64,000 nt of DNA, from NCBI RefSeq assembly GCF_022879595.1, contig NZ_CP084266.1, positions 186,001 to 250,000 on the forward strand, written 5' to 3'. The position numbers and the translations under genes are program-made. Below are positions 1-64,000 of this stretch, in pieces. The DNA is from Caballeronia sp. Lep1P3. GTDB lineage: Bacteria > Pseudomonadota > Gammaproteobacteria > Burkholderiales > Burkholderiaceae. Position 1 is the stretch's first letter, and each line of letters begins with the position of its first letter. The notes below the pieces were generated by a model. The model was not told where the DNA came from, searched no databases, and worked only from the letters and a program-made list of their open reading frames with translations.

Positions 1-1
1 C

Positions 2-1318
2 GCGACGCGGCTCGGCGACCGTTTCGGCTCGAGCGAAGGCAAGGCCGACTCGAAACCTCCGCGCGCGCAGGTCACGCTCGTCGACCGCAATCCGACGCAC
101 ATCTGGAAGCCGCTCCTGCACGAAGTCGCCGCGGGCAGCATGGACCCGTTCACGCAGGAACTCGAATACGCGGCGCAGGCGCTCTGGCATGGCTTCGAAT
201 TTCAGCAGGGCGAACTCGTTGGTTTGAATCGTGCGGCGAGACGCATCACGATCGGCGCACTGCGCGACGACGAAGCCGGCGAACTGCTGCCCGAGCGCGA
301 ACTGGAATACGACACGCTCGTGATCGCCATCGGCAGCACGACGCATTTCTTCGGCGTCGAGGGCGCGCAGGAGTATTCGATCGCGCTCGATACCGTCGGC
401 CAGGCCGAACTCTTTCGCAAGCGGCTGATCGCGGCGTGCATGCGCGCCGAGCACTTCGCGCCCGAGCCTGTCGCGGCGGGCGTCGAGGAGGAGCGCGTGA
501 TGGAAGCCGCGCCGCGCATTCAGATCGCGATCGTCGGCGCCGGCGCAACGGGCGTCGAACTGTCGGCGGAATTGCGCAACACGGCGCAAGTGCTGTCCGC
601 CTACGGCCTGCACAAGCTCGATCCGAAGCACGACATCGGCATCGCGCTGATCGAAGCGGGGCCACGCATTCTGCCCGCGTTGCAGGAGCGCGTGTCGTCG
701 GCCACCGCCGAACTGCTCACGAAGCTCGGCGTGACACTGTTGACGGGTGAAACCGTCGCGCAGGTCTCGCGCGATTCCATACGCACGGCGAGCGGCAAGA
801 TTATCCGGGCGGATTTGACCGTCTGGGCGGCCGGCATCAAGGCGCCCGCCGTGTTGACTCGGCTCGACGGCTTGCCGACCAACCGGCTCGGCCAGTTGAT
901 CGTGCGCCGCACGCTGCAAACCGAAACCGACGACGACATCTTCGCGCTCGGCGATTGCGCCGCGTGTCCGTGGCCGGGCAACGAGCGCAACGTGCCGCCG
1001 CGCGCGCAGGCGGCGCATCAGCAGGCGAGCTTTCTGTTCAAGGCGTTCGAGCGGCGCATGCAGGGCAAGCCGCTGCCGGAATACACGTATCGCGATTTCG
1101 GGTCGCTGGTGTCGCTCGGGCATTACAGCGCGGTCGGCAATCTGATGGGCGGGCTGATCGGCGGCAACATGCTGATCGAAGGACTCTTCGCGCGGTTCAT
1201 GTACATGTCGCTGTATCGGCTGCATGTCGCGGCGCTGCATGGCTACGCGCGCATGGTCCTCGACACGTTCGCGCACTGGCTGCGCCGGTCCACCGCGCCG
1301 CGTGTGAAACTGCACTGA
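2..1318 (+). CDS. ndh: Type II NADH dehydrogenase (NDH-2), 5' end outside window
   Basis: This is a FAD-dependent pyridine nucleotide-disulphide oxidoreductase of the NDH-2 type, which passes electrons from NADH to quinone at the inner face of the membrane without pumping protons. The frame is open from base 2, so the N-terminal FAD-binding glycine motif is missing. A second Rossmann motif, IVGAGATGVELSAEL, lies near base 530, and the FAD-contacting segment IFALGDCAACPW near base 940. The hydrophobic C-terminal stretch GNLMGGLIGGNMLIEGL resembles the membrane-anchoring tail of the family. The first in-frame ATG (base 140) is internal to the domain and is not the start. Assignment as NDH-2 rather than another family oxidoreductase is by overall pattern. 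Confidence 0.82.
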   Translation, partial: ATRLGDRFGSSEGKADSKPPRAQVTLVDRNPTHIWKPLLHEVAAGSMDPFTQELEYAAQALWHGFEFQQGELVGLNRAARRITIGALRDDEAGELLPERELEYDTLVIAIGSTTHFFGVEGAQEYSIALDTVGQAELFRKRLIAACMRAEHFAPEPVAAGVEEERVMEAAPRIQIAIVGAGATGVELSAELRNTAQVLSAYGLHKLDPKHDIGIALIEAGPRILPALQERVSSATAELLTKLGVTLLTGETVAQVSRDSIRTASGKIIRADLTVWAAGIKAPAVLTRLDGLPTNRLGQLIVRRTLQTETDDDIFALGDCAACPWPGNERNVPPRAQAAHQQASFLFKAFERRMQGKPLPEYTYRDFGSLVSLGHYSAVGNLMGGLIGGNMLIEGLFARFMYMSLYRLHVAALHGYARMVLDTFAHWLRRSTAPRVKLH

Positions 1319-1549
1319 CCGGCGCGCAGTCGCACGGCAAGCTGTTTAGAATGAGCGGCGCGCGTAATCATCGCGCGCGCGGGCATGCGGCTTTATCGCC
1401 CGAATCCAGTCGTGTAGCGCCGCGCTCGTGCCTCGCGTGATCGGGCAGGCGCGGTTTCCGGTTCAGCGCCATCGGTGCGGCTGTGGCTCGACGACGCCAG
1501 CGCGCTCGCATCGGCGGCGCTTTGGCGGCTCTTGCCGCAGGAGCTTCGT

Positions 1550-2425
1550 ATGCTGACCCCTGAAGTCGACAGTCTCATCCCGCACGTTCCGTTCAACCGG
1601 CGCAACTTCATCAAGGCCGCTTTCGGCACAGGCTTCGCGGCTGCCGTGCTGCCCGTTTCAGCGCAGACGATTCACACCGATGCCGATGGCCTCGAGGCAG
1701 GCGCGATCGGCGTGCGCGGCGCGGACGGCACGCTCGTCCCGGCGTATCGCGCGCAGCCGAAGGGCAAGACGCATTTGCCGGTCATCATCGTGATTCACGA
1801 GATTTTCGGCGTGCACGAACATATCGCCGATGTCTGCCGCCGGTTCGCCAAGCAGGGCTATCTCGCCATCGCGCCCGATCTTTACACACGACAAGGCGAT
1901 GCATCGGCGTATCCGTCGATTCAGCAGCTCAACGATCAGCTCGTGTCCAAGGTGACAGACGCGCAAGTGATCTCCGACATCGACGAAACGGTGAAGTGGG
2001 CGGGCGAGCATGGCGGCGATCTGAAGCGGCTCGGCATTAACGGATTTTGCTGGGGCGGGCGCATTACGTGGCTGTACGCGGAGCACAATCCGCACGTGAA
2101 GGCGGCTGTCGCGTGGTATGGGCGGCTCACCGGCAACAAGACGGCGAACACGCCGAGCAATCCGATCGATAACGCCGCCGAACTCAAGGTGCCCGTGCTT
2201 GGTCTGTATGGCCGGCAGGATCAGAGCATCCCGCAGGACACCATCGAAGCGATGAAGCAGGCAATCGCGAACGGTCCGCCGAGCGCGCGCGGCTCGCAAT
2301 TCGTCGTTTATGACGACGCGCCGCACGCGTTTTTCGCGGATTATCGGCCGAGCTATCGCAAGGCGGACGCCGAGGACGGCTGGAAACGCGCGCTCGCGTG
2401 GTTCCGCGAGCACGGCGTCAAATAA
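1550..2425 (+). CDS. Dienelactone hydrolase family protein, Tat-exported
   Basis: This alpha/beta hydrolase of the dienelactone hydrolase family has 291 residues. The triad is visible: Cys in NGFCWGGR, Asp in YGRQDQS and His in DDAPHAFF. The N-terminus carries a twin-arginine-like signal (NRRNFIKAAFG followed by a hydrophobic run ending in VSAQ), so export by the Tat system is likely. I chose the ATG at 1550 because AGGAG sits just upstream and the signal is then well placed; an upstream GTG at 1475 would add 25 residues of no clear function. Natural substrate is unknown; family members hydrolyse lactones and short esters. It converges with sseA, six bases away. Confidence 0.85.
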   Translation: MLTPEVDSLIPHVPFNRRNFIKAAFGTGFAAAVLPVSAQTIHTDADGLEAGAIGVRGADGTLVPAYRAQPKGKTHLPVIIVIHEIFGVHEHIADVCRRFAKQGYLAIAPDLYTRQGDASAYPSIQQLNDQLVSKVTDAQVISDIDETVKWAGEHGGDLKRLGINGFCWGGRITWLYAEHNPHVKAAVAWYGRLTGNKTANTPSNPIDNAAELKVPVLGLYGRQDQSIPQDTIEAMKQAIANGPPSARGSQFVVYDDAPHAFFADYRPSYRKADAEDGWKRALAWFREHGVK

Positions 2426-2430
2426 GTGGA

Positions 2431-3300
2431 TTACGGATTCGCGCCGGTCGCGACGGGGCGGCCCGGATCGGCGCTCCATTCGCTCCACGAGCCGGGATAG
2501 AGCGCTGCGCCGTGCAGCCCGGCGATTTCCATCGCGAGTGCGTTGTGGCATGCGGTCACGCCCGATCCGCACTGCAGCACGACGTGATCCGCGGGCGTCG
2601 CGCCGATCAGCGAGCCGAACGTTTCGCGTAGTTCGTGCGCGGTCTTGAAGCGGCCTTCCGGCGACAGATTGTTCTTGAAGAAGTGATTGAGGGCGCCGGG
2701 AATGTGGCCGCCGACGGGATCGAGCGTTTCGTTCTCGCCGCGATAGCGGTCGGCGGCGCGCGCATCGATCAGCAGATGCTCGCGCGTGCCGATGCTGCGC
2801 GCGATCGCTTGCGCATCGATCGTGACCTGCAGCGGCTGGCCGGCCTTGAACGTGCCCTGCGTCGTCGGCGGCACGGCGGTGTCGAGCGGCTGGCCCGATG
2901 CTTCCCACGCCTGCAGGCCGCCATCGAGCAGCGCGACGGAATCGTGCCCGAGCCAGCGCAGGAGCCACCAGAGACGCGCGGCGTACATGCCGCCTTGCGC
3001 GTCATACGCGACGACCTGCTGGCCCTCGTTCAGCCCCAGTCCCGCGAGCTTTGCGACGAGCGCCGCGCGCTCCGGCAACGGATGCCGGCCATTCGTGCCC
3101 GTTTTCGTGCCGGAGAGGTCGCGGTCGAGATGCAGATAATGCGCGCCGGGAATGTGGCCCGCGGCATACGCGGCTTCGCCTGCATCGGGCGCGGCGAGAT
3201 CGAAGCGGCAATCGAAGACGAGCACGCTGCCGGGCGCGGCGGCGAGCCGTTCGGCGAGATTGCCCGCCGAAATGAGCGTGGTGTAGTGAGTGTGCGGCAT
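2431..3300 (-). CDS. sseA: 3-mercaptopyruvate sulfurtransferase / rhodanese
   Basis: A tandem-rhodanese sulfurtransferase of 289 residues, the usual length for SseA. The active loop CGSGVTA (Cys about residue 244) is the sequence typical of 3-mercaptopyruvate sulfurtransferases. The N-terminal inactive rhodanese domain contains LVFDCRFDL and the second domain LLIDARAADRYRG. The enzyme moves sulfur from mercaptopyruvate to thiophilic acceptors such as cyanide or thiols in the cytoplasm. The ATG at 3300 is preceded by AGGAG at a good distance. A thiosulfate rhodanese is the alternative but usually has a different active loop. Confidence 0.88.
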   Translation of the reverse strand: MPHTHYTTLISAGNLAERLAAAPGSVLVFDCRFDLAAPDAGEAAYAAGHIPGAHYLHLDRDLSGTKTGTNGRHPLPERAALVAKLAGLGLNEGQQVVAYDAQGGMYAARLWWLLRWLGHDSVALLDGGLQAWEASGQPLDTAVPPTTQGTFKAGQPLQVTIDAQAIARSIGTREHLLIDARAADRYRGENETLDPVGGHIPGALNHFFKNNLSPEGRFKTAHELRETFGSLIGATPADHVVLQCGSGVTACHNALAMEIAGLHGAALYPGSWSEWSADPGRPVATGANP

Positions 3301-3360
3301 GACGGCTCCTGATGGTCTTCGGCGTGCGTGGCGTGGAACTGCGTCGATACTTAAGTGTAA

Positions 3361-3386
3361 ACAAGAAAACGGGCCCGAAAGCCCGT
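3361..3386 (-). terminator. Rho-independent terminator of the Rieske oxygenase gene
   Basis: Read on the minus strand, ACGGGC and GCCCGT pair across a six-base loop and are followed by a T-rich run. It lies about 25 bases past the stop of the oxygenase gene. Confidence 0.7.
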
Positions 3387-3409
3387 CTCTTGTGATGGTT
3401 GAACAGCGT

Positions 3410-4516
3410 TCAGATGGTGCCGAGCTGATGCCGCAGGAACTCGTGGAAGTGTTGCATGCCCGATTCCATCGGACTCTGATACGGCCCGACCTGGTTCTCG
3501 CCGCGCGACATCAGCGCGCGCCGGCCCGCGTCCATGCGCTCGCCGATTTCGTCGTCCTCGCGCGCGGTTTCCAGATACGCGGCGCGTTCCGCCTCGATGA
3601 ACTCGCGTTCGAAGAGCGCGATTTCCTCGGGGTAATAGAACTCGACGATGTTCGTGGTCTTCTGCGTGCCGCGCGGAATGAGCCAGGACACGACCAGCAC
3701 ATGCGGATACCACTCGATCATGAGGCCGGGGTAATACACCATCCAGATGGCGCCGAAGTCCGGCGGCGCGCCATTACGGAAACGCAGGACCTGATCGTGC
3801 CATTTCCGGTAGGTCGGGCTGCCGGGCTTCTCCAGATTCTTGTGAACGCCGACCGTCTGCACGCTGTACCAGTCGCCGAATTCCCACTCGAGGTTGTCGC
3901 ACGAGACGAAACTGCCGAGGCCCGGATGGAACGGCGCGACGTGGTAATCCTCCAGATAGACCTCGATAAAGGTCTTCCAGTTGTAATTGCACTCGTGCAC
4001 TTCGACGTGATCGAACATGAAGCCCGAGAAGTCGAAGTGACGCGCCGTGCCGAGTTTGGCGAGATCGGCCGCGACGTTGCGGCCTTCGGCCTCGAAGAGC
4101 AGGCCTTGCCAGTTCTGCAGCGGCGTGGCGCCGAGATTCAGGCACGGTTTGTCGGCGAAATGCGGCGCGCCGAGCAATTGCCCATTGAGATCGTAGGTCC
4201 AGCGATGCAGCGGGCAGACGATGTTCTCCGCGCTGCCACGCCCGTTCAGCATGATTGCCTGACGGTGACGGCACACGTTCGAGAGCAGTTCGATTTGATT
4301 CTGCTGATTGCGAACGAGCACGCGCCCTTCGCCCTCGCCCGGAAGCGCGAAATAGTTCCCCGCTTCGGGGACCATGAGTTCGTGCCCGATATAGCGTGGA
4401 CCCTGCTTGAAAAGTATGTCGAGTTCGCGCGTAAGAAGCGCTTCGTCAAAGTAAGCCGTGACTGGCAGTTGGCTATGTACTGCTTTCAACTGCAATGCAT
4501 TGCTCAGATTGGACAT
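3410..4516 (-). CDS. Rieske non-haem iron oxygenase, alpha subunit
   Basis: An aromatic ring-hydroxylating-type oxygenase alpha subunit of 368 residues. The Rieske [2Fe-2S] ligands are Cys82-x-His84 (VCRHRQ) and Cys101-x2-His104 (VCPLHRW). The mononuclear iron site is suggested by NWKTFIEVYLEDYHVAPFH, with the two histidines four residues apart. The form resembles the choline-monooxygenase-like group, which works with a separate reductase; none is encoded next door. I chose the ATG at 4516 rather than 4561 because GGGAG precedes it and the protein then begins as the family does. Substrate cannot be deduced. Confidence 0.82.
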   Translation of the reverse strand: MSNLSNALQLKAVHSQLPVTAYFDEALLTRELDILFKQGPRYIGHELMVPEAGNYFALPGEGEGRVLVRNQQNQIELLSNVCRHRQAIMLNGRGSAENIVCPLHRWTYDLNGQLLGAPHFADKPCLNLGATPLQNWQGLLFEAEGRNVAADLAKLGTARHFDFSGFMFDHVEVHECNYNWKTFIEVYLEDYHVAPFHPGLGSFVSCDNLEWEFGDWYSVQTVGVHKNLEKPGSPTYRKWHDQVLRFRNGAPPDFGAIWMVYYPGLMIEWYPHVLVVSWLIPRGTQKTTNIVEFYYPEEIALFEREFIEAERAAYLETAREDDEIGERMDAGRRALMSRGENQVGPYQSPMESGMQHFHEFLRHQLGTI

Positions 4517-4587
4517 TCCCACTCCCGATGAAGACGTGAAAGCAGTGAACAACCCAACCATCGAAGATTCGATTTAGGGAGCCCGCG

Positions 4588-4593
4588 ATTATA
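4588..4593 (-). promoter_or_regulatory. Candidate -10 box for the Rieske oxygenase gene
   Basis: TATAAT reads on the minus strand about 70 bases ahead of the oxygenase start. No good -35 hexamer is seen. The rest of the 312-base divergent gap (4517-4828) shows no gene; TAGAAT at 4782-4787 is a weak -10 candidate for xseB. Confidence 0.35.
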
Positions 4594-4828
4594 CCGAAAT
4601 CCGCCACGCCGGGGCGCATAAGGTCTTGATTTGGGTATAAATTGTCGCGAAGGTTCCGCTTAATGCGGGTTTGTGTGACGCCGCGCAAGTCCGATTGCGG
4701 CGTGCGTGCGCGTTTGCGGCGTTGCGCGACGCTTGCATTTGGGAACGCGCGGGGTGCGGGTCGAAAATTTGGCTTTTGCCGTAGAATGTGCGACTTGGTT
4801 CCAATTTTCAACTGCACATCCACGATTC

Positions 4829-5164
4829 ATGGCGAAGACCGCAGCAGAGGCATCGGGCGAAGAAGCCGGCGCGCACGCGCCGGGCGCGGACGCCGCGTCG
4901 CTTCCGGAGAATTACGAAGCGGCGCTGGCCGAACTCGAATCGCTCGTGGCGCGCATGGAAGAAGGCGCGCTGAGTCTCGAGGAATCGCTTGCAGCGTACC
5001 GCCGAGGCGCGGCGCTTGTGGGCTTTTGCCAACAACAGCTCGAAAAAGTCGAGCAGCAGGTTCGCGTGCTCGACGGCGAGACGCTCAAGCCGCTGCCCGC
5101 CGAGGTCCAGCGCGCCGCCCAGGGTGCCGGAGCAACGAACGACAACGGGGACGACGACCTATGA
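4829..5164 (+). CDS. xseB: Exodeoxyribonuclease VII small subunit
   Basis: The 111-residue protein contains the XseB signature NYEAALAELESLVARMEEG followed by SLEESLAAYRRG and a helical segment rich in Gln and Glu. Exonuclease VII digests single-stranded DNA; several small subunits bind one XseA, which is not in this window. The N-terminal 25 residues are Ala/Glu-rich and variable in the family. The ATG at 4829 places the conserved block where expected. The stop overlaps the ispA start (ATGA), so the two are probably co-translated. Confidence 0.93.
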   Translation: MAKTAAEASGEEAGAHAPGADAASLPENYEAALAELESLVARMEEGALSLEESLAAYRRGAALVGFCQQQLEKVEQQVRVLDGETLKPLPAEVQRAAQGAGATNDNGDDDL

Positions 5165-6048
5165 CCTTCGACCAATGGATGCGCGCCACGCTCGACCGCG
5201 TCGAAACCGCGCTCGAGCATTATCTGCCGGCCACGGACGTCGCGCCCGCGCGCCTGCACGAAGCCATGCGCTACGCGGTGCTCGGCGGCGGCAAGCGCGT
5301 GCGCCCGCTGCTGGTGCACGCGGCGGGCGAACTGACCGGCGCGGCCACGCAAGCGGTCGAAGCGGCGAGCGTCGCGCTCGAAATGATTCACGTCTATTCG
5401 CTCGTGCACGACGACATGCCCGCAATGGACGACGACGCCCTGCGCCGCGGCAAGCCCACGGTACACATCCAATATGACGAAGCGACGGCACTGCTCGTCG
5501 GCGACGCGCTGCAATCGCAGGCGTTCATCGCGCTGACGGCCGAAGGCAACGGCCTCACCGACAGCCAGCAGGCCGCGCTCGTGCGCGAACTGGCGGTCGC
5601 GAGCGGCTCGGTGGGCATGGCGGGCGGGCAGGCCATCGACCTCGAAAGCGTCGGGCGCAAGCTGTCGCGGCCCGAACTCGAGACGATGCATCGCAAAAAG
5701 ACGGGCGCACTGCTGCGCGCGTCCGTGCGCATGGGTGCGCTCGCGGGCGAGCGGCCCGGCGCCGACGCGCTCGCCGCGCTGGACAAGTACGCTGCCGCCA
5801 TCGGCCTCGCGTTTCAGGTCGTGGACGATATTCTCGATGTCACCGCCGACTCGGCCACGCTCGGCAAAACCGCCGGCAAGGACGCGCAGCACGACAAACC
5901 GACTTACGTGTCCGTCATCGGACTGGACGCGTCGCGCGAACTCGCCGCCCAACTCGGGCGCGACGCGCACGCCGCTATTGAGCCGTTCGGCCCGCGCGCC
6001 CAGCGCCTCGCCGAACTCGCCGACCTGGTCGTGAACCGGGCGCATTGA
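5161..6048 (+). CDS. ispA: Farnesyl/geranyl diphosphate synthase
   Basis: A short-chain trans-prenyl diphosphate synthase of 295 residues that condenses IPP with DMAPP and GPP to give FPP in the cytoplasm. The first aspartate-rich motif is VHDDMPAMDDD, the second QVVDDILD, and GGGKRVRP is the IPP-binding segment. The spacing of the first motif fits farnesyl-length products. The start overlaps xseB by four bases and dxs follows 79 bases later, so precursor supply (Dxs) and chain building (IspA) are encoded together, as in many proteobacteria. Confidence 0.95.
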   Translation: MTFDQWMRATLDRVETALEHYLPATDVAPARLHEAMRYAVLGGGKRVRPLLVHAAGELTGAATQAVEAASVALEMIHVYSLVHDDMPAMDDDALRRGKPTVHIQYDEATALLVGDALQSQAFIALTAEGNGLTDSQQAALVRELAVASGSVGMAGGQAIDLESVGRKLSRPELETMHRKKTGALLRASVRMGALAGERPGADALAALDKYAAAIGLAFQVVDDILDVTADSATLGKTAGKDAQHDKPTYVSVIGLDASRELAAQLGRDAHAAIEPFGPRAQRLAELADLVVNRAH

Positions 6049-6127
6049 TTGTTGAACGCGTGACGGACCCCACGGCGCAACATTCGCGCTGAACGAATCA
6101 CGCCAGTTTTCCTAAAATGGGACGACG

Positions 6128-8038
6128 ATGTACGACTTGCTGAAAACCATCGACGATCCGGCCGATTTGCGTGCCCTCGATCGACGCCAACTGCATCCGC
6201 TTGCCGACGAACTGCGGGCCTACGTGCTCGACAGCGTGTCGCAGACGGGCGGCCATCTGTCGTCCAATCTGGGCACGGTCGAACTGACGATCGCGCTGCA
6301 TTACGTCTTCGATACGCCGCTCGACCGCATCGTCTGGGACGTCGGCCATCAGACGTATCCGCACAAGATTCTGACCGGCCGCCGCGAGCAGATGCCGACG
6401 CTGCGTCAGTTGAACGGCATTTCCGGCTTTCCGCGCCGCAGCGAATCCGAATACGACACCTTCGGCACCGCGCATTCGAGCACGTCCATTTCGGCGGCGC
6501 TCGGCATGGCCGTCGCGAACAAGCTGCAGGGCGACAACCGTTATTCGATCGCCGTGATCGGCGACGGCGCGATGACTGCGGGCATGGCCTTCGAGGCGAT
6601 GAACAACGCGGGCGTCGCGGACGACCTGCCGCTGCTCGTCATTCTGAACGACAACGACATGTCGATTTCGCCGCCGGTCGGCGCGCTGAATCGTCATCTC
6701 GCGCGTCTGATGTCCGGCCGCTTCTATGCCGCCGCGCGCGCGGGCGTCGAACGCGTGCTGCGCGCCGCGCCGCCGGTGCTCGATCTCGCGCGCAAGCTGG
6801 AAGAGCACGCGAAGGGCATGATCGTGCCGGCCACGCTTTTCGAAGAGTTCGGCTTCAATTACATCGGACCGATCGACGGCCACGACCTCGATTCGCTGAT
6901 TCCGACGCTGCAGAACATCAAGGAACTGCGTGGCCCGCAATTTCTGCACGTCGTGACGAAGAAAGGCCAAGGTTACAAGCTCGCCGAAGCCGACCCGGTG
7001 CTGTATCACGGTCCCGGCAAGTTCAATCCGGCCGAGGGCATCAAGCCGTCGAGCGCGCCGTCGAAGAAGACGTACACGCAGGTGTTCGGCGAGTGGCTCT
7101 GCGACGCCGCCGCGCAGGATTCGCGTGTGGTCGGCATTACGCCGGCCATGCGTGAAGGCTCCGGCATGGTCGAATTCGAAAAGCGCTTCCCGGACCGTTA
7201 TTTCGACGTCGGCATCGCCGAGCAGCACGCCGTCACGTTCGCGGGCGGGCTGGCCGCGGACGGCATGAAGCCGGTGGTCGCCATCTATTCGACGTTCCTA
7301 CAACGCGCCTACGATCAGTTGATTCACGATGTCGCGCTGCAAAACCTGCCGGTGGTGTTCGCCATCGACCGCGCGGGTCTCGTCGGCGCTGACGGCGCGA
7401 CGCACGCGGGCAACTACGACCTCGCGTTTTTACGCTGCATTCCGAACATGACGGTGATGGCCGCATCCGACGAAAACGAATGCCGCCAGATGCTTTACAC
7501 CGCGCTCCAGCAGCCGAACCCGACCGCCGTGCGCTATCCGCGCGGCGCGGGCACGGGCGTCGCCACGGTCAAGCAGATGACCGCGATTCCGCTCGGCAAG
7601 GGCGAAATCCGGCGCGAATCGTCGCAGAAAATGGGTTCGGGCAAGCGCATCGCCGTTTGCGCGTTCGGCACGATGGTCGCGCCGTCGCTCGCCGCCGCCG
7701 AGGAACTCGACCTGACCGTCGCGAACATGCGCTTCGTGAAGCCGATCGACGCCGAGTTGCTGCGCGAACTCGCCGCGACGCACGACGCGATCGTGACCGT
7801 CGAGGAAGGCGCGATCATGGGCGGCGCGGGTTCGGCTTGCGTCGAGGCGCTGCTCGCGAGCGGCGTCGTCAAGCCGGTGCTGCAACTGGGCTTGCCGGAT
7901 GTTTTCATCGATCACGGCGATCCCGCCAAGCTGCTTGCGAGCGTCGGCTTGGATGCCGTGGGCATCGCGCGTTCGATTCGCGAGCGTTTCCTTTCCGCCG
8001 TCGAAAGCGCGGGCAAGCTGGAAAAGCGCGTCGCCTGA
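6128..8038 (+). CDS. dxs: 1-deoxy-D-xylulose-5-phosphate synthase
   Basis: This transketolase-like ThDP enzyme of 636 residues condenses pyruvate with glyceraldehyde 3-phosphate, the first step of the MEP isoprenoid pathway. The ThDP motif is [18 protein letters not shown] followed by LNDNDMSIS, and the N-terminal [17 protein letters not shown] histidine segment (GGHLSSNLG) is present. The central domain has the catalytic glutamate segment [15 protein letters not shown] and the C-terminal domain [12 protein letters not shown]. Length and all domains are normal. It is third in the xseB-ispA-dxs set. Confidence 0.97.
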
Positions 8039-8108
8039 CGCGAGAATCGGCCGCGGGCGCTCGGGGCGCGCCGTTCATCGGAAGCTGGCCGGCAGTCTGT
8101 TTTGCATG

Positions 8109-8132
8109 CGGCGCGGGCAATGTCCCGCGCCG
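8109..8132 (+). terminator. GC-rich hairpin downstream of dxs
   Basis: Nine-base arms CGGCGCGGG and CCCGCGCCG enclose a six-base loop in the dxs-folE2 gap. There is no T-run, so it may be a weak terminator or an mRNA 3' stabiliser. Confidence 0.35.
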
Positions 8133-8191
8133 CGTGCGTTTCACCGTTTAGCGCCGCGCCGTCGCTGCGTCGGCATAAAAGGACATAACAA

Positions 8192-8989
8192 ATGAACCAG
8201 ATGAATCCCGCCTTCGTGATGCCCGATGTCCAGAGCACGCCCGACACGCGCCAGATCGCGATTCAGCGCGTCGGCGTGAAGGGCGTGCGGCATCCGTTGT
8301 CGGTGCGTACGGAAAGCGGCGTGCAGCCGAGCGTCGGCGTGTGGGACCTCGACGTGCATCTGCCCGCCGAGCAGAAAGGCACGCACATGTCGCGTTTCGT
8401 CGCGCTGCTGGAAGAGCATCGCGCGCCGCTCGATCAGGCCGCGCTCCGCGCCATGCTCGCCGATATGCTCACGAAGCTCGAGGCGCATTCCGGCCGTATC
8501 GAAGTGAGCCTGCCGTACTTCGTGATGAAGACCGCGCCGGTTTCAGGCGTGCAGAGCCTGCTGGATTACGAGGCGACGTTCATCGCCGAAAAGCGCGACG
8601 GCGAAACGCGCATGTCGCTCAAAGTGCTGGTGCCGGTGACGAGCCTGTGCCCGTGCTCCAAGAAGATTTCGCAATACGGCGCGCACAATCAGCGCTCGCA
8701 TGTGACGATCACGGCGCAATTGGCCGATGACGTCGCGGTGGAGGAACTGGTGCGTATCGCGGAAGAAGAGGCGTCGTGCGAACTGTGGGGCCTGCTCAAG
8801 CGGCCGGACGAGAAGTTCGTGACGGAGCGCGCGTATGAGAACCCGAAGTTCGTCGAAGACCTCGTGCGCGATATCGCGACGCGGCTGAACGCGGACGATT
8901 GCATCGTTGCGTATGTGCTCGAAGCGGAGAATTTCGAGTCGATTCACAATCACAGCGCGTATGCGGTGATCGAGCGCGACAAGCGCTGA
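8192..8989 (+). CDS. folE2: GTP cyclohydrolase FolE2 (type IB)
   Basis: The 265-residue protein converts GTP to 7,8-dihydroneopterin triphosphate, the first step of folate synthesis. It belongs to the FolE2/MptA family, distinct from the zinc enzyme FolE: the conserved block is [20 protein letters not shown], with the catalytic cysteine, and [10 protein letters not shown] and [11 protein letters not shown] occur at the expected places. FolE2 enzymes accept metals other than zinc. I see no obvious Zur-type operator, and the gene follows the isoprenoid set rather than zinc genes. Confidence 0.95.
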
Positions 8990-9016
8990 TTTTCGCGCAG
9001 CGAGCGTTGCTTTGCG

Positions 9017-9044
9017 AAAAGCCGGTCCCAGCGACCGGCTTTTT
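9017..9044 (+). terminator. Rho-independent terminator after folE2
   Basis: AAAAGCCGGTC, a five-base loop, then GACCGGCTTTTT: a perfect seven-base GC stem with flanking A and T runs. Confidence 0.85.
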
Positions 9045-9111
9045 CATGCGCGCTCGGGCCGCGCGCGCTTAAACTGCTTCTCCGACACACTCAGTCACAG
9101 GAGCGCGCATC

Positions 9112-9738
9112 GTGATCCTCATCGGCCAATACGATTCCCCGTTCGTGCGGCGCGTCGCCATCGCGATGAAGCTCTACGGCATGGACTACGAGCATCGTCC
9201 GTGGTCCGTGTTCAGCGATGCCGACAAGATCGCGCCGTTCAATCCGCTGATTCGCGTGCCTACGCTCGTGCTCGATTCAGGCGACGCGCTGATCGAAAGC
9301 GCGATGATTCTCGACTATCTCGACGAAGAAGCCGGCCCCGAGCGCGCGATGATCGCGTCGGCGGGCCGCGCGCGACGCGAGGCGCTCAAGGTCTGCGCGC
9401 TCGCGACGGGTCTCGCGGACAAGGCCGTCGCGCTCGTCTACGAACGCGTGCTGCACAAGGAGAAATCGCAGGCGTGGATCGATCGCTGCGCGGGACAGGT
9501 CGAGCGCGTCCTGGGCGTGCTGGAGGCAGACCGCGCGTCGCGCCCGACGCCGTACTGGTTCGGCGATGCCATCGGCCATGCGGATGTCGCTGTCGCGTGC
9601 GCACTGCGCTTCACGCGCGAAGCGCATCCGCAGATGTTCGCCGCGACGCGCTGGCCGACGCTGATCGCCCACGCGGACCGCTGCGAAGCGCTGCCCGCGT
9701 TCACCGCGATCGTTCAGCCGTTCAATCCGCCGAAATAA
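9112..9738 (+). CDS. Glutathione S-transferase family protein
   Basis: A 208-residue GST-fold protein. The N-terminal thioredoxin-like domain begins LIGQYDSPFVRRVAIAMKL, with the SPFVRR segment supplying the catalytic Ser position, followed by the cis-proline segment IRVPTLVLDSGDALIESAMI. The C-terminal helical domain follows. The start is GTG at 9112 with AGGAG upstream. Such cytosolic GSTs in Burkholderiaceae have varied roles in detoxification; the substrate cannot be told. It converges with tsaD. Confidence 0.85.
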   Translation: MILIGQYDSPFVRRVAIAMKLYGMDYEHRPWSVFSDADKIAPFNPLIRVPTLVLDSGDALIESAMILDYLDEEAGPERAMIASAGRARREALKVCALATGLADKAVALVYERVLHKEKSQAWIDRCAGQVERVLGVLEADRASRPTPYWFGDAIGHADVAVACALRFTREAHPQMFAATRWPTLIAHADRCEALPAFTAIVQPFNPPK

Positions 9739-9744
9739 AAACGC

Positions 9745-10773
9745 TCACGCGCGCGCGAGCGAAGTCAGGTCCCAGCGCGGCTTGACGGTGAACGCGTAAT
9801 CGCGCACGGCCTGATCGGGCCAGCGCGTGAGACGCAGCGCGCCCGCGAGCGCGATCATCGCGCCGTTGTCCGTGCAGAGCGACAAATCCGGATAGTGCAC
9901 ATCGAAGCGCCGCTTTCGGGCCGCCGCCGACAGCGCTTCCCGCAACTGCCGGTTCGCGCCGACGCCGCCCGCGACGACGAGCCGCTTCAGGCCCGTCTTC
10001 TTGAGCGCGGCGAGCGACTTGGCGACGAGCACATCGACGGCGGCATCGACGAAACCGCGCGCCAGGTCCGCCTTCCCCTGTTCGCAGACGTTCGCGCCGA
10101 GCTTGCGGCTCTGCGTGAGCACGGCGGTTTTCAGGCCGCTGAAGCTGAAATCGAGATCGCCGGAATGCAGCATCGGACGCGGCAGCGCGACCGCGCCCGG
10201 CGTGCCGAATTCCGCCAGCCGCGACACTTCCGGGCCGCCCGGATAGCCGAGCCCCAGCAGTTTCGCGGTCTTGTCGAAGGCTTCGCCGGCGGCATCGTCG
10301 AGCGTTTCGCCGAGGGTTTCGTAGACGCCCACGTCCGTCACGCGCATAAGCTGCGTATGCCCGCCCGACACGAGGAGCGCGACGAACGGAAAGGGCGGCG
10401 GCGCATCGACGAGCAGCGGCGAAAGCAAATGCCCTTCGAGATGATGGATGCCGACCGTCGGCTTGTCCCACGCCATCGCGAGCGCATTCGCGATGCTCGC
10501 GCCGACGAGCAGCGCGCCCGCGAGCCCCGGCCCCTGCGTGAACGCGATGGCGTCGATGTCGGCGCGCGCGACTTTCGCCTCGTTCATCACCTGTTCGAGC
10601 AGCGGCAGCGCGCGGCGGATGTGATCGCGCGACGCCAGTTCCGGCACGACGCCGCCGTACTCGCGATGCATCGCGATTTGCGAATGCAGCGCGTGCGCGA
10701 GCAGGCCGCGCGCGGTGTCGTAGAGCGCGAGGCCGGTTTCGTCGCAGGAGCTTTCGATGCCGAGAACGAGCAT
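9745..10773 (-). CDS. tsaD: tRNA N6-adenosine threonylcarbamoyltransferase TsaD
   Basis: This ASKHA-fold protein of 342 residues adds the threonylcarbamoyl group to A37 of ANN-decoding tRNAs, together with TsaB and TsaE, which are not here. It opens with [12 protein letters not shown], and the metal-binding histidines lie in [26 protein letters not shown] and [13 protein letters not shown] are further family segments. Length is normal. The tRNA-Ile2 downstream of rpoD is an ANN decoder and therefore a plausible substrate. Confidence 0.97.
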
Positions 10774-10834
10774 GATCGGGACTTCGGAGGGGAACGGGAA
10801 AGTATATCAGCGGGTGCCAGTTACAATGCGCGGC

Positions 10835-12067
10835 ATGGAATCCTTCGATATCGCCGTCATCGGCGCGGGCGCGGCCGGCATGATGTGCGCGGCTGTCGCG
10901 GCCCAGGCGGGCCGGCGCGTCGTGCTGATCGACCACGCCGAGCGTCTCGCCGAAAAAATCCGCATCTCGGGCGGCGGCCGCTGCAACTTCACGAATATCA
11001 ACGCGCAACCCGCGAACTTTTTGTCCGCGAATCCGCATTTTTGCCGCTCCGCGCTCGCGCGCTACACGCCGCGCGATTTTCTCGCGCTGCTCAGCCAATA
11101 TCGCGTGAAATGGCACGAAAAGCACAAAGGCCAGCTTTTTTGCGACGATTCGAGCGAGACGATCATCGACCTTCTGCGCAGCGAATGCGACGCGGGCGGC
11201 GTCGCGTGGCGGCGTCCGGCGAGCGTTCACGCGATCCGTCACGACGGCGCGCGCTTCACGCTCGACACGACTGCGGGAGCGATCGGCGCGGCGGCGCTCG
11301 TCATCGCGACGGGCGGCTTGTCCATTCCGAAGATCGGCGCGACGGATTTCGGTTATCGCGTCGCGAAGCAGTTCGGCCACAGACTCATCGACACGCGCCC
11401 GGCGCTCGTGCCGCTCACGTTCACCTCGGCTGACTGGGCGCCGTTCGCCGCGCTGTCGGGCGTTTCGCTGCCGGTCCGCATCGGCACCGGCAAAGGCAAG
11501 ACGCGCGGCGAATTCGACGAAGACTTGCTGCTGACGCATCGCGGGCTGTCGGGTCCGGGCGTGTTGCAAATTTCGAGTTACTGGAACACGTCCGAGCCGA
11601 TTCACGTGAATCTGCTTCCCGACGCCGACGCCGACGCGACCGACTTGCTGCTCGACGCGAAAGCCGGATCGAGGAAGCAGATCGGCAATTTCCTCGCCGA
11701 GCATGTGCCGGCGCGTCTCGCGCATGCGTGGCTCGAAGCGCAGCGCGTGCCCGCCGATGCGCGCCTCGCCGATCTTCCCGATCGCACGTTGAAGGCGCTC
11801 GGCGCGTCGCTGTCCGGCTGGACGCTCACGCCGAGCGGCACGGAAGGCTATCGCAAGGCGGAAGTCACGCGCGGCGGCGTCGATACGCGCGAATTATCGT
11901 CGGCGACGATGATGAGCGAGCGCGTCTCCGGACTGTTCTTCGTCGGCGAAGCAGTGGACGTCACCGGCTGGCTCGGCGGCTACAACTTCCAGTGGGCATG
12001 GGCGTCCGGCGTGGCGGCGGGAAAAGCCGCGGCCGAATACGCGCGAAGCGCCGCGAAAGTGGCCTGA
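10835..12067 (+). CDS. BaiN/HI0933-family NAD(P)/FAD-dependent flavoprotein
   Basis: A flavoprotein of about 410 residues in the HI0933/BaiN/YhiN family. The FAD-binding Rossmann motif is DIAVIGAGAAGMMCA at the N-terminus, SGGGRCNFTN is the family signature, and the C-terminus contains FVGEAVDVTGWLGGYNFQWAW. Function in this family is not settled; some relatives reduce bile-acid double bonds. I prefer the ATG at 10835, since nine bases upstream another ATG (10826) has no better ribosome site. It diverges from tsaD with only about 60 bases between. Confidence 0.85.
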   Translation: MESFDIAVIGAGAAGMMCAAVAAQAGRRVVLIDHAERLAEKIRISGGGRCNFTNINAQPANFLSANPHFCRSALARYTPRDFLALLSQYRVKWHEKHKGQLFCDDSSETIIDLLRSECDAGGVAWRRPASVHAIRHDGARFTLDTTAGAIGAAALVIATGGLSIPKIGATDFGYRVAKQFGHRLIDTRPALVPLTFTSADWAPFAALSGVSLPVRIGTGKGKTRGEFDEDLLLTHRGLSGPGVLQISSYWNTSEPIHVNLLPDADADATDLLLDAKAGSRKQIGNFLAEHVPARLAHAWLEAQRVPADARLADLPDRTLKALGASLSGWTLTPSGTEGYRKAEVTRGGVDTRELSSATMMSERVSGLFFVGEAVDVTGWLGGYNFQWAWASGVAAGKAAAEYARSAAKVA

Positions 12068-12094
12068 ACAACCGCTCGAAGTCACGCGCCAGCG

Positions 12095-12126
12095 GGTGTT
12101 CCACGGGTCTCGGAACACCGACCCGT
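12095..12126 (+). other. Stem-loop with possible pseudoknot upstream of a -10 box
   Basis: GGTGTTCC (12095-12102) pairs with GGAACACC (12112-12119). The loop segment ACGGGTC (12103-12109) is also complementary to GACCCGT (12120-12126), so an H-type pseudoknot could form in a transcript reading out of the flavoprotein gene. The complementarity is plain; any role is inferred. Confidence 0.4.
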
Positions 12127-12127
12127 T

Positions 12128-12136
12128 TGCTATACT
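12128..12136 (+). promoter_or_regulatory. Extended -10 promoter element ahead of yqeY
   Basis: TGCTATACT is an extended -10 element. It precedes a GGAGG sequence (about 12147) that is followed by no sensible start codon, then a seven-codon ORF (12217-12240, ATG to TAA, MKLTTTR), then a terminator. Confidence 0.5.
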
Positions 12137-12244
12137 CGGACGGTCATCGGAGGATTCCAAGCGCGGCTCTCGCGCCGTTCCTTCGCTCTGGCCTGCGTTC
12201 AGGCGGCGCGCATCGCATGAAGCTCACGACGACTCGCTAATAGT

Positions 12245-12279
12245 CCCGCTTGAGGAGGTCAATCCCCAAGCGGGTTTTT
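12245..12279 (+). terminator. Rho-independent terminator between the -10 box and yqeY
   Basis: CCCGCTTG and CAAGCGGG form an eight-base stem with a 14-base loop (which contains AGGAGG), followed by TTTTT. It would end a transcript of roughly 135 nt from the box at 12131, or act as a leaky attenuator before yqeY-dnaG. Confidence 0.75.
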
Positions 12280-12342
12280 GCTTTAACGGCGCGCACGCAC
12301 GTCGGCCGGACATTTCCATTTCGCAATTGCACCGGGTGAAAG

Positions 12343-12789
12343 ATGAGCCTCAAGGACCAGATCAACGACGACATGAAGACGGCCATGCGCGCGCGCGAAA
12401 CCGAGCGCCTCGGCACGATTCGCCTGCTGCTCGCGGCGATCAAGCAGCGTGAAGTCGACGATCGCGTCACGCTCGACGACGCTGCCGTCACCGCCGTCGT
12501 CGACAAGATGATCAAGCAGCGCAAGGACTCGATCAGCCAGTTCCAGGCTGCGGGCCGCGACGATCTCGTCGCGAAGGAAAATGCGGAGCTCGCCGTGCTG
12601 TCCGCGTACATGCCGGAACAGCTTTCCGCCGATGCGATCGCCGCCGAAGTGCAGGCCGCCGTCGCCGCGACGGGCGCCGCAGGCCCGCAGGACATGGGCA
12701 AGGTGATGGGCGTGCTCAAGCCGAAGCTCGCGGGCAAGGCCGACATGACCGCCGTTTCCGCGCAGGTGAAAGCCGCGCTCGCCAAGTAA
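12343..12789 (+). CDS. GatB/YqeY domain protein
   Basis: This 148-residue protein matches the YqeY family, which resembles the tail domain of the GatB amidotransferase subunit and is thought to bind tRNA, though its role is unproved. It starts SLKDQINDDMKTAMRARE and contains RLLLAAIKQREVDDR and LSAYMPEQLS, all family-typical. It sits just before dnaG, as in many betaproteobacteria. A modest GTGAAAG lies ahead of the ATG. Confidence 0.9.
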   Translation: MSLKDQINDDMKTAMRARETERLGTIRLLLAAIKQREVDDRVTLDDAAVTAVVDKMIKQRKDSISQFQAAGRDDLVAKENAELAVLSAYMPEQLSADAIAAEVQAAVAATGAAGPQDMGKVMGVLKPKLAGKADMTAVSAQVKAALAK

Positions 12790-12810
12790 TCCACGCCGCG
12801 CGCGCATCCG

Positions 12811-14712
12811 GTGATTCCGCACGCATTTCTGCAGGATTTGCTCAACCGCGTCGATATCGTCGACGTGGTGGGCCGTTACGTCCAGCTCAAGAAGGGCGGG
12901 GCGAACTTCATGGGCCTGTGCCCGTTCCATAACGAGAAAAGCCCGTCGTTCACGGTGAGTCCGACCAAGCAGTTCTATCACTGCTTCGGCTGCGGCGCGC
13001 ACGGCACGGCAATCGGCTTCCTGATGGAGCACACGGGGCTGACGTTTCCCGAAGCCGTGAAGGAACTCGCGCAAGGCGCGGGTCTGACGGTGCCGCAGGA
13101 ACCGTCCGGTTCGTTCCGTGGCGGCAATGGCGGCGGGCATGGCGGCTACGGCGGCGAGAGCGCGCCGAACAAGGCGGTGAGCGTCGCGCTCACCGAAGTC
13201 ATGCAGACCGCGTGCGACTTCTATCGCAAGCAACTGCGCGCCGCGCCGAACGCGATCGCGTACCTCAAAAAGCGCGGACTGACGGGCGAAGTCGCCGCGC
13301 GCTTCGGCCTCGGCTATGCGCCGGACGGCTGGCAGAATCTCGAAGCCGCGTTTGCCGATTATCGCCACGACAATCTCGTCGAAGCGGGCCTCGTGATCGT
13401 CAGCGAAAAGACCGACGCGCAAGGTCAGGCGCGCCGCTACGACCGGTTCCGCGAGCGCGTCATGTTCCCGATCCGCAATGTGAAGGGCAACGTCATCGGC
13501 TTTGGCGGACGCGTGCTGGACGGCGGCGAGCCGAAATATCTGAATTCGCCCGAAACGCCTCTGTTCAGCAAGGGCAGCGAACTTTACGGCCTCTTCGAGG
13601 CTCGTCTCGCGATTCGCGAAATGGGCTATGCGCTCGTCGTCGAAGGCTATATGGATGTCGTCGCGCTCGCGCAACTCGGCTTTTCCAACGCGGTCGCGAC
13701 GCTCGGCACAGCCTGCACGCCGGTCCATGTGCAAAAGCTCTTCCGGCAGACCGACACCGTCGTGTTCAGCTTCGACGGCGATTCCGCCGGCCGCCGCGCC
13801 GCGCGCCGCGCGCTGGAAGCGGCGCTGCCGCACGCCGCCGACAATCGGACCATCAAGTTCCTCTTTCTCCCTAAGGAACACGATCCGGACAGCTACGTGC
13901 GCGAGTTCGGCACGGACGGCTTCGGCGAGCAAGTGGACCGCGCGATGCCGTTGTCGCAATTCCTGCTGAACGAGGTCCTGAACGACAAGGAACTGGAACA
14001 ACCGGAAGGCCGCGCAAAGGCGCTCTTCGACGCGAAGCCGCTCTTGCAGGCGCTGCCGGCTAATGCGCTGCGGGTGCAGATCCTGCATATGCTTGCGGAC
14101 CGGCTCGCTACGCCGTTCACGGAAATTGCGGCGCTCTGCGACATCGATTCGCGTGCGGCCGCCGTCGCGCGGGCATCGGTGCCGAAGAGCGAACGCCGCC
14201 GCGTGACGGGCCAGGAGCAACGGGCGCTGCGCAATCTCGTGATGTATCCGGGCATCGCGGCGTCGCTGGACGAAGAGAGCGAACGCACGCTCGTGACGAT
14301 GACCGAGCACGGCGAACTCTTCAGCGAAGTGCTTGGTCACGTACGCGAGCTGGGCGGCGCGGCGGAATTTCAGATGCTATCGGACGTCTTGCGAAACGCA
14401 GCAAATGCGCCGACATATGAGGATATCTTCCAGGAAATTCTCGCCTATGATGAAAACGTGCGCGATCTGCTGTTGCGCGATCCCTCCGACGAGGATGCCG
14501 CGCAGCGCGTCGAAGAGCAAAAGCGCCTGCTGACGGAGGAACTGCTGGCGACGGTCATCAAGCTGCGGCACGACAGTTATCGGGCGCGGCTGGATCAACT
14601 GGCGCGGCAAGCGAGCCTGTCGGCGGAAGAGGTGGCCGAGTTCTCGGACTTGTCGGCGAAAGTCGCGCAGATCAAGGCGGGGCGGGCCGCAAGCCCGGAT
14701 AGCGAAAGGTGA
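12811..14712 (+). CDS. dnaG: DNA primase
   Basis: The 633-residue primase lays RNA primers at the replication fork with the DnaB helicase. Domains in order: N-terminal zinc finger (CPFHNEKSPSF and YHCFGCGAHG), TOPRIM catalytic core with EGYMDV and FDGDSAGRRAA, and a C-terminal helicase-binding domain. Between zinc finger and core is a Gly-rich linker. The start is GTG at 12811, giving the normal IPHAFLQDLLNRVDIV opening. It is 21 bases downstream of yqeY and 463 bases upstream of rpoD, keeping the dnaG-rpoD macromolecular-synthesis order. Confidence 0.97.
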   Translation: MIPHAFLQDLLNRVDIVDVVGRYVQLKKGGANFMGLCPFHNEKSPSFTVSPTKQFYHCFGCGAHGTAIGFLMEHTGLTFPEAVKELAQGAGLTVPQEPSGSFRGGNGGGHGGYGGESAPNKAVSVALTEVMQTACDFYRKQLRAAPNAIAYLKKRGLTGEVAARFGLGYAPDGWQNLEAAFADYRHDNLVEAGLVIVSEKTDAQGQARRYDRFRERVMFPIRNVKGNVIGFGGRVLDGGEPKYLNSPETPLFSKGSELYGLFEARLAIREMGYALVVEGYMDVVALAQLGFSNAVATLGTACTPVHVQKLFRQTDTVVFSFDGDSAGRRAARRALEAALPHAADNRTIKFLFLPKEHDPDSYVREFGTDGFGEQVDRAMPLSQFLLNEVLNDKELEQPEGRAKALFDAKPLLQALPANALRVQILHMLADRLATPFTEIAALCDIDSRAAAVARASVPKSERRRVTGQEQRALRNLVMYPGIAASLDEESERTLVTMTEHGELFSEVLGHVRELGGAAEFQMLSDVLRNAANAPTYEDIFQEILAYDENVRDLLLRDPSDEDAAQRVEEQKRLLTEELLATVIKLRHDSYRARLDQLARQASLSAEEVAEFSDLSAKVAQIKAGRAASPDSER

Positions 14713-14714
14713 AA

Positions 14715-14723
14715 TGCTATAAT
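14715..14723 (+). promoter_or_regulatory. Extended -10 promoter for rpoD and its long leader
   Basis: TGCTATAAT is a near-perfect extended -10 just after the dnaG stop; no good -35 is present, as expected for extended -10 promoters. The following leader to the rpoD start (to 15175, about 450 bases) has no gene I can support. Confidence 0.6.
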
Positions 14724-15175
14724 AAAAAGTTCAAGAATCGTTGCCTTTTTTCAACCGTTTGCGCGAGATCGCGGGCGGTCGCGTCGTTCTGAAGGGCAGC
14801 GAATCGAAGGGTAAAAGCAGTGAATCGGGCGCGAGTCGCCGGGCGAAGTAAATCGGAAGCAAAGTTGCGAAGGGTTGCAGAAAGGCGCTGACTGGATCGG
14901 CTGTCGCGGGCGCGAAAAGCGGTTGAAGCGGTGATATCGCCGCGAAAGCGTGCCGGGGCACATATAACAGGCGGATGGGCACGCCGGCGAACAGACGGGC
15001 GCAAGGGAAGCGGCTGCTATTGCGGGTAAGAGCGATTCACGATCGAGCGCATCGCTCGAACCGCGATGGAGCCCGGCAGGGCACGCAGCATGTTGGCTTT
15101 TGGCAGCGTGCACATTGGGTATTCACGGTTCCATCGGTTGCCGTCCGGCAACCGCGAGTCGAGACTAGAGCCTGT

Positions 15176-17230
15176 ATGGCGAACTCCATGACGAAAAAGC
15201 TGAACGATGTACCCGTCGAAGACGACGCAATGCAAAACGCAGAGCCTGCCGCCGCTCCGACGGCGAAGGTCGAAAAGGCCAAGGCTCGCGACCGCCGCGC
15301 CAAGGAGAAGGCGCTGTTGAAAGACGCCTTCGCGTCGAGCGCGCCTGGCACGGTCGAGGAACTCGAGGAGCGCCGCTCGAAGCTGCGCGCGCTCATCAAG
15401 CTCGGCAAGGAGCGCGGCTTCCTCACCTATGCCGAAATCAACGATCACCTTCCGGATAACTTCACGGAAACCGAGGCGATCGAAGGCATCATCAGCACGT
15501 TCAACGACATGGGCGTGGCGGTGTACGAACAGGCGCCCGACGCCGAGACGCTGCTTCTGAACGACAACGCGCCGAACGCTTCCGCCGACGACGAAGTGGA
15601 AGAAGAAGCCGAAGTCGCGCTGTCCACCGTCGATTCCGAATTCGGCCGCACGACCGACCCGGTGCGCATGTACATGCGCGAGATGGGCACGGTCGAGCTG
15701 CTGACCCGCGAGGGCGAGATCGAGATCGCCAAGCGCATCGAGGACGGCCTCAAGCACATGGTCATGGCGATTTCCGCCTGCCCGACGACCATCGCCGATA
15801 TTCTCGCGATGGCCGAGCGCGTGCAAAACGAGGAAACGCGCGTCGATGAACTCGTCGACGGCCTCATCGATCCGAACGCCGAGGACACGGACGGCTTCTC
15901 CGAGCAGGAAGCGGAGGCGATCGAATCCGAAGACGAGGAAGCCGACGAGGAAAGCGACGAGGAAGAGGAAGACGACGACGGAGCCGCGCAGGCCAGCGCC
16001 AACGCAGCGCAGCTCGAAGCGCTCAAGCGGCAGTCGCTCGAGAAGTTCTCGCTCATCAGCGAATGGTTCGACAAGATGCGCCGCGCCTACGAGAAGGAAG
16101 GCTACAAGTCGAAGGCGTATCTGAAGGCGCAGGAGGCCATTCAGACCGAACTCATGTCGATCCGCTTCACGGCGCGCACCGTCGAGCGTCTGTGCGACAC
16201 GCTGCGCGCCCAGGTCGATGAAGTGCGCCAGGTCGAGCGGCAGATTCTGCATACGGTCGTCGACAAATGCGGCATGCCGCGCGCGGAGTTCATCACGCGC
16301 TTTCCGGGCAACGAGACGGACCTCGACTGGGCCGACAAGGTCGTCGCGGAAGGACACGAGTACAGCGCCGTGCTCGAGCGCAACATTCCCGCGATTCGCG
16401 AGCAGCAGCAGCGTCTGCTCGACTTGCAGGCGCGTGTAGTCCTGCCCTTGAAGGACCTGAAGGAAACGAACCGCCAGATGGCGGCGGGCGAGTTGAAGGC
16501 GCGTCAGGCGAAGCGCGAGATGACGGAGGCGAACCTGCGCCTCGTGATTTCGATTGCAAAGAAGTACACGAACCGCGGCTTGCAGTTCCTCGATCTCATT
16601 CAAGAAGGCAACATCGGCCTGATGAAGGCGGTGGACAAGTTCGAATATCGTCGCGGCTACAAGTTCTCGACTTACGCGACGTGGTGGATTCGCCAGGCCA
16701 TCACGCGTTCGATTGCGGATCAGGCGCGCACCATCCGCATTCCGGTTCACATGATCGAGACGATCAACAAGATGAACCGCATTTCGCGGCAGATCTTGCA
16801 GGAAACGGGTCTCGAGCCCGATCCGGCGACGCTTGCCGAGAAAATGGAGATGCCGGAGGACAAGATCCGCAAGATCATGAAGATCGCGAAGGAGCCGATC
16901 TCCATGGAAACGCCGATCGGCGACGACGACGATTCTCATCTCGGCGATTTCATCGAAGATACGAACACGGTCGCACCGTCCGACGCCGCGCTGCACGCGA
17001 GCATGCGCGATGTCGTGAAGGACGTGCTCGATTCGCTGACGCCGCGCGAGGCGAAGGTGCTGCGGATGCGTTTCGGCATCGAGATGAGCACGGATCACAC
17101 GCTCGAGGAAGTCGGCAAGCAGTTCGACGTGACGCGCGAGCGCATTCGCCAGATCGAGGCGAAGGCGCTGCGCAAGCTGCGTCATCCGAGCCGTTCGGAC
17201 AAGCTCAAGTCGTTCCTCGAAGGCAATTGA
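15176..17230 (+). CDS. rpoD: RNA polymerase primary sigma factor (sigma-70)
   Basis: The 684-residue housekeeping sigma factor. Region 1.1 is at the N-terminus (residues about 60-120), the acidic non-conserved insert ([15 protein letters not shown], near base 15950) separates regions 1.2 and 2, region 2 has [17 protein letters not shown], and region 4 has the helix-turn-helix [24 protein letters not shown] near the end. I take the ATG at 15176 ([10 protein letters not shown]); an open frame continues upstream to 14975 but has no family similarity. A terminator follows 88 bases after the stop. Confidence 0.97.
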
Positions 17231-17317
17231 TGCGCGGGCCGGGCTTGTATTGAGAGACGTTGTCAGGCAAACTCGCAGGCCTTCGAGAATCGCCTCGCGC
17301 ATCGTTCTGAAGTATCG

Positions 17318-17344
17318 GAAAGCGCCGCACGGCGCTTTCTTTTT
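17318..17344 (+). terminator. Rho-independent terminator between rpoD and the tRNA
   Basis: GAAAGCGCC, a four-base loop, GGCGCTTTC and a T-run: a perfect nine-base stem. Confidence 0.88.
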
Positions 17345-17359
17345 GCCCTATGCGCTCAA

Positions 17360-17436
17360 GGGCCGGAAGCTTAACTGGTATAAGCTGTCGACTCATAATC
17401 GACCGATAGTGGGTTCGAGTCCCACCCGGCCCACCA
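17360..17436 (+). tRNA. tRNA with CAU anticodon, best read as tRNA-Ile2
   Basis: The 77-nt cloverleaf includes an encoded CCA. Acceptor GGGCCGG pairs with CCGGCCC, anticodon stem GTCGA/TCGAC closes the loop CTCATAA, and the T arm is GTGGG-TTCGAGT-CCCAC. The anticodon is CAU, which fits elongator Met or Ile2 (lysidine-modified). Pairs C4-G69 and C5-G68 are the determinants reported for lysidine synthase TilS on E. coli tRNA-Ile2, and elongator tRNA-Met differs there, so Ile2 is favoured. It lies at the edge of a phage-derived island, a common integration site. Confidence 0.85.
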
Positions 17437-17472
17437 AGTGTTTGTTTTTAAAGTCAAATACTTGGCGTGCTT

Positions 17473-17502
17473 TCGTCCCTGACAAAAAATCTTCAGGGAC
17501 GA
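17473..17502 (+). other. Perfect stem-loop just past the tRNA, and the gap around it
   Basis: TCGTCCCTGA and TCAGGGACGA pair perfectly over a ten-base loop (CAAAAAATCT), with no T-run. The stretch 17437-17839 otherwise holds no recognisable gene; two minus-strand open frames there (ends near 17493 and 17513) have fair codon use but no family I know. Confidence 0.4.
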
Positions 17503-17839
17503 TGCGGGTCATCTAACCCACTCGGCTTTCCTTGTGCTTCACCTCGGCCTGCGTGCGGACGCGTCGTGGCTCGATCCACTTCGTTCGCGCGCTGCGCGTG
17601 GTACTCGACGTCGCATCGTCGCCCGTGAGCGCCGTTCCAGCGGCGCCATCTCCCATCCGAGAGGGCAGCGGCAAGAGGCACACTGACGTAGTGCGCGCTT
17701 GCGGCCAGTCGGTCGACTTCATCCAGCGCGTTCCCATGTCGATCATTCACCTGCATACCTGAATTACGTCCAGCAACGCGTCGTCTGAACGGTCCCGCGA
17801 GGGTAAGGCGCCGGGCACTGTAGCGTTGTGTGCGGCGAA

Positions 17840-18559
17840 CATCCACTCAGCGTCCTAACCTGGTCGCGCCTGTCGCGTTTGCGTCTGCATGGGCGAGACA
17901 CCTTGCGCATGCAGCGCCGGACGCTCGCGAAGCTGGCGCGGCGCTAGCAACGGGGCTTCGACGAACTGCCGCCGGCATTGGCGCAGCGTTTTGCCGACAG
18001 CGTGATGACTCGCGCTGATGGAGCGTTCCAGTCGTCGCTCGAGCGCGCCGGCTTCGCGGTCGACTTCGGGCTCACACGCGAGGCCAACGACGCGCTGCAG
18101 GCGACCATCGGCGAGAACGTCGGGTTGATCTGCTCGATCGCGTCAGAACATCTGGCGGATGTCGAGGGCATCGTGATGCGCAACGTGCAGACGGGGCAAA
18201 CTCTCAACAGCCTGACGGATCAATCGCACGAACGCTACGCGGTCACGCGCGACCGCGCAGCCTTCATCGCCCGCGATCAGAACAGCAAGGCGACGGCGAC
18301 GGCGACGGTCGTGCGCGTGCGTCAGGAAGGATTCGGCATTATCGAGGCGCTCTGGATGCACAGCCACGTCGGCAAGCATCCGCGAGCGTCGCATGTGGCG
18401 ACGGACGGCAAGCGCTATCGGATCGCGAAGGGCATGCAGTTGGACGGCGGGTGGACGTGGCCGGGGCGCGAGCCCAACTGCCGATGCGTGAGCCGGTCGG
18501 TGATTCCGGGGCTCGAGAGCGGCCAGTCCCCTAAGCAAGATCCTTCAGTAGCCCGGTGA
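17840..18559 (+). pseudogene. Mu-like phage head morphogenesis protein (SPP1 gp7/Mu F type) remnant
   Basis: The frame encodes the C-terminal part of a phage minor head protein: RGFDELPPALAQRF, then AAFIARDQNSKATA, LWMHSHVGKHPRASH, GKRYRIAKGM and PGREPNCRCVSRSVIPG, the last being the highly typical end of the SPP1-gp7/Mu-F-like family. The frame is broken by TAG at 17945-17947; upstream codons (RMQRRTLAKLARR) continue sensibly, so this is a nonsense mutation in an already 5'-cut gene. Neighbouring portal and protease genes are missing. With the tRNA it marks a decayed prophage. Confidence 0.75.
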
Positions 18560-18560
18560 A

Positions 18561-19062
18561 CTATGGACTGCAGCCACGCGCTTGGAACGCGCTCACGCTC
18601 GAGTAGCTGATGGCCGGCAAATATGCGCCCATTGTCAGCGGTGCGCCGATGCCGAGCAGCGCGGCGTTCTGAACAGACTGACCGAAAGAGGGGTCGGGCA
18701 GCAAGTTCCTCAGCGCGATGAAGCCGTCGTTCGTGTTGCCGTTCCCGTCGCCATTGTCGGACCACTGGATCCAGTTATAACCGCAAGCTGCATTGGCGTT
18801 CGAAGGTCGGTCCGCGCTGCGGCTGACCGCGATTACGTAGTTTCCAGCGCTGTCGGTCTTGAGGGTTTGATCGAACAGACAGCCCGCGACCTTCTGCGAG
18901 AAGAGTTCATACGAGCATATCGACCAGTAGCGCATATTGCCCGTGCCCATCGTTGCATTGCCTTGGAGAGTCTGTGGAACCGTCGGCAGGCGGCCAGTCA
19001 GTACCGCGACGGGACCGAGCGAGCGGCTCAAGCCCGCCGCGAGATAGCCGTTGTCAGGGTTT
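18561..19062 (-). pseudogene. C-terminal fragment of a secreted protein of unknown function
   Basis: On the minus strand the frame reads about 165 residues, including SICSYELFSQKVAGC, CGYNWIQWSDNGDG and SVSAFQARGCSP before the stop. Paired cysteines and a Gly/Asn-rich surface-like composition suggest an exported protein, and I recognise no domain. The 5' end runs into the tssM remnant near 19050, where the open frame continues with no family character, so the gene appears to have lost its N-terminus at that junction. Confidence 0.5.
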
Positions 19063-19821
19063 GAATATCCATTCGCCGACTCGGACAACGATGTTTCATT
19101 GCCTGACATGGCGCGCTTCATGCGACCGGATAACGGTCTTATCGCGCAGTTCGTCGCGACGGAACTTGCAGGCGTCGTCAAGCGCCAAGGCGATCAGTGG
19201 GTTGCGGCGCAAGGCACGAATGAAAGCACGCTTACGCTCGACCCGGCCTTCCTCGCGGGCCTGAACAAACTTACACATGTCTCGACGGTGCTCTTCCCCT
19301 CAGGCGACGCCCGCGTGCGCTTCGAACTACGCGGGGTGCCGACGCCCGGCATCACCGACATGAAGCTCCTCGCCTCCGGCCAGCAGTTGCACTACTTCAA
19401 CCAGATGGAGCAGTGGGTGCCGTTCGAATGGCCGGGCCAGGCGCTCGATAACACCGCCCAACTGCAGTGGGAAACGGAGCAGGGCGGCTTGCGCTCGACG
19501 ATGTACGCACAGGGGCGCTTTGCGCTCATCCGATTGCTTGAGCGCGCGAAGGTCGAGCAGCAGGACAACGCGCGCTATGTGCTGTCGTGGACGCCCGATC
19601 AGAATGCGGGCGTGCCGCTGTCGGTGCAGCTGCGCGCCGAGGGCGGCGCAGGTCCGCTCGACGTCCTCCAACTGCGGCACTTCGCGCTACCCACGCGCAT
19701 CTTCATGACGAGCACGCCGAGAGATGCGGCCAAGCAGACATCGGCGAGCCCGCCGCCGCTGCCGCCCGGCGCGATCACCGCGGCGCAGAAAGTCGGCGTG
19801 CCTTTGCCGGGAGCCCATTGA
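19048..19821 (+). pseudogene. tssM: Type VI secretion TssM (IcmF) C-terminal fragment
   Basis: About 255 residues matching the C-terminus of TssM, the inner-membrane ATPase-like core of the T6SS membrane complex: FEYPFADSDNDVSLPDMARF, TLTLDPAFLAGLNKLTHVS, VRFELRGVPTPGITDMKL, VPFEWPGQ and WETEQGGLRSTMY. Full TssM proteins exceed 1000 residues, so at least three quarters is lost. An in-frame TAG at 19045 marks the junction. The stop overlaps the tssF start by one base (TGATG), so the join to tssF is probably original. Confidence 0.8.
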
Positions 19822-21695
19822 TGCAGAAGAACGACAAAACAAACAAGCAAGAGCAAGCGCTGCAACACGCCGCCCAGCATGACGCTCAGCACGCCGATCC
19901 CGCCCTGCGCTATTACGAAGCTGAGATGCGCTATCTGCGCGAATCGGGGCGCGAGTTCGCGCGCGCGCATCCGGATCGTGCGCGCATGCTCAATCTCGAT
20001 CGCGTGGGCGACCGCGATCCCTACGTCGAGCGACTGTACGAAGGCTTCGCGTTCCTCACCGGACGCCTGCAGCAGAAGCTCGACGACGAACTGCCGGAAC
20101 TCACCGAAGGCCTCGTGAGCCTGCTCTGGCCGCATTACTTGCGTATGATTCCGTCGCTCTCGGTGGTCGAGTTGTTGCCGCTCGGCGAGAAGCACCAGCG
20201 CACCGAACACGTGCCCGCAGGCGTGGCGATCCGCTCCGCGCCGATCGCGGTGGCCAAGGATTCGGGCGATGGCGCCACCCACAGAACGGTCCAATGCCTC
20301 TACCGCACGACGCAGCCAGTCGATCTGCATCCGCTTCGCCTGACGCACGCTGGACCGTCGGTGCGTCACGACGGACGCTCGATCATCCGCCTCGCGTTTG
20401 AACTCGACCGTTCCGCGAACCGCAACGAAACCGACCTCTCGCGCCTGCGCCTGCACCTGAGCGCCGACCAGCCGACCGCCTTCGCGATGCATCTTGCGCT
20501 CACGCGTCAGGTGCACGCAATCGAATGGCGTATCCCCGAAGTGCGCGATGGTGAGGCGCTGTCGCTCGATGGCGTGCGCATCGTCCCGGCGGGCTTCGCG
20601 TCTGAAGAGCGCCTATGGCCGAAGTCGGACGCCGCGTTCTCCGGCTACCAATTGCTGCTCGAATACTTCACGTTCCGCGAGAAGTTCCTGTTCGTCGATG
20701 TATGCGGTCTCGACATCCAGAAGCTGCCTGAACGCGCGACGCATTTCGAACTCGAGATTGTCCTCAAGGAAACGTATCCGTCCGACCAGCGCTTTACCAA
20801 GGACAACGTGCGGCTCTTCTGCACGCCCGTCATTAATCTGTTCGAGCTGGATGCCGAGCCGATCGTGATCGACCATCACGAGACCGAATACCGCGTGATC
20901 CCGGCGGGACATCAGGGCGAGCACGTCGAAACCTATTCCGTCGATGCGGTCGAGGCATTCGATCACGAAACCGCCGAGCGCTACGAATACGTGCCGTTCG
21001 CGACGTTCCGTCATCGCGGCGGGATGCTGCGCCACGAAGCGCCCGAGCGTTATTTCCATACGCGCGTGCGACCGGGCATGGACGGGCTGCATGAGACGTG
21101 GGTGATCTTCGGCGGCAACGCGTGGGAATCGATGCACGATCTGCCGGAAGAAAGCGTGTCGCTGCACGTGACCGGCACGAACGGCATGTTGCCGCGCAAA
21201 GGCTTGCGCGAGGCGCGGCTGAATGAACTGGCGGAAAGCACGCCGAACGTCGGCGGCGTGAGAAACCTTGTCGCGCCGACGTTGCCGCTCTATCCGCCCA
21301 CGGGCGACCGTTTCCAGTGGCGCGTGCTCTCGCATCTGGCGCCCAACTTCCTGTCGATGCTCAACGCCGAAGTCCTGCGCGGCGCGCTCGCGCTCTACGA
21401 CTGGACCGGCGATGAACTGAATCGACGGCGGCTGGCGGGCATTCTGCATGTCTCGGAAGAGCTGCTCGAAGAAGTGTCGGGCGGGGCGGTGGAGCGCGGG
21501 GTACTGATCGAAGTGACGCTCGATTCGCACGCGTTTTCCGGCGAAGGCGACGTGATGCTGTTCGGCGAGCTGCTGCATCGCTTCTTCGAGCTGTACGCGG
21601 AGATCAATCTCTTCACGAAGCTGGCGATCGTGAGCTTGCCGTCGCAGGCGCGCATCGAGTGGCCGCGCAGCAAGACGCATCGGGCGCCGCTATGA
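19821..21695 (+). CDS. tssF: Type VI secretion baseplate protein TssF
   Basis: The 624-residue baseplate wedge protein (ImpG/VasA family). It begins after a polar leader with RYYEAEMRYLRESGREFARAHP and DPYVERLYEGFAFLTGRLQQKL, then LLWPHYLRMIPSLSVVE, the usual opening of TssF; the C-terminal part has LAPNFLSMLNAEVLRGAL and FGELLHRFFELYAEINLFTKL. It appears complete. Its partners TssK, TssE and TssA are absent and both flanking tss genes are cut, so it cannot build a secretion system from this locus alone. Confidence 0.92.
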   Translation: MQKNDKTNKQEQALQHAAQHDAQHADPALRYYEAEMRYLRESGREFARAHPDRARMLNLDRVGDRDPYVERLYEGFAFLTGRLQQKLDDELPELTEGLVSLLWPHYLRMIPSLSVVELLPLGEKHQRTEHVPAGVAIRSAPIAVAKDSGDGATHRTVQCLYRTTQPVDLHPLRLTHAGPSVRHDGRSIIRLAFELDRSANRNETDLSRLRLHLSADQPTAFAMHLALTRQVHAIEWRIPEVRDGEALSLDGVRIVPAGFASEERLWPKSDAAFSGYQLLLEYFTFREKFLFVDVCGLDIQKLPERATHFELEIVLKETYPSDQRFTKDNVRLFCTPVINLFELDAEPIVIDHHETEYRVIPAGHQGEHVETYSVDAVEAFDHETAERYEYVPFATFRHRGGMLRHEAPERYFHTRVRPGMDGLHETWVIFGGNAWESMHDLPEESVSLHVTGTNGMLPRKGLREARLNELAESTPNVGGVRNLVAPTLPLYPPTGDRFQWRVLSHLAPNFLSMLNAEVLRGALALYDWTGDELNRRRLAGILHVSEELLEEVSGGAVERGVLIEVTLDSHAFSGEGDVMLFGELLHRFFELYAEINLFTKLAIVSLPSQARIEWPRSKTHRAPL

Positions 21696-22366
21696 AGCCG
21701 CGCGACCTTCCGAACCCCGAGCCGCTGGTCGCCGCGCTGCTCGCCCGCGCGCCGCAGATGAACTTCATGCAGCTTTGTCGGTTGCTGGAAGCGGGGCGCC
21801 CTGAGCGAGCCGGCTTCGGCGAGCGCGACACGCCGGAGCACGAGCCGGTGCGGTTCCGCTCGCGTGCGCGCATGGGCTTCCCGGCGGGCGAAATCGCGGG
21901 CGTCAGCTATGACGACCTCGACGACGACCCTTACGCGACGCCCCAGCCACCCGCCGTGCACACGACCTTCATGGGCTTGTACGGCGTGGACGCGGCCATG
22001 CCGAGCCACTATCTCGACGACATCGCGCAGCGCGAGGAAGGCCACGAAGCGGTCGAGGCGTTTCTGGATCAGTTCCATCATCGCTTCGTGACGCTGCTGT
22101 ATCGCGCGTGGAAGAAGTATCGGTACCCGGAGAGCTTTCGCTACGGCGGTGCGGACGGGCATTCGAAGAACTTGCTGTGTCTGGCCGGCTTCGGCTGGGG
22201 CAGCAAGCCCGCGCGCGCCGGTTTGCCCGATTCGCGGATGCTCGCGCTGCTCGGTCTGCTGATTCAGCGCACGCGCACGCCGGAAGGTCTGGCGGGGGTG
22301 GTCGCGCTGGGTGCGTCGGGCGTGGGCGTCAAAGTCGATGAATTCTGGCCGGTGCCTATCCAGTGA
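21692..22366 (+). pseudogene. tssG: Type VI secretion baseplate protein TssG, 3'-truncated
   Basis: The 224-residue frame has TssG features: PQMNFMQLCRLLEAG at the start, VHTTFMGLYGVDAAMPSHYLDD, and the RYGGADGHSK segment. TssG is normally about 330-350 residues, so roughly a third is missing from the C-terminus. The frame ends at TGA 22364 and the sequence becomes an unrelated zinc-ribbon remnant at once, marking a deletion junction. It overlaps tssF by four bases (ATGA-type coupling), the usual arrangement. Confidence 0.82.
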
Positions 22367-22367
22367 A

Positions 22368-22712
22368 TACACTGGCGCTCGCACGCACTATCGTTTCCGT
22401 TGCGCGGTCGGCCATGAATGGAGTGCAATTGCCAGCACGATCTGGCAGGGCGCATGGTGTAGCCGCTGTGCTTCGATTGCCCAGCGCAAGCCGATCGAGG
22501 CGTTGCAAATGATGGCTACCGAACGTGGCGGAAAGTGTCTCTCGCCAGAAGCGTTGGGGACGCACGTCAAACACACATGGCAGTGTCACCGGGGGCATGT
22601 CTGGCAGGCCAGGCCCTCCGCCATTCAACAGGGGTGCTGGTGTCGGAATTGCGCCGTCCTTGACCGAACGATGAATCCCCTCAAGCGCAAGAAGTACGAT
22701 GTTGAAGGATGA
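22368..22712 (+). pseudogene. Zinc-ribbon repeat protein fragment
   Basis: The frame after the tssG junction reads two copies of a Cys/His-rich unit: YRFRCAVGHEWSAIASTIWQGAWCSRCA and, about 50 residues on, HTWQCHRGHVWQARPSAIQQGCWCRNCA. This H-x-W/F-x-C-x2-GH-x-W...GxWCxxC pattern is that of treble-clef/zinc-ribbon repeat proteins found in phages and genomic islands. There is no start codon of its own near the junction, so it is an N-terminally cut remnant. Confidence 0.6.
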
Positions 22713-23261
22713 CCGCTGCGGTGACGCGCGCTGGATTGTCCACTTAGTGCCGCCCTTGATGGCGCGCCATGAGCTTTGTGCACCCGGTGGCACCGCTACC
22801 TTACTGGCCGCCCGGTATTGGTGAAGCCCAGTCCGGGCGACTGCGGCGGCGTGAGACGGACATTCCAGGGATAGTTTCAGGGGCGGTCAACCGAGGTAGC
22901 GTAGGCACTTGATGATGCTAGTTACTCGTGGCAATCGGCTTTGAGCCAGTCGAGCGTGTTTTATGCCGATTGTGAAGAGGCTGCTCGTTCTTCACTAAGT
23001 TTCCTGTCGGTGTCCAACATCACGCGCGTGTCGGATGCCGATAGCCGGGTTGTCTCCGAGCGCGATGCGCTCAGGAACATGAGCGCGCGCTACACGCGCA
23101 TGGCCGATGGCACGCTCACACGCATCGAGACGACTTCTGACGATGGGAAAAACCCCGGGTCGGCGTCGACATATGCGTATGGATGATGGGACGGTGAATC
23201 GGCGCTAGGCGTGCTCGGTGTGCCGAAGACTCGCGCACCCGCCGACCACCCTACGCTGTCC
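22713..23261. other. Decayed stretch with one short unrecognised frame
   Basis: The only frame with consistent codon use is 22941-23186 on the plus strand (81 codons, ending RMADGTLTRIETTSDDGKN...). It looks like the tail of a larger protein and has no family I recognise. The remainder shows nothing I can support. Confidence 0.3.
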
Positions 23262-24335
23262 CTACCGCGGATTATTCCGCACAAAATTCCTAAACGACGC
23301 ATACGCCGGCTTCTGCGTATGTCCATCGCCCTCCATCATGCCGTATGCGCCTTCCTTGTCGTCGTATAGCTCGTAAGCCTGAATCGATTGAATGTTGTAC
23401 TTCGACGCCACGCTGACATATTGCGCCATCATGTCGTTGCCCGTCAGATAAGCGGCAATCTGCAGCACCGAGCCGAAGTCCGGGCGCACGCCGAACTCAT
23501 TGATCCAGATTGGCTTGCCCATCTGATGCAGAACGTCGAGCACGTCGTGACATCCTGTGCCGCCGCACGCGTGCGTGATATCGCCTTCGTTCGAGTACCA
23601 GTGCCATGCGGTAATGTCCCAGCTTACCGTCGGATGACCTTGCGTTCCATCGGGCTGCGAGCCGTCGGCAAGCATCTGATAGAACGCGTAATGCAGCCAG
23701 GTGCCGCCCAGAACGATCTTGCCCGCCGTGTCCTGCGACCTCACACCCGCAATCAGTCCGCGAATGACGCCGCGCGCAATCTGGAATCTGCGGTTGTCGT
23801 ACTGCTGCCACGACACGCCATCGACGTTGCCGCTTAACGCCGACGCCTCGAGTTCGTTGCCCACTTCGTAATATGCGTAATGATGCGCGCGCGCCGTTTG
23901 TTCCCCGAGCTGAAAGCCCCCGTTATACGCGTCCTGCTCGTTGTCGTAATCGAGACCAAGCAACATCACCGGGTACACGGTTACGCCGCCATCAGCCATC
24001 GTTTGAGCAATGCCCGCGAGCTTGTTTGCCGATGCCTCGTTATAGACCTCGTTGCGGTAGATCGTTGCGCCCAGATCGTGCAGCTGCGCAAGCTGGGTTT
24101 GCGGACTCGAAATGTCGTAGGCGCCGCCACCGTTGTTGTGGCCATTCATGCCATAGAAGATCGAGCCGCTGCTATTCGCGCTCTTGGCAGTGGCGGCGAG
24201 CGTGGCGCTCTTATCGATGCCCGCGTCGGAAGCGCTATCGCTGCCGCCGCATGCTGTAAGGAGCAAAGCCGCGGCGACGGCGCTGGCAATCGCGCCGAGG
24301 CTGAGGGTGGAACACGATCGAACTGCTTTCATCAT
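23262..24335 (-). CDS. Glycoside-hydrolase-like lipoprotein (clan A TIM barrel)
   Basis: A 357-residue protein with a lipoprotein signal: a hydrophobic run ending LLLTACGGS (lipobox cysteine about residue 31). The mature part looks like a clan-A glycosidase barrel: YYEVGNELEAS holds the NE typical of the acid/base catalyst and KPIWINEFGV the strand-7 nucleophile glutamate, with HWYSNEG between. Possible CAZy families include GH39- or GH5-like; the substrate is unknown. The start is ATG at 24335 or 24332; neither has a strong ribosome site. It stands alone between decayed phage/T6SS DNA and hns. Confidence 0.72.
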   Translation of the reverse strand: MMKAVRSCSTLSLGAIASAVAAALLLTACGGSDSASDAGIDKSATLAATAKSANSSGSIFYGMNGHNNGGGAYDISSPQTQLAQLHDLGATIYRNEVYNEASANKLAGIAQTMADGGVTVYPVMLLGLDYDNEQDAYNGGFQLGEQTARAHHYAYYEVGNELEASALSGNVDGVSWQQYDNRRFQIARGVIRGLIAGVRSQDTAGKIVLGGTWLHYAFYQMLADGSQPDGTQGHPTVSWDITAWHWYSNEGDITHACGGTGCHDVLDVLHQMGKPIWINEFGVRPDFGSVLQIAAYLTGNDMMAQYVSVASKYNIQSIQAYELYDDKEGAYGMMEGDGHTQKPAYASFRNFVRNNPR

Positions 24336-24339
24336 GATA

Positions 24340-24354
24340 ATTAGTCGGACTAAT
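24340..24354. promoter_or_regulatory. 15-bp palindrome at the start of the lipoprotein gene
   Basis: ATTAGTC-G-GACTAAT is a perfect inverted repeat centred about a dozen bases upstream of the lipoprotein start codon, where a bound repressor would block transcription or translation. Confidence 0.5.
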
Positions 24355-25043
24355 GAAATTGCAAGAATTAAAGCGATGCCGCGCTGCGGCCATCGCTTTC
24401 GACGATTGATTCGGAAGGGGCGCAATACCCCACTGAGCAACGAGCGCGGTGCGGGCCAGCGCCGAGACATGCGGAAACGATGGCCCCGAACGCTGCATCG
24501 TTCGGAACGAAGGGCAGTCGACGGGCGATGAACGATGATGCGTTCATCGCGCGCGCTCTATGCGACACCGGATGCGTCGACGAGCGACGCCAGCGGTGTG
24601 CTGTTAGGAGAATCTCTTATTCTCGGCGTGCTTCCTGGCCATCAGGCAACCGTTGCCGATTAATGAGACAGCGGGCGAAAGGTTACTTTGTTCTGCCTTC
24701 GAAGTAAACCTTGAAGGTGCACATTCACGATTTCGATCGGCAATGGTCATTCAAATAACGACCAGCTAACTCGTCGTTGAAATTAATACATAGCGATACT
24801 AAGCAGCGTAATAATTCGACATGTCGATGGCCTGTCGGGAACGTTAGCATAACGAAGTAAGGACGATACCTATGCGACAGGATAGGGCAGCCACGCTGTG
24901 ACGCTGCGCATCGCAAGAAGCCGCTTCGTGTTAGCCTCTCGTCTTCGCTGCGGCGTGAGCATCGCGCGCCGACAAGACGCTATCCTACCGAGCGCGCCGC
25001 ATATCGGGCGGCAAGCCACAAAAATCAGACGCACTTCACGAAC
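24355..25043. other. Intergenic stretch, no gene seen
   Basis: No open frame here shows coding character. It is more AT-rich than its surroundings, particularly 24660-24860, as expected upstream of an H-NS gene at the edge of acquired DNA. Confidence 0.4.
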
Positions 25044-25415
25044 ATGACGTACAGAAGTCCGCAAGTCGCCGAGTTGATGGCGCAAAGGGAATCGCTGGAA
25101 AAGGAACTGGCGGAGGCCCGCCGAAAAGAGGAGCGGCTCGCGCTCATCGAGATCGTGCAGAAGATGCGCGAATACGGCATCACGTTGAATGAACTGCTTG
25201 GGCGCAAGCCCGGTTCGTCGCAGGCTGCGGCGGATACGGGTATCAAGTATCGCGATCCGACGAGCGGCGCGACGTGGAGCGGGCGCGGTCGCGCGCCGCA
25301 ATGGATCGCCGGCAAGGATCGGGACGCGTTTCTCGCGAGTCAGCCAGTGGGCCGGCACGCCAGTGAATCGGCTCGGCGCGTGACCCAAGCGTCGCTGTTC
25401 GCGGACGACGAGTGA
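25044..25415 (+). CDS. H-NS family nucleoid protein
   Basis: The 123-residue protein has an N-terminal coiled coil (residues about 5-45, SLEKELAEARRKEERLALI) and a C-terminal DNA-binding domain with YRDPTSGATWSGRGRAPQWIAG, the Burkholderia-type H-NS core. Such proteins bind AT-rich, often foreign, DNA and silence it. A second copy may well exist elsewhere in the genome. Its place at the end of the decayed island fits either a resident silencer or island cargo. A terminator follows directly. Confidence 0.9.
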   Translation: MTYRSPQVAELMAQRESLEKELAEARRKEERLALIEIVQKMREYGITLNELLGRKPGSSQAAADTGIKYRDPTSGATWSGRGRAPQWIAGKDRDAFLASQPVGRHASESARRVTQASLFADDE

Positions 25416-25420
25416 CCGAG

Positions 25421-25445
25421 CGGGCGACGCCCCGGTCGCCCTTTT
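25421..25445 (+). terminator. Rho-independent terminator after the H-NS gene
   Basis: GGGCGAC and GTCGCCC flank a six-base loop and are followed by TTTT. Confidence 0.7.
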
Positions 25446-25496
25446 CGCATGCTGAAATGCCGAAGCGGCACATTGGCGCCTCGGCGTAAAGCGCGT

Positions 25497-25880
25497 TTAC
25501 TGCGACAACACCACCTGCGCGATCAACCCCGTCGCTGCTGCGACGAGCACGTAATCGGCGCCCACGCCCACCCACTGATAGCCGCGCGGCGGCTGACGCA
25601 GGCCGTGGCCGCGCCAGTCATCGACGACATATTGATGGTCGCGATACTCGCCGGTGAGCCGATCGCCCTTGTGCCAGTCCGGATGCCCGCGATCGCGTCC
25701 CGGGCCTTGAGCATGCTCAGGCGGACGCGGCGCGTCGTGGCCGTTCATCATCGGCGCGCGATCAGGTCCGTGACCGTGATCGCGATCGAATTCGGGACCA
25801 TGCGACGACTGGGCGAAACTCGTTCCCGCAGCAAGGCCAAGGGTTGCGGACAACAGGGCCGCGATGATTTGGTTCTTCAT
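25497..25880 (-). CDS. RcnB-like periplasmic protein
   Basis: A 127-residue exported protein with a clear signal peptide (KNQIIAALLSATLGLAAGTSFA). The mature region is rich in His, Asp and Pro (HGPEFDRDHGHGPDR) and ends with the RcnB-family block KGDRLTGEYRDHQYVVDDWRGHGLRQPPRGYQWV followed by a hydrophobic tail. RcnB in E. coli helps nickel and cobalt homeostasis from the periplasm, but Burkholderia members are common and mostly unstudied. An AGGAGGAT ribosome site lies upstream of the ATG. No metal exporter is adjacent. Confidence 0.82.
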   Translation of the reverse strand: MKNQIIAALLSATLGLAAGTSFAQSSHGPEFDRDHGHGPDRAPMMNGHDAPRPPEHAQGPGRDRGHPDWHKGDRLTGEYRDHQYVVDDWRGHGLRQPPRGYQWVGVGADYVLVAAATGLIAQVVLSQ

Positions 25881-26136
25881 CTTAAAATCCTCCTCGTTTG
25901 TTTGTAATCTGACCGCTTGACGCGCAAGCAGGCGAACACTCTACGTTCTGAAGCCCTGCAATGACGTGAGATTGTGTAAGCAATGCTTACTTCGCATTAC
26001 TCGAAGCGCAAGGCACGAGCCACGTCGTTATATTCGTCCATACATTCCGCTGAATGAGAACAATAAAAATGTTTTGCTTTCATGGATGGTTTTTCTGGCC
26101 CAACATGAAGCGATTTCATAAAGCATGGAGACGGAC

Positions 26137-27588
26137 ATGGAAAACGCAGCGGACCTCAAGCGCTACGAGTTATTGATCGGCGGGGAATTCGTCGCGCCGA
26201 GCGGCGGTGAATATTCGACGAACCTTAATCCGGCGACCGAAGACCCCATCGCGTATGTGGCACAGGGAACGGCCGCCGACGTCGATCGCGCCGTGCAGGC
26301 GGCGCGCGCTGCGCTCAAGCCGTGGAATGCGATCCGCGCTGCCGAGCGCGGCCGCATTCTGATGCGGCTCGCCGATCTCCTGCGTCAGAATCAGGAAGAA
26401 CTGGCTGCGCTCGAAAGCCTCGATGCCGGCAAGCCGATCGGGGGCGTGCAGCGCCAGGACGTGCCGGCCGCCATCGACACGCTCGCCTACTACGCGGGCT
26501 GGTGCGACAAGATCAACGGCCAGGTCGTGCCGGCGCGCCCCGACGCGCTCACTTACACCGTGCGCGAACCGGTCGGCGTCGTGGGCGCCATCGTGCCGTG
26601 GAATTTCCCGCTGATGATCGGCATGTGGAAGATCGCGCCCGCGCTCGCGTGCGGCTGCACGTTGATCGTGAAGCCCGCCGAGATCACGCCGCTTTCCGCG
26701 CTGATGGTCGGACGTCTCGCGCTCGAAGCCGGCGTGCCGCCGGGCGTGCTCAACATCGTGACGGGGAAGGGCTCGGTAGTCGGCGATTCGCTCGTCGCGC
26801 ATCCGGGCGTGGACAAGGTCACGTTCACCGGCTCGCCGTCGGTCGGGCGGGGGATTTTGCAGGGCGCGGCGGGCAATTTCAAGCGCGTCACGCTCGAACT
26901 GGGCGGCAAGTCCGCGAACGTAATCTTCGCCGATGCCAATCTCGACAACGCCGTGCGCGCCGCCGCGTCGGGCATCTTCTTCAACGCGGGTCAGGTCTGC
27001 TCCGCGGGCTCGCGCGTGCTTGTGCAGCGCGCGGTCTATAACGATGTCGTGGAACTTCTCGCGCAGCGCGCGCAGACCATCAAGCTCGGCGATCCGTCCA
27101 AGCGCGAAACGAACATGGGCCCGCTCATTTCCGCCAAGCAGATGAAGAGCGTGCTGGATTACGTCGATATCGGCAAGGGCGAGGGCGCGTCGCTCGTGAC
27201 GGGCGGGCGGCGCTCGGGCGAGCGCGGCTACTTCGTGGAGCCGACCGTGTTCGCGAACGTCGAGCACGAGATGCGGATATCGCAAGAAGAGATTTTCGGT
27301 CCCGTGGCGAGCGTCATTCCATTCGACGATGAAGCCGACGCGCTGCGCATCGCCAACGGCACCGCTTACAGTCTCGCGGCGGGCGTGTGGAGCGCGGACA
27401 TCGGCCGGGTGCACCGGATGGCGGCAGGACTAAAGGCCGGCACTGTGTGGGTTAACACTTACGGTTACACCGACGTGCGCCTGCCGTGGGGCGGCGCGGG
27501 CGACTCCGGCTTTGGCCGCGAACACGGCGACGTGGCGATCGAAAACTTCACCGAGCCCAAGGCGGTTTGGATTTCGCTGACCCCTTGA
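26137..27588 (+). CDS. NAD(P)-dependent aldehyde dehydrogenase
   Basis: A 483-residue ALDH-superfamily enzyme that oxidises an aldehyde to the acid. Visible motifs: PWNFPLMIGMWKIAPALACG, FTGSPSVGRG for cofactor binding, the general base in LELGGKSAN and the catalytic cysteine in NAGQVCSAGSR; the C-terminal NTYGYTDVRLPWGG is also typical. It resembles betaine/phenylacetaldehyde-type dehydrogenases, but substrate cannot be assigned. GGAG sits 7-10 bases before the ATG at 26137, which I prefer over 26125. It could feed acids into the adjacent CoA-based locus, though no shared promoter is seen. Confidence 0.88.
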   Translation: MENAADLKRYELLIGGEFVAPSGGEYSTNLNPATEDPIAYVAQGTAADVDRAVQAARAALKPWNAIRAAERGRILMRLADLLRQNQEELAALESLDAGKPIGGVQRQDVPAAIDTLAYYAGWCDKINGQVVPARPDALTYTVREPVGVVGAIVPWNFPLMIGMWKIAPALACGCTLIVKPAEITPLSALMVGRLALEAGVPPGVLNIVTGKGSVVGDSLVAHPGVDKVTFTGSPSVGRGILQGAAGNFKRVTLELGGKSANVIFADANLDNAVRAAASGIFFNAGQVCSAGSRVLVQRAVYNDVVELLAQRAQTIKLGDPSKRETNMGPLISAKQMKSVLDYVDIGKGEGASLVTGGRRSGERGYFVEPTVFANVEHEMRISQEEIFGPVASVIPFDDEADALRIANGTAYSLAAGVWSADIGRVHRMAAGLKAGTVWVNTYGYTDVRLPWGGAGDSGFGREHGDVAIENFTEPKAVWISLTP

Positions 27589-27655
27589 TCCTTCACGATG
27601 CACCGCGCGTCGACGGCGCGCGGTGAAAATCGACGCTTAAGCAAAAGGACGCATA

Positions 27656-27678
27656 AAGGGCGGCACGAAGCCGCCCTT
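27656..27678. terminator. Hairpin terminator between convergent genes
   Basis: AAGGGCGGC, loop ACGAA, GCCGCCCTT: a perfect nine-base stem between the ALDH gene and the minus-strand gene at 27702. A second hairpin (CACCGCGCG/CGCGCGGTG, 27601-27625) precedes it. T-runs are short. Confidence 0.55.
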
Positions 27679-27701
27679 GATTCAAACATCGCTAAGTTGA
27701 A

Positions 27702-28046
27702 TCAGATATGCGCCTGACTCACTTCTTCATTGCGCGCACGCCATAGCCGCGCCCGTTGTGTGCTGTCTTCATACTGAACGGTGTTCTGGCGGCAAGCCTC
27801 GATCGTCGAATTCTTGCGCTCGACGATAGCCTGGCAGAGAAATTCGGCGCTATAAGCCTTGAGCAAATGCGGGCAGTGCGTGCCGATGTACTGCGCGACC
27901 TTGCCGTAGTCGCTATCCGCCGAAGCGAGGGAGCGGTACGTTTCGGCGTCCCAGCGGAACATCAAATCGAGTTCTTCGAATGCGGTATTGAACGCGCACA
28001 CCTGCGCCTGCAGTTCGCGTTCGTCGCTCAGACTTGCGTGGATCAT
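27702..28046 (-). CDS. Hypothetical protein, 114 residues
   Basis: I do not recognise this gene. The protein is acidic, predicted mostly helical, with three cysteines (near positions 17, 58 and 85) and no signal peptide or membrane segment. GAGGAGA is well placed before the ATG at 28046 and codon use is normal, so it is probably expressed. It lies 97 bases downstream of the LysR gene on the same strand and could share its transcript. Confidence 0.65.
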   Translation of the reverse strand: MIHASLSDERELQAQVCAFNTAFEELDLMFRWDAETYRSLASADSDYGKVAQYIGTHCPHLLKAYSAEFLCQAIVERKNSTIEACRQNTVQYEDSTQRARLWRARNEEVSQAHI

Positions 28047-28143
28047 GATTGTCTCCTCTATGGCCGTGGGGCATGTAGGCAGAATAGAAAAGACGATCCA
28101 TAGATGACAGTTAAACTTTTTTCGCTTAACTATTTGCTTTAGC

Positions 28144-29091
28144 TTATGCGTCGGGCTTGCCGGTCTTGGCGACGATATGCGTGATCGCTTCGATCTGCGC
28201 GGCGCCTTCTTCGATCAGGAATTGCTTGAACGCGAGCGCCACTGGCGGCAGGCGCTTATTGTTGCGATGCACGACGAACCAGCTGAGCATGACCGGGAAG
28301 CCTTCGATGTCGAGCACCGCGAGCTTGCCGACTTGCAACTCCATGCTGATCGTATGCGCGGACAAAAAGCTCAGACCCATTCCGGCAATCACTGCCTGCT
28401 TGATCGTTTCCGTGCTGGTGATTTCCATTGCGACATTCAGATTCGCAAGCCTCCCCGCAAAGCCTTCCTCCATTGAGTTCCATGTATCGGAACCGCGCTC
28501 GCGCACGATAAACGGCTCGTCCGCGAGCGTCTCGAGAGGAATGTCGCTTATCCCGACGAGCGGATGATCCGGCGGCGCGACAATCACATAAGGATGCGGC
28601 GCAAACGATACATTGACCGTGTCCATATCGCGCGGCGGCCGGACCATCACGGCGAGATCGGTGAGATTGTCGGAAAGCTGATGAAGCAATTCCTCGCGAT
28701 TGTGTACCGCGAGATTGAGCCGGACATCCGTATTGCGCTTAGTGAATTCCGCTAGCAGCCGCGGAAAAAAATAGTCGCCCGCGCTAATGACCGCGACGTT
28801 GAGCGTGCCTCCGGAAATACCCTTGAGCCGCGCCATCGCGTCGTCGGCTTCGCGAAATTGTTCGAGGATCGACCTGCTGTAATGGAGCATTTCATTGCCG
28901 GCGGGAGTCAGGTAGATTCTCTTGCCGAGCTGTTCGAAAAGCGGCAAGCCCGCATGCTCTTCCAGTTGCTTGACCTGCGTGGAAACCGCTGGCTGCGTGA
29001 GATACAGCTCTTCGGCGGCTCGCGAAAAACTAAGTCGGCGCGCGACCGTTTCGAAGATTTTGAGTTGACGCAGGGTGGCGTTACGCAGCAC
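28144..29091 (-). CDS. LysR-family regulator (CbbR-like)
   Basis: A 315-residue LysR-type transcription factor. The winged helix-turn-helix is at the N-terminus (TLRQLKIFETVARRLSFSRAAEELYLTQPAVSTQVKQLE), followed by the effector domain with GGTLNVAVISAGDYFFPRLLAEF, as in CbbR-type members that sense metabolites. The start is GTG at 29091, the only option before an upstream stop, with GAGGG before it. It diverges from the oxlT-like gene across 408 bases, the usual place for the target promoter of a LysR regulator. Confidence 0.9.
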   Translation of the reverse strand: MLRNATLRQLKIFETVARRLSFSRAAEELYLTQPAVSTQVKQLEEHAGLPLFEQLGKRIYLTPAGNEMLHYSRSILEQFREADDAMARLKGISGGTLNVAVISAGDYFFPRLLAEFTKRNTDVRLNLAVHNREELLHQLSDNLTDLAVMVRPPRDMDTVNVSFAPHPYVIVAPPDHPLVGISDIPLETLADEPFIVRERGSDTWNSMEEGFAGRLANLNVAMEITSTETIKQAVIAGMGLSFLSAHTISMELQVGKLAVLDIEGFPVMLSWFVVHRNNKRLPPVALAFKQFLIEEGAAQIEAITHIVAKTGKPDA

Positions 29092-29499
29092 GGCGAGCCC
29101 TCATCCATTCACGATAGCTAACTTATACAATAATTTTTTTTAACTTTCCTTAATCATTTTTCTCCCCCACGATGCTTTCACGCCCCACGAATTTGTAAGC
29201 CTTCCGCCGTGGCGGATCGCGTTTCGAGCGCGGCGCATCGCATCAAGACGGCCTGCAAAGGCTGCATCGATCATCCGGACTCTATTGGGAATCGCTCGAA
29301 ATGATTCTTCGATCGCCTGACGCGGATGTTGGCTACGGATGCCCCTCCATCGCCCTTTTCGGCACGCGGCTGCACGCCCGCGCCGCGTGGCCCGAACACG
29401 TTCCCTGACCGACCGCCTCGCCCGCCGGCCCTTCGGCGCCGGTGATCTCGCAGCACATCAAGCGCCGCACGAGCGCTGAGACAGATAACGGAGACAGAC
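29092..29499. other. Divergent promoter region between the LysR and oxlT-like genes
   Basis: The half near the LysR gene is AT-rich (29110-29160, with a run of T) and should hold the promoters and LysR operator. I see no gene and no clear palindromic LysR box. Confidence 0.4.
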
Positions 29500-30852
29500 A
29501 TGGCAAGCGCAGACACGGTTGTGTCCGGGCATTCGCACGGGCGTCACCACAACAGATGGATTCAGCTGGCGATCGGCATTCTATGCATGGGCCTCGTCGC
29601 CAATCTTCAATACGCGTGGACGCTTTTCGTCGTACCGATGGATGCGAAGCATCATTGGGGTCAAGCGGCGATTCAAACGGCTTTCACCATATTCATCGTC
29701 ACCGAGACGTGGCTCGTGCCGGTCGAGGGCTGGCTCGTCGACAAGTTCGGGCCGAGGCCGGTGGTCATCGGCGGGTCGGTGTGCGCGGCGCTCGGCTGGA
29801 TCATCGACGCCCACGCGACGAGCCTCGCGCATCTGTACATCGCGGCGGTCGTCGCGGGCGTGGGCGCGGGCTGCGTGTATGGGACGTGCGTCGGCACGGC
29901 GCTCAAGTGGTTCCCCGACAAGCGCGGTCTCGCGGCGGGCCTCACGGCAGCCGGTTTCGGCGCGGGCGCGGCCGTGACGGTCATTCCGATCTCGAACATG
30001 ATTCAAAGCTCGGGCTACGAGCATGCGTTCATGTTCTTCGGCATCTTCCAGGGCGTGTGCATCTTCCTGCTCGCGCTGATGCTCGTGCGTCCGAAGCCGC
30101 CCGTGAATATGGTGGCGCCCAAGCGCGTGGTGTCGACGAAGATCGATTACACGACCGGCCAGATGGTGCGCTCGCCGCTCTTCTGGGTGCTCTACCTGAT
30201 GTTCGTATTCGTCGCGGCGGGCGGCGTGATCGCCACCGCGCAGTTCGGCCCGATCGCCAAGGAATACGGCTTCGCGAAGATGCCCGTCAACCTGCTCGGC
30301 GTGACGCTGCCGCTGCTCGCGATGACGCTCTCCATCGACAATCTCTGCAACGGCTTCACGCGTCCGCTGTGCGGTTTCATCTCGGACAGGATCGGCCGCG
30401 AGAACACGATGTTCATCATCTTCCTCGGCGAAGGCATCGCGCTGCTCGGGCTGATGAAGTTCGGGCATCACCCGTATCTGTTCATGCTGTTCGCCGCGAT
30501 GACCTTCCTCTGCTGGGGCGAAATCTTCTCGATCTTCCCGGCGACGTGCGCGGACACGTTCGGCAGCAAGTACGCAGCCGCCAACGCCGGCACGCTCTAT
30601 ACGGCGAAGGGCACGGCGTCGATGCTCGTGCCGCTTGCGTCCGTGCTCGCGTCGATCGGCTCGTGGAATGCGGTCTTCATCACGGCGGCGGTGACATCGA
30701 TCGCGGCCGCTTTCTGCGCCAAGTTCGTGCTCGCACCGATGCGCAAGCGCTGGATCGAGAATACGGTGGCGCAGACGGCCGGCGATTCGCCGATGAACGC
30801 GTCGTTTCAGACGAGTTGGCCGGAAGCGTCGGGCAACACGTCGGTGCAGTAA
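29500..30852 (+). CDS. MFS carrier, oxalate/formate antiporter (OxlT) family
   Basis: A 450-residue major facilitator with twelve likely membrane segments. OxlT-type features include the opening RWIQLAIGILCMGLVANLQYAWTLF, the loop motif DKFGPRP, the segment GFTRPLCGFISDRIGRE and FGSKYAAANAGTLYTAKGTAS, whose lysine corresponds in my reading to the substrate-binding lysine of O. formigenes OxlT. OxlT exchanges oxalate for formate; relatives move other mono- and dicarboxylates. ACGGAGACAGAC precedes the ATG. An frc homologue within 8 kb supports a carboxylate role. Confidence 0.85.
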   Translation: MASADTVVSGHSHGRHHNRWIQLAIGILCMGLVANLQYAWTLFVVPMDAKHHWGQAAIQTAFTIFIVTETWLVPVEGWLVDKFGPRPVVIGGSVCAALGWIIDAHATSLAHLYIAAVVAGVGAGCVYGTCVGTALKWFPDKRGLAAGLTAAGFGAGAAVTVIPISNMIQSSGYEHAFMFFGIFQGVCIFLLALMLVRPKPPVNMVAPKRVVSTKIDYTTGQMVRSPLFWVLYLMFVFVAAGGVIATAQFGPIAKEYGFAKMPVNLLGVTLPLLAMTLSIDNLCNGFTRPLCGFISDRIGRENTMFIIFLGEGIALLGLMKFGHHPYLFMLFAAMTFLCWGEIFSIFPATCADTFGSKYAAANAGTLYTAKGTASMLVPLASVLASIGSWNAVFITAAVTSIAAAFCAKFVLAPMRKRWIENTVAQTAGDSPMNASFQTSWPEASGNTSVQ

Positions 30853-30864
30853 AGGAAGCGGCGC

Positions 30865-31809
30865 ATGCGCGATCGTCCGCTCGACCGCGCGCATGCGCCT
30901 TCGGTCTCGCTGCATCAGTTGAGGCTCTTCATCGCCCTCGCGCGATACAGGAGCTTCACGCGCGTCGGCGATGAATTCGGCATCACGCAATCGGCGGTCA
31001 GCCGCGGCATTCGAGAACTAGAAGACGAAATCGCGCTCCGGCTTTTCGATCGCACCACGCGTCAGGTCGCGCTCACCGATACCGGACGGCGGCTGCTCGC
31101 GCGCCTCGCGCCGCTCGTGGAGGAACTGGAAGCGACGCTGCGGCCTCACCCGCACAATTCGACGGAGCCGGGCGTGGTCAACGTCGCGAGCAGTTGCGGT
31201 CTCACCGCGAGCGTGCTCCCCGCGCTGCTCGCGTCGTGCAAGTCGCGCTTGCCGGAGGTGACCGTCGTCGTGATGGATCGCCCGCAAAACGCCGTGCTGC
31301 AACTCGTCCGTTCGGGCGAGGCGGAATTCGGCATCGTGATCGCGCCGGACAATCTCGACGAACTCGCCGCCGAGCCGCTCTTCGACGACAGCTTCGCCGC
31401 GGTCGCCGGCGCGTCGCACCGGCTCGGGCAAGCGGAACGCCTGAACTGGCAGGACTTGCGCGGCATGCCGCTGCTCCTTCTCGACGACGACACCGGCAGT
31501 CTCGCCGCCATCGAAAACGCGCTGGCGCGCCACGGCATCGCCGGCGCGGTGCGTCAGCGGTTCACGCAACCGGCAGCCGTCGCGCGCATGGCGGAGGCGG
31601 GGCTCGGCATCGGCGTCCTGCCGATGCACGCGCGCGCAATCGCCGAAAGCAGTGCCAGCGCGTTCATCCCGCTCGTACCCGACGAGTCACGCACGCTCAT
31701 GCTCGTCCGCCGTCGCGGCCGCGCATTGCGGGCGAGCGCGGCGCATGTCTGGTCGCACTTCATGGCGTCGTCGACGCAAACTCTCGTTACCTCGCAAGCC
31801 GTCGCCTGA
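30865..31809 (+). CDS. LysR-family transcriptional regulator
   Basis: A 314-residue LysR regulator, distinct from the one at 28144. After a short Arg/His-rich leader comes SLHQLRLFIALARYRSFTRVGDEFGITQSAVSRGIRELEDEI, the winged helix, then a periplasmic-binding-like effector domain ending GLGIGVLPMHARAIAES. It starts 12 bases after the oxlT-like stop, so the two are probably one transcript. Inducer is unknown. The ATG at 30865 or a later in-frame start would give the same HTH. Confidence 0.88.
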   Translation: MRDRPLDRAHAPSVSLHQLRLFIALARYRSFTRVGDEFGITQSAVSRGIRELEDEIALRLFDRTTRQVALTDTGRRLLARLAPLVEELEATLRPHPHNSTEPGVVNVASSCGLTASVLPALLASCKSRLPEVTVVVMDRPQNAVLQLVRSGEAEFGIVIAPDNLDELAAEPLFDDSFAAVAGASHRLGQAERLNWQDLRGMPLLLLDDDTGSLAAIENALARHGIAGAVRQRFTQPAAVARMAEAGLGIGVLPMHARAIAESSASAFIPLVPDESRTLMLVRRRGRALRASAAHVWSHFMASSTQTLVTSQAVA

Positions 31810-31918
31810 CGGCGTCTCGCTTCTCCTATCATTGACCGCAATGCGTTCGCCGCATGCGGGTTTCCGCTTGTCCCCCCGCGCACGAATCGCCTTGTTCTGA
31901 CCGTTGACGGAATGTAGT

Positions 31919-31934
31919 ATCTTGTATATCAGAA
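31919..31934. promoter_or_regulatory. 16-bp operator box upstream of the panE-like gene
   Basis: The box starts ATCTTGTAT and ends ATCAGAA; it overlaps the likely -10 of a promoter with -35 TTGACG (31904-31909). The identical 16 bases occur in reverse at 33006-33021, and a close variant lies ahead of the ThDP gene, so this is probably the target of the locus GntR protein. Confidence 0.6.
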
Positions 31935-31965
31935 GGCTATAAGGCTACAACTCAGGAGACAGACC

Positions 31966-32979
31966 ATGAAAATCTGCGTGTACGGCGCCGGTGCCATCGG
32001 CGGTTACATGGGCGCGCAACTCGCGCGTGCCGGAGCGGACGTGAGCTTCGTCGCGCGCGGGCCGCATCTCGCCGCGATGCAGGCGAACGGCGTGCGCCTG
32101 CGCATCGGCGGGGAAGAGCACACGGTGAAGGTGCGCTGCACGAACGATCCCGCCGAGCTCGGGCCGCAGGATTACGTCATCATCGCGCTGAAGGCGCATT
32201 CGGTGCCGGGCGTCGTCGACCTGATTCCGCCGCTTCTCGGGCCTGACACGGCCATCGTCACCGCGGTCAACGGCTTGCCTTACTGGTACTTCTATCAGCA
32301 CGGCGGCGAACTCGCCGGCACCACATTGCAAAGCATCGATCCGGGCGGGCGGCAGTGGAGCGTCTTCGGGCCGGAGCGCGCGATCGGCTGCGTGCTGTTG
32401 CCGGCGGCGGAGATCGTCGAGCCGGGCGTGATCGAGCATCACTACGGCAACAAATTCCCGATCGGCGAGCCGAGCGGCGAAACCACACCGCGTCTGCAGG
32501 CGCTGCACGACATCATGGTCGCGGCGGGCATGGAAGCGCCGATGCGCGACAACATCCGCGACGAAATCTGGCTGAAGTTATGGGGCAACCTGTGCTTCAA
32601 CCCGATCAGCGCGCTCACGCACGCCACGCTCGATGTCCTCACGAGCGACCCCGGCACGCGCGCGCTCTCGAAGGCGATGATGCTCGAGGCCAAAGCCATC
32701 GGCGACAAGATCGGCGTGAACTTTCGCGTGGACGTGGAGCGGCGCATCAACGGCGCGGGCGCGGTCGGCGCGCACAAGACGTCGATGCTGATGGACTGCG
32801 AAGCCGGCCGGCCGATGGAAATCGATCCGCTCATCACGGTCGTCCAGGAAATCGGGCGTCTGGTCGAAGTCGACACGCCGATGATCGATGCGGTGCTCGC
32901 ACTGATCAAGCTGCGCGAAGCGGTGAATCAAGGCACAGCCCGCGCCACGGCGTCGCCGGAAGCGCAAAAAGCAGCCTAA
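31966..32979 (+). CDS. 2-dehydropantoate 2-reductase family protein
   Basis: A 337-residue ketopantoate-reductase-like NAD(P)H dehydrogenase. The Rossmann motif KICVYGAGAIGGYMGAQLARAG opens the protein and the C-terminal helical domain has the catalytic-lysine region EIWLKLWGNLCFNPISALTHA. Housekeeping PanE makes pantoate for CoA; in a catabolic cluster, paralogues often reduce or oxidise another 2-oxo/2-hydroxy acid. With a 2-hydroxyacyl-CoA-lyase-like enzyme and CoA-transferase nearby, a 2-hydroxy-acid role is attractive but unproved. CAGGAGACAGACC precedes the ATG. Confidence 0.85.
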   Translation: MKICVYGAGAIGGYMGAQLARAGADVSFVARGPHLAAMQANGVRLRIGGEEHTVKVRCTNDPAELGPQDYVIIALKAHSVPGVVDLIPPLLGPDTAIVTAVNGLPYWYFYQHGGELAGTTLQSIDPGGRQWSVFGPERAIGCVLLPAAEIVEPGVIEHHYGNKFPIGEPSGETTPRLQALHDIMVAAGMEAPMRDNIRDEIWLKLWGNLCFNPISALTHATLDVLTSDPGTRALSKAMMLEAKAIGDKIGVNFRVDVERRINGAGAVGAHKTSMLMDCEAGRPMEIDPLITVVQEIGRLVEVDTPMIDAVLALIKLREAVNQGTARATASPEAQKAA

Positions 32980-33005
32980 ACTGCATCCAGAGGCGCCAGC
33001 GTTGT

Positions 33006-33021
33006 TTCTGATATACAAGAT
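33006..33021. promoter_or_regulatory. 16-bp operator box upstream of the gntR operon
   Basis: This is the exact reverse complement of the box at 31919-31934, 16 of 16 bases. It lies just upstream of the -35 of the gntR operon promoter, a position suited to autoregulation. Confidence 0.6.
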
Positions 33022-33026
33022 GCAAA

Positions 33027-33060
33027 ATATGTTGCGTTCTGCTGCGACGCAACATATACT
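33027..33060 (+). promoter_or_regulatory. Promoter of the gntR operon inside an 11-bp inverted repeat
   Basis: TTGCGT (33032-33037) and TATACT (33055-33060) are 17 bases apart, a sound sigma-70 promoter. Arms ATATGTTGCGT (33027-33037) and ACGCAACATAT (33047-33057) pair perfectly over nine bases and cover both hexamers. Confidence 0.6.
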
Positions 33061-33093
33061 GAGGGCTCTTGAGTGATTTAACCGGAGCCTGAA

Positions 33094-33315
33094 ATGAGCA
33101 TCGCCTTGTTGGTAGTGGTTGGATTCGCGCTGGTTGCCGTGGGTGTGGGCGTTACGTTTATGATTGCGTCGGCGGTGCCGCAGGACATGCTGCAGCGCGC
33201 GCAGGATCACGGTCGCTTTGCCGGCCTCGCGGCGGACGACCAGAATGGCGGTTCGGGCAAGCGCGTCGTCGCGAACCGGCCGCAAATGGGAAATCAAGCC
33301 ATCAATGCCATCTGA
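33094..33315 (+). CDS. Small single-pass membrane protein coupled to gntR
   Basis: A 73-residue protein with one N-terminal membrane helix (IALLVVVGFALVAVGVGVTFMIA) and a polar, Asn/Gln/Gly-rich tail. I know no family. GGAGCC lies ahead of the ATG and a good promoter is 34 bases upstream. Its last 11 bases overlap the gntR start, so the two should be translationally coupled. It may be a leader gene for gntR or a small membrane partner of the pathway; the sequence does not decide. Confidence 0.6.
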   Translation: MSIALLVVVGFALVAVGVGVTFMIASAVPQDMLQRAQDHGRFAGLAADDQNGGSGKRVVANRPQMGNQAINAI

Positions 33316-34084
33316 TACTCAATCCGTAGACACGCCGGAAGTGCGTCCCGAAGCGCGTCCTGAAGCGCGTCCTGACGTTCGGCCCGATGTCCGTGCGTCC
33401 GGGCTGACGCTTTCGCTGGAGCCGATCAACGCCACGGTTTCGCTGCGCGATCAGGCATACGCGAAGCTGCGGCAAGCCATCGCCGAGGCGGACATCTACC
33501 GTTCGCGCGAGGAAATCCGGCTGGACGAGAAAGAGCTGACGGAAGCGCTGGGCGTCTCGCGCACGCCGATCCGCGAGGCCATGACGCTGCTTGAGCAGGA
33601 AGGCTTTCTGCGCACGGTGCCGCGCCGGGGCGTATATATCTTGCGCAAGACCAAGCGCGAGATCGTCGAGATGATTCACATGTGGGCCGCGCTCGAGAGC
33701 ATGGCGGCGCGCCTCGCGACGCAGCGCGCGACCGACGAGGAAATCGCGCAGCTTCGCCACATGTTCGACAACTTTCGCGACGGCACGCCCGCCGAACACA
33801 TCGACGAGTACTCGGAAGCGAACATCGCGTTCCATTCGGCGATCGTGCGGCTGTCGAAGTCGGAGATCATCTACGACACGATCAAGAATATCTTCACGCA
33901 CGTCCGCGCCATCCGGAAGATGACGATTTCGCAGAGCGACCGCGCGTCGCGCTCGATCGTGGATCACATGCGGATTATCGAGGCGCTGGAAAAGCGCGAC
34001 ACCGAACTGGTCGAGCGGCTCGTGAAGCAGCATTCGCTCGATCTCGCGGCGTTCGTCGAGGCGAATTGCGACTTCCTGGATTGA
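33305..34084 (+). CDS. GntR-family regulator, FCD (FadR) subgroup
   Basis: A 259-residue regulator: winged helix-turn-helix around residues 40-110 (LDEKELTEALGVSRTPIREAMTLLEQEGFLRTVPRRG), then a helical FCD ligand domain with AALESMAARLA, EANIAFHSAIVRLS and the metal-site histidines. FCD regulators usually repress carboxylate catabolism until a small acid binds. The N-terminus has a low-complexity repeat, PEARPEARPDVRPDVR, from near-tandem DNA (33341-33392), unusual for the family. The ATG at 33305 lies inside the small membrane-protein gene. It most likely binds the 16-bp boxes of this locus. Confidence 0.9.
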   Translation: MPSDTQSVDTPEVRPEARPEARPDVRPDVRASGLTLSLEPINATVSLRDQAYAKLRQAIAEADIYRSREEIRLDEKELTEALGVSRTPIREAMTLLEQEGFLRTVPRRGVYILRKTKREIVEMIHMWAALESMAARLATQRATDEEIAQLRHMFDNFRDGTPAEHIDEYSEANIAFHSAIVRLSKSEIIYDTIKNIFTHVRAIRKMTISQSDRASRSIVDHMRIIEALEKRDTELVERLVKQHSLDLAAFVEANCDFLD

Positions 34085-34113
34085 AATTTGAAGCGCGCAA
34101 AGCAATATAAGAG

Positions 34114-34147
34114 AAAGGCCGCGCGGCGTACGCCGCGCGGCCTTTTT
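34114..34147. terminator. Strong bidirectional terminator between gntR and sucD
   Basis: A perfect 12-base GC palindrome stem (GGCCGCGCGGCG on the left arm) with AAA before and TTTTT after serves both converging genes. Confidence 0.85.
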
Positions 34148-34168
34148 GCGTGCGCGGACGGGCGCGCG

Positions 34169-35041
<873 letters not shown>

Positions 35042-35051
35042 GTGGCTTCTC

Positions 35052-36242
35052 TCAATGGTGGACGGCGCTGACGATCTTGTCGGCGGCGTCGGCGAGGTTG
35101 TCGGCGGGAATGATGGTGAGGCCGGAGTTGCGCAGAATCTCGCGGCCCGCATCGACGTTCGTGCCGGCGAGGCGCACGACGAGCGGCACGTCGAGCTCGA
35201 TCTCGCGCGCCGCCGCGACGACGCCTTCCGCGATCACGTCGCAGCGCATGATGCCACCGAAGATGTTGACGAGGATGCCTTTGACCTTGGGATCGCGCAG
35301 GATCAGCTTGAACGCGGTCGCAACGCGCTCTCGCGTGGCGCCGCCGCCCACGTCGAGAAAATTCGCCGGCTCGCCGCCGTAGAGCTTGATGATGTCCATC
35401 GTGGCCATGGCGAGGCCCGCGCCGTTCACCATGCAGCCGATGCTGCCGTCGAGCTTCACGTAATTGAGGCCGTGCTTCGCGGCTTCGATTTCCGCGGGAT
35501 CTTCTTCGTCTTCGTCGCGCAGCGCTTCCACATCGGGATGGCGATAGAGCGCGTTGTCGTCGAAATTGAGCTTGGCGTCGAGCGCCATGACGTCGCCGGA
35601 ACCGGTCACGACGAGCGGATTCACTTCCACCACGGAAGCGTCCAGTTCGACGAACGCCTGATACAGCGCCGCGATGAACTTCGACGCCGCTTTCACCTGT
35701 GCGCCCGTCAGACCAAGTCCGAACGCGATCTGCCGCGTGTGGAAGGGCTGAAGGCCGGTCGCCGGATCGATCGCGACTTTGAGAATCTTCTCGGGCGTGC
35801 GATGCGCCACTTCCTCGATCTCCATGCCGCCTTCGGTCGACGCCATGATCGTGATGCGCGAACTTGCGCGATCGACGAGCATGCCGAGATACAGCTCGCG
35901 CACGATGTCGCAGCCTTCCTCGACGTAGAGGCGCTTCACTTGCCGACCGCCGGGGCCGGTCTGCTTCGTGACGAGCACCGACGACAGCATCTGCTGCGCG
36001 TTCGCGCGCACGTCGTCGATGGATTTCACGACGCGCACGCCGCCTTTGCCGTCGGGATCGTTCGTGAAGCGTCCCGCGCCGCGTCCTCCCGCATGAATCT
36101 GCGATTTGACGACCCAGACCGGGCCGCCCAGCGCGTTCGCGGCGTCGGCGGCTTCCTGCGCGCTGAAAGCGACGCGGCCGTGCGGCACCGCGACGCCGTA
36201 CTTTCGCAGCAGCGCCTTCGCCTGATATTCGTGGATGTTCAT
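35052..36242 (-). CDS. sucC: Succinyl-CoA synthetase beta subunit (accessory copy)
   Basis: The 396-residue ATP-grasp beta subunit: [17 protein letters not shown] at the start, [15 protein letters not shown] for nucleotide binding, [27 protein letters not shown], and [13 protein letters not shown] near the end. Length and motifs are normal. CAGGAGACGCA precedes the ATG at 36242. It diverges from the ThDP-enzyme gene over a 352-base gap with two copies of the locus operator core, so both arms may answer to the same GntR protein. A malate- or other acid-CoA ligase activity is possible. Confidence 0.9.
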
Positions 36243-36355
36243 TGCGTCTCCTGTGTCGGCCGGACGCGCGCGCGATGACGTCGGTCCGGTTCGATACAAA
36301 GCGTTTTTGGGATGGCGCGAACGGTTTCGGCAGCAGGAAGCGCACGCGCTGGTAT

Positions 36356-36373
36356 GAGATATATCACATATCA
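36356..36373. promoter_or_regulatory. Variant operator in the sucC promoter region
   Basis: GATATATCACATATC shares the core TATATCACA with the box at 36516. It lies 114 bases upstream of sucC in the divergent gap (36243-36594), which shows no gene. Confidence 0.35.
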
Positions 36374-36515
36374 GGTTCCGCAAAGAAATTCGCGCCGTGC
36401 CGCGATGCAGCAAGGAAGTTAATTGCAGTCCGGATGCACAAGGTGAACGAGGATCGTGCGGTGCGTCACAGGGTTTGTTCCAATGCGATGATCGTTGACT
36501 AATACTGTGTGTGGA

Positions 36516-36531
36516 ATATTGTATATCACAG
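36516..36531. promoter_or_regulatory. Operator box upstream of the ThDP enzyme gene
   Basis: ATATTGTATATCACAG matches the 16-bp box at 13 positions. It lies 15 bases after a TTGACT -35 (36495-36500), so it overlaps the -10 region. Confidence 0.5.
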
Positions 36532-36594
36532 CAACCGGGCGGAAGCGCGACGCCCGGACACGCACACACAACCCCCATCGAGGAGGAGACAACA

Positions 36595-38361
36595 ATGTCC
36601 GAAGTCGTCAGCAGCCGCCCGGAAGTCGCCCCAGTCAGCACCACCGCCGATGACACGCTCAAACAGAAAACGCGCGGCGCGGGCGTCATCTCGGGCGGTC
36701 ATCTGGTCGCGCGAGCGCTCAAGAACGAAGGCGTCGACACGATCTTCACGCTGTGCGGCGGCCACATCATCGATATTTACGACGGCTGCGTCGACGAAGG
36801 CATCCGCATCATCGACGTGCGGCACGAACAGGTTGCCGCGCACGCCGCCGATGGCTACGCGCGTCAAACGGGCAAGCTCGGCTGCGTCGTGACGACCGCC
36901 GGCCCCGGCTGCACGAACGCGGTCACGGGCGTGGCCACGGCGTTCCGCTCGGAAAGCCCGATCATCCATATCGGCGGGCAGGGCGCGCTCACGCAGCACA
37001 AGATGGGCTCGCTGCAAGACTTGCCGCACGTCGACATGATGTCGCCGATCACCAAGTTCGCCGCGACCGTGCCGAGCACCGAACGCGTCGCCGACATGAT
37101 CTCGATGGCCGCCCGCGAAGCCTTCAACGGCGCGCCCGGCCCGGCGTATCTGGAGATTCCGCGCGACGTGCTCGACCGCGAAATCGACGTGACGAAGGCG
37201 GTGATTCCGCAGCCGGGGCGCTATCGCGCATCGACGAAATCGGTCGGCGATCCGAACGACATCGAAAAGCTCGCCGATCTGCTCGTGAACTCGGAGCGCC
37301 CCGCGATTCTCTACGGCCAGCAAGTGTGGACGGCGCGCGGCCACGAAGAAGCGATCGCGCTCCTGCGCGGCCTCGACATTCCCGGCTATTTCAACGGCGC
37401 GAGCCGCGGCCTGTTGCCGCCGGGCGACCCGCATCACTTCGACCGCACGCGCTCGCAGGCTTTCGCGAAGGCCGATCTGATCGTGATCGTCGGCACGCCG
37501 TTCGATTTCCGCATGGGCTACGGCAAGCGCATCAGCAAAGACCTGAAGCTCGTGCAAATCGACATGGATTACCGCACGGTCGGCAAGAACCGCGAGATCG
37601 ATCTCGGGCTGGTCGGCGATCCGGGCGCGATACTCGGCGCGGTGCTGCAGGCCGCCAGCGGGCGCCTGAAGAACGACAAGCGCCAGTTGCGCCAGGCATG
37701 GATGCGCGAACTCACCTCCGCCGAGGAAACCGCGACCGCGAAGCTGATGCCGCTCTTCACGTCCGATGCCAGCCCGATCCATCCGTACCGCGTCGCGCAC
37801 GAGATCAACCAGTTCCTGTCCGACGACACGATCTATATCGGCGATGGCGGCGACGTCGTCACGATCTCCGCGCAGGCCGTGCGCCCGCGCCGCCCCGGAC
37901 AGTGGATGGACCCCGGCGCGCTCGGCTCGCTCGGCGTCGGGACGGGCTTCGCGATTGCTGCGGGCCTTGCCAATCCGGAGAAGGAAGTGCTCTGCTACTA
38001 CGGCGACGGCGCGTTCTCCATGACGTCGTTCGACATGGAAACCGCGAACCGCTTCGGCGTGCCGTATATCGCGGTCGTCGGCAATAACTCGGCGATGAAC
38101 CAGATTCGCTACGGCCAGCTCGCGAAGTACGGCGAGGAGCGCGGCAACGTCGGCAATCTGCTGTCGGACGTGCCGTATGGCCGCTTCGCCGAAATGCTCG
38201 GCGGCTACGGCGAGGAAGTCTACGAAGCGTCGAAGATCGCGGGCGCGTTGCAGCGGGCGCGCGAATCCATCGCGAAGACGGGCAAGAGCGCGGTCATCAA
38301 CATCTGGGTCGATCCGAGCGTGTACGCTCCTGGCACGATGGCGCAGACGATGTACAAATAA
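36595..38361 (+). CDS. ThDP-dependent enzyme, acetolactate synthase / 2-hydroxyacyl-CoA lyase-like
   Basis: A 588-residue three-domain ThDP enzyme. The activating glutamate is E78 in [14 protein letters not shown] and the ThDP/Mg motif is GDG at 470-472 followed about 28 residues later by NN. Placement beside an frc homologue suggests oxalyl-CoA decarboxylase, which makes formyl-CoA. However, where Oxc has the catalytic Tyr120-Glu121, this protein reads Leu140-Gln141 ([10 protein letters not shown]), as in acetolactate synthase and 2-hydroxyacyl-CoA lyase (FQE). It may therefore cleave a 2-hydroxyacyl-CoA to formyl-CoA and an aldehyde or ketone. GAGGAGACAAC precedes the ATG. The frc gene begins 35 bases on. 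Confidence 0.8.
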
Positions 38362-38396
38362 AGGTGAACGATAAACGAGAGACTTGGGAGACAGCC

Positions 38397-39656
38397 ATGA
38401 GCAACACCTCGGGCAAGGCACTCGACGGAGTGCGCATTCTCGACTTCACGCACGTCCAGTCCGGTCCGACCTGCACGCAGCTTCTCGCGTGGTTCGGCGC
38501 GGACGTCATCAAAGTGGAGCGCGCCGGCGCGGGCGACATCACGCGGGAGCAACTGCGCGACATTCCCGACGCCGACAGCCTCTACTTCACGATGCTGAAC
38601 CACAACAAGCGCTCCATCACCATCGATACGAAGAATCCCGAGGGCAAGAAGGTGCTCGAGACGCTCGTCAAGAAGTGCGACGTGCTGGTGGAAAACTTCG
38701 CGCCGGGCGCGCTGGATCGCATGGGCTTTACGTGGGAGCGCATTCAGGAACTGAATCCGCGGATGATCGTCGCGTCGGTCAAGGGCTTCGGACCGGGGCC
38801 TTACGAGGACTGCAAGGTCTACGAAAACGTCGCGCAGTGCGCGGGCGGCGCGGCATCGACGACGGGCTTCGACGACGGCCCGCCGACCGTGACCGGCGCG
38901 CAGATCGGCGATTCCGGCACGGGGCTGCATCTGGCGCTCGGCATCGTCACGGCGCTCTATCAGCGCAGCCAGACCGGGCGCGGCCAGAAAGTGCTCGCCG
39001 CGATGCAGGACGGCGTGCTCAACCTCTGCCGCGTGAAGCTGCGCGACCAGCAGCGGCTCGAACGCACCGGCGTCATGAAGGAGTATCCGCAGTATCCGAA
39101 CGGCAAGTTCGGCGAAGCGGTGCCGCGCGCGGGCAATGCCTCGGGCGGCGGTCAGCCGGGCTGGATTCTCAAGTGCAAGGGCTGGGAAACGGACCCGAAC
39201 GCGTACATCTACTTCATCACGCAGGCGCCGGTGTGGGGCGAAATCTGCAAGGTGATCGGCAAGGAAGAGTGGATCGATCATCCCGACTACAAGACGCCGA
39301 ACGCGCGCCTGCCGCGTCTCAAGGACATCTTCGCGGAAATCGAGCGCTGGACGATGTCGAAGACCAAGTTCCAGGCGATGGAGATTCTCAACAAGCACGA
39401 CATTCCGTGCGGCCCGATTCTCTCGATGAAGGAAATCGCCGAAGAGCCGTCGCTGCGCAAGACCGGCACGATCGTGGAAGTGGATCACCCGGTGCGCGGC
39501 AAGTATCTGACGGTCGGCAATCCGATCAAGCTGTCCGACAGCCCGACCGAAGTCGTGCGCTCGCCGCTGCTCGGCGAGCATACGGAAGAAGTCATGGCCG
39601 AACTCGGCTACACGCCTGACCAGATCGCCTCGCTGAGAAGCCTCGGCGCGATCTGA
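38397..39656 (+). CDS. frc: Formyl-CoA:oxalate CoA-transferase homologue (class III)
   Basis: A 419-residue class III (CaiB-BaiF) CoA-transferase closely resembling O. formigenes Frc along its length: [71 protein letters not shown], and the catalytic aspartate D172 in [13 protein letters not shown]. Frc swaps CoA from formyl-CoA to oxalate. The Gly-rich loop is present ([11 protein letters not shown]). GGGAGACAGCC precedes the ATG at 38397. With the upstream ThDP enzyme it would recycle the thioester of formyl-CoA onto the next acid molecule. The acid need not be oxalate. Confidence 0.88.
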
Positions 39657-39683
39657 CTCCCGCTTCACTCCCGATGCGCCCTC

Positions 39684-39710
39684 GCGCGCCGCCGGTCACC
39701 GGCGGCGCGC
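39684..39710. repeat. 13-bp inverted repeat between frc and the ligase gene
   Basis: GCGCGCCGCCGGT and its exact complement are separated by one base. No T-run follows. It may be an RNA processing or attenuating hairpin that lowers expression of the downstream ligase. Confidence 0.5.
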
Positions 39711-39746
39711 GTCCAGACACGCCCCGAATAAACGGAGACACGACAA

Positions 39747-41954
39747 ATGAACAGCACGGTTGTCCAGGAACGCAGCGAAGCAGACGTTTCTTCCACGCAG
39801 ACATCGAGCGTCATTCCGCTGCATGCGGCCGACGCGAAACGCCACGTCGCGGAAATCTTCGAGCGCGTGAGGGCCGAAGGCCGCACGTCGCTGACCGCGC
39901 CCGAAGGCAAGCTCGTCTGCGATGCCTACGGCATTTCGGTGCCGCAGGAAGGCGTCGCGACGAGCGCCGACGATGCCGCGAAGCTCGCGGCGTTCATCGG
40001 CTTCCCGGTGGTGCTGAAGATCGTTTCGCCGGAGATCCTGCACAAGACGGAGGCGGGCGGCGTGCTCGTCGGCGTGAAGAACGAAGCGGACGTGAAGGCG
40101 GGCTTCGCGACCATCATCGAGAACGCGAAGAAGTACGACGCCAACGCGACCATCGTGGGCGTGCAGGTTCAGCAGATGGTCGGCGCGGGGCAGGAAGTGA
40201 TCATCGGCGCGGTCACGGACCCGTCGTTCGGCAAGCTGATCGCGTTCGGTCTCGGCGGCGTGCTCGTCGAAGTGCTGAAGGACGTCACCTTCCGGCTCGC
40301 GCCGGTCACGCGCGACGAAGCCGCGTCGATGCTCGACGGCATCCAGGCCGCCGAGGTGCTGCGCGGCGTGCGCGGCGCGGAGCCGGTGCATCGCGAGGCG
40401 CTCATTACGCTGATCGAGCGCGTGTCGCGGCTGGTGGACGACTTCCCGCAAATCTCGGAGATGGACCTGAACCCGGTGTTCGCGAGTCCGAGTGGCGCGG
40501 TCGCGGCGGACGTGCGCATCGTGATGGACTTCGAGCCGGCCGCGCCGCGCTATCGCCCGACGCAGGAGCAGATCGTCGCGCAGATGAACCGCATCATGAA
40601 GCCCGATGCGGTCGCGGTGATCGGCGCGTCGAACGAGGACGGCAAGATCGGCAACTCGGTGATGAAGAACCTCATCAACGGCGGCTATCAGGGCGCGATC
40701 TATCCGATCCATCCGAAAGCCGACGAGATCATGGGCCGCAAGGCGTACAAGAGCGTGAAGGACGTGCCCGTCGTGATCGACGTCGCCGTGTTCGCGATTC
40801 CGGCGAAGTTCGTCGCGCAAGCGCTGGTCGAAGTGGGCGAGAAGAAGATTCCCGGCGCGGTGCTGATTCCGTCGGGTTTCGCCGAAACCGGCAACCACGA
40901 AGGCCAGGAAGAGATCGTCAAGATCGCGCGTCAGTACGACATCCGCATGATGGGTCCGAACATCTACGGCTTCTACTACACGCCAAAGAATCTCTGCGCG
41001 ACGTTCTGCACGCCGTATGACGTGAAGGGCAAGGCCGCGCTGTCGTCGCAGTCGGGCGGCATCGGCATGGCGATCATCGGCTTCTCGCGCTCGGCGAAGA
41101 TGGGCGTGTCCGCGATCGTCGGTCTTGGCAATAAATCGGACATCGACGAGGACGATCTGCTCACGTTCTTCGAGCAGGACGACAACACCGAGATCATCGC
41201 GCAGCACTGCGAAGACCTGAAGGACGGCCGTTCGTTCGCGGAAGCCGCGAAGCGCGTGTCGAAGAAGAAGCCGGTCGTCGTGCTGAAGGCGGGCCGCACG
41301 AGTCTCGGCGCGCGCGCGGCGAGTTCGCACACGGGCGCGCTCGCGGGCAACGACAAGATTTACGAGGACGTGTTCCAGCAATGCGGCGTGATCCGCGCGC
41401 GCTCGCTGCGCGATCTGCTCGAATTCGCGCGCGGCATTCCGAAGCTGCCGACGCCGAAGGGCGAGAACGTCGTCATCATCACGGGCGCGGGTGGATCGGG
41501 CGTGCTGCTTTCCGATGCGTGCGTCGACAACAATCTCTCGCTGATGACGATGCCCGACGATCTCGATGCCGCGTTCCGCAAGTTCATCCCGCCGTTCGGC
41601 GCGGCGGGCAATCCGGTCGATATCACCGGAGGCGAGCCGCCGTCGACATACAAGAACACGATCAAGCTCGGACTCGAGGACGATCGCATCCACTCGATCA
41701 TCCTCGGTTACTGGCACACGATCATCACGCCGCCGATGGTCTTCGCGAAACTCGTGATCGAAGTGAAGGAGGAGATGAAGGCGCTCGGTATCGAGAAGCC
41801 GATCGTGGCGTCGCTCGCGGGCGACGTGCAGGTCGAGGAAGCGGCCGAATACCTGTACGAACACGGCGTGCCGGCCTACGCCTATTCGACGGAACTGCCC
41901 GTCGCGGTGCTCGGCGCGAAGTACAAGTGGGCGCGCGGCGCGGGCCAGGTCTGA
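39747..41954 (+). CDS. NDP-forming acyl-CoA synthetase, fused beta-alpha (acetate-CoA ligase family)
   Basis: A 735-residue fusion. The N-terminal third is an ATP-grasp domain (VVLKIVSPEILHKTEAGGVLVGV, SEMDLNPVFA); from about residue 285 come the CoA-binding domain (KPDAVAVIGASNEDGKIGNS) and ligase domains with ALSSQSGGIGMAI and the likely phosphohistidine H528 in SSHTGALAG. Most fused enzymes of this family run alpha then beta; here the order is reversed. It would activate a free acid with ATP, priming the CoA cycle run by the frc product. Substrate is not known; acetate, oxalate or a hydroxy acid are all possible. Confidence 0.85.
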   Translation: MNSTVVQERSEADVSSTQTSSVIPLHAADAKRHVAEIFERVRAEGRTSLTAPEGKLVCDAYGISVPQEGVATSADDAAKLAAFIGFPVVLKIVSPEILHKTEAGGVLVGVKNEADVKAGFATIIENAKKYDANATIVGVQVQQMVGAGQEVIIGAVTDPSFGKLIAFGLGGVLVEVLKDVTFRLAPVTRDEAASMLDGIQAAEVLRGVRGAEPVHREALITLIERVSRLVDDFPQISEMDLNPVFASPSGAVAADVRIVMDFEPAAPRYRPTQEQIVAQMNRIMKPDAVAVIGASNEDGKIGNSVMKNLINGGYQGAIYPIHPKADEIMGRKAYKSVKDVPVVIDVAVFAIPAKFVAQALVEVGEKKIPGAVLIPSGFAETGNHEGQEEIVKIARQYDIRMMGPNIYGFYYTPKNLCATFCTPYDVKGKAALSSQSGGIGMAIIGFSRSAKMGVSAIVGLGNKSDIDEDDLLTFFEQDDNTEIIAQHCEDLKDGRSFAEAAKRVSKKKPVVVLKAGRTSLGARAASSHTGALAGNDKIYEDVFQQCGVIRARSLRDLLEFARGIPKLPTPKGENVVIITGAGGSGVLLSDACVDNNLSLMTMPDDLDAAFRKFIPPFGAAGNPVDITGGEPPSTYKNTIKLGLEDDRIHSIILGYWHTIITPPMVFAKLVIEVKEEMKALGIEKPIVASLAGDVQVEEAAEYLYEHGVPAYAYSTELPVAVLGAKYKWARGAGQV

Positions 41955-41961
41955 TGTAACC

Positions 41962-41997
41962 GAGGTAGCCGACGTAGCCGACGTAGCAGACGTAATG
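41962..41997 (+). repeat. Four imperfect 9-bp tandem units before the FAH gene
   Basis: Units GAGGTAGCC, GACGTAGCC, GACGTAGCA and GACGTAATG follow directly after the ligase stop. Confidence 0.7.
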
Positions 41998-42040
41998 CGG
42001 CGCGGGTTTCCCGCTCGCGCCGCTCAAAAAGGACGATAAC

Positions 42041-42820
42041 GTGACCACCTGGATTCGTTTCCGCGATGCGGACGGCCGCATCGGTTTCGGCACGCTCGAC
42101 GCGCGTTCGGGCCGCGTCGTGCAGCACGACGGCGCGCTCTTCGACCGCCCGCGTCCGACCGACATCACCTTTCCCGTCGACGACCTGACGCTGCTCGCGC
42201 CGTGCGAGCCGAGCAAGGTCATCGCGCTGTGGAACAACTACTACGCGTTGTCGCAGAAACTCGACAAGGCGCCGCCCGCGCATCCGCTCTTTCTCATCAA
42301 ACCGCCGATGTCGGTGATCGGGCCGGGCGAGTCGATTCGCCGGCCGAAGAACTATCACGGCAAGATCGCGTATGAGGGCGAACTGGGCGTGGTGATCGGC
42401 AAGACGGTGTCGTGCGCGTCGGTCGAAGAGGCCGAGGCCGCGATCTTCGGCTACACCTGCGTGAACGATGTGACCGCCATCGAACTGTTGCAGGAAGATC
42501 CCAACTTCGCGCAGTGGTGCCGCTCGAAGGGCTTCGACACCTTTACGTGCCTCGGACCGGGCATCGTGAGCGGCTTCGAGTGGCGCAGCGCGAGCGTGGT
42601 GACGACCGTGGACGGCGTCGAGCGTCAAAACTATCCGCTCGACGACATGATCTTTTCGCCCGCCGAGCAGGTGAGCCTGCTGTCGCACGACATGACGCTC
42701 GCGCCCGGCGACGTGATCGCGTGCGGGACGTCGATCGGCGTGGGATCGATCAAGGACGGCGCGCGCGTGGACGTGTCGATTGCGGGAATCGGCACGTTGT
42801 CGAATGTGCTGGCCGCGTAG
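42041..42820 (+). CDS. Fumarylacetoacetate hydrolase (FAH) family protein
   Basis: A 259-residue FAH-fold protein. The metal ligands are in YEGELGVVIGKT (Glu) and YTCVNDVTA (Asp region); KSFD-like FCRSKGFDTFTCLGPGIV is also typical. Family members hydrolyse acylpyruvates or decarboxylate oxaloacetate, so this enzyme could remove a 2-oxo-diacid side product or yield oxalate/pyruvate units for the locus. Start is GTG at 42041 with AAGGAC upstream. It is the last gene of the ThDP-frc-ligase series and is closed by a strong terminator. Confidence 0.85.
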   Translation: MTTWIRFRDADGRIGFGTLDARSGRVVQHDGALFDRPRPTDITFPVDDLTLLAPCEPSKVIALWNNYYALSQKLDKAPPAHPLFLIKPPMSVIGPGESIRRPKNYHGKIAYEGELGVVIGKTVSCASVEEAEAAIFGYTCVNDVTAIELLQEDPNFAQWCRSKGFDTFTCLGPGIVSGFEWRSASVVTTVDGVERQNYPLDDMIFSPAEQVSLLSHDMTLAPGDVIACGTSIGVGSIKDGARVDVSIAGIGTLSNVLAA

Positions 42821-42844
42821 CGACGCCGGCACGATATCCGCAGA

Positions 42845-42883
42845 AACGGCAAAGCCGGCGCGCGAAACGCCGGCTTTGCCGTT
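42845..42883. terminator. Bidirectional hairpin terminator
   Basis: A 16-base perfect stem (left arm AACGGCAAAGCCGGCG) encloses a seven-base loop between the FAH gene and the convergent CsbD-like gene. Confidence 0.75.
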
Positions 42884-42922
42884 CGGGGCATGCGCTGCCG
42901 ACTACGCAGCGCGTGTTGCCTT

Positions 42923-43177
42923 TTACCGATCCCGATTCCACAACGCGCCGAGCAGGAACCCGACGGCCGCGGCGATCAGCACGCCGTTGATCGGCTGATC
43001 GGACACGACGCTGCGCACGTTGTCGAGCGTCTGCCCGTAAGTCTGCTGCAGCGAGCCGAGCGCCTGGCGAGCCTTGCCTTCGACCTGCGTACCCGAGTCG
43101 CCCGTCAGCGCGCCGACCGCGTCCTGCACCTTGCCGACCACGTTCTGAGCCGTGCCTTCCACTTGATCTTGCACCAT
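42923..43177 (-). CDS. CsbD-like stress protein with C-terminal membrane helix
   Basis: An 84-residue protein with the CsbD-type amphipathic opening VQDQVEGTAQNVVGKVQDAVGALTGD and a C-terminal membrane segment GVLIAAAVGFLLGALW, as also seen in DUF883-like ribosome/envelope-associated small proteins. The ATG at 43177 is chosen because GGGAGG lies upstream of it; an ATG four codons earlier has none. These proteins are usually stress-induced and of unknown mechanism. Confidence 0.8.
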   Translation of the reverse strand: MVQDQVEGTAQNVVGKVQDAVGALTGDSGTQVEGKARQALGSLQQTYGQTLDNVRSVVSDQPINGVLIAAAVGFLLGALWNRDR

Positions 43178-43329
43178 GGTGCCTCCCATTCTCGTTGAAG
43201 CGGTTTGCGTTGATGTTGCTCCGAACTGCGTCGATACTGCTTCGATTCAACCGGCAGCGCCGGAACGGACGATAGAGCATGGTTCGTGCCCGCAACGCGC
43301 GCGGTGCTCGTGCGGCACGCGCGCGGCGC

Positions 43330-43686
43330 TCACGCGGGACCGACGAGCTGGCCGACGAGCGCGATCAGATCGTCGATGGAAAGCGGCTTGCGCCGAAACC
43401 GCGCGTCGGGATGATTCAACTCCGGGGCATGCGCCGCCGCGCTCATCAGAATAACGGGAACCTTGCCGAGCGTGGCGCTCGCGGCGAGACTGCGGATCAG
43501 CTCGACGCCGTCCATGTGCGGCATCATCCAGTCGGTGATGACGAGATCGGGCGCGTTCATGTTCGCGGCATCGAGCGCGACGCGCCCGTTCGACGCCGTC
43601 GTCACTTCATAGCCTTCCATTTCGAGCACGAGCCGCCACGTAGTCAGAATGTCGAATTCGTCGTCGACGACGAGGATCTTTTTCAT
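43330..43686 (-). CDS. Single-domain response regulator (CheY-like)
   Basis: A 118-residue receiver domain alone: KKILVVDDEFDILTTWRL with the acidic pocket, phospho-acceptor aspartate in LVITDWMMPHMDG, and the lysine in FRRKPLS. There is no output domain, so it probably acts by protein contact. It overlaps the end of the KaiC-like gene by four bases (ATGA), so the two are co-translated and likely to work together. No histidine kinase is encoded nearby. Confidence 0.9.
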   Translation of the reverse strand: MKKILVVDDEFDILTTWRLVLEMEGYEVTTASNGRVALDAANMNAPDLVITDWMMPHMDGVELIRSLAASATLGKVPVILMSAAAHAPELNHPDARFRRKPLSIDDLIALVGQLVGPA

Positions 43687-45191
43687 GTGCGCGGGCCGGG
43701 GTCGGACACGGACAGCGCGGGCGACAGCGTCGGATGGCCGGACAGGATGCCCGTCGGTCCGATGAAGCCCTCGGTGATATGCAGTCCGCGCGAATCGATT
43801 GTCAAGCGGCGGATCGCGGAATCGTGCGCGCTGTCGCGCTGCTTCACGACCGACACCATCCGATAGAGCGCCGAGTTCGCCTCGACATAGCGCATCAGCA
43901 CGATGTTTTCGGTCATCGCGGAGGCGCGCATGGTCGCGGGTGCCGAGGATTCGCCGTACAGCGACAGTTCTTCCGTGAGGAGCGTCGTCACGCCCGCATC
44001 GCGCAATCGCTGCGTGAGCGCGTTGACGAAGAGTCCGAAGCGCTCTGCGCGGTTCGCGGACTGACGGAATCCGTCGATGCCGTCCACCACGAGCCGCGAC
44101 GCGCCCGTGTTCTTGACGACGGCGAACAGTTCCGCGGCGAGCTCGTCGATGGCGAGTTCCACCGCCGAATGCCAGTTGATCGTGAGGCGCCCGTCCTTGA
44201 GCGCATCGGCGAGATCGATGCCGACCGAGCGCGCCTTCGCGACGAGGCGCTCCGGCGATTCGTAGAGACCGAAATAGACGCAGCGCTCGCCGCGTTCGAC
44301 GCCCGCCTGCAGAAACTTGAGCCCGAGCAGCGTCTTGCCGATGCCCGAAGGTCCGACGAGCGACGTCGTCGAGCCGCGCGGCACGCCGCCGCCCATCATG
44401 CGGTCGAATTCGGGGAAGCCGAACGTGAGCTTGGTATCGAAGTGGCGCGGCGGATTCTGGTTGAGCCGCGACGCTTCCAGGCGCGGGAACGTGACGAGCC
44501 CGTCCGCCGTGATGGTGAAGAAGTGCTTGCCGAGCAGATGATCGCGCGCGCGCAGCTTGTGCACTTCCAGCTCGCGCGCGCGGCGCATGCCGGCGTTGTA
44601 ACGGTTCAGCTCGATCAGCCCGTCGACGAGCGTGTGCTCCGGATGCGGCTCGTTGCCCGAAAGCGGCGCGAGAATCAGCGTCGTGCAACGCGCCGCGCTG
44701 ACGAACGCGGAAAGCTCGTGGATGAACTGCGACAGTTCCAGCTCCGTCGAACTGAATTCGCGGGCGCTGCGAAATCCGTCGATGACCATGAAGCGCGGGC
44801 GGCTCGTCTTGATCGTCGAGGCGATCAGCGCGAGAAAACCGGACAGGCCGTCGCGCATGAGTTCGTGATAGCCGCTCACGAAGAGCATGCGGCCGGAAAT
44901 GGCGTTGGCGTCGTAGAAGGTCAGCGCGCGCAGGTTCGACAACAGCTTCGTATGCGATTCGGCGATGAGCGTGATGTACAGCACCTTGTCGCCCTGCGCC
45001 ACGCGGTGAAAGCCGATCTGCGACGAAAGAATCGTCTTTCCGGCACCCGCCATGCCTTCGATCATGTAGAGGCCGCCTTCGACGAAGCCTCCGCCGAGGA
45101 TGTCGTCCAGGCCCGCGACGCCCGTCGTGATATTGCCGTCTGTGGCTGCGAGCTGCGGTGGACCGGGCGAAAGATTGTCGTCTTGGCTCAT
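43683..45191 (-). CDS. KaiC-like double-domain ATPase
   Basis: A 502-residue RecA-fold protein with two KaiC-type domains. Walker A motifs are GMAGAGKT (residues 46-53) and GPSGIGKT (about residue 270); each is preceded by a KaiC-type GLDDILGGGF / EFDRMMGGGVPRG segment. KaiC drives the cyanobacterial clock; in proteobacteria such homologues, often next to a receiver protein, are linked to stress or signalling without kaiA/kaiB, which are absent here. I take the ATG at 45191, though its ribosome site is weak. Confidence 0.88.
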   Translation of the reverse strand: MSQDDNLSPGPPQLAATDGNITTGVAGLDDILGGGFVEGGLYMIEGMAGAGKTILSSQIGFHRVAQGDKVLYITLIAESHTKLLSNLRALTFYDANAISGRMLFVSGYHELMRDGLSGFLALIASTIKTSRPRFMVIDGFRSAREFSSTELELSQFIHELSAFVSAARCTTLILAPLSGNEPHPEHTLVDGLIELNRYNAGMRRARELEVHKLRARDHLLGKHFFTITADGLVTFPRLEASRLNQNPPRHFDTKLTFGFPEFDRMMGGGVPRGSTTSLVGPSGIGKTLLGLKFLQAGVERGERCVYFGLYESPERLVAKARSVGIDLADALKDGRLTINWHSAVELAIDELAAELFAVVKNTGASRLVVDGIDGFRQSANRAERFGLFVNALTQRLRDAGVTTLLTEELSLYGESSAPATMRASAMTENIVLMRYVEANSALYRMVSVVKQRDSAHDSAIRRLTIDSRGLHITEGFIGPTGILSGHPTLSPALSVSDPGPRT

Positions 45192-45552
45192 GAAATTTTC
45201 GTTTTTACTTGGCGGACCGGCTCTTTTTGAACGCGGATTATCCCTGACAAAGAGCAACATGTCGCCATTGATTGCAGGCTGCGCTTGCCCCGGTGCCGTG
45301 CGCGCCGCGACTCGCGCGCGAGCGAGGGATATCGGTCGGGCGCCAGCCGTATTTCTGCTCGGGGAGTCGGGCCGCATATTCCGCGCCTGTGTCGAAATCT
45401 GCGGCGAGTTGTCCCAGACAGGACGAGTTTGAGAACGTTCTCATGGTCGGAGCGTTCGGGACTGGCAAGAATACGCATCTCGATGTCATCGGCGCCGCAT
45501 GTCTTCCGGCGCCCGAACCGGCGCGCCGCGCCAGCCAACCGTCCTTTACGCC
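45192..45552. other. Intergenic region between kaiC-like and secreted-protein genes
   Basis: No gene is supported. It contains the palindrome at 45430-45443 listed separately. Confidence 0.4.
45430..45443. promoter_or_regulatory. 14-bp palindrome TGAGAACGTTCTCA
   Basis: A perfect dyad with central AACGTT, the form of LacI/GalR-family operators. It lies 110 bases upstream of the small secreted-protein gene and 240 from the kaiC-like start. Confidence 0.4.
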
Positions 45553-45831
45553 ATGAACAGCTCATCCTTCGCTTCGAGCGTCGCCGCGCTCGCCGCCAGC
45601 CTTTGCTCGACCCTCGTTTTGTCCGCGACGCCCTCGCGCGCCGCCGAGCCGCTGCCGGACCCGCACATCCTGTCCGCCGCGCCGTTCCAGTTTCAGGCGG
45701 ATCACGGCATCTATTCGCGCGTGCATCCGACGCCCGCGGATTCGCGCATCTTCTCGCCGCGCATCGCGCCGCGCGGCGATGAGGCATCGCTGGTGTCGCA
45801 AGCGCGCCCGAAACCGTCGAACGTGCTGTGA
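45553..45831 (+). CDS. Small exported protein of unknown function
   Basis: A 92-residue protein with a Sec signal (SSVAALAASLCSTLVLSATPSRAAEP) and a mature part rich in Pro, Ala and Ser with no domain I recognise. Codon use is normal for the genome. The ATG at 45553 starts the signal properly; no strong ribosome site is seen. It precedes the OmpA-family gene by 190 bases and may be a separate unit. Confidence 0.55.
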   Translation: MNSSSFASSVAALAASLCSTLVLSATPSRAAEPLPDPHILSAAPFQFQADHGIYSRVHPTPADSRIFSPRIAPRGDEASLVSQARPKPSNVL

Positions 45832-46021
45832 ACGCGGGCTGACGCGGCGAGCGGGCGCGTCGCGACGGGCTTCGGAAAAATTCCAGAATTGGGATTTATC
45901 TGCTGCTGTTCGCTGGAGCGCGATTGCTAGAATCGCCCGGCTTTTTTGCAACGCCATCTGCGTTCGGGCTGGCAGAGCCGGACGCACCGGCGCAATCCCG
46001 CTCTCTCCAAACGAATCAAAG

Positions 46022-46741
46022 ATGTTCAAAAAAACCGTTGCGCTTCTTCTCGCCGCTGCTGCTGTACTCGCCGGTTTCTCAACCGCGTCCGCCGGACCCA
46101 CTTTCAACCTGAAGCAAATCCAGACGTCGAACGGGCAACGTGCCTTCCGCGCCGAATGCTACGGCTTGTTCGAGAGCAGCAGTTCGTGCATGCAGGCCGC
46201 GCAGGACGCCTGCGGCAACGAGCCGGTCCGGGTGCTGCAGAACGTCGAAGGCACGGAAGCGTCCGGCGATCCGCGCGAAGTCGTCTTCGTCTGCGGCGCG
46301 GCTGCAGCGCCCGTTGCCCAGCCGGCTCAGGCCGTGGAGCCGCAGCCGGTCGTCGCGGCTGCGCCCGCCGTCGTGGATGCCGCCGCTCCCGCGCCGGTGC
46401 GCAAGGTCGCGCTCGACGAGAAAACCAACTTCGCATTCGACAGCGCGAAACTCTCGTTCAAGGCCAAATCCATTCTGGATCGGATCGTGGCGGACGGGCG
46501 CGGCGTCACGTTCTCGTCGGTGGTCGTCGCCGGGTACACGGATTCGACCGGCTCGGCGCCTTATAACGTCGCGCTGTCGAAGCGCCGCGCGCAGTCCGTC
46601 CTCGATTACCTGCGCAGCCACGGCTTGCGCGCGAACAACTACGCGACGAACGGATACGGCGAATCGAACCCGAGCGCATCGAACTCGACGAGCGCGGGCC
46701 GTGCCGAAAACCGCCGCGTGGAAATCGTACTGACGCAATAA
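46022..46741 (+). CDS. OmpA-family outer-membrane / peptidoglycan-binding protein
   Basis: A 239-residue exported protein: signal FKKTVALLLAAAAVLAGFSTASA, a short Cys-containing N-domain (FRAECYGLFESSSSCMQAAQDACG), an Ala/Pro/Val linker, then a C-terminal OmpA domain with VVVAGYTDSTGSAPYN, LSKRRAQSVLDYL and NGYGESNP...AENRRVEI, which binds peptidoglycan. The N-part is not a beta-barrel, so it is more like a periplasmic or lipoprotein-type linker than porin OmpA. A strong terminator follows. Confidence 0.88.
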   Translation: MFKKTVALLLAAAAVLAGFSTASAGPTFNLKQIQTSNGQRAFRAECYGLFESSSSCMQAAQDACGNEPVRVLQNVEGTEASGDPREVVFVCGAAAAPVAQPAQAVEPQPVVAAAPAVVDAAAPAPVRKVALDEKTNFAFDSAKLSFKAKSILDRIVADGRGVTFSSVVVAGYTDSTGSAPYNVALSKRRAQSVLDYLRSHGLRANNYATNGYGESNPSASNSTSAGRAENRRVEIVLTQ

Positions 46742-46762
46742 GCCGCTCGCACAGCGCCATAG

Positions 46763-46802
46763 AAAAAGCTCGCGGACCGCAATGGTCCGCGAGCTTTTTT
46801 TT
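46763..46802. terminator. Strong bidirectional terminator between ompA-like gene and ogt
   Basis: AGCTCGCGGACC, loop GCAAT and the exact complement, with A-run before and eight T after. Confidence 0.92.
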
Positions 46803-46812
46803 CGGATGCAGA

Positions 46813-47319
46813 TCAGAACAGCGGCAGTTGTTCGCGTGCGCGGCCGCCTTCGAGCGTCAGCAGCGAGCGTTTGCGATCGACGCCGCCCGCGTAGCCGGTA
46901 AGCTCGCCATCGCCGCCGATCACGCGATGACACGGCACGATGATCGCCACCGGATTGCGGCCGTTCGCGCCGCCGACAGCCCGCGCCGAGCCGGGCGGCA
47001 GACCGATCCGGCGCGCGAGGTCGCCGTAGGTCCATGCGTCGCCGAAATGAATCTGGCGCAGGGCGTCCCAGACTTGCTGCTGGAAGGTGGTGCCTCGAAG
47101 ACGGATCGGCACCGAGAACGTCTCCCGCTCGCCGGCGAAGTATTCGCGAATCTGCTCGCGCGCCTCGTCGACGATGCGAGGCGCGCGAGCATTCGTGACC
47201 GATGCGATGTCCTTCGGGAAATGCTTCTGCCCGACGAAGAAGAGTCCGGTCAGGCAGTCGCCGTCGACGCGATACAGAATCGGTCCGAGCGGACTTTCGC
47301 TTACGTGGCACTCGATCAT
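46813..47319 (-). CDS. ogt: Methylated-DNA-[protein]-cysteine S-methyltransferase
   Basis: The 168-residue suicide repair protein removes methyl groups from O6-methylguanine. The active-site block is IIVPCHRVIGGDG with the acceptor cysteine; the DNA-binding helix segment TYGDLARRIGLPPGSARAVGGANGRNP is intact. It is a stand-alone Ogt-type enzyme without the Ada regulatory domain. It lies first in a minus-strand group facing away from the nuclease gene; the gene at 47348 is 28 bases upstream. Confidence 0.92.
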   Translation of the reverse strand: MIECHVSESPLGPILYRVDGDCLTGLFFVGQKHFPKDIASVTNARAPRIVDEAREQIREYFAGERETFSVPIRLRGTTFQQQVWDALRQIHFGDAWTYGDLARRIGLPPGSARAVGGANGRNPVAIIVPCHRVIGGDGELTGYAGGVDRKRSLLTLEGGRAREQLPLF

Positions 47320-47347
47320 GACGATGCCTCCACGCGCCCGCGCGGCG

Positions 47348-47608
47348 TCAGATGAACGGGTTGTTGGCGGTGCCGGTCGGGGCGGGCGGTTCGTCGGCGA
47401 GCTTCGCGGGCAGGTTCGCTTCCTTCTCGAGCGCGCTCACGATCGCCCCGAGCGCCTCATGCAGCGCTTTCGCGGCGGCGAGTCCCGCCTGATCCCGCGC
47501 GATGCTCAAGTCGCCGCTGACCGTCACGCGCGTTTTGCCGTTGACGATGTTGATCGCGTCGCCCGCGATGTTCATCGCGTCGGTATCGTTCGCAAATGGT
47601 TTAAACAC
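47348..47608 (-). CDS. Hypothetical protein, 86 residues
   Basis: I do not recognise a family. The protein has no signal or membrane helix; it contains INIVNGKTRVTVSGDLSIARDQAGL, suggesting a small beta region followed by a helix and a Pro-rich end. The start is GTG at 47608, overlapping the end of the nuclease gene by eight bases, with GGAGG about ten bases upstream, so it is translated from the nuclease transcript and may be functionally tied to it. Confidence 0.6.
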   Translation of the reverse strand: MFKPFANDTDAMNIAGDAINIVNGKTRVTVSGDLSIARDQAGLAAAKALHEALGAIVSALEKEANLPAKLADEPPAPTGTANNPFI

Positions 47609-48359
47609 CTCTCAGTCCTCCAATTCGTTTGTCTTTCAGCGCGTCGGGGATGCCGGGAAACGCGAGGCCGCTCATCGCTTCCAGTTCGCGCACGGTCTTC
47701 ATCGTATACGTGTCGGTGGCCGTGTTCTCCACGACGACCGCGAAGGCGATCTGACGCTGCGGCAAATAGACGACCTTGTAAAGCTGCGTCGGCACGAGGA
47801 CGCGCGATTCGCCGATCGTCTGCAATTGCCGGCCCGAGAAGAGCGGCCCGGTGACGACATACGCCTCGCCCGATTCCTCCGTCAGCCGGCGCACCGACTG
47901 CTCGATGCGCGACCAGATGCGCCGGTTGTTCGACGGGTCCTGCGGCACAATGTTCGCGAGCGAGAACGATTCGGCCATGCCGCGCTTGCTCGCGCGGTCG
48001 CCCGCAGGACTCATGTGGCCGCGGTCGTAGCCGCTGCGCTTGTAGTCGTCGAGCTGCGCGCTGTCGCCGCGCGGCAGACGCTTGTCGACGAAGAAGCGAT
48101 TGGTGCGCGTGTTGTCCTTTGCGTCATCGACGCTCTTCGCCGTCAGATGTTCCGCCGACCAGAGCGGCCCGTGCGTGACGCCGGAATGAAGGAGCGCGAA
48201 GTCGGAGTAGCAGATTTCCTGCGTCGCCGCGCGCATTTTCGCGTTGGTGACGACGGGCGCAAAACCGCCGGGGCTGAACTGCGGGCAGTCGCTCGCGACC
48301 GCGCTGATGCACACGGCGCCCAGTATTGCGGCGGCGAGTGCCTTGATGCTTGCTTGCAT
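47601..48359 (-). CDS. Exported DNA/RNA non-specific endonuclease (NucA/EndoG family)
   Basis: A 252-residue beta-beta-alpha-metal nuclease. The catalytic motif is YDRGHMSPAGDR (His as general base), with the metal-binding asparagine downstream in NIVPQDPSNNRRIW. The signal peptide (SIKALAAAILGAVCISAVAS) sends it to the periplasm or outside, where it may degrade incoming nucleic acid for nutrition. I take the ATG at 48359. No immunity-type gene is obvious, although the overlapping 86-residue gene could be tested as a partner. Confidence 0.9.
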   Translation of the reverse strand: MQASIKALAAAILGAVCISAVASDCPQFSPGGFAPVVTNAKMRAATQEICYSDFALLHSGVTHGPLWSAEHLTAKSVDDAKDNTRTNRFFVDKRLPRGDSAQLDDYKRSGYDRGHMSPAGDRASKRGMAESFSLANIVPQDPSNNRRIWSRIEQSVRRLTEESGEAYVVTGPLFSGRQLQTIGESRVLVPTQLYKVVYLPQRQIAFAVVVENTATDTYTMKTVRELEAMSGLAFPGIPDALKDKRIGGLRGV

Positions 48360-48528
48360 GCTTGAGAGTCCGGACTGATTGCGATGCTGGAAACGCCCGC
48401 TTGCCACGCGCCGCATGACGAGCGCGCCGGCGAGGGCGGCACAGTATAAAGCCTGGCGCGGCGCGTCGAAACGCGTTCGCGAGGCGCGCGCTAGAATCGC
48501 TCGGCCGACTCCATCTTGAAAAAAGCTC

Positions 48529-49554
48529 ATGAAATCGAAGTCTCTCTTCGCGCGATCCCTGCTGGTTTCTTTTGCTTCGACGCTCGCGCTGCTCGCCGCA
48601 TCGAATGCATGCGCCGATGAGCCCGTCTACGGCCCGGAATTACAGGGCTTCGATTATCCGTATCCGGTCGCGCGCTTCGCTTTCACGTCGCAGCGTCAGG
48701 TCTTGCGCATGGCCTATATGGACGTCCATCCCGCGCATCCGAACGGGCGCACCGCCGTTCTACTGCATGGCAAGAACTTCTGCGCGGCGACGTGGAAGCA
48801 GACCATCGACACATTGAGCGATGCGGGTTATCGCGTGATCGCGCCGGATCAGATCGGCTTCTGCAAGTCGAGCAAGCCCGAGCGCTATCAGTACAGCTTT
48901 CAGCAACTCGCGCGCAACACGCATGCGCTGCTTGCTGCGCTCGGCGTGAACCGCGCGACGCTCATCGCGCATTCGACGGGCGGCATGATCGCCGTGCGCT
49001 ATGCGTTGATGTATCCGCAGGAGACGGAACAACTCGCGCTCGTCAATCCGATCGGGCTCGAGGACTGGAAGGCGAAGGGCGTGCCGTCGATTTCAATCGA
49101 TGACTGGTACGTGCGCGAATTGAAGACGAGCGCTGACGGCATCCGAAATTATGAAAAGAACACGTATTACGCGGGCCACTGGCGCGACGATTATGAACCG
49201 TGGGTGCAGATGCTCGCGGGGATGTATCGCGGGCCGGGGAAGGAAATCGTCGCGTGGAATTCGGCATTGCTGTACGACATGATTTATACGCAGCCGGTTT
49301 TTTATGAGCTTGGGCAGTTGAGGGTGCCTACGCTTTTGTTGATCGGGCAGAAGGACACTACGGCGATTGGCAAGGACCTGGCGCCGGCTGATGTGCGGGA
49401 GAAGCTCGGGCGTTATCCGGAGCTTGGAAAGGCGGCTGCGCGAATGATTCCGAATGCGACGTTGGTGGAGTTTCCGGAGCTTGGGCATGCGCCGCAGATG
49501 CAGGATCCGGGGGCGTTTCATCGGGCGTTGTTGGAGGGGTTGGGGAAGCGGTGA
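48529..49554 (+). CDS. Exported alpha/beta hydrolase
   Basis: A 341-residue alpha/beta-fold hydrolase with signal peptide ending SNACADEP. The nucleophile elbow is AHSTGG, the acid is in LIGQKDTTA and the histidine in ELGHAPQMQDP, giving a full triad. The oxyanion region is VLLHGKNFCAATW. The last 200 bases switch to GGG/TTG-rich codons, less typical than the first part, but the frame is intact. Substrate unknown; esters or lactones are likely. Confidence 0.85.
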   Translation: MKSKSLFARSLLVSFASTLALLAASNACADEPVYGPELQGFDYPYPVARFAFTSQRQVLRMAYMDVHPAHPNGRTAVLLHGKNFCAATWKQTIDTLSDAGYRVIAPDQIGFCKSSKPERYQYSFQQLARNTHALLAALGVNRATLIAHSTGGMIAVRYALMYPQETEQLALVNPIGLEDWKAKGVPSISIDDWYVRELKTSADGIRNYEKNTYYAGHWRDDYEPWVQMLAGMYRGPGKEIVAWNSALLYDMIYTQPVFYELGQLRVPTLLLIGQKDTTAIGKDLAPADVREKLGRYPELGKAAARMIPNATLVEFPELGHAPQMQDPGAFHRALLEGLGKR

Positions 49555-49680
49555 TTGGTTCGTGGCGGTGCTGGTCGTGGTGATTGCAGCGGATTTATTT
49601 GCCCGAATGGGATTAGGGCTATTTTGCGGGTCGTTGGGCCGCTGAAGGTCGATGTCGATGATGTGCGGCCGTTTGCTTGG

Positions 49681-51288
49681 CTATGCAGTGGACGTTTGAC
49701 GGGCTGGTTCACTCCGCAACCGGCATTTAGTTGAATGGGCGGATATCGGCCTTTGCGGACCTTCACGGCTCATTCGTCTCACCTGCAAAATTCGATCTCG
49801 CTCGCGCGTGCTCCCGAGTGGTCGATCGGGGCGCAGTCCCACCTTTCCATCTCGGACGGTCGCGCGGGGCGCGAACAAGGCTTCGGGCGAGTCTTTGAAC
49901 CAGCAGCGCAGCCACGCAAGAACAAAAAATATGGGCGCAAGCCCCAGGCGGACGATGGCGCGCAACAGCCAGCGCAAGTTGTAGCCCGCCGCGCACAACA
50001 CTGCGTGTAACGCGTCGCCGATTTGCCCTTTTAGCCAGCAACGCCGCATGCCGTGCTCCTGTTTTACGTGCCCGATGATCGGCTCGATCGCTTGGCGGCG
50101 CTTTAACCACTTTCGCTGCGTACTGCTTAGCGCCTTGTGTTTACCTCGATGAATCAGCTGCACCGGCGCAACATCGGCATCCACACCGCGAAATCCGAGG
50201 TCGGCCAGCACGATCTTCGGCGTCGGCGTGCCCGGCAAATCCTGCAGCAAGATGTTCGTTTGTTCAAGTTGCGCGGCCAGCGTGTGCCCGTCGTAAGGGT
50301 TGCCTGCAAACGAGCGCGCACCGACGATCAGACCCTGCTTCTCCGTGATCGCGAGACTGACTTTGACACCGAATTCGTAGGGCTGGCGGGCCTTGCCTTT
50401 GGATATGCATTCCACTTCTGGCGCGTGAAGCGCGTAGAGTTTGTGCTTGTCCTTCGCACGCTGACGGCAGATACGCCAGGCGCGCTCCAGCCAGATTCGC
50501 AAGGATGCCTGTTGCTCAGCGGATGCACCCGATAATTTGCGTTCGATGTCACGCAGCAATCGTCCGAGTATCGTGCGCTGACGCTTGAGCACCCGGCGCA
50601 GACGCTTGAACTGTTTGGCATGCGCATAGCCGCCTGCCCGGCGACGCAACTGTTTCCCCTCGCGCTGGTAGGTCTGCTTGAGCGTCAGTCCGGCGCGTTG
50701 GGCGAGCCTTGCGAGTTTTCCTCGTGCAACCTCCAGCAAGCGGCTGTCAGTCGGGTAGGCAATTGCTTTCTCCTGGACCGTCGTATCGACAATCACGCGC
50801 TCGAACTCGGCCGGCCTTACGGCTTTCATTTGCACGGCCGCCGCAATTGTTGTCGCGAGCATCTCCTCGACGCCGGCTTCGCCCAGCGCCTGCCGAAAGC
50901 GCACGAGGTTGGTCGGATCGCATGGCAGGCGCGGCTGGAAATAGTCCTCGCCGCAGAAGTACTGGAAGTACACGTCTTGTGCCCAGCGCTCGCAAACCGA
51001 CTCATCACTTTCGTTGTATGCGTGCTTCAGGTAGAGCAGTCCGACCATCAGCCGGGTCGACAGGCGCGGACGTCCGGCAGCGCTATGGCCCGCGCCCGCC
51101 AGCTTGGGCGCCGTGCCGAACAGATCAACCTCTGCGCTCAGCCGGCCTTCGCGAGCACGCCGCTCGAAGATCGGTGTCAACGTCGCTTCTATCGACGTCC
51201 AGGGCATTCGGTTAGCCAGTACGGCCAGCGGGTGCCGCAAATCGATCATTGCATCCAGGCGGCTGCGGAAGAAATCCGGTGTGCTCAT
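49681..51288 (-). CDS. IS5-family DDE transposase, copy A
   Basis: A DDE transposase of 535 residues here. The catalytic acids are in VIVDTTVQEKAIAYPTDS, VLADLGFRGVD and RRQAIEPIIGHVKQEHG. The N-terminal domain (YLKHAYNESDESVCERWAQD) is the IS5/DUF772-type. The frame has no stop inside the IS: after LQVR at the element end it continues 31 residues into host DNA. The ATG at 51288 follows the terminal repeat. The IS5 family label is by motif; the six-base duplication is unusual for the best-known groups. Confidence 0.88.
   Translation of the reverse strand: MSTPDFFRSRLDAMIDLRHPLAVLANRMPWTSIEATLTPIFERRAREGRLSAEVDLFGTAPKLAGAGHSAAGRPRLSTRLMVGLLYLKHAYNESDESVCERWAQDVYFQYFCGEDYFQPRLPCDPTNLVRFRQALGEAGVEEMLATTIAAAVQMKAVRPAEFERVIVDTTVQEKAIAYPTDSRLLEVARGKLARLAQRAGLTLKQTYQREGKQLRRRAGGYAHAKQFKRLRRVLKRQRTILGRLLRDIERKLSGASAEQQASLRIWLERAWRICRQRAKDKHKLYALHAPEVECISKGKARQPYEFGVKVSLAITEKQGLIVGARSFAGNPYDGHTLAAQLEQTNILLQDLPGTPTPKIVLADLGFRGVDADVAPVQLIHRGKHKALSSTQRKWLKRRQAIEPIIGHVKQEHGMRRCWLKGQIGDALHAVLCAAGYNLRWLLRAIVRLGLAPIFFVLAWLRCWFKDSPEALFAPRATVRDGKVGLRPDRPLGSTRERDRILQVRRMSREGPQRPISAHSTKCRLRSEPARQTSTA
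49770..49775. repeat. Target-site duplication TCATTC, left
   Basis: It abuts the left end of IS copy A and matches 55677-55682 at the right end of IS copy B. The stretch 49555-49769 between the hydrolase and this point has no gene. Confidence 0.75.
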
Positions 51289-51407
51289 CGGCGCTTCTCA
51301 CTCCCAGAACATAGGCCAATTCCATATTGGAACTGGGAGTTCCGCAACCCTCTGTTTGCACCTATTACCACGCAGCGCCTGGCTTCACGGCATTCTGCAA
51401 GACCGAC
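49776..51407 (-). mobile_element. IS5-like insertion sequence, copy A, 1632 bp
   Basis: Ends begin GTCTCACCTGCAAAA on the left and, inward on the other strand, GTCGGTCTTGCAGAA on the right: imperfect inverted repeats. The same 1632 bases appear as copies B and C, apparently identical. Confidence 0.85.
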
Positions 51408-51448
51408 TCTTTATATTCTTGAATTTGGCTGAATACCGTGTTTTGCGA

Positions 51449-52714
51449 TCACTGCGTGCGCGTGCAGATGCCACGTGTGTCGATGAACTTCGTCCCTTCT
51501 TTCAAAGCAAGCGGGTTCCGCATGAATTCGGCATGATCTACGAGCAAAACAACTATGTTTGCCCAGGCGATCGCATCGTGCAAATTCATCAAAACCATGC
51601 GTCCGTCGGAAGCACGATCCGGCAAGCGCTGGATATTCGGCTCGACCACCGCGACGTTTCCTTGATAGCGCTTCGCCAGGGTTCGAGCGATTTCCATTGC
51701 GGGACTTTCGCGTAGATCGTCAATGTTGGGCTTGAAAGCGATGCCAAGACAGGCAATGCGAATATCCTGAGCCCGGACGCCCGAAATCAAAAGCTCGTTG
51801 GCAGCTTGCACGACCTTCTCGATCACCCAGCCCGGCTTTGAATCGTTGACGTTGCGCGCGGTGCGAATTAGTTTCGCGTCGTCCGGTGCGCTGTCGACGA
51901 TGAACCACGGGTCGACGGCAATACAGTGCCCGCCTACACCGCAGCCGGGTTGCAGAATGCTGACACGCGGATGGCGATTAGCAAGCCGGATTAGCTCCCA
52001 CACATCGATGCCCAGCTCGTCGCAGATTATCGAGAGTTCGTTGGCATAGGCAATGTTGACATCGCGGAAGCTGTTTTCCGCCAACTTGCACATCTCTGCA
52101 GTTCGCACATCAGTGAGGATGCATTCGCCTTGCACGACCAGCTTGTACAGCGCTGCGGCCGCTTCGGAACACGCACGCGTCATCCCACCAATGATGCGAT
52201 CGTTACAAACCAGTTCATGCACGATGCGGCCAGGCAACACCCGCTCCGGACAATACGCAATTCGGATATCGGACGCGTCACCACATTGCTGCGGAAAACT
52301 GAGATCTGGTCGCATCTTGGCAAGCCATTCGGCCAGCCTCTCCGTCGCGCCAACCGGCGAAGTGGATTCGAGAATGACCACATTGCCTGGCTCTAGTACG
52401 GGGGCGATCGACTGGGCTGCGGCTTCAATGTAGCTTAGATCAGGCTTATTATGGGCAACCAACGGCGTCGGCACCGCGATCACGAACGCATCGGCGGGCT
52501 CCGCGCAAAGGGTTGCCCGCAGATAGCCGGCGCGGACCGCGGCCTGAACCAAAATATCGAGTTCAGGCTCAACGATATGTATATTCCCGCGGTTGATGGT
52601 ATCTACAACGTAGGTCGAGACGTCGACACCAATAACCTGCAGCCGACGCGAGGCGAAGAGCGTCGCGGTCGGCAAACCGATGTAGCCGAGACCGATGATG
52701 GAAACAGTATTCAC
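51449..52714 (-). CDS. wecC: UDP-N-acetyl-D-mannosamine dehydrogenase
   Basis: A 421-residue UDP-sugar dehydrogenase that oxidises UDP-ManNAc to the uronic acid for capsule, O-antigen or common antigen. NAD-binding VSIIGLGYIGLPTATLFASRRL, the VPTPL segment, LAENSFRDVNIAYANEL and the catalytic-cysteine motif PGCGVGGHCIAVDPWF are intact. The start is taken as GTG 52714, overlapping the wecB remnant stop (GTGA) with GGAG upstream; an ATG at 52726 is possible. It appears complete, but its partner wecB is broken and the operon head is cut by an IS. Base composition is less GC-rich than the core. Confidence 0.9.
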   Translation of the reverse strand: MNTVSIIGLGYIGLPTATLFASRRLQVIGVDVSTYVVDTINRGNIHIVEPELDILVQAAVRAGYLRATLCAEPADAFVIAVPTPLVAHNKPDLSYIEAAAQSIAPVLEPGNVVILESTSPVGATERLAEWLAKMRPDLSFPQQCGDASDIRIAYCPERVLPGRIVHELVCNDRIIGGMTRACSEAAAALYKLVVQGECILTDVRTAEMCKLAENSFRDVNIAYANELSIICDELGIDVWELIRLANRHPRVSILQPGCGVGGHCIAVDPWFIVDSAPDDAKLIRTARNVNDSKPGWVIEKVVQAANELLISGVRAQDIRIACLGIAFKPNIDDLRESPAMEIARTLAKRYQGNVAVVEPNIQRLPDRASDGRMVLMNLHDAIAWANIVVLLVDHAEFMRNPLALKEGTKFIDTRGICTRTQ

Positions 52715-53108
52715 GACGCACTCCATAGCAGCTCGCGCATTCGACGCTGAGCGTTACCATCGACATAGCAATTTTCCCCGTGTGCGATCACACGGTAAGC
52801 AATAAGACCGTCCAGCAGACGGCTCGCTTCCCGAGCGATCGCTGCTCGATCGCTCTCAACGATGCGGCCCGTCCCTGAAGCAACGGTCTCAGGACTCTCG
52901 GTTACATTCCTTGGGACGAGTACCGGCCTCTTCAATGTGTGATGCATCTCTTGAACTCCCCTCGAGCGTGAACGCACCCACGTCGCACCATCTCCGACCG
53001 AGGCGGTGGATCTTCCCATTTGACCTTTGGTTCTTTGTCGAGAACTTTTATCAGAGTCGTCAGCTTGTTTGCGTTTGCGCGCGCTCCATCGTGAATCACG
53101 GTTTTCAT
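52711..53108 (-). pseudogene. wecB: UDP-GlcNAc 2-epimerase remnant
   Basis: The minus strand begins with ATG at 53108 and reads KTVIHDGARANANKLTTLIKVLDKEPKVKWE, a degenerate WecB N-terminus (normally VxxGTRPEAIKLAPLI). After about 30 residues it jumps, in another frame, to a WecB C-terminus: RGVQEMHHTLKRPVLVPRNVTESPETVASGTGRIV. About 250 central residues are missing, with a frameshift at the join near 53015. It cannot be active. Its stop overlaps wecC. Confidence 0.7.
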
Positions 53109-53167
53109 GCCGACAATTTATTCATTCTTATCAGGAACAACTATGCGCGTTGATGCAGCTCGGCATC

Positions 53168-54044
53168 TCAATCGACGTGGTCCAGGATGATGCTCTCGGT
53201 TAGCTTAAGGACACCCGCCAACGCGAGCCCAACGAGCAACGTGACCAACGCGTTGTACCAGCGGGAGGGCTCTATGGGGAAGCCCGGCCGGGTCGGTGAC
53301 TGCAACACCGAAACCATCTTCAAAGTGCGAGCCGCATCTATGCGACCCTGCTCAAGCGCCGAAAGTGCTGTCTTATATAAATCTTGAGCGAAACCAACCT
53401 GCATCTGCAAACGCTGAAACTCCTCGACCGTGTAATTCAGCGTGTTCTTCGACGGCGAAGCTAATTGCGCCCGTCGTTGCACAATCTGCTGGTCGATGGA
53501 GACGAGATTCTTCTTCAGCATTACGACGATCGGCTGATCCGCATTCAACGTCGAGGGCAAAGAATCAAGTTGCGTCTGCACAGCCGTTTTTTGTGCATCC
53601 AGACGGTCGATCAAAGCGTTAAGACTCTGTGCCGTTGTTTCCGGCGCCACCAGCCCTTGTCGATTTTGAAAGTCGATCAGAGTTTGCGTGTCATCTAGCA
53701 GGCGCGCGTGCGTCACCGTGACTTCGTTGGTCAAGAAGTCGACTTGAGACTGTGCGAGTTGATGGCTGATCGAGTTCATCTGCGCCTCACCCTCGCGGAT
53801 CATGAACTCCACGATCGCACGTGCTGTCTTGGCATCGTATGCTTGCACGTGAATATTAACCACGCCGTTGTACTCATCGTATTCCACATCAACACGCGAT
53901 AGCCAGTACTGATAAAACCATTCGATCGGCTCGTTCTTGAACAGCATGCGAGAAATCGGATCGTGGCGCCAGTCGCTGTAGTGCGAACGCAAGGCGAACG
54001 CTGCATCCAGCTTCTCCAGCATGTCCAACGACAAAAGATACTGA
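53168..54044 (-). pseudogene. Capsule polysaccharide export protein (KpsE/BexC type), 5'-cut by IS
   Basis: About 290 residues of an inner-membrane chain-length/export protein of the KpsE/CtrB/BexC family: LDAAFALRSHYSDWRHDPISRM, WLSRVDVEYDEYNGVVNIHVQAYDAKTARAIVEFMI, a coiled-coil region (residues with SISHQLAQSQVDFLTNEV), RPGFPIEPSRWYN and a final membrane helix VTLLVGLALAGVLKL. IS copy B joins at 54045, removing the N-terminal membrane helix. The open frame continues into the IS in a frame other than the transposase. Without its start the protein is unlikely to be made properly. Confidence 0.78.
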
Positions 54045-55557
54045 GTCTCACCTGCAAAATTCGATCTCGCTCGCGCGTGCTCCCGAGTGGTCGATCGGGG
54101 CGCAGTCCCACCTTTCCATCTCGGACGGTCGCGCGGGGCGCGAACAAGGCTTCGGGCGAGTCTTTGAACCAGCAGCGCAGCCACGCAAGAACAAAAAATA
54201 TGGGCGCAAGCCCCAGGCGGACGATGGCGCGCAACAGCCAGCGCAAGTTGTAGCCCGCCGCGCACAACACTGCGTGTAACGCGTCGCCGATTTGCCCTTT
54301 TAGCCAGCAACGCCGCATGCCGTGCTCCTGTTTTACGTGCCCGATGATCGGCTCGATCGCTTGGCGGCGCTTTAACCACTTTCGCTGCGTACTGCTTAGC
54401 GCCTTGTGTTTACCTCGATGAATCAGCTGCACCGGCGCAACATCGGCATCCACACCGCGAAATCCGAGGTCGGCCAGCACGATCTTCGGCGTCGGCGTGC
54501 CCGGCAAATCCTGCAGCAAGATGTTCGTTTGTTCAAGTTGCGCGGCCAGCGTGTGCCCGTCGTAAGGGTTGCCTGCAAACGAGCGCGCACCGACGATCAG
54601 ACCCTGCTTCTCCGTGATCGCGAGACTGACTTTGACACCGAATTCGTAGGGCTGGCGGGCCTTGCCTTTGGATATGCATTCCACTTCTGGCGCGTGAAGC
54701 GCGTAGAGTTTGTGCTTGTCCTTCGCACGCTGACGGCAGATACGCCAGGCGCGCTCCAGCCAGATTCGCAAGGATGCCTGTTGCTCAGCGGATGCACCCG
54801 ATAATTTGCGTTCGATGTCACGCAGCAATCGTCCGAGTATCGTGCGCTGACGCTTGAGCACCCGGCGCAGACGCTTGAACTGTTTGGCATGCGCATAGCC
54901 GCCTGCCCGGCGACGCAACTGTTTCCCCTCGCGCTGGTAGGTCTGCTTGAGCGTCAGTCCGGCGCGTTGGGCGAGCCTTGCGAGTTTTCCTCGTGCAACC
55001 TCCAGCAAGCGGCTGTCAGTCGGGTAGGCAATTGCTTTCTCCTGGACCGTCGTATCGACAATCACGCGCTCGAACTCGGCCGGCCTTACGGCTTTCATTT
55101 GCACGGCCGCCGCAATTGTTGTCGCGAGCATCTCCTCGACGCCGGCTTCGCCCAGCGCCTGCCGAAAGCGCACGAGGTTGGTCGGATCGCATGGCAGGCG
55201 CGGCTGGAAATAGTCCTCGCCGCAGAAGTACTGGAAGTACACGTCTTGTGCCCAGCGCTCGCAAACCGACTCATCACTTTCGTTGTATGCGTGCTTCAGG
55301 TAGAGCAGTCCGACCATCAGCCGGGTCGACAGGCGCGGACGTCCGGCAGCGCTATGGCCCGCGCCCGCCAGCTTGGGCGCCGTGCCGAACAGATCAACCT
55401 CTGCGCTCAGCCGGCCTTCGCGAGCACGCCGCTCGAAGATCGGTGTCAACGTCGCTTCTATCGACGTCCAGGGCATTCGGTTAGCCAGTACGGCCAGCGG
55501 GTGCCGCAAATCGATCATTGCATCCAGGCGGCTGCGGAAGAAATCCGGTGTGCTCAT
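53800..55557 (-). CDS. IS5-family DDE transposase, copy B
   Basis: Same protein as in copies A and C up to the element end, with DDE residues intact. Lacking a stop in the IS, the frame continues some 80 residues into the kpsE-like gene in a wrong frame before stopping at 53800, giving a long copy-specific tail of unlikely function. Confidence 0.85.
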   Translation of the reverse strand: MSTPDFFRSRLDAMIDLRHPLAVLANRMPWTSIEATLTPIFERRAREGRLSAEVDLFGTAPKLAGAGHSAAGRPRLSTRLMVGLLYLKHAYNESDESVCERWAQDVYFQYFCGEDYFQPRLPCDPTNLVRFRQALGEAGVEEMLATTIAAAVQMKAVRPAEFERVIVDTTVQEKAIAYPTDSRLLEVARGKLARLAQRAGLTLKQTYQREGKQLRRRAGGYAHAKQFKRLRRVLKRQRTILGRLLRDIERKLSGASAEQQASLRIWLERAWRICRQRAKDKHKLYALHAPEVECISKGKARQPYEFGVKVSLAITEKQGLIVGARSFAGNPYDGHTLAAQLEQTNILLQDLPGTPTPKIVLADLGFRGVDADVAPVQLIHRGKHKALSSTQRKWLKRRQAIEPIIGHVKQEHGMRRCWLKGQIGDALHAVLCAAGYNLRWLLRAIVRLGLAPIFFVLAWLRCWFKDSPEALFAPRATVRDGKVGLRPDRPLGSTRERDRILQVRLSIFCRWTCWRSWMQRSPCVRTTATGATIRFLACCSRTSRSNGFISTGYRVLMWNTMSTTAWLIFTCKHTMPRQHVRSWSS

Positions 55558-55676
55558 CGGCGCTTCTCACTCCCAGAACATAGGCCAATTCCATATTGGA
55601 ACTGGGAGTTCCGCAACCCTCTGTTTGCACCTATTACCACGCAGCGCCTGGCTTCACGGCATTCTGCAAGACCGAC
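54045..55676 (-). mobile_element. IS5-like insertion sequence, copy B, 1632 bp
   Basis: Same ends and length as copy A. Right outer flank TCATTC pairs with the left outer flank of copy A. Confidence 0.85.
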
Positions 55677-55682
55677 TCATTC
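55677..55682. repeat. Target-site duplication TCATTC, right
   Basis: It abuts IS copy B and matches 49770-49775. Removing the composite unit joins the two flanks through one TCATTC. Confidence 0.75.
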
Positions 55683-55879
55683 GTCAAGCGGCTGCAGCGC
55701 GGCCTTTTTCCGTCATTCGCTTTGCAAGGCAGCCGAACTTCGGCTTGCGATAACGGCGAGGGAAGTCTTAACGACTCTTTGCAGAGCTTCAGATCGGATC
55801 GTCTCGTAGACGAACGCGGTCGCTCACATACAACAGCGCCGGCGGCTCGCCGCACCTCCAATCGCGTTCTGTCGATAGC

Positions 55880-57313
55880 TCACGGCAGCGTATCCAGCGC
55901 ATCCAAATTCAGGCTGCCCCGAAACGTTCGATCACTCATCCAGAAGTTAGTCCAACGGTTGACTTCAAGTCTTGCAACGCCCGCCGACACTGCCCTACGC
56001 AGCTCATCTCCGCTTCCAATCCCTGTGATCTTAGCGAGCCTCTGAAAGTCGCGATGACGTGCTGCCTTCACGAAGAAGGGGAACGCGCCAGAGCGCGATG
56101 AATAGTGGAGCGTTTGAGGGTACCAACGGGTGCCATCGGTGACAAACGCCATCATCAGGATGAGTAATTCAGCTTGCATTACCTCGGCGAACGGAACGTC
56201 GGTGCGATCGGCTTGGCGCTTTATAAGCTCACCCGCCGGTGCATAGAGTCTCTTTCCCTCTGGCGCCAGAACCTGGAGCGCGTCGGAGTACCCATAGAAC
56301 GCGTCAAAAGTTCTAAATCGGTCCGCACCGATTGACTCCGTTCCGGGTAGAAGGTAGTGGTTAGTGAAAACAAGATGAAGACTGTCAAACGAGCCAGTCT
56401 CTAGGAGAACCGCAACTATGTATAAGAAGGTCTCGTAGACGAATACACCGTGTGCGTCAAACCACGCATCGTTCCAAGAGTTGATTTCGGGTGGCCTTGA
56501 CTTTAATTCAAGCAACTTCTCTAGCATTGAGACAAGTGTTTCATCGAACTCTGCTGAGGGCTTGGTCGCAGATTCGAGCCGTACCCAATCCACAATGTGG
56601 TCGCGCACGAGCTTTAGCTTCCCGCAGTCTTCGACAATGCGCTGGCCCATGTTCACTACATCAGGCCGCGTTCGAGTGCGCAGAGCATCTGCGTACTCGT
56701 AACAAGCACGGAGAAAGTCTTCTCGATATAACTTCAGCCCCATCTTCCCTTGGAGGATCGCCTGTTTTAGCGCCGCGAATTTCGTGAGAGCTGGGCTCGC
56801 GGGTGCGTGAACCTCCGCTGTGATGTAGCTAGGTGCCTTGCCCAGGGACGGCTTCTCGAAAGCAGGTTTTCCATAAAGAACCCGGACAAGTTGCTCCCAA
56901 TTGTCGTTCGCGGCTTCAAGAGTGGAGAAGTCGATCCAGATACGCGATTTGAGAAACGTCGGAAGGAACGGTTCGCCTGAGTCATCGAATTCACAGGCGA
57001 TCGGAAGGAACTTCGATTGTTGGACCTTCGAATACACCTCACGCGAGATGATCTGGGACTCGGTGCCGACACCTGCCTTACGAGCATCTGCCTTTTCGGC
57101 GTATTCAGAATCGCTGAAAATCAAGACGTGGGTGACAGAATCGTCTGAGACCATTTTCTCCATGAACACGTACTTGTCGTCGCCTTCCTTGAGATGCCAG
57201 ATATCGAGGACGACATCAACCCCGTCGTTAATCAACTGCTCGGCCCATTGGCGTATGCGTGCTTGATGGCCCGGAGACGACCAGCTGTATGAGATGAATG
57301 CCCTTGGTTGCAT
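55880..57313 (-). CDS. SEFIR/TIR-like domain protein, probable antiphage effector
   Basis: A 477-residue protein. The N-terminal 150 residues form a SEFIR (TIR-related) domain: RAFISYSWSSPGHQARIRQWAEQL, DGVDVVLDIWHLKEGDD, MEKMVSDDSVTHVLIFSDSEYAEKA and ISREVYSKVQQSKFLPI. The remaining 320 residues are helical without a domain I recognise and may be the sensor. Bacterial SEFIR proteins are reported to act alone in abortive phage defence through NAD depletion. The start is ATG at 57313, giving MQPRAFISYS. It lies 227 bases downstream of the reverse transcriptase on the same strand. GC content is lower than the core. Confidence 0.85.
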   Translation of the reverse strand: MQPRAFISYSWSSPGHQARIRQWAEQLINDGVDVVLDIWHLKEGDDKYVFMEKMVSDDSVTHVLIFSDSEYAEKADARKAGVGTESQIISREVYSKVQQSKFLPIACEFDDSGEPFLPTFLKSRIWIDFSTLEAANDNWEQLVRVLYGKPAFEKPSLGKAPSYITAEVHAPASPALTKFAALKQAILQGKMGLKLYREDFLRACYEYADALRTRTRPDVVNMGQRIVEDCGKLKLVRDHIVDWVRLESATKPSAEFDETLVSMLEKLLELKSRPPEINSWNDAWFDAHGVFVYETFLYIVAVLLETGSFDSLHLVFTNHYLLPGTESIGADRFRTFDAFYGYSDALQVLAPEGKRLYAPAGELIKRQADRTDVPFAEVMQAELLILMMAFVTDGTRWYPQTLHYSSRSGAFPFFVKAARHRDFQRLAKITGIGSGDELRRAVSAGVARLEVNRWTNFWMSDRTFRGSLNLDALDTLP

Positions 57314-57540
57314 ATGATTCTGAGACCGCCCTAGCGCGTTGTAGTGACTGTGACGATTCTTACATATCATCCGACATGTCGCCATACGGTTGATCTCAGG
57401 CGGCCGTCAGCGGAGGGTGGGCTAGCGGCTTTTCTTGGAGAGCACCAATTCCGCGAGTGTGCTCGCTGCCGTTGCCCCTTCTGAAGCCGCTAAGAACGAA
57501 GACTGGAGGTGCGGAAATCCTCCTCTCTCGCCGTTGATTG
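57314..57540. other. Gap between the reverse transcriptase and SEFIR genes
   Basis: No gene seen. It could hold a promoter for the SEFIR gene or a structured RNA used by the reverse transcriptase; I find no obvious long hairpin. Confidence 0.3.
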
Positions 57541-58975
57541 CTAGCCTGAAACATCGCCTAGCATGTATTCGACGTCGTAGTCGATGTCAGCATCCACATC
57601 GCCTTGCACTGCCGCAGGTTTGGGTGTGATTGGGTGCGTCGCCGCCTCATCATAGAAAGAGACACCAGCGGTCTTCATCGAGCCGAAGTGCTTATGCGCG
57701 CCCACGAAGTCCTTCCCTGCTATATTCGGAAGCCAACCTTTTACGTTGGCCTCGTAGGCAAGCAACCACTGTGCATCGGTCAGTTCGCCATCGTGCATGA
57801 GTGCTTCAAGAGCACTGACGTCCACGCGGCCAACTACTAACCCCTTAGCTCGCGCGTGCAACGCACAAAGCGCGGCACATGGATCAGACGCCAGGAGCGA
57901 TCTCTCAACAACCGTCGCATCGAGCGGGCAACCAAGACAGATCGCACCCCACAGCGCCCAAACGACCTCGCTGCCGTGATGCAGTGGAGCGTGGTCCTCA
58001 ATCAACTGTTGCAGGGACTCTGTGATGCGGGAGCGATCCAGCGGCATGTGCAGGTGATATTTGTATAATTCTCCAATCACTGCGGGTGCTGTACCCGGCT
58101 CAACGGAGAGGCATTGAAGAAGCAAACTTTCATATAGTGCCCAGTTGCTCTCGAAGATCGAGATCGACCGCATTCGTTGAACCGAGTAGCGAAGGATTGC
58201 TTCCTCGCGGTGCGCGGCTGCGAGTTCGAAAGCTCTACCGAAATAGCTGAGCAAATCAGTCTGCTGAGCGTTGGCAGTCGAAGAGCGAAACGCAAACAAA
58301 CGCAGATGCGGAACCCAGGATGCCTCCAGTTCATAGGGCAGCTCGATGATTCGCGTCTTCCTAGGATTCAGCTGAAGCTGCAAATCGCCGACCAAATACT
58401 GCAGTCGGCCTAGCGCTTCTTCAGCCTGAGCTATGGTGTGGAATCCACAGGCGATGTCGTCGATGTACCGAAATCCCCGCCTGACTATCGTACCCGCCAG
58501 CTGCGCGTCAACCGACGAAAGAATCGCTTCGGCAATGACTAGCGAAGTATCTGGTCCGATGGGAATGCCGATCGTCTGCCTATCTTGGCCATTTCGCACT
58601 GCCAGGTCAAGGAGGTTGCCGAGCAGAGAGTAATCATTTGGATTTGCCTTTGCAACGACCTTGGTGTGCAAACTCCAGGGTATCGAATGGGTGTAAATGG
58701 TCTGATAGAAAGAGCTTAGATCACTTGTCAGTAAGTAACGCGATGCCGTCCGCGATCGCGCCCGCGCCAAGGGAATTGCATCGAAAGTACTGCGAGGGCT
58801 AATCGCCCGAGCGGTATGTTTCGAATATCGCGGCGTGGTCAACGCTATTGGCGATTTCCGACAAGCGGCTTTCAACTCCCTCCAGCCTTCGGCAACCGTC
58901 CGCGCGACCTGGTATTGATTGACCGGGTTGGGAATCGTCAGCTTACGCCGCAATGTCCCTGTGCGAGCCTGATTA
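57541..58975 (-). pseudogene. Reverse transcriptase (antiphage DRT/UG type), 3' part
   Basis: The 3' portion (about 478 residues) of an RNA-directed DNA polymerase. Motif A is LTSDLSSFYQTIYTHSIPWSLHTK, then NLLDLAVRNGQDRQTIGIPIGPDTSLVIAEAIL, and the catalytic YIDD box in RRGFRYIDDIACGF. The YTHSIPW and GIPIGPDTS forms resemble RTs of defence systems (DRT/unknown groups) rather than group II introns or retroviruses; no maturase domain follows. About 300 C-terminal residues are helical and of unknown role. It is split from its 5' part by IS copy C. Confidence 0.85.
58970..58975. repeat. Target-site duplication TGATTA, left of IS copy C
   Basis: Repeated at 60608-60613 on the other side of the element. 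Confidence 0.85.
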
Positions 58976-60607
58976 GTCGGTCTTGCAGAATGCCGTGAAG
59001 CCAGGCGCTGCGTGGTAATAGGTGCAAACAGAGGGTTGCGGAACTCCCAGTTCCAATATGGAATTGGCCTATGTTCTGGGAGTGAGAAGCGCCGATGAGC
59101 ACACCGGATTTCTTCCGCAGCCGCCTGGATGCAATGATCGATTTGCGGCACCCGCTGGCCGTACTGGCTAACCGAATGCCCTGGACGTCGATAGAAGCGA
59201 CGTTGACACCGATCTTCGAGCGGCGTGCTCGCGAAGGCCGGCTGAGCGCAGAGGTTGATCTGTTCGGCACGGCGCCCAAGCTGGCGGGCGCGGGCCATAG
59301 CGCTGCCGGACGTCCGCGCCTGTCGACCCGGCTGATGGTCGGACTGCTCTACCTGAAGCACGCATACAACGAAAGTGATGAGTCGGTTTGCGAGCGCTGG
59401 GCACAAGACGTGTACTTCCAGTACTTCTGCGGCGAGGACTATTTCCAGCCGCGCCTGCCATGCGATCCGACCAACCTCGTGCGCTTTCGGCAGGCGCTGG
59501 GCGAAGCCGGCGTCGAGGAGATGCTCGCGACAACAATTGCGGCGGCCGTGCAAATGAAAGCCGTAAGGCCGGCCGAGTTCGAGCGCGTGATTGTCGATAC
59601 GACGGTCCAGGAGAAAGCAATTGCCTACCCGACTGACAGCCGCTTGCTGGAGGTTGCACGAGGAAAACTCGCAAGGCTCGCCCAACGCGCCGGACTGACG
59701 CTCAAGCAGACCTACCAGCGCGAGGGGAAACAGTTGCGTCGCCGGGCAGGCGGCTATGCGCATGCCAAACAGTTCAAGCGTCTGCGCCGGGTGCTCAAGC
59801 GTCAGCGCACGATACTCGGACGATTGCTGCGTGACATCGAACGCAAATTATCGGGTGCATCCGCTGAGCAACAGGCATCCTTGCGAATCTGGCTGGAGCG
59901 CGCCTGGCGTATCTGCCGTCAGCGTGCGAAGGACAAGCACAAACTCTACGCGCTTCACGCGCCAGAAGTGGAATGCATATCCAAAGGCAAGGCCCGCCAG
60001 CCCTACGAATTCGGTGTCAAAGTCAGTCTCGCGATCACGGAGAAGCAGGGTCTGATCGTCGGTGCGCGCTCGTTTGCAGGCAACCCTTACGACGGGCACA
60101 CGCTGGCCGCGCAACTTGAACAAACGAACATCTTGCTGCAGGATTTGCCGGGCACGCCGACGCCGAAGATCGTGCTGGCCGACCTCGGATTTCGCGGTGT
60201 GGATGCCGATGTTGCGCCGGTGCAGCTGATTCATCGAGGTAAACACAAGGCGCTAAGCAGTACGCAGCGAAAGTGGTTAAAGCGCCGCCAAGCGATCGAG
60301 CCGATCATCGGGCACGTAAAACAGGAGCACGGCATGCGGCGTTGCTGGCTAAAAGGGCAAATCGGCGACGCGTTACACGCAGTGTTGTGCGCGGCGGGCT
60401 ACAACTTGCGCTGGCTGTTGCGCGCCATCGTCCGCCTGGGGCTTGCGCCCATATTTTTTGTTCTTGCGTGGCTGCGCTGCTGGTTCAAAGACTCGCCCGA
60501 AGCCTTGTTCGCGCCCCGCGCGACCGTCCGAGATGGAAAGGTGGGACTGCGCCCCGATCGACCACTCGGGAGCACGCGCGAGCGAGATCGAATTTTGCAG
60601 GTGAGAC
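58976..60607 (+). mobile_element. IS5-like insertion sequence, copy C, 1632 bp
   Basis: A simple insertion into the reverse transcriptase gene, with six-base duplication TGATTA and the same ends as copies A and B but in the opposite orientation. Confidence 0.9.
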
Positions 60608-60630
60608 TGATTATGGACGGCAGGCCGTGA
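59095..60630 (+). CDS. IS5-family DDE transposase, copy C
   Basis: A 511-residue transposase identical to copies A and B up to the element end. The frame leaves the IS after LQVR and stops seven codons into flanking DNA (tail LIMDGRP), the shortest tail of the three and therefore the most likely to be the normal active form. Confidence 0.88.
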   Translation: MSTPDFFRSRLDAMIDLRHPLAVLANRMPWTSIEATLTPIFERRAREGRLSAEVDLFGTAPKLAGAGHSAAGRPRLSTRLMVGLLYLKHAYNESDESVCERWAQDVYFQYFCGEDYFQPRLPCDPTNLVRFRQALGEAGVEEMLATTIAAAVQMKAVRPAEFERVIVDTTVQEKAIAYPTDSRLLEVARGKLARLAQRAGLTLKQTYQREGKQLRRRAGGYAHAKQFKRLRRVLKRQRTILGRLLRDIERKLSGASAEQQASLRIWLERAWRICRQRAKDKHKLYALHAPEVECISKGKARQPYEFGVKVSLAITEKQGLIVGARSFAGNPYDGHTLAAQLEQTNILLQDLPGTPTPKIVLADLGFRGVDADVAPVQLIHRGKHKALSSTQRKWLKRRQAIEPIIGHVKQEHGMRRCWLKGQIGDALHAVLCAAGYNLRWLLRAIVRLGLAPIFFVLAWLRCWFKDSPEALFAPRATVRDGKVGLRPDRPLGSTRERDRILQVRLIMDGRP

Positions 60631-60924
60631 AACCAAGTTGACTTTGCTTCCCTTCTTCGTCGTATCGAGGTGAAAATTAGCTGGAGCAGTCTCGGCAAAC
60701 GCCCCAAACGAGCGCGTGTTGAATGGCGGCGGCAGCTCTTTTGGAAAATATCCTCGTGAAAGGATTTCAGCTAGAGGTGACGTCATGCTGCGTTGGTCCT
60801 CTGCTTGCAAAAACTCAACGAACGGCCCACGCATCACCGGGAATCCTACAGCATCTTCCAACCCGGACACGCGGAGGGCGTGCCATGACTCGATCTTCTT
60901 CCGCAAGTGATAGTGTGGGGCCAT
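60608..60924 (-). pseudogene. Reverse transcriptase, 5' part
   Basis: The first 105 or so residues of the interrupted reverse transcriptase: APHYHLRKKIESWHALRV, MTSPLAEILSRGYFPKELPPPFNTRSFGAFA and ends RPAVHNQ. Joining this to the 3' part by removing the IS and one TGATTA gives ...VHNQARTGTLRRKL in one frame, a 581-residue protein. The ATG at 60924 has no strong ribosome site and lies 25 bases after the lipoprotein gene, so translation may depend on that gene. Confidence 0.8.
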
Positions 60925-60949
60925 TTCTAGTTTCGAAGTTTGCTTGAGG

Positions 60950-61582
60950 CTATTGTCGCGCAGATGTTGCCAAGACTGGATCGAGTGCGCCCGTGTTGAT
61001 CACCTTGTCAACAAAGCTTTCCATCGCGTTTGCGATCGCCTTTTGAGCAGCAAGACTCAAGGCATCCGCGCCTACCGGGCAATTTCCGTCCTCACTTGCA
61101 TGGCCTTGGCCACGGAACGTGGTGGTGATTAATTCTTTTCCTTGCCTGTCGGAAACGCGAGCGCGAATTGCGATATCCACGTTTGCATCAGCGGATGGCA
61201 CCCAAAATCCGGGTGTGAAGCGAATTCGCGGGTCGAACTCCGAGAGGTCAAACTTGAAAATGATCCCATCACGCGCAGAAGGCACCGCTCCGCCGTTGTT
61301 CGCGACTTGGGGAAAGGCGGCTTCGACAGTCTTCGAAAGCGAACCTTGCAGCGCCTCACCGATATACATCGGATACTTATGTGCGCCGCAGGCGAATCCG
61401 GATTTGACATCCTTACCCGCCGTAACGAGATTGTCGCTAAAGACAACGTAGGCCTTGTCCTGCCTGATCTTCGTGCTCATGACCTCGGAAGCACCAGATT
61501 GCGACGAAACTTGGACGTTATACGCGCAACCCGAGAACACCGATGCTGCTAACATCGCAGCGCCTGCTTTGACCCACGCCAT
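60950..61582 (-). CDS. Lipoprotein of unknown function upstream of the RT
   Basis: A 210-residue lipoprotein: signal AWVKAGAAMLAASVFSGC with the lipid-bearing cysteine at about residue 19. The mature domain (KAYVVFSDNLVTAGK, EALQGSLSKTVEAAFPQV, ARVSDRQGKELITTTFRG) resembles small envelope lipoproteins with an alternating beta/alpha pattern and has no assigned function that I know. GAGAGGGAAAATT precedes the ATG. It is 25 bases from the RT gene on the same strand; whether it belongs to the defence unit or is an older neighbour is open. Confidence 0.72.
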   Translation of the reverse strand: MAWVKAGAAMLAASVFSGCAYNVQVSSQSGASEVMSTKIRQDKAYVVFSDNLVTAGKDVKSGFACGAHKYPMYIGEALQGSLSKTVEAAFPQVANNGGAVPSARDGIIFKFDLSEFDPRIRFTPGFWVPSADANVDIAIRARVSDRQGKELITTTFRGQGHASEDGNCPVGADALSLAAQKAIANAMESFVDKVINTGALDPVLATSARQ

Positions 61583-61954
61583 AATTTTCCCTCTCACCTT
61601 GGCTGATTCTTCTTGTCTGGGAAACGCTGTCACGGCGCACCGTGAACGGTTCCCGCTTTAGTAACGGCAACGGGCGAGAATTCTTTAGAGCAACTTTCGC
61701 GGAACACCTCGCTCGTTGGTTGCGTTCAGCCGTCTGCTTCTTGGGAGCCGCGGCTCCGGTAGAACACGCCACCACCGAGGAGAGGAGCCTTTGCGCCCGC
61801 GATTCCCTGGTTACGGGAACGCGACTTCATGCCACTTAAACTCGCGACCCACTGGGGCATGTGTCTAGAAACGCGCGTGGCTGCAACCGGCTTGGCGCAA
61901 GCGGCGGCTTGCCGATTCACGAGCGACGCTGATGTTAGAGGCGGCGGCGACGGA
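61583..61954. other. Gap, one weak minus-strand frame
   Basis: Only a 64-codon minus-strand frame (61726-61920) without a known family or ribosome site is present; I do not call it a gene. Confidence 0.3.
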
Positions 61955-63037
61955 TCAGGCGAGGACCGGATGCAGTTTGGGCTGGGCGATCAGGATGAAC
62001 TCGCGCATCGTCTCCGCAATAACCGTAGAGTTCTGCTGATTGCGCGGAACCACCCGCAGAGCCCCGTTGCGCCCTCGTTGAAAATACTCGACCTTGGAGC
62101 CCGCGCATAACGTGCCATCAAGCTCGCGCATTAGCGCGTCCAGGTCTGTGTTAGCGGCCGCCGTTTCGACATGAAACTCGCAAAGGATGCCTTTGCGTAC
62201 GAACTGTAGAAACTCGAAGTGGATGTTGCGGCCGATGCCCGGCAGATAAAGCTGGCGATAATGGCTGGAGTGGTTTGAGACCGCCGGCACCCCCGGCAAC
62301 GCCCGAAAGTCGGCGACCACCGCATCCAGATGCTCGTAACTGCGGCGCTCGCCGCGCCCTTTGGTCAGTACCGCTGCACTCGTGCGACCGATAACGGAAG
62401 GAGCGATAGCCCGCTGCTTGTCATCGGAGGTCTTGAACTGCGGCAACTCGACGCCCAAGACCTCAACATCCTTCATTTGCTCATTGAGAAACTCGATTAC
62501 CCGGCGGAGCTGCGGAGGCAACTCGTCGGCCACGAACACCAGCCGAATATTGCCACGGCGCAGGTTGTTCTCAACGGCTTGCCAGAAGTCCTCTTCGGCA
62601 AACTCCGTTTCCTCTAAAAAGGCTTCCAGTACGCTCTCCGCGTTGGGTCCACACTGCTGCAGGAACTGCTCCTTGATTTCGGATTGAGGCCAATACACCA
62701 CGCCGTTAGCCGCATAGTCGAGTAGCTGGCCAACGATCTCCCTGCGGATCTCCCGGTTCTTGCTGCGTTTGACCTCGACGAGGGTTGGGACGGCCAATTG
62801 ATCGATGAAGAAATGATCCATCGACCAGCGGTTATTGCCGTTCTCCTGATCCGGGACGCCCATCTCGCGTCGGACCAGCAGGAGTCGGCGCTCGTCCTCC
62901 TCGTTTTCGGCTGTGCAACCACCCAGCAGCGCTGGGTGCCTGGCGATCAGCTCCTGCAACTCTGTTTCCTGCAGCGGCGTTGCTGGGTTCATCTTTACAA
63001 GACTCGTGTCTTGACCAACAAGGAAAACGCCGGGCAT
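61955..63037 (-). CDS. PD-(D/E)XK-like nuclease domain protein
   Basis: A 360-residue protein. The segment SMDHFFIDQLAVPTLVEVKRSKNREIRREIVGQLLDYAAN carries the Asp and E-x-K spacing of PD-(D/E)XK endonucleases, as in NucS/DUF91-type proteins, about residues 70-110. The C-terminal half (RQLYLPGIGRNIHFEFLQFVRKG) is unassigned. AGGA lies before the ATG at 63037. Its presence next to RT and SEFIR genes suggests island cargo that may act on foreign DNA, but no methylase or helicase partner is visible. Confidence 0.72.
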   Translation of the reverse strand: MPGVFLVGQDTSLVKMNPATPLQETELQELIARHPALLGGCTAENEEDERRLLLVRREMGVPDQENGNNRWSMDHFFIDQLAVPTLVEVKRSKNREIRREIVGQLLDYAANGVVYWPQSEIKEQFLQQCGPNAESVLEAFLEETEFAEEDFWQAVENNLRRGNIRLVFVADELPPQLRRVIEFLNEQMKDVEVLGVELPQFKTSDDKQRAIAPSVIGRTSAAVLTKGRGERRSYEHLDAVVADFRALPGVPAVSNHSSHYRQLYLPGIGRNIHFEFLQFVRKGILCEFHVETAAANTDLDALMRELDGTLCAGSKVEYFQRGRNGALRVVPRNQQNSTVIAETMREFILIAQPKLHPVLA

Positions 63038-63436
63038 CAAGGTTCCTATTAAGATATTACCGGGCGACGCACACTAAAAAGCGACTACAGGTGGCCCTAG
63101 CTAGATTAGCATTGTACCGAGGCATTACGTCTCCTTGGTTGATTTCGCCCGAACGCAGTTTAAGGGTCGTTCAGGGACGGCTTCATCGGGCACAAGTCGA
63201 CTAGCATGCAACGGTCGCGGAGGTGCTGGCCGGACGTTCGAGCGTCAGCGGCGTATTCCAAAATGGCGATCCGGCGAGTTCTCAAGTTTCGCGTTCCATT
63301 GCCGTAGTGTCGGATTGAGCGCCCTTCATCCAGTGCTGCCGCGCTGGCCGAGCGTACGGGCCTAGATTAGAGTGATTTTTTTAAATTCTGGCTAACAGAT
63401 GGCACACGTCAATTTTTCAATTTCGGGGAACAATGT
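63038..63436. other. Gap without recognisable gene
   Basis: No frame with coding character. An AT-rich patch (63368-63420) lies just ahead of the next gene and may hold its promoter. Confidence 0.35.
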
Positions 63437-63646
63437 ATGACAATCGCCGCCGCATGGGTTCGCACTTTGGAGAATGGCGCAGAGGAGTTGATATTTTGTT
63501 CCGACAGCCGGCTTAGCAATGGGAAGCGATTCGACCACTGTCAGAAGACGTTTCGGTTTGCTCGGACGGATGCGGCAATCTGTTTTGCGGGAGGTACCGA
63601 CTGGGCTTACCGAACCTATCCGCGTTTTTGTGGGCGAGGCGGTTAG
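63437..63646 (+). pseudogene. Proteasome-like (Ntn-hydrolase) protein, 3'-cut by IS256-type element
   Basis: The opening TIAAAWVRTLENGAEELIFCSDSRLSNGKRFDHCQK and AAICFAGGTDWAYRTYP resembles small bacterial proteins with an N-terminal-hydrolase/proteasome-like fold (TIAAA...SDSR...CFAG). After about 60 residues the reading frame ends in unrelated sequence (RFCGRGG) next to the transposase, so the gene is cut at about 63618. Family assignment is tentative. Confidence 0.5.
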
Positions 63647-63651
63647 CGGAG

Positions 63652-64000
63652 TTACCCGCGTGCGTTGGTAAAACGCTCTCCAAACAGAATAGCGAACTGG
63701 TTCATGGCGGAGGACCAGTCAAATGCCGCCCGTACCGACTTCGCCAGCACATTGCGCAATGCCAGCCAAAGCAGCTTGATGGCGGCCTCGTCGTTGGGGA
63801 AGTGGCCGCGCGTCCTGATGATCTTGCGCAGTTGCATGTTCAGACTCTCAATGGCATTGGTGGTGTACACCACCCGGCGTATCGCCGGGGGAAACACAAA
63901 GAACGGTGTGACGTTCTCCCATGCCCGTCGCCATGACTGCACGATGGTCGGATACTTCGCGCCCCATGGCCCTTCGGCAAAGGCCTCCAGCGCCTGCTGC
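63652..64000 (-). CDS. IS256-family transposase, C-terminal part, runs off the window
   Basis: The minus-strand frame is open from the window edge to the stop at 63652: FAEGPWGAKYPTIVQSWRRAWENV, then PPAIRRVVYTTNAIESLNMQLRK, the hallmark of IS256/Mutator transposases, with the third catalytic glutamate in NAIESLN. The rest of the element lies beyond 64000. Its inserted end is probably about 63620; the terminal repeat cannot be fixed from one end. Confidence 0.9.
   Translation of the reverse strand, partial: QQALEAFAEGPWGAKYPTIVQSWRRAWENVTPFFVFPPAIRRVVYTTNAIESLNMQLRKIIRTRGHFPNDEAAIKLLWLALRNVLAKSVRAAFDWSSAMNQFAILFGERFTNARG

Follow-up and report, generated by a model that had tools for sequence, protein, structure and literature searches.

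The 64,000-nucleotide stretch of DNA analysed here (the window) carries a ThDP-dependent enzyme which very probably acts as an oxalyl-CoA decarboxylase of a second kind, not orthologous to the canonical enzyme Oxc and exchanged for it between genomes, an activity that we infer from genomic and published growth evidence. The replacement of Oxc is supported by family identity, clade, neighbourhood, alternation with Oxc, absence of this gene alone from the locus in Oxc genomes, some of which keep remnants of it, and the published oxalate growth of five strains. Paired with the formyl-CoA:oxalate CoA-transferase Frc, the enzyme would make up a module for the breakdown of oxalate, with a protein of a separate ThDP clade taking the place of the usual Oxc. 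The papers searched contained no earlier report of a second, non-Oxc oxalyl-CoA decarboxylase. The features of the locus are collected in Table 1.

Table 1. Genes and candidate control sites of the proposed oxalate locus, with positions in the window.
Feature	Positions	Strand	Basis or remark
OxlT oxalate/formate antiporter	29500..30852	+	passes TIGR04259, 631 vs 335 bits
LysR-type regulator	30865..31809	+	ORF, reading of sequence
PanE/ApbA-like reductase	31966..32979	+	family scan
GntR-type regulator	33305..34084	+	ORF, reading of sequence; start chosen, listed ORF starts at 33164
SucD-like CoA ligase alpha subunit	34169..35041	-	family scan
SucC-like CoA ligase beta subunit	35052..36242	-	family scan
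Palindrome-like ATGAGATATATCACAT, candidate operator in divergent promoter region	36354..36369		pattern search
Promoter-like TTGACT...TGTATATCACAG upstream of ThDP gene	36495..36531	+	read by eye
ThDP-dependent enzyme, proposed non-orthologous oxalyl-CoA decarboxylase	36595..38361	+	588 aa, intact ORF
Formyl-CoA:oxalate CoA-transferase Frc	38397..39656	+	419 aa, intact ORF
ADP-forming acyl-CoA ligase	39747..41954	+	under cut-offs of six matched models
Fumarylacetoacetate-hydrolase (FAH) family protein	42041..42820	+	family scan

The original prediction placed the ThDP gene 35 bases before a close homologue of the oxalate enzyme Frc, and this is what the locus contains: both ORFs are intact, they are separated by a gap of that length, and Frc passes the TIGR03253 cut-off (737.6 vs 504.2 bits), being the one true Frc of its genome, with E. 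coli YfdW as its best PDB match (623 bits). The ThDP enzyme itself was scored against family models. It reached 233.5 bits with the Oxc model TIGR03254, one third of the curated cut-off of 739.4, and this was the top Oxc-model score of its own genome (233 vs 739 bits), in which no Oxc was found. Scores were likewise below the cut-offs of the AcHACL-type 2-hydroxyacyl-CoA lyase model NF058623 (361.3 vs 600 bits) and of the acetolactate synthase models (446 vs 587 for PRK05858, 298 vs 538 for TIGR00118). Membership in the Oxc, HACL, AHAS and Xsc families was dropped, the scores among the matches listed being under the family cut-offs.

Alignment with solved Oxc chains confirmed that the Tyr-Glu pair of Oxc is missing and that Leu-Gln stands in its place: the Oxc stretch GDYEE aligns to GSLQD, Tyr120-Glu121 becoming Leu140-Gln141. 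The catalytic Glu56 of Oxc is present as Glu78, within RHEQ, while Tyr483 and Ser553 correspond to Asn502, in the triplet Asn502-Gln503-Ile504, and to Gly580/Thr581 in an approximate alignment of the tail, where Glu-Ser-Gly is replaced by Pro-Gly-Thr. The enzyme shares with canonical Oxc (O. formigenes, E. coli YfdU, M. extorquens) the ThDP fold family, the catalytic Glu, the partner Frc and a short C-terminal tail of similar length. The closest solved structure by sequence is the 2-hydroxyisobutyryl-CoA lyase AcHACL (PDB 7pt1, 275 bits), which has in common with it Leu-Gln-Asp, a Gln that holds the thioester oxygen (Gln128 in AcHACL, Gln141 here) and an Asp-Gly-Gly-Asp motif. In contrast, the AcHACL acid/base Glu493 and its holder Gln41 are replaced by Ile504 and Cys54, both invariant throughout the 26-row alignment A1, the neighbouring genes differ, and the C-terminal end, a large lid in AcHACL, appears to be shorter, with 31 residues past the last aligned position vs 58 in the 612-residue AcHACL chain.

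The likeness of Leu-Gln to acetolactate synthase and 2-hydroxyacyl-CoA lyase, as first proposed, was loose for the former, where paralogues are mixed, and exact for the latter in that actinobacterial AcHACL matches the whole Leu-Gln-Asp. Of the seven ThDP paralogues that this genome encodes, three have Phe-Gln, two Gln-Gln, and one each Met-Gln and Leu-Gln. A separate glyoxylate-carboligase-like gene of this genome (L094) has His-Val in place of His-Glu, the Val being presumably a mark of Gcl.

In the phylogenetic tree the ThDP enzyme belongs to a very conserved 17-row clade with support of 100/100, set apart from the paralogues of its own genome, from the supported clade of AcHACL and from Oxc, which is itself separated at 100/100; together with the TIGR03254 score, this upholds the earlier view that the enzyme falls outside the Oxc family. 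In 79 of 80 relatives the strict pattern G(S/G)LQDLPH was found, the remaining one (L068) having QGLQDLPH, and thus the Leu-Gln-Asp reading is not due to chance. Frc is located directly 3' of the gene in 76 of the 80 loci, and relatives adjoin Frc in three Actinomycetota plasmids too. The names given to these relatives in databases are acetolactate synthase or sulfoacetaldehyde acetyltransferase.

The OxlT-like, PanE-like, FAH and ADP-forming ligase genes that had been proposed as neighbours were all recovered by family scan. In the proposed pathway OxlT would import oxalate in exchange for formate, Frc would use formyl-CoA as the CoA donor for oxalate, the ThDP enzyme would take CO2 off oxalyl-CoA and return formyl-CoA, and the PanE-like reductase would turn some of the oxalyl-CoA into glyoxylate to support growth. 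From its family and neighbourhood the latter is probably an oxalyl-CoA reductase (glyoxylate, CoA-acylating); according to PMC7486775, deletion of apbA2 in C. necator leads to poorer growth on oxalate. Frc, a PanE-like reductase and the logic of the pathway are common to the Methylobacterium/Cupriavidus oxalate module (frc, oxc, panE2/apbA2) as described there, but that module has Oxc where the locus under study has the ThDP enzyme. The ADP-forming ligase, which has a counterpart in 28 of the 48 well-flanked relatives, may serve to prime the CoA cycle. We infer the catalytic activity of the ThDP enzyme, the priming by ligases and, for this organism, the part played by PanE.

A FAH homologue with 62-64% identity is found beside canonical oxc in seven of eight Cupriavidus-type oxc loci, all eight from one genus, and a LysR homologue (at least 40% identity) in 33 of 48 well-flanked loci. 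With the model of succinate-CoA ligase beta the SucC-like subunit passed the cut-off (590 vs 370 bits), whereas with that of malate-CoA ligase beta it stayed below (557.5 vs 604). Regarding the candidate control sites, the palindrome-like element has one match with up to three mismatches in the 64 kb, with 0.06 expected and 6 of 100 shuffles containing one, and the promoter-like stretch, also by eye, precedes Frc in a relative without the ThDP gene (L100).

The distribution of the two enzymes was studied in two overlapping draws of genomes, and the association tests on the counts ignore kinship; each search scored no more than the top few candidates of a first look, down to 6 per genome in one search of the family genomes. 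Among 200 genomes of the family, Frc was present in 105: of these, 78 had Oxc alone, 22 the ThDP enzyme alone, 3 both and 2 neither, which makes 103 with at least one of the two; none of the 200 had either enzyme without Frc. The 144 genomes of the P. graminis genus gave a similar distribution, with Frc in 131, of which 129 had at least one of the two (Oxc only 92, ThDP enzyme only 24, both 13, neither 2), and 13 Frc-less genomes with neither. Among Thiomonas, Collimonas and Alphaproteobacteria carrying the ThDP enzyme, 12 of 12 genomes showed no Oxc. Oxc and the ThDP enzyme are not strictly exclusive, since both occur in 13 of the 144 genomes and in 8 of 43 genomes behind the named loci, a check that covered 43 of 45 isolate loci taken from the 80, to the exclusion of the bins and the isolate loci L006, L008, L016 and L023. 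The four Frc genomes with neither enzyme (G048, G061, G291 and G305) count against the replacement of Oxc, and in G061 and G291 the locus is otherwise largely kept; in a loose-limit search of the four for a divergent Oxc, the best scores, 186-196 bits, were of the size that other ThDP enzymes reach.

We also analyzed 52 loci, hand-picked from the Frc rows, in which Frc is not beside Oxc and the genome has no intact ThDP gene (50 being Oxc-positive; L162 and L163, repeats of L116 and L132, were not counted). Because of this selection the absence of the gene is by choice, and what counts as a finding is the presence of the other locus genes and of the remnants. In all 52, GntR lies upstream of an Frc of the type proper to this locus (85% identity or more); OxlT is near in 50 and FAH in 45, and fragments of the ThDP gene persist in five. 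Thus, in the 50 hand-picked Oxc-bearing genomes the same locus survives minus the ThDP gene.

Five strains published as oxalate-positive have the ThDP enzyme-Frc pair: C. grimmiae R27, P. kururiensis KP23/LMG 19447, P. graminis C4D1M, P. phenoliruptrix LMG 22037 and P. tuberum LMG 21444. Neither Oxc nor a bicupin oxalate decarboxylase was found in any of them. The bicupin enzyme (TIGR03404) was discarded as a hidden cause of oxalate growth, being absent in 10 of 11 genomes, including these five and that of the window, and present in one Phyllobacterium. A 2026 paper reports oxalotrophs without oxc in Burkholderia sensu lato and leans on pathways without Frc and Oxc (PMC13184526); of its panel, C4D1M, KP23, LMG 21444 and R27 are given there as oxalate-positive, and our searches found in them no Oxc but Frc and the ThDP enzyme. 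The accessible literature on Burkholderia Q208 and Collimonas yielded no data on the ThDP gene.

According to the original prediction, the enzyme would be a 2-hydroxyacyl-CoA lyase releasing formyl-CoA, with Frc passing CoA to the next hydroxy acid. The formyl-CoA cycle was a sensible reading, tied as it is to a true Frc, which the lyase product would supply, and AcHACL is the nearest structure and has the same Leu-Gln-Asp motif; the cleavage of 2-hydroxyacyl-CoA instead of oxalyl-CoA was not supported, and we regard it as very unlikely. It is disfavoured above all by the alternation with Oxc, unexpected for a different pathway, and by the absence of the gene from its own locus in Oxc genomes. 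Ile504 and Cys54, the OxlT and PanE-like neighbours, and the oxalate growth of strains in which only the ThDP enzyme was found also go against it, as do the low HACL-model score and the lack of an AMP-forming ligase or mutase among the eight scanned genes of the locus, unlike three AcHACL-like plasmid loci. The argument from Glu493 is not absolute, since the AcHACL E493A mutant is described as retaining a tenth of the rate. As the decarboxylation step of Oxc needs no proton transfer of the AcHACL type, according to PMC8760513, we count the absence of the lyase residues Glu493 and Gln41 in favour of a decarboxylase. Conversely, the Tyr-Glu pair fits oxalyl-CoA in Oxc and its alanine mutants in the mycobacterial enzyme had dramatically decreased activity (PMC7190790), so its absence here counts against one. 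The enzyme may have a side activity on 2-hydroxyacyl-CoAs.

The ThDP enzyme could instead be a decarboxylating carboligase, adding the one-carbon carbanion from oxalyl-CoA to glyoxylate or another carbonyl, e.g. to form tartronyl-CoA. HACL enzymes and engineered Oxc are reported to join formyl-CoA to aldehydes, PanE would provide glyoxylate, and the SucCD-like and ADP-forming ligases have no assigned role; nevertheless, the genome has its separate glyoxylate-carboligase-like gene, the extra step is not called for by any data, and plain decarboxylation must occur in any case because Frc needs formyl-CoA, which makes this a most improbable reading. Quite unlikely, too, is a separately evolved oxalyl-CoA decarboxylase that regenerates formyl-CoA and also has a natural condensing activity, by which it would add the one-carbon unit to glyoxylate or formaldehyde; the tartronyl-CoA or glycolyl-CoA so made would be processed by the SucCD-like and ADP-forming ligases and Frc as a natural one-carbon assimilation branch on oxalate. 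That a biosynthetic acetolactate synthase or general ThDP enzyme lies beside Frc by accident, as the database names of relatives and the PRK05858 score might suggest, is barely credible given the scores under the AHAS and Xsc cut-offs among the matches listed, the separate, fully supported clade and the recurrent adjacency of Frc in relatives and Actinomycetota plasmids.

Genome searches for oxalate users often rely on frc and oxc, as stated in PMC13184526. Should the ThDP enzyme prove to be a second oxalyl-CoA decarboxylase, oxalate users among soil Proteobacteria, some Actinomycetota and Acidobacteriota bins go unnoticed in such searches, and for the oxalotrophs reported to lack oxc there would be a concrete candidate gene that could explain growth without the textbook oxc. 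One-carbon biocatalysis, for which Oxc and HACL are now being engineered, would also gain a new scaffold that does not have the active-site pair of Oxc, and the locus would represent a case of one enzyme family displacing another within one pathway, with the remnants still visible.

Two products of the locus are true members of their families, Frc (scoring 737.6 bits where 504.2 are required) and OxlT (631 bits where 335 are required), so that both the Frc homologue placed close behind the ThDP gene and the OxlT-like carrier of the original prediction stand. The ThDP enzyme fell below every family cut-off among the top 25 of the 50 models that it matched, scoring 446 bits with PRK05858 (cut-off 587), 361 with the 2-hydroxyacyl-CoA lyase model (cut-off 600) and 233 with the model of Oxc, the canonical oxalyl-CoA decarboxylase (TIGR03254; cut-off 739); its best solved relatives were chains of AcHACL, the actinobacterial 2-hydroxyisobutyryl-CoA lyase (275 bits). 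In a maximum-likelihood tree of 38 proteins, 17 members of the ThDP-enzyme group formed one clade (support 100/100); three of them are encoded on Actinomycetota plasmids, one comes from an Acidobacteriota bin and the others are from Proteobacteria. The Oxc clade stood apart from this clade with the same support, TbHACS falling outside Oxc, and AcHACL with its plasmid relatives was likewise separate; the deeper branching order is unsure because long branches were flagged.

Features of the window around the ThDP-Frc pair (source genome 6.18 Mb, 6 contigs; nearest named relatives in Caballeronia)
Feature	Position	Remark
OxlT gene	29500-30852	cut-off passed
PanE-like reductase gene	31966-32979	
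Near-palindrome ATGTGATATATCACAT	36354-36369	divergent promoter region
Second site	about 36520-36531	
ThDP-dependent enzyme gene	36595-38361	
Frc gene	38397-39656	35 bases after ThDP gene
ADP-forming ligase gene	39747-41954	
FAH-family protein gene	42041-42820	
LysR regulator gene		near ThDP-Frc pair
GntR regulator gene		near ThDP-Frc pair
SucCD-like ligase genes		strand opposite to ThDP gene

The near-palindrome is a candidate operator for GntR or another regulator. It has a single match with up to three mismatches within the 64-kb window against 0.06 expected. Small fragments of it turn up no more than 400 bases ahead of the ThDP gene in 39 of 75 relatives, a count made without chance control.

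Active-site residues were assigned by alignment with solved chains. The catalytic Glu is kept (Glu78) and Leu140-Gln141 occupies the position of the Oxc Tyr-Glu pair, as originally predicted; Asn502 aligns with Oxc Tyr483, Gln503-Ile504 with AcHACL Ile492-Glu493, and Cys54 with AcHACL Gln41. Cys54, Glu78, Leu140, Gln141, Asn502, Gln503 and Ile504 do not vary across an alignment of 26 sequences. Among 80 loci surveyed from named genomes and bins, MNQIRYGQ and TLCGGHI(I/V)D are present in every one, G(S/G)LQDLPH in 79, RHEQ(V/T)AAHA in 78 and the C-terminal APGT(K/M)xQTMYK in 76; two of the four tail misses read APGTRNQTMYK, L051 ends with its contig and L008 has a different sequence. According to the accessible text of PMC8760513, Glu493 is the acid/base group of the AcHACL lyase, its E493A mutant keeps one tenth of the rate, and Oxc carries out its decarboxylation step without requiring a proton transfer of this kind. 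The replacement of Glu493 and the chemistry of Oxc thus favour, short of proof, a decarboxylase over an AcHACL-like lyase; the loss of Gln41 likewise speaks against the 2-hydroxyacyl-CoA lyase feeding Frc that was first proposed.

Frc directly follows the ThDP gene in 76 of the 80 loci; three of the other four stop at most 532 bases after the ThDP gene, and in L032 the ligase comes next in place of Frc. In the 48 loci with 8 kb on each side, homologues were found of Frc (48), GntR (42), OxlT (40), FAH (38), PanE (29), the ADP-forming ligase (28) and SucC (20). The arrangement extends to Actinomycetota plasmids: a Streptomyces plasmid (L082; ThDP enzyme 68% identical to that of the window) carries SucD and SucC on the other strand, then ThDP, Frc, ligase and an OFA carrier, and two others (L109, L110; 65-66% identical) keep the order ThDP, Frc, ligase. 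Eight canonical oxc loci, all from one genus, probably Cupriavidus, and with flanks of 1.5 kb per side, all contain Frc; seven have an FAH homologue (62-64% identical) and the eighth OxlT.

Variants were also seen. Three Collimonas loci (L055, L056, L058) have a tandem Frc pair after the ThDP enzyme (70% and 85-86% identity to the Frc of the window), genome G072 has two ThDP-Frc pairs at distant places (L101, L102), and two genomes of the window's genus (G009, L121; G047, L158) have four Frc matches above cut-off apiece. The surroundings of the pair on a Phyllobacterium plasmid (L084) include a BhcR-type regulator, a glutathione-independent formaldehyde dehydrogenase and two SucCD-like pairs, neighbours that hint at a tie to glyoxylate metabolism. 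A Bosea plasmid (L104, 2696-5644) holds another CoA-transferase and ThDP-enzyme pair, adjoining MmgE/PrpD and cyclase genes; its ThDP protein is only 34% identical to that of the window and reads Phe-Gln-Glu.

Oxc was not found in the source genome, which has one true Frc. Frc was present in 105 of the 200 family genomes searched; Oxc alone accompanied it in 78, the ThDP enzyme alone in 22, both in three and neither in two (Fisher p 2e-17, kinship ignored; G145 was scored as Oxc from a partial gene under the cut-off), and none of the 200 had Oxc or the ThDP enzyme without Frc. The corresponding figures for the 20 Frc genomes of the window's genus are 6, 12, 1 and 1. The genus of P. graminis, a draw overlapping the 200 family genomes, has Frc in 131 of 144 genomes, divided 92, 24, 13 and 2 (p 8e-15, kinship ignored), and its 13 Frc-less genomes showed neither enzyme. 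Oxc also occurs in 8 of the 43 genomes behind named ThDP-enzyme loci; the 12 genomes of Thiomonas, Collimonas and Alphaproteobacteria in this set showed none.

We also collected 52 loci with Frc away from Oxc, in genomes chosen for having no intact ThDP-gene copy. In every one, GntR precedes an Frc that is at least 85% identical to the type characteristic of this locus; OxlT is near in 50 and FAH in 45. Remnants of the ThDP gene persist in five: residues 1-195 and the last residues, the middle being gone (L116), pieces from both ends (L128, L137) or the C-terminal end (L129, L161); in L100 the window's promoter-like stretch is retained, now leading to Frc. Oxc lies elsewhere in the genome for 50 of the 52; it was not found in G061 (L100) and G291 (L123), though the oxalate locus is kept minus the ThDP gene; the trait may have been lost there, the assembly may have a gap, or a third enzyme may stand in. 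Genome G304 has a second Frc locus (L115) without the ThDP gene. The ADP-forming ligase is absent from some ThDP-less loci (e.g. L100, L122) and from many with the ThDP gene, and is therefore not tied to it.

Growth on oxalate is reported, in the portions available of PMC3886118 and PMC13184526, for P. kururiensis KP23/LMG 19447, P. graminis C4D1M/LMG 18924 and P. tuberum LMG 21444 (both papers), P. phenoliruptrix LMG 22037 (the former) and C. grimmiae R27/LMG 27580 (the latter). All five match loci with the ThDP-Frc pair, and neither Oxc nor bicupin oxalate decarboxylase was found in their genomes. PMC13184526, as far as available, records several oxalotrophic strains without oxc and favours Frc/Oxc-independent pathways; the alternation with Oxc taken with the growth data is difficult to read other than as an exchange of decarboxylases. 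The accessible parts of PMC3886118 state that P. phytofirmans PsJN loses its growth on oxalate when oxc is mutated; oxc is single-copy in this strain, which frc and the antiporter gene are not. Those of PMC7486775 state that C. necator cannot grow on oxalate once frc-oxc is deleted and grows less well without apbA2, the model for the role we propose for the PanE-like reductase here.

The literature covered, mostly outside subscription journals, yielded no report of a novel, alternative or second oxalyl-CoA decarboxylase and no paper connecting a protein annotated as thiamine pyrophosphate-binding to both oxalate and Frc, nor is the ThDP gene named in the accessible parts of the related papers. 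The best reading is that the ThDP enzyme is a second, non-orthologous oxalyl-CoA decarboxylase, an activity we infer, which would work with Frc, OxlT and PanE as its partners.
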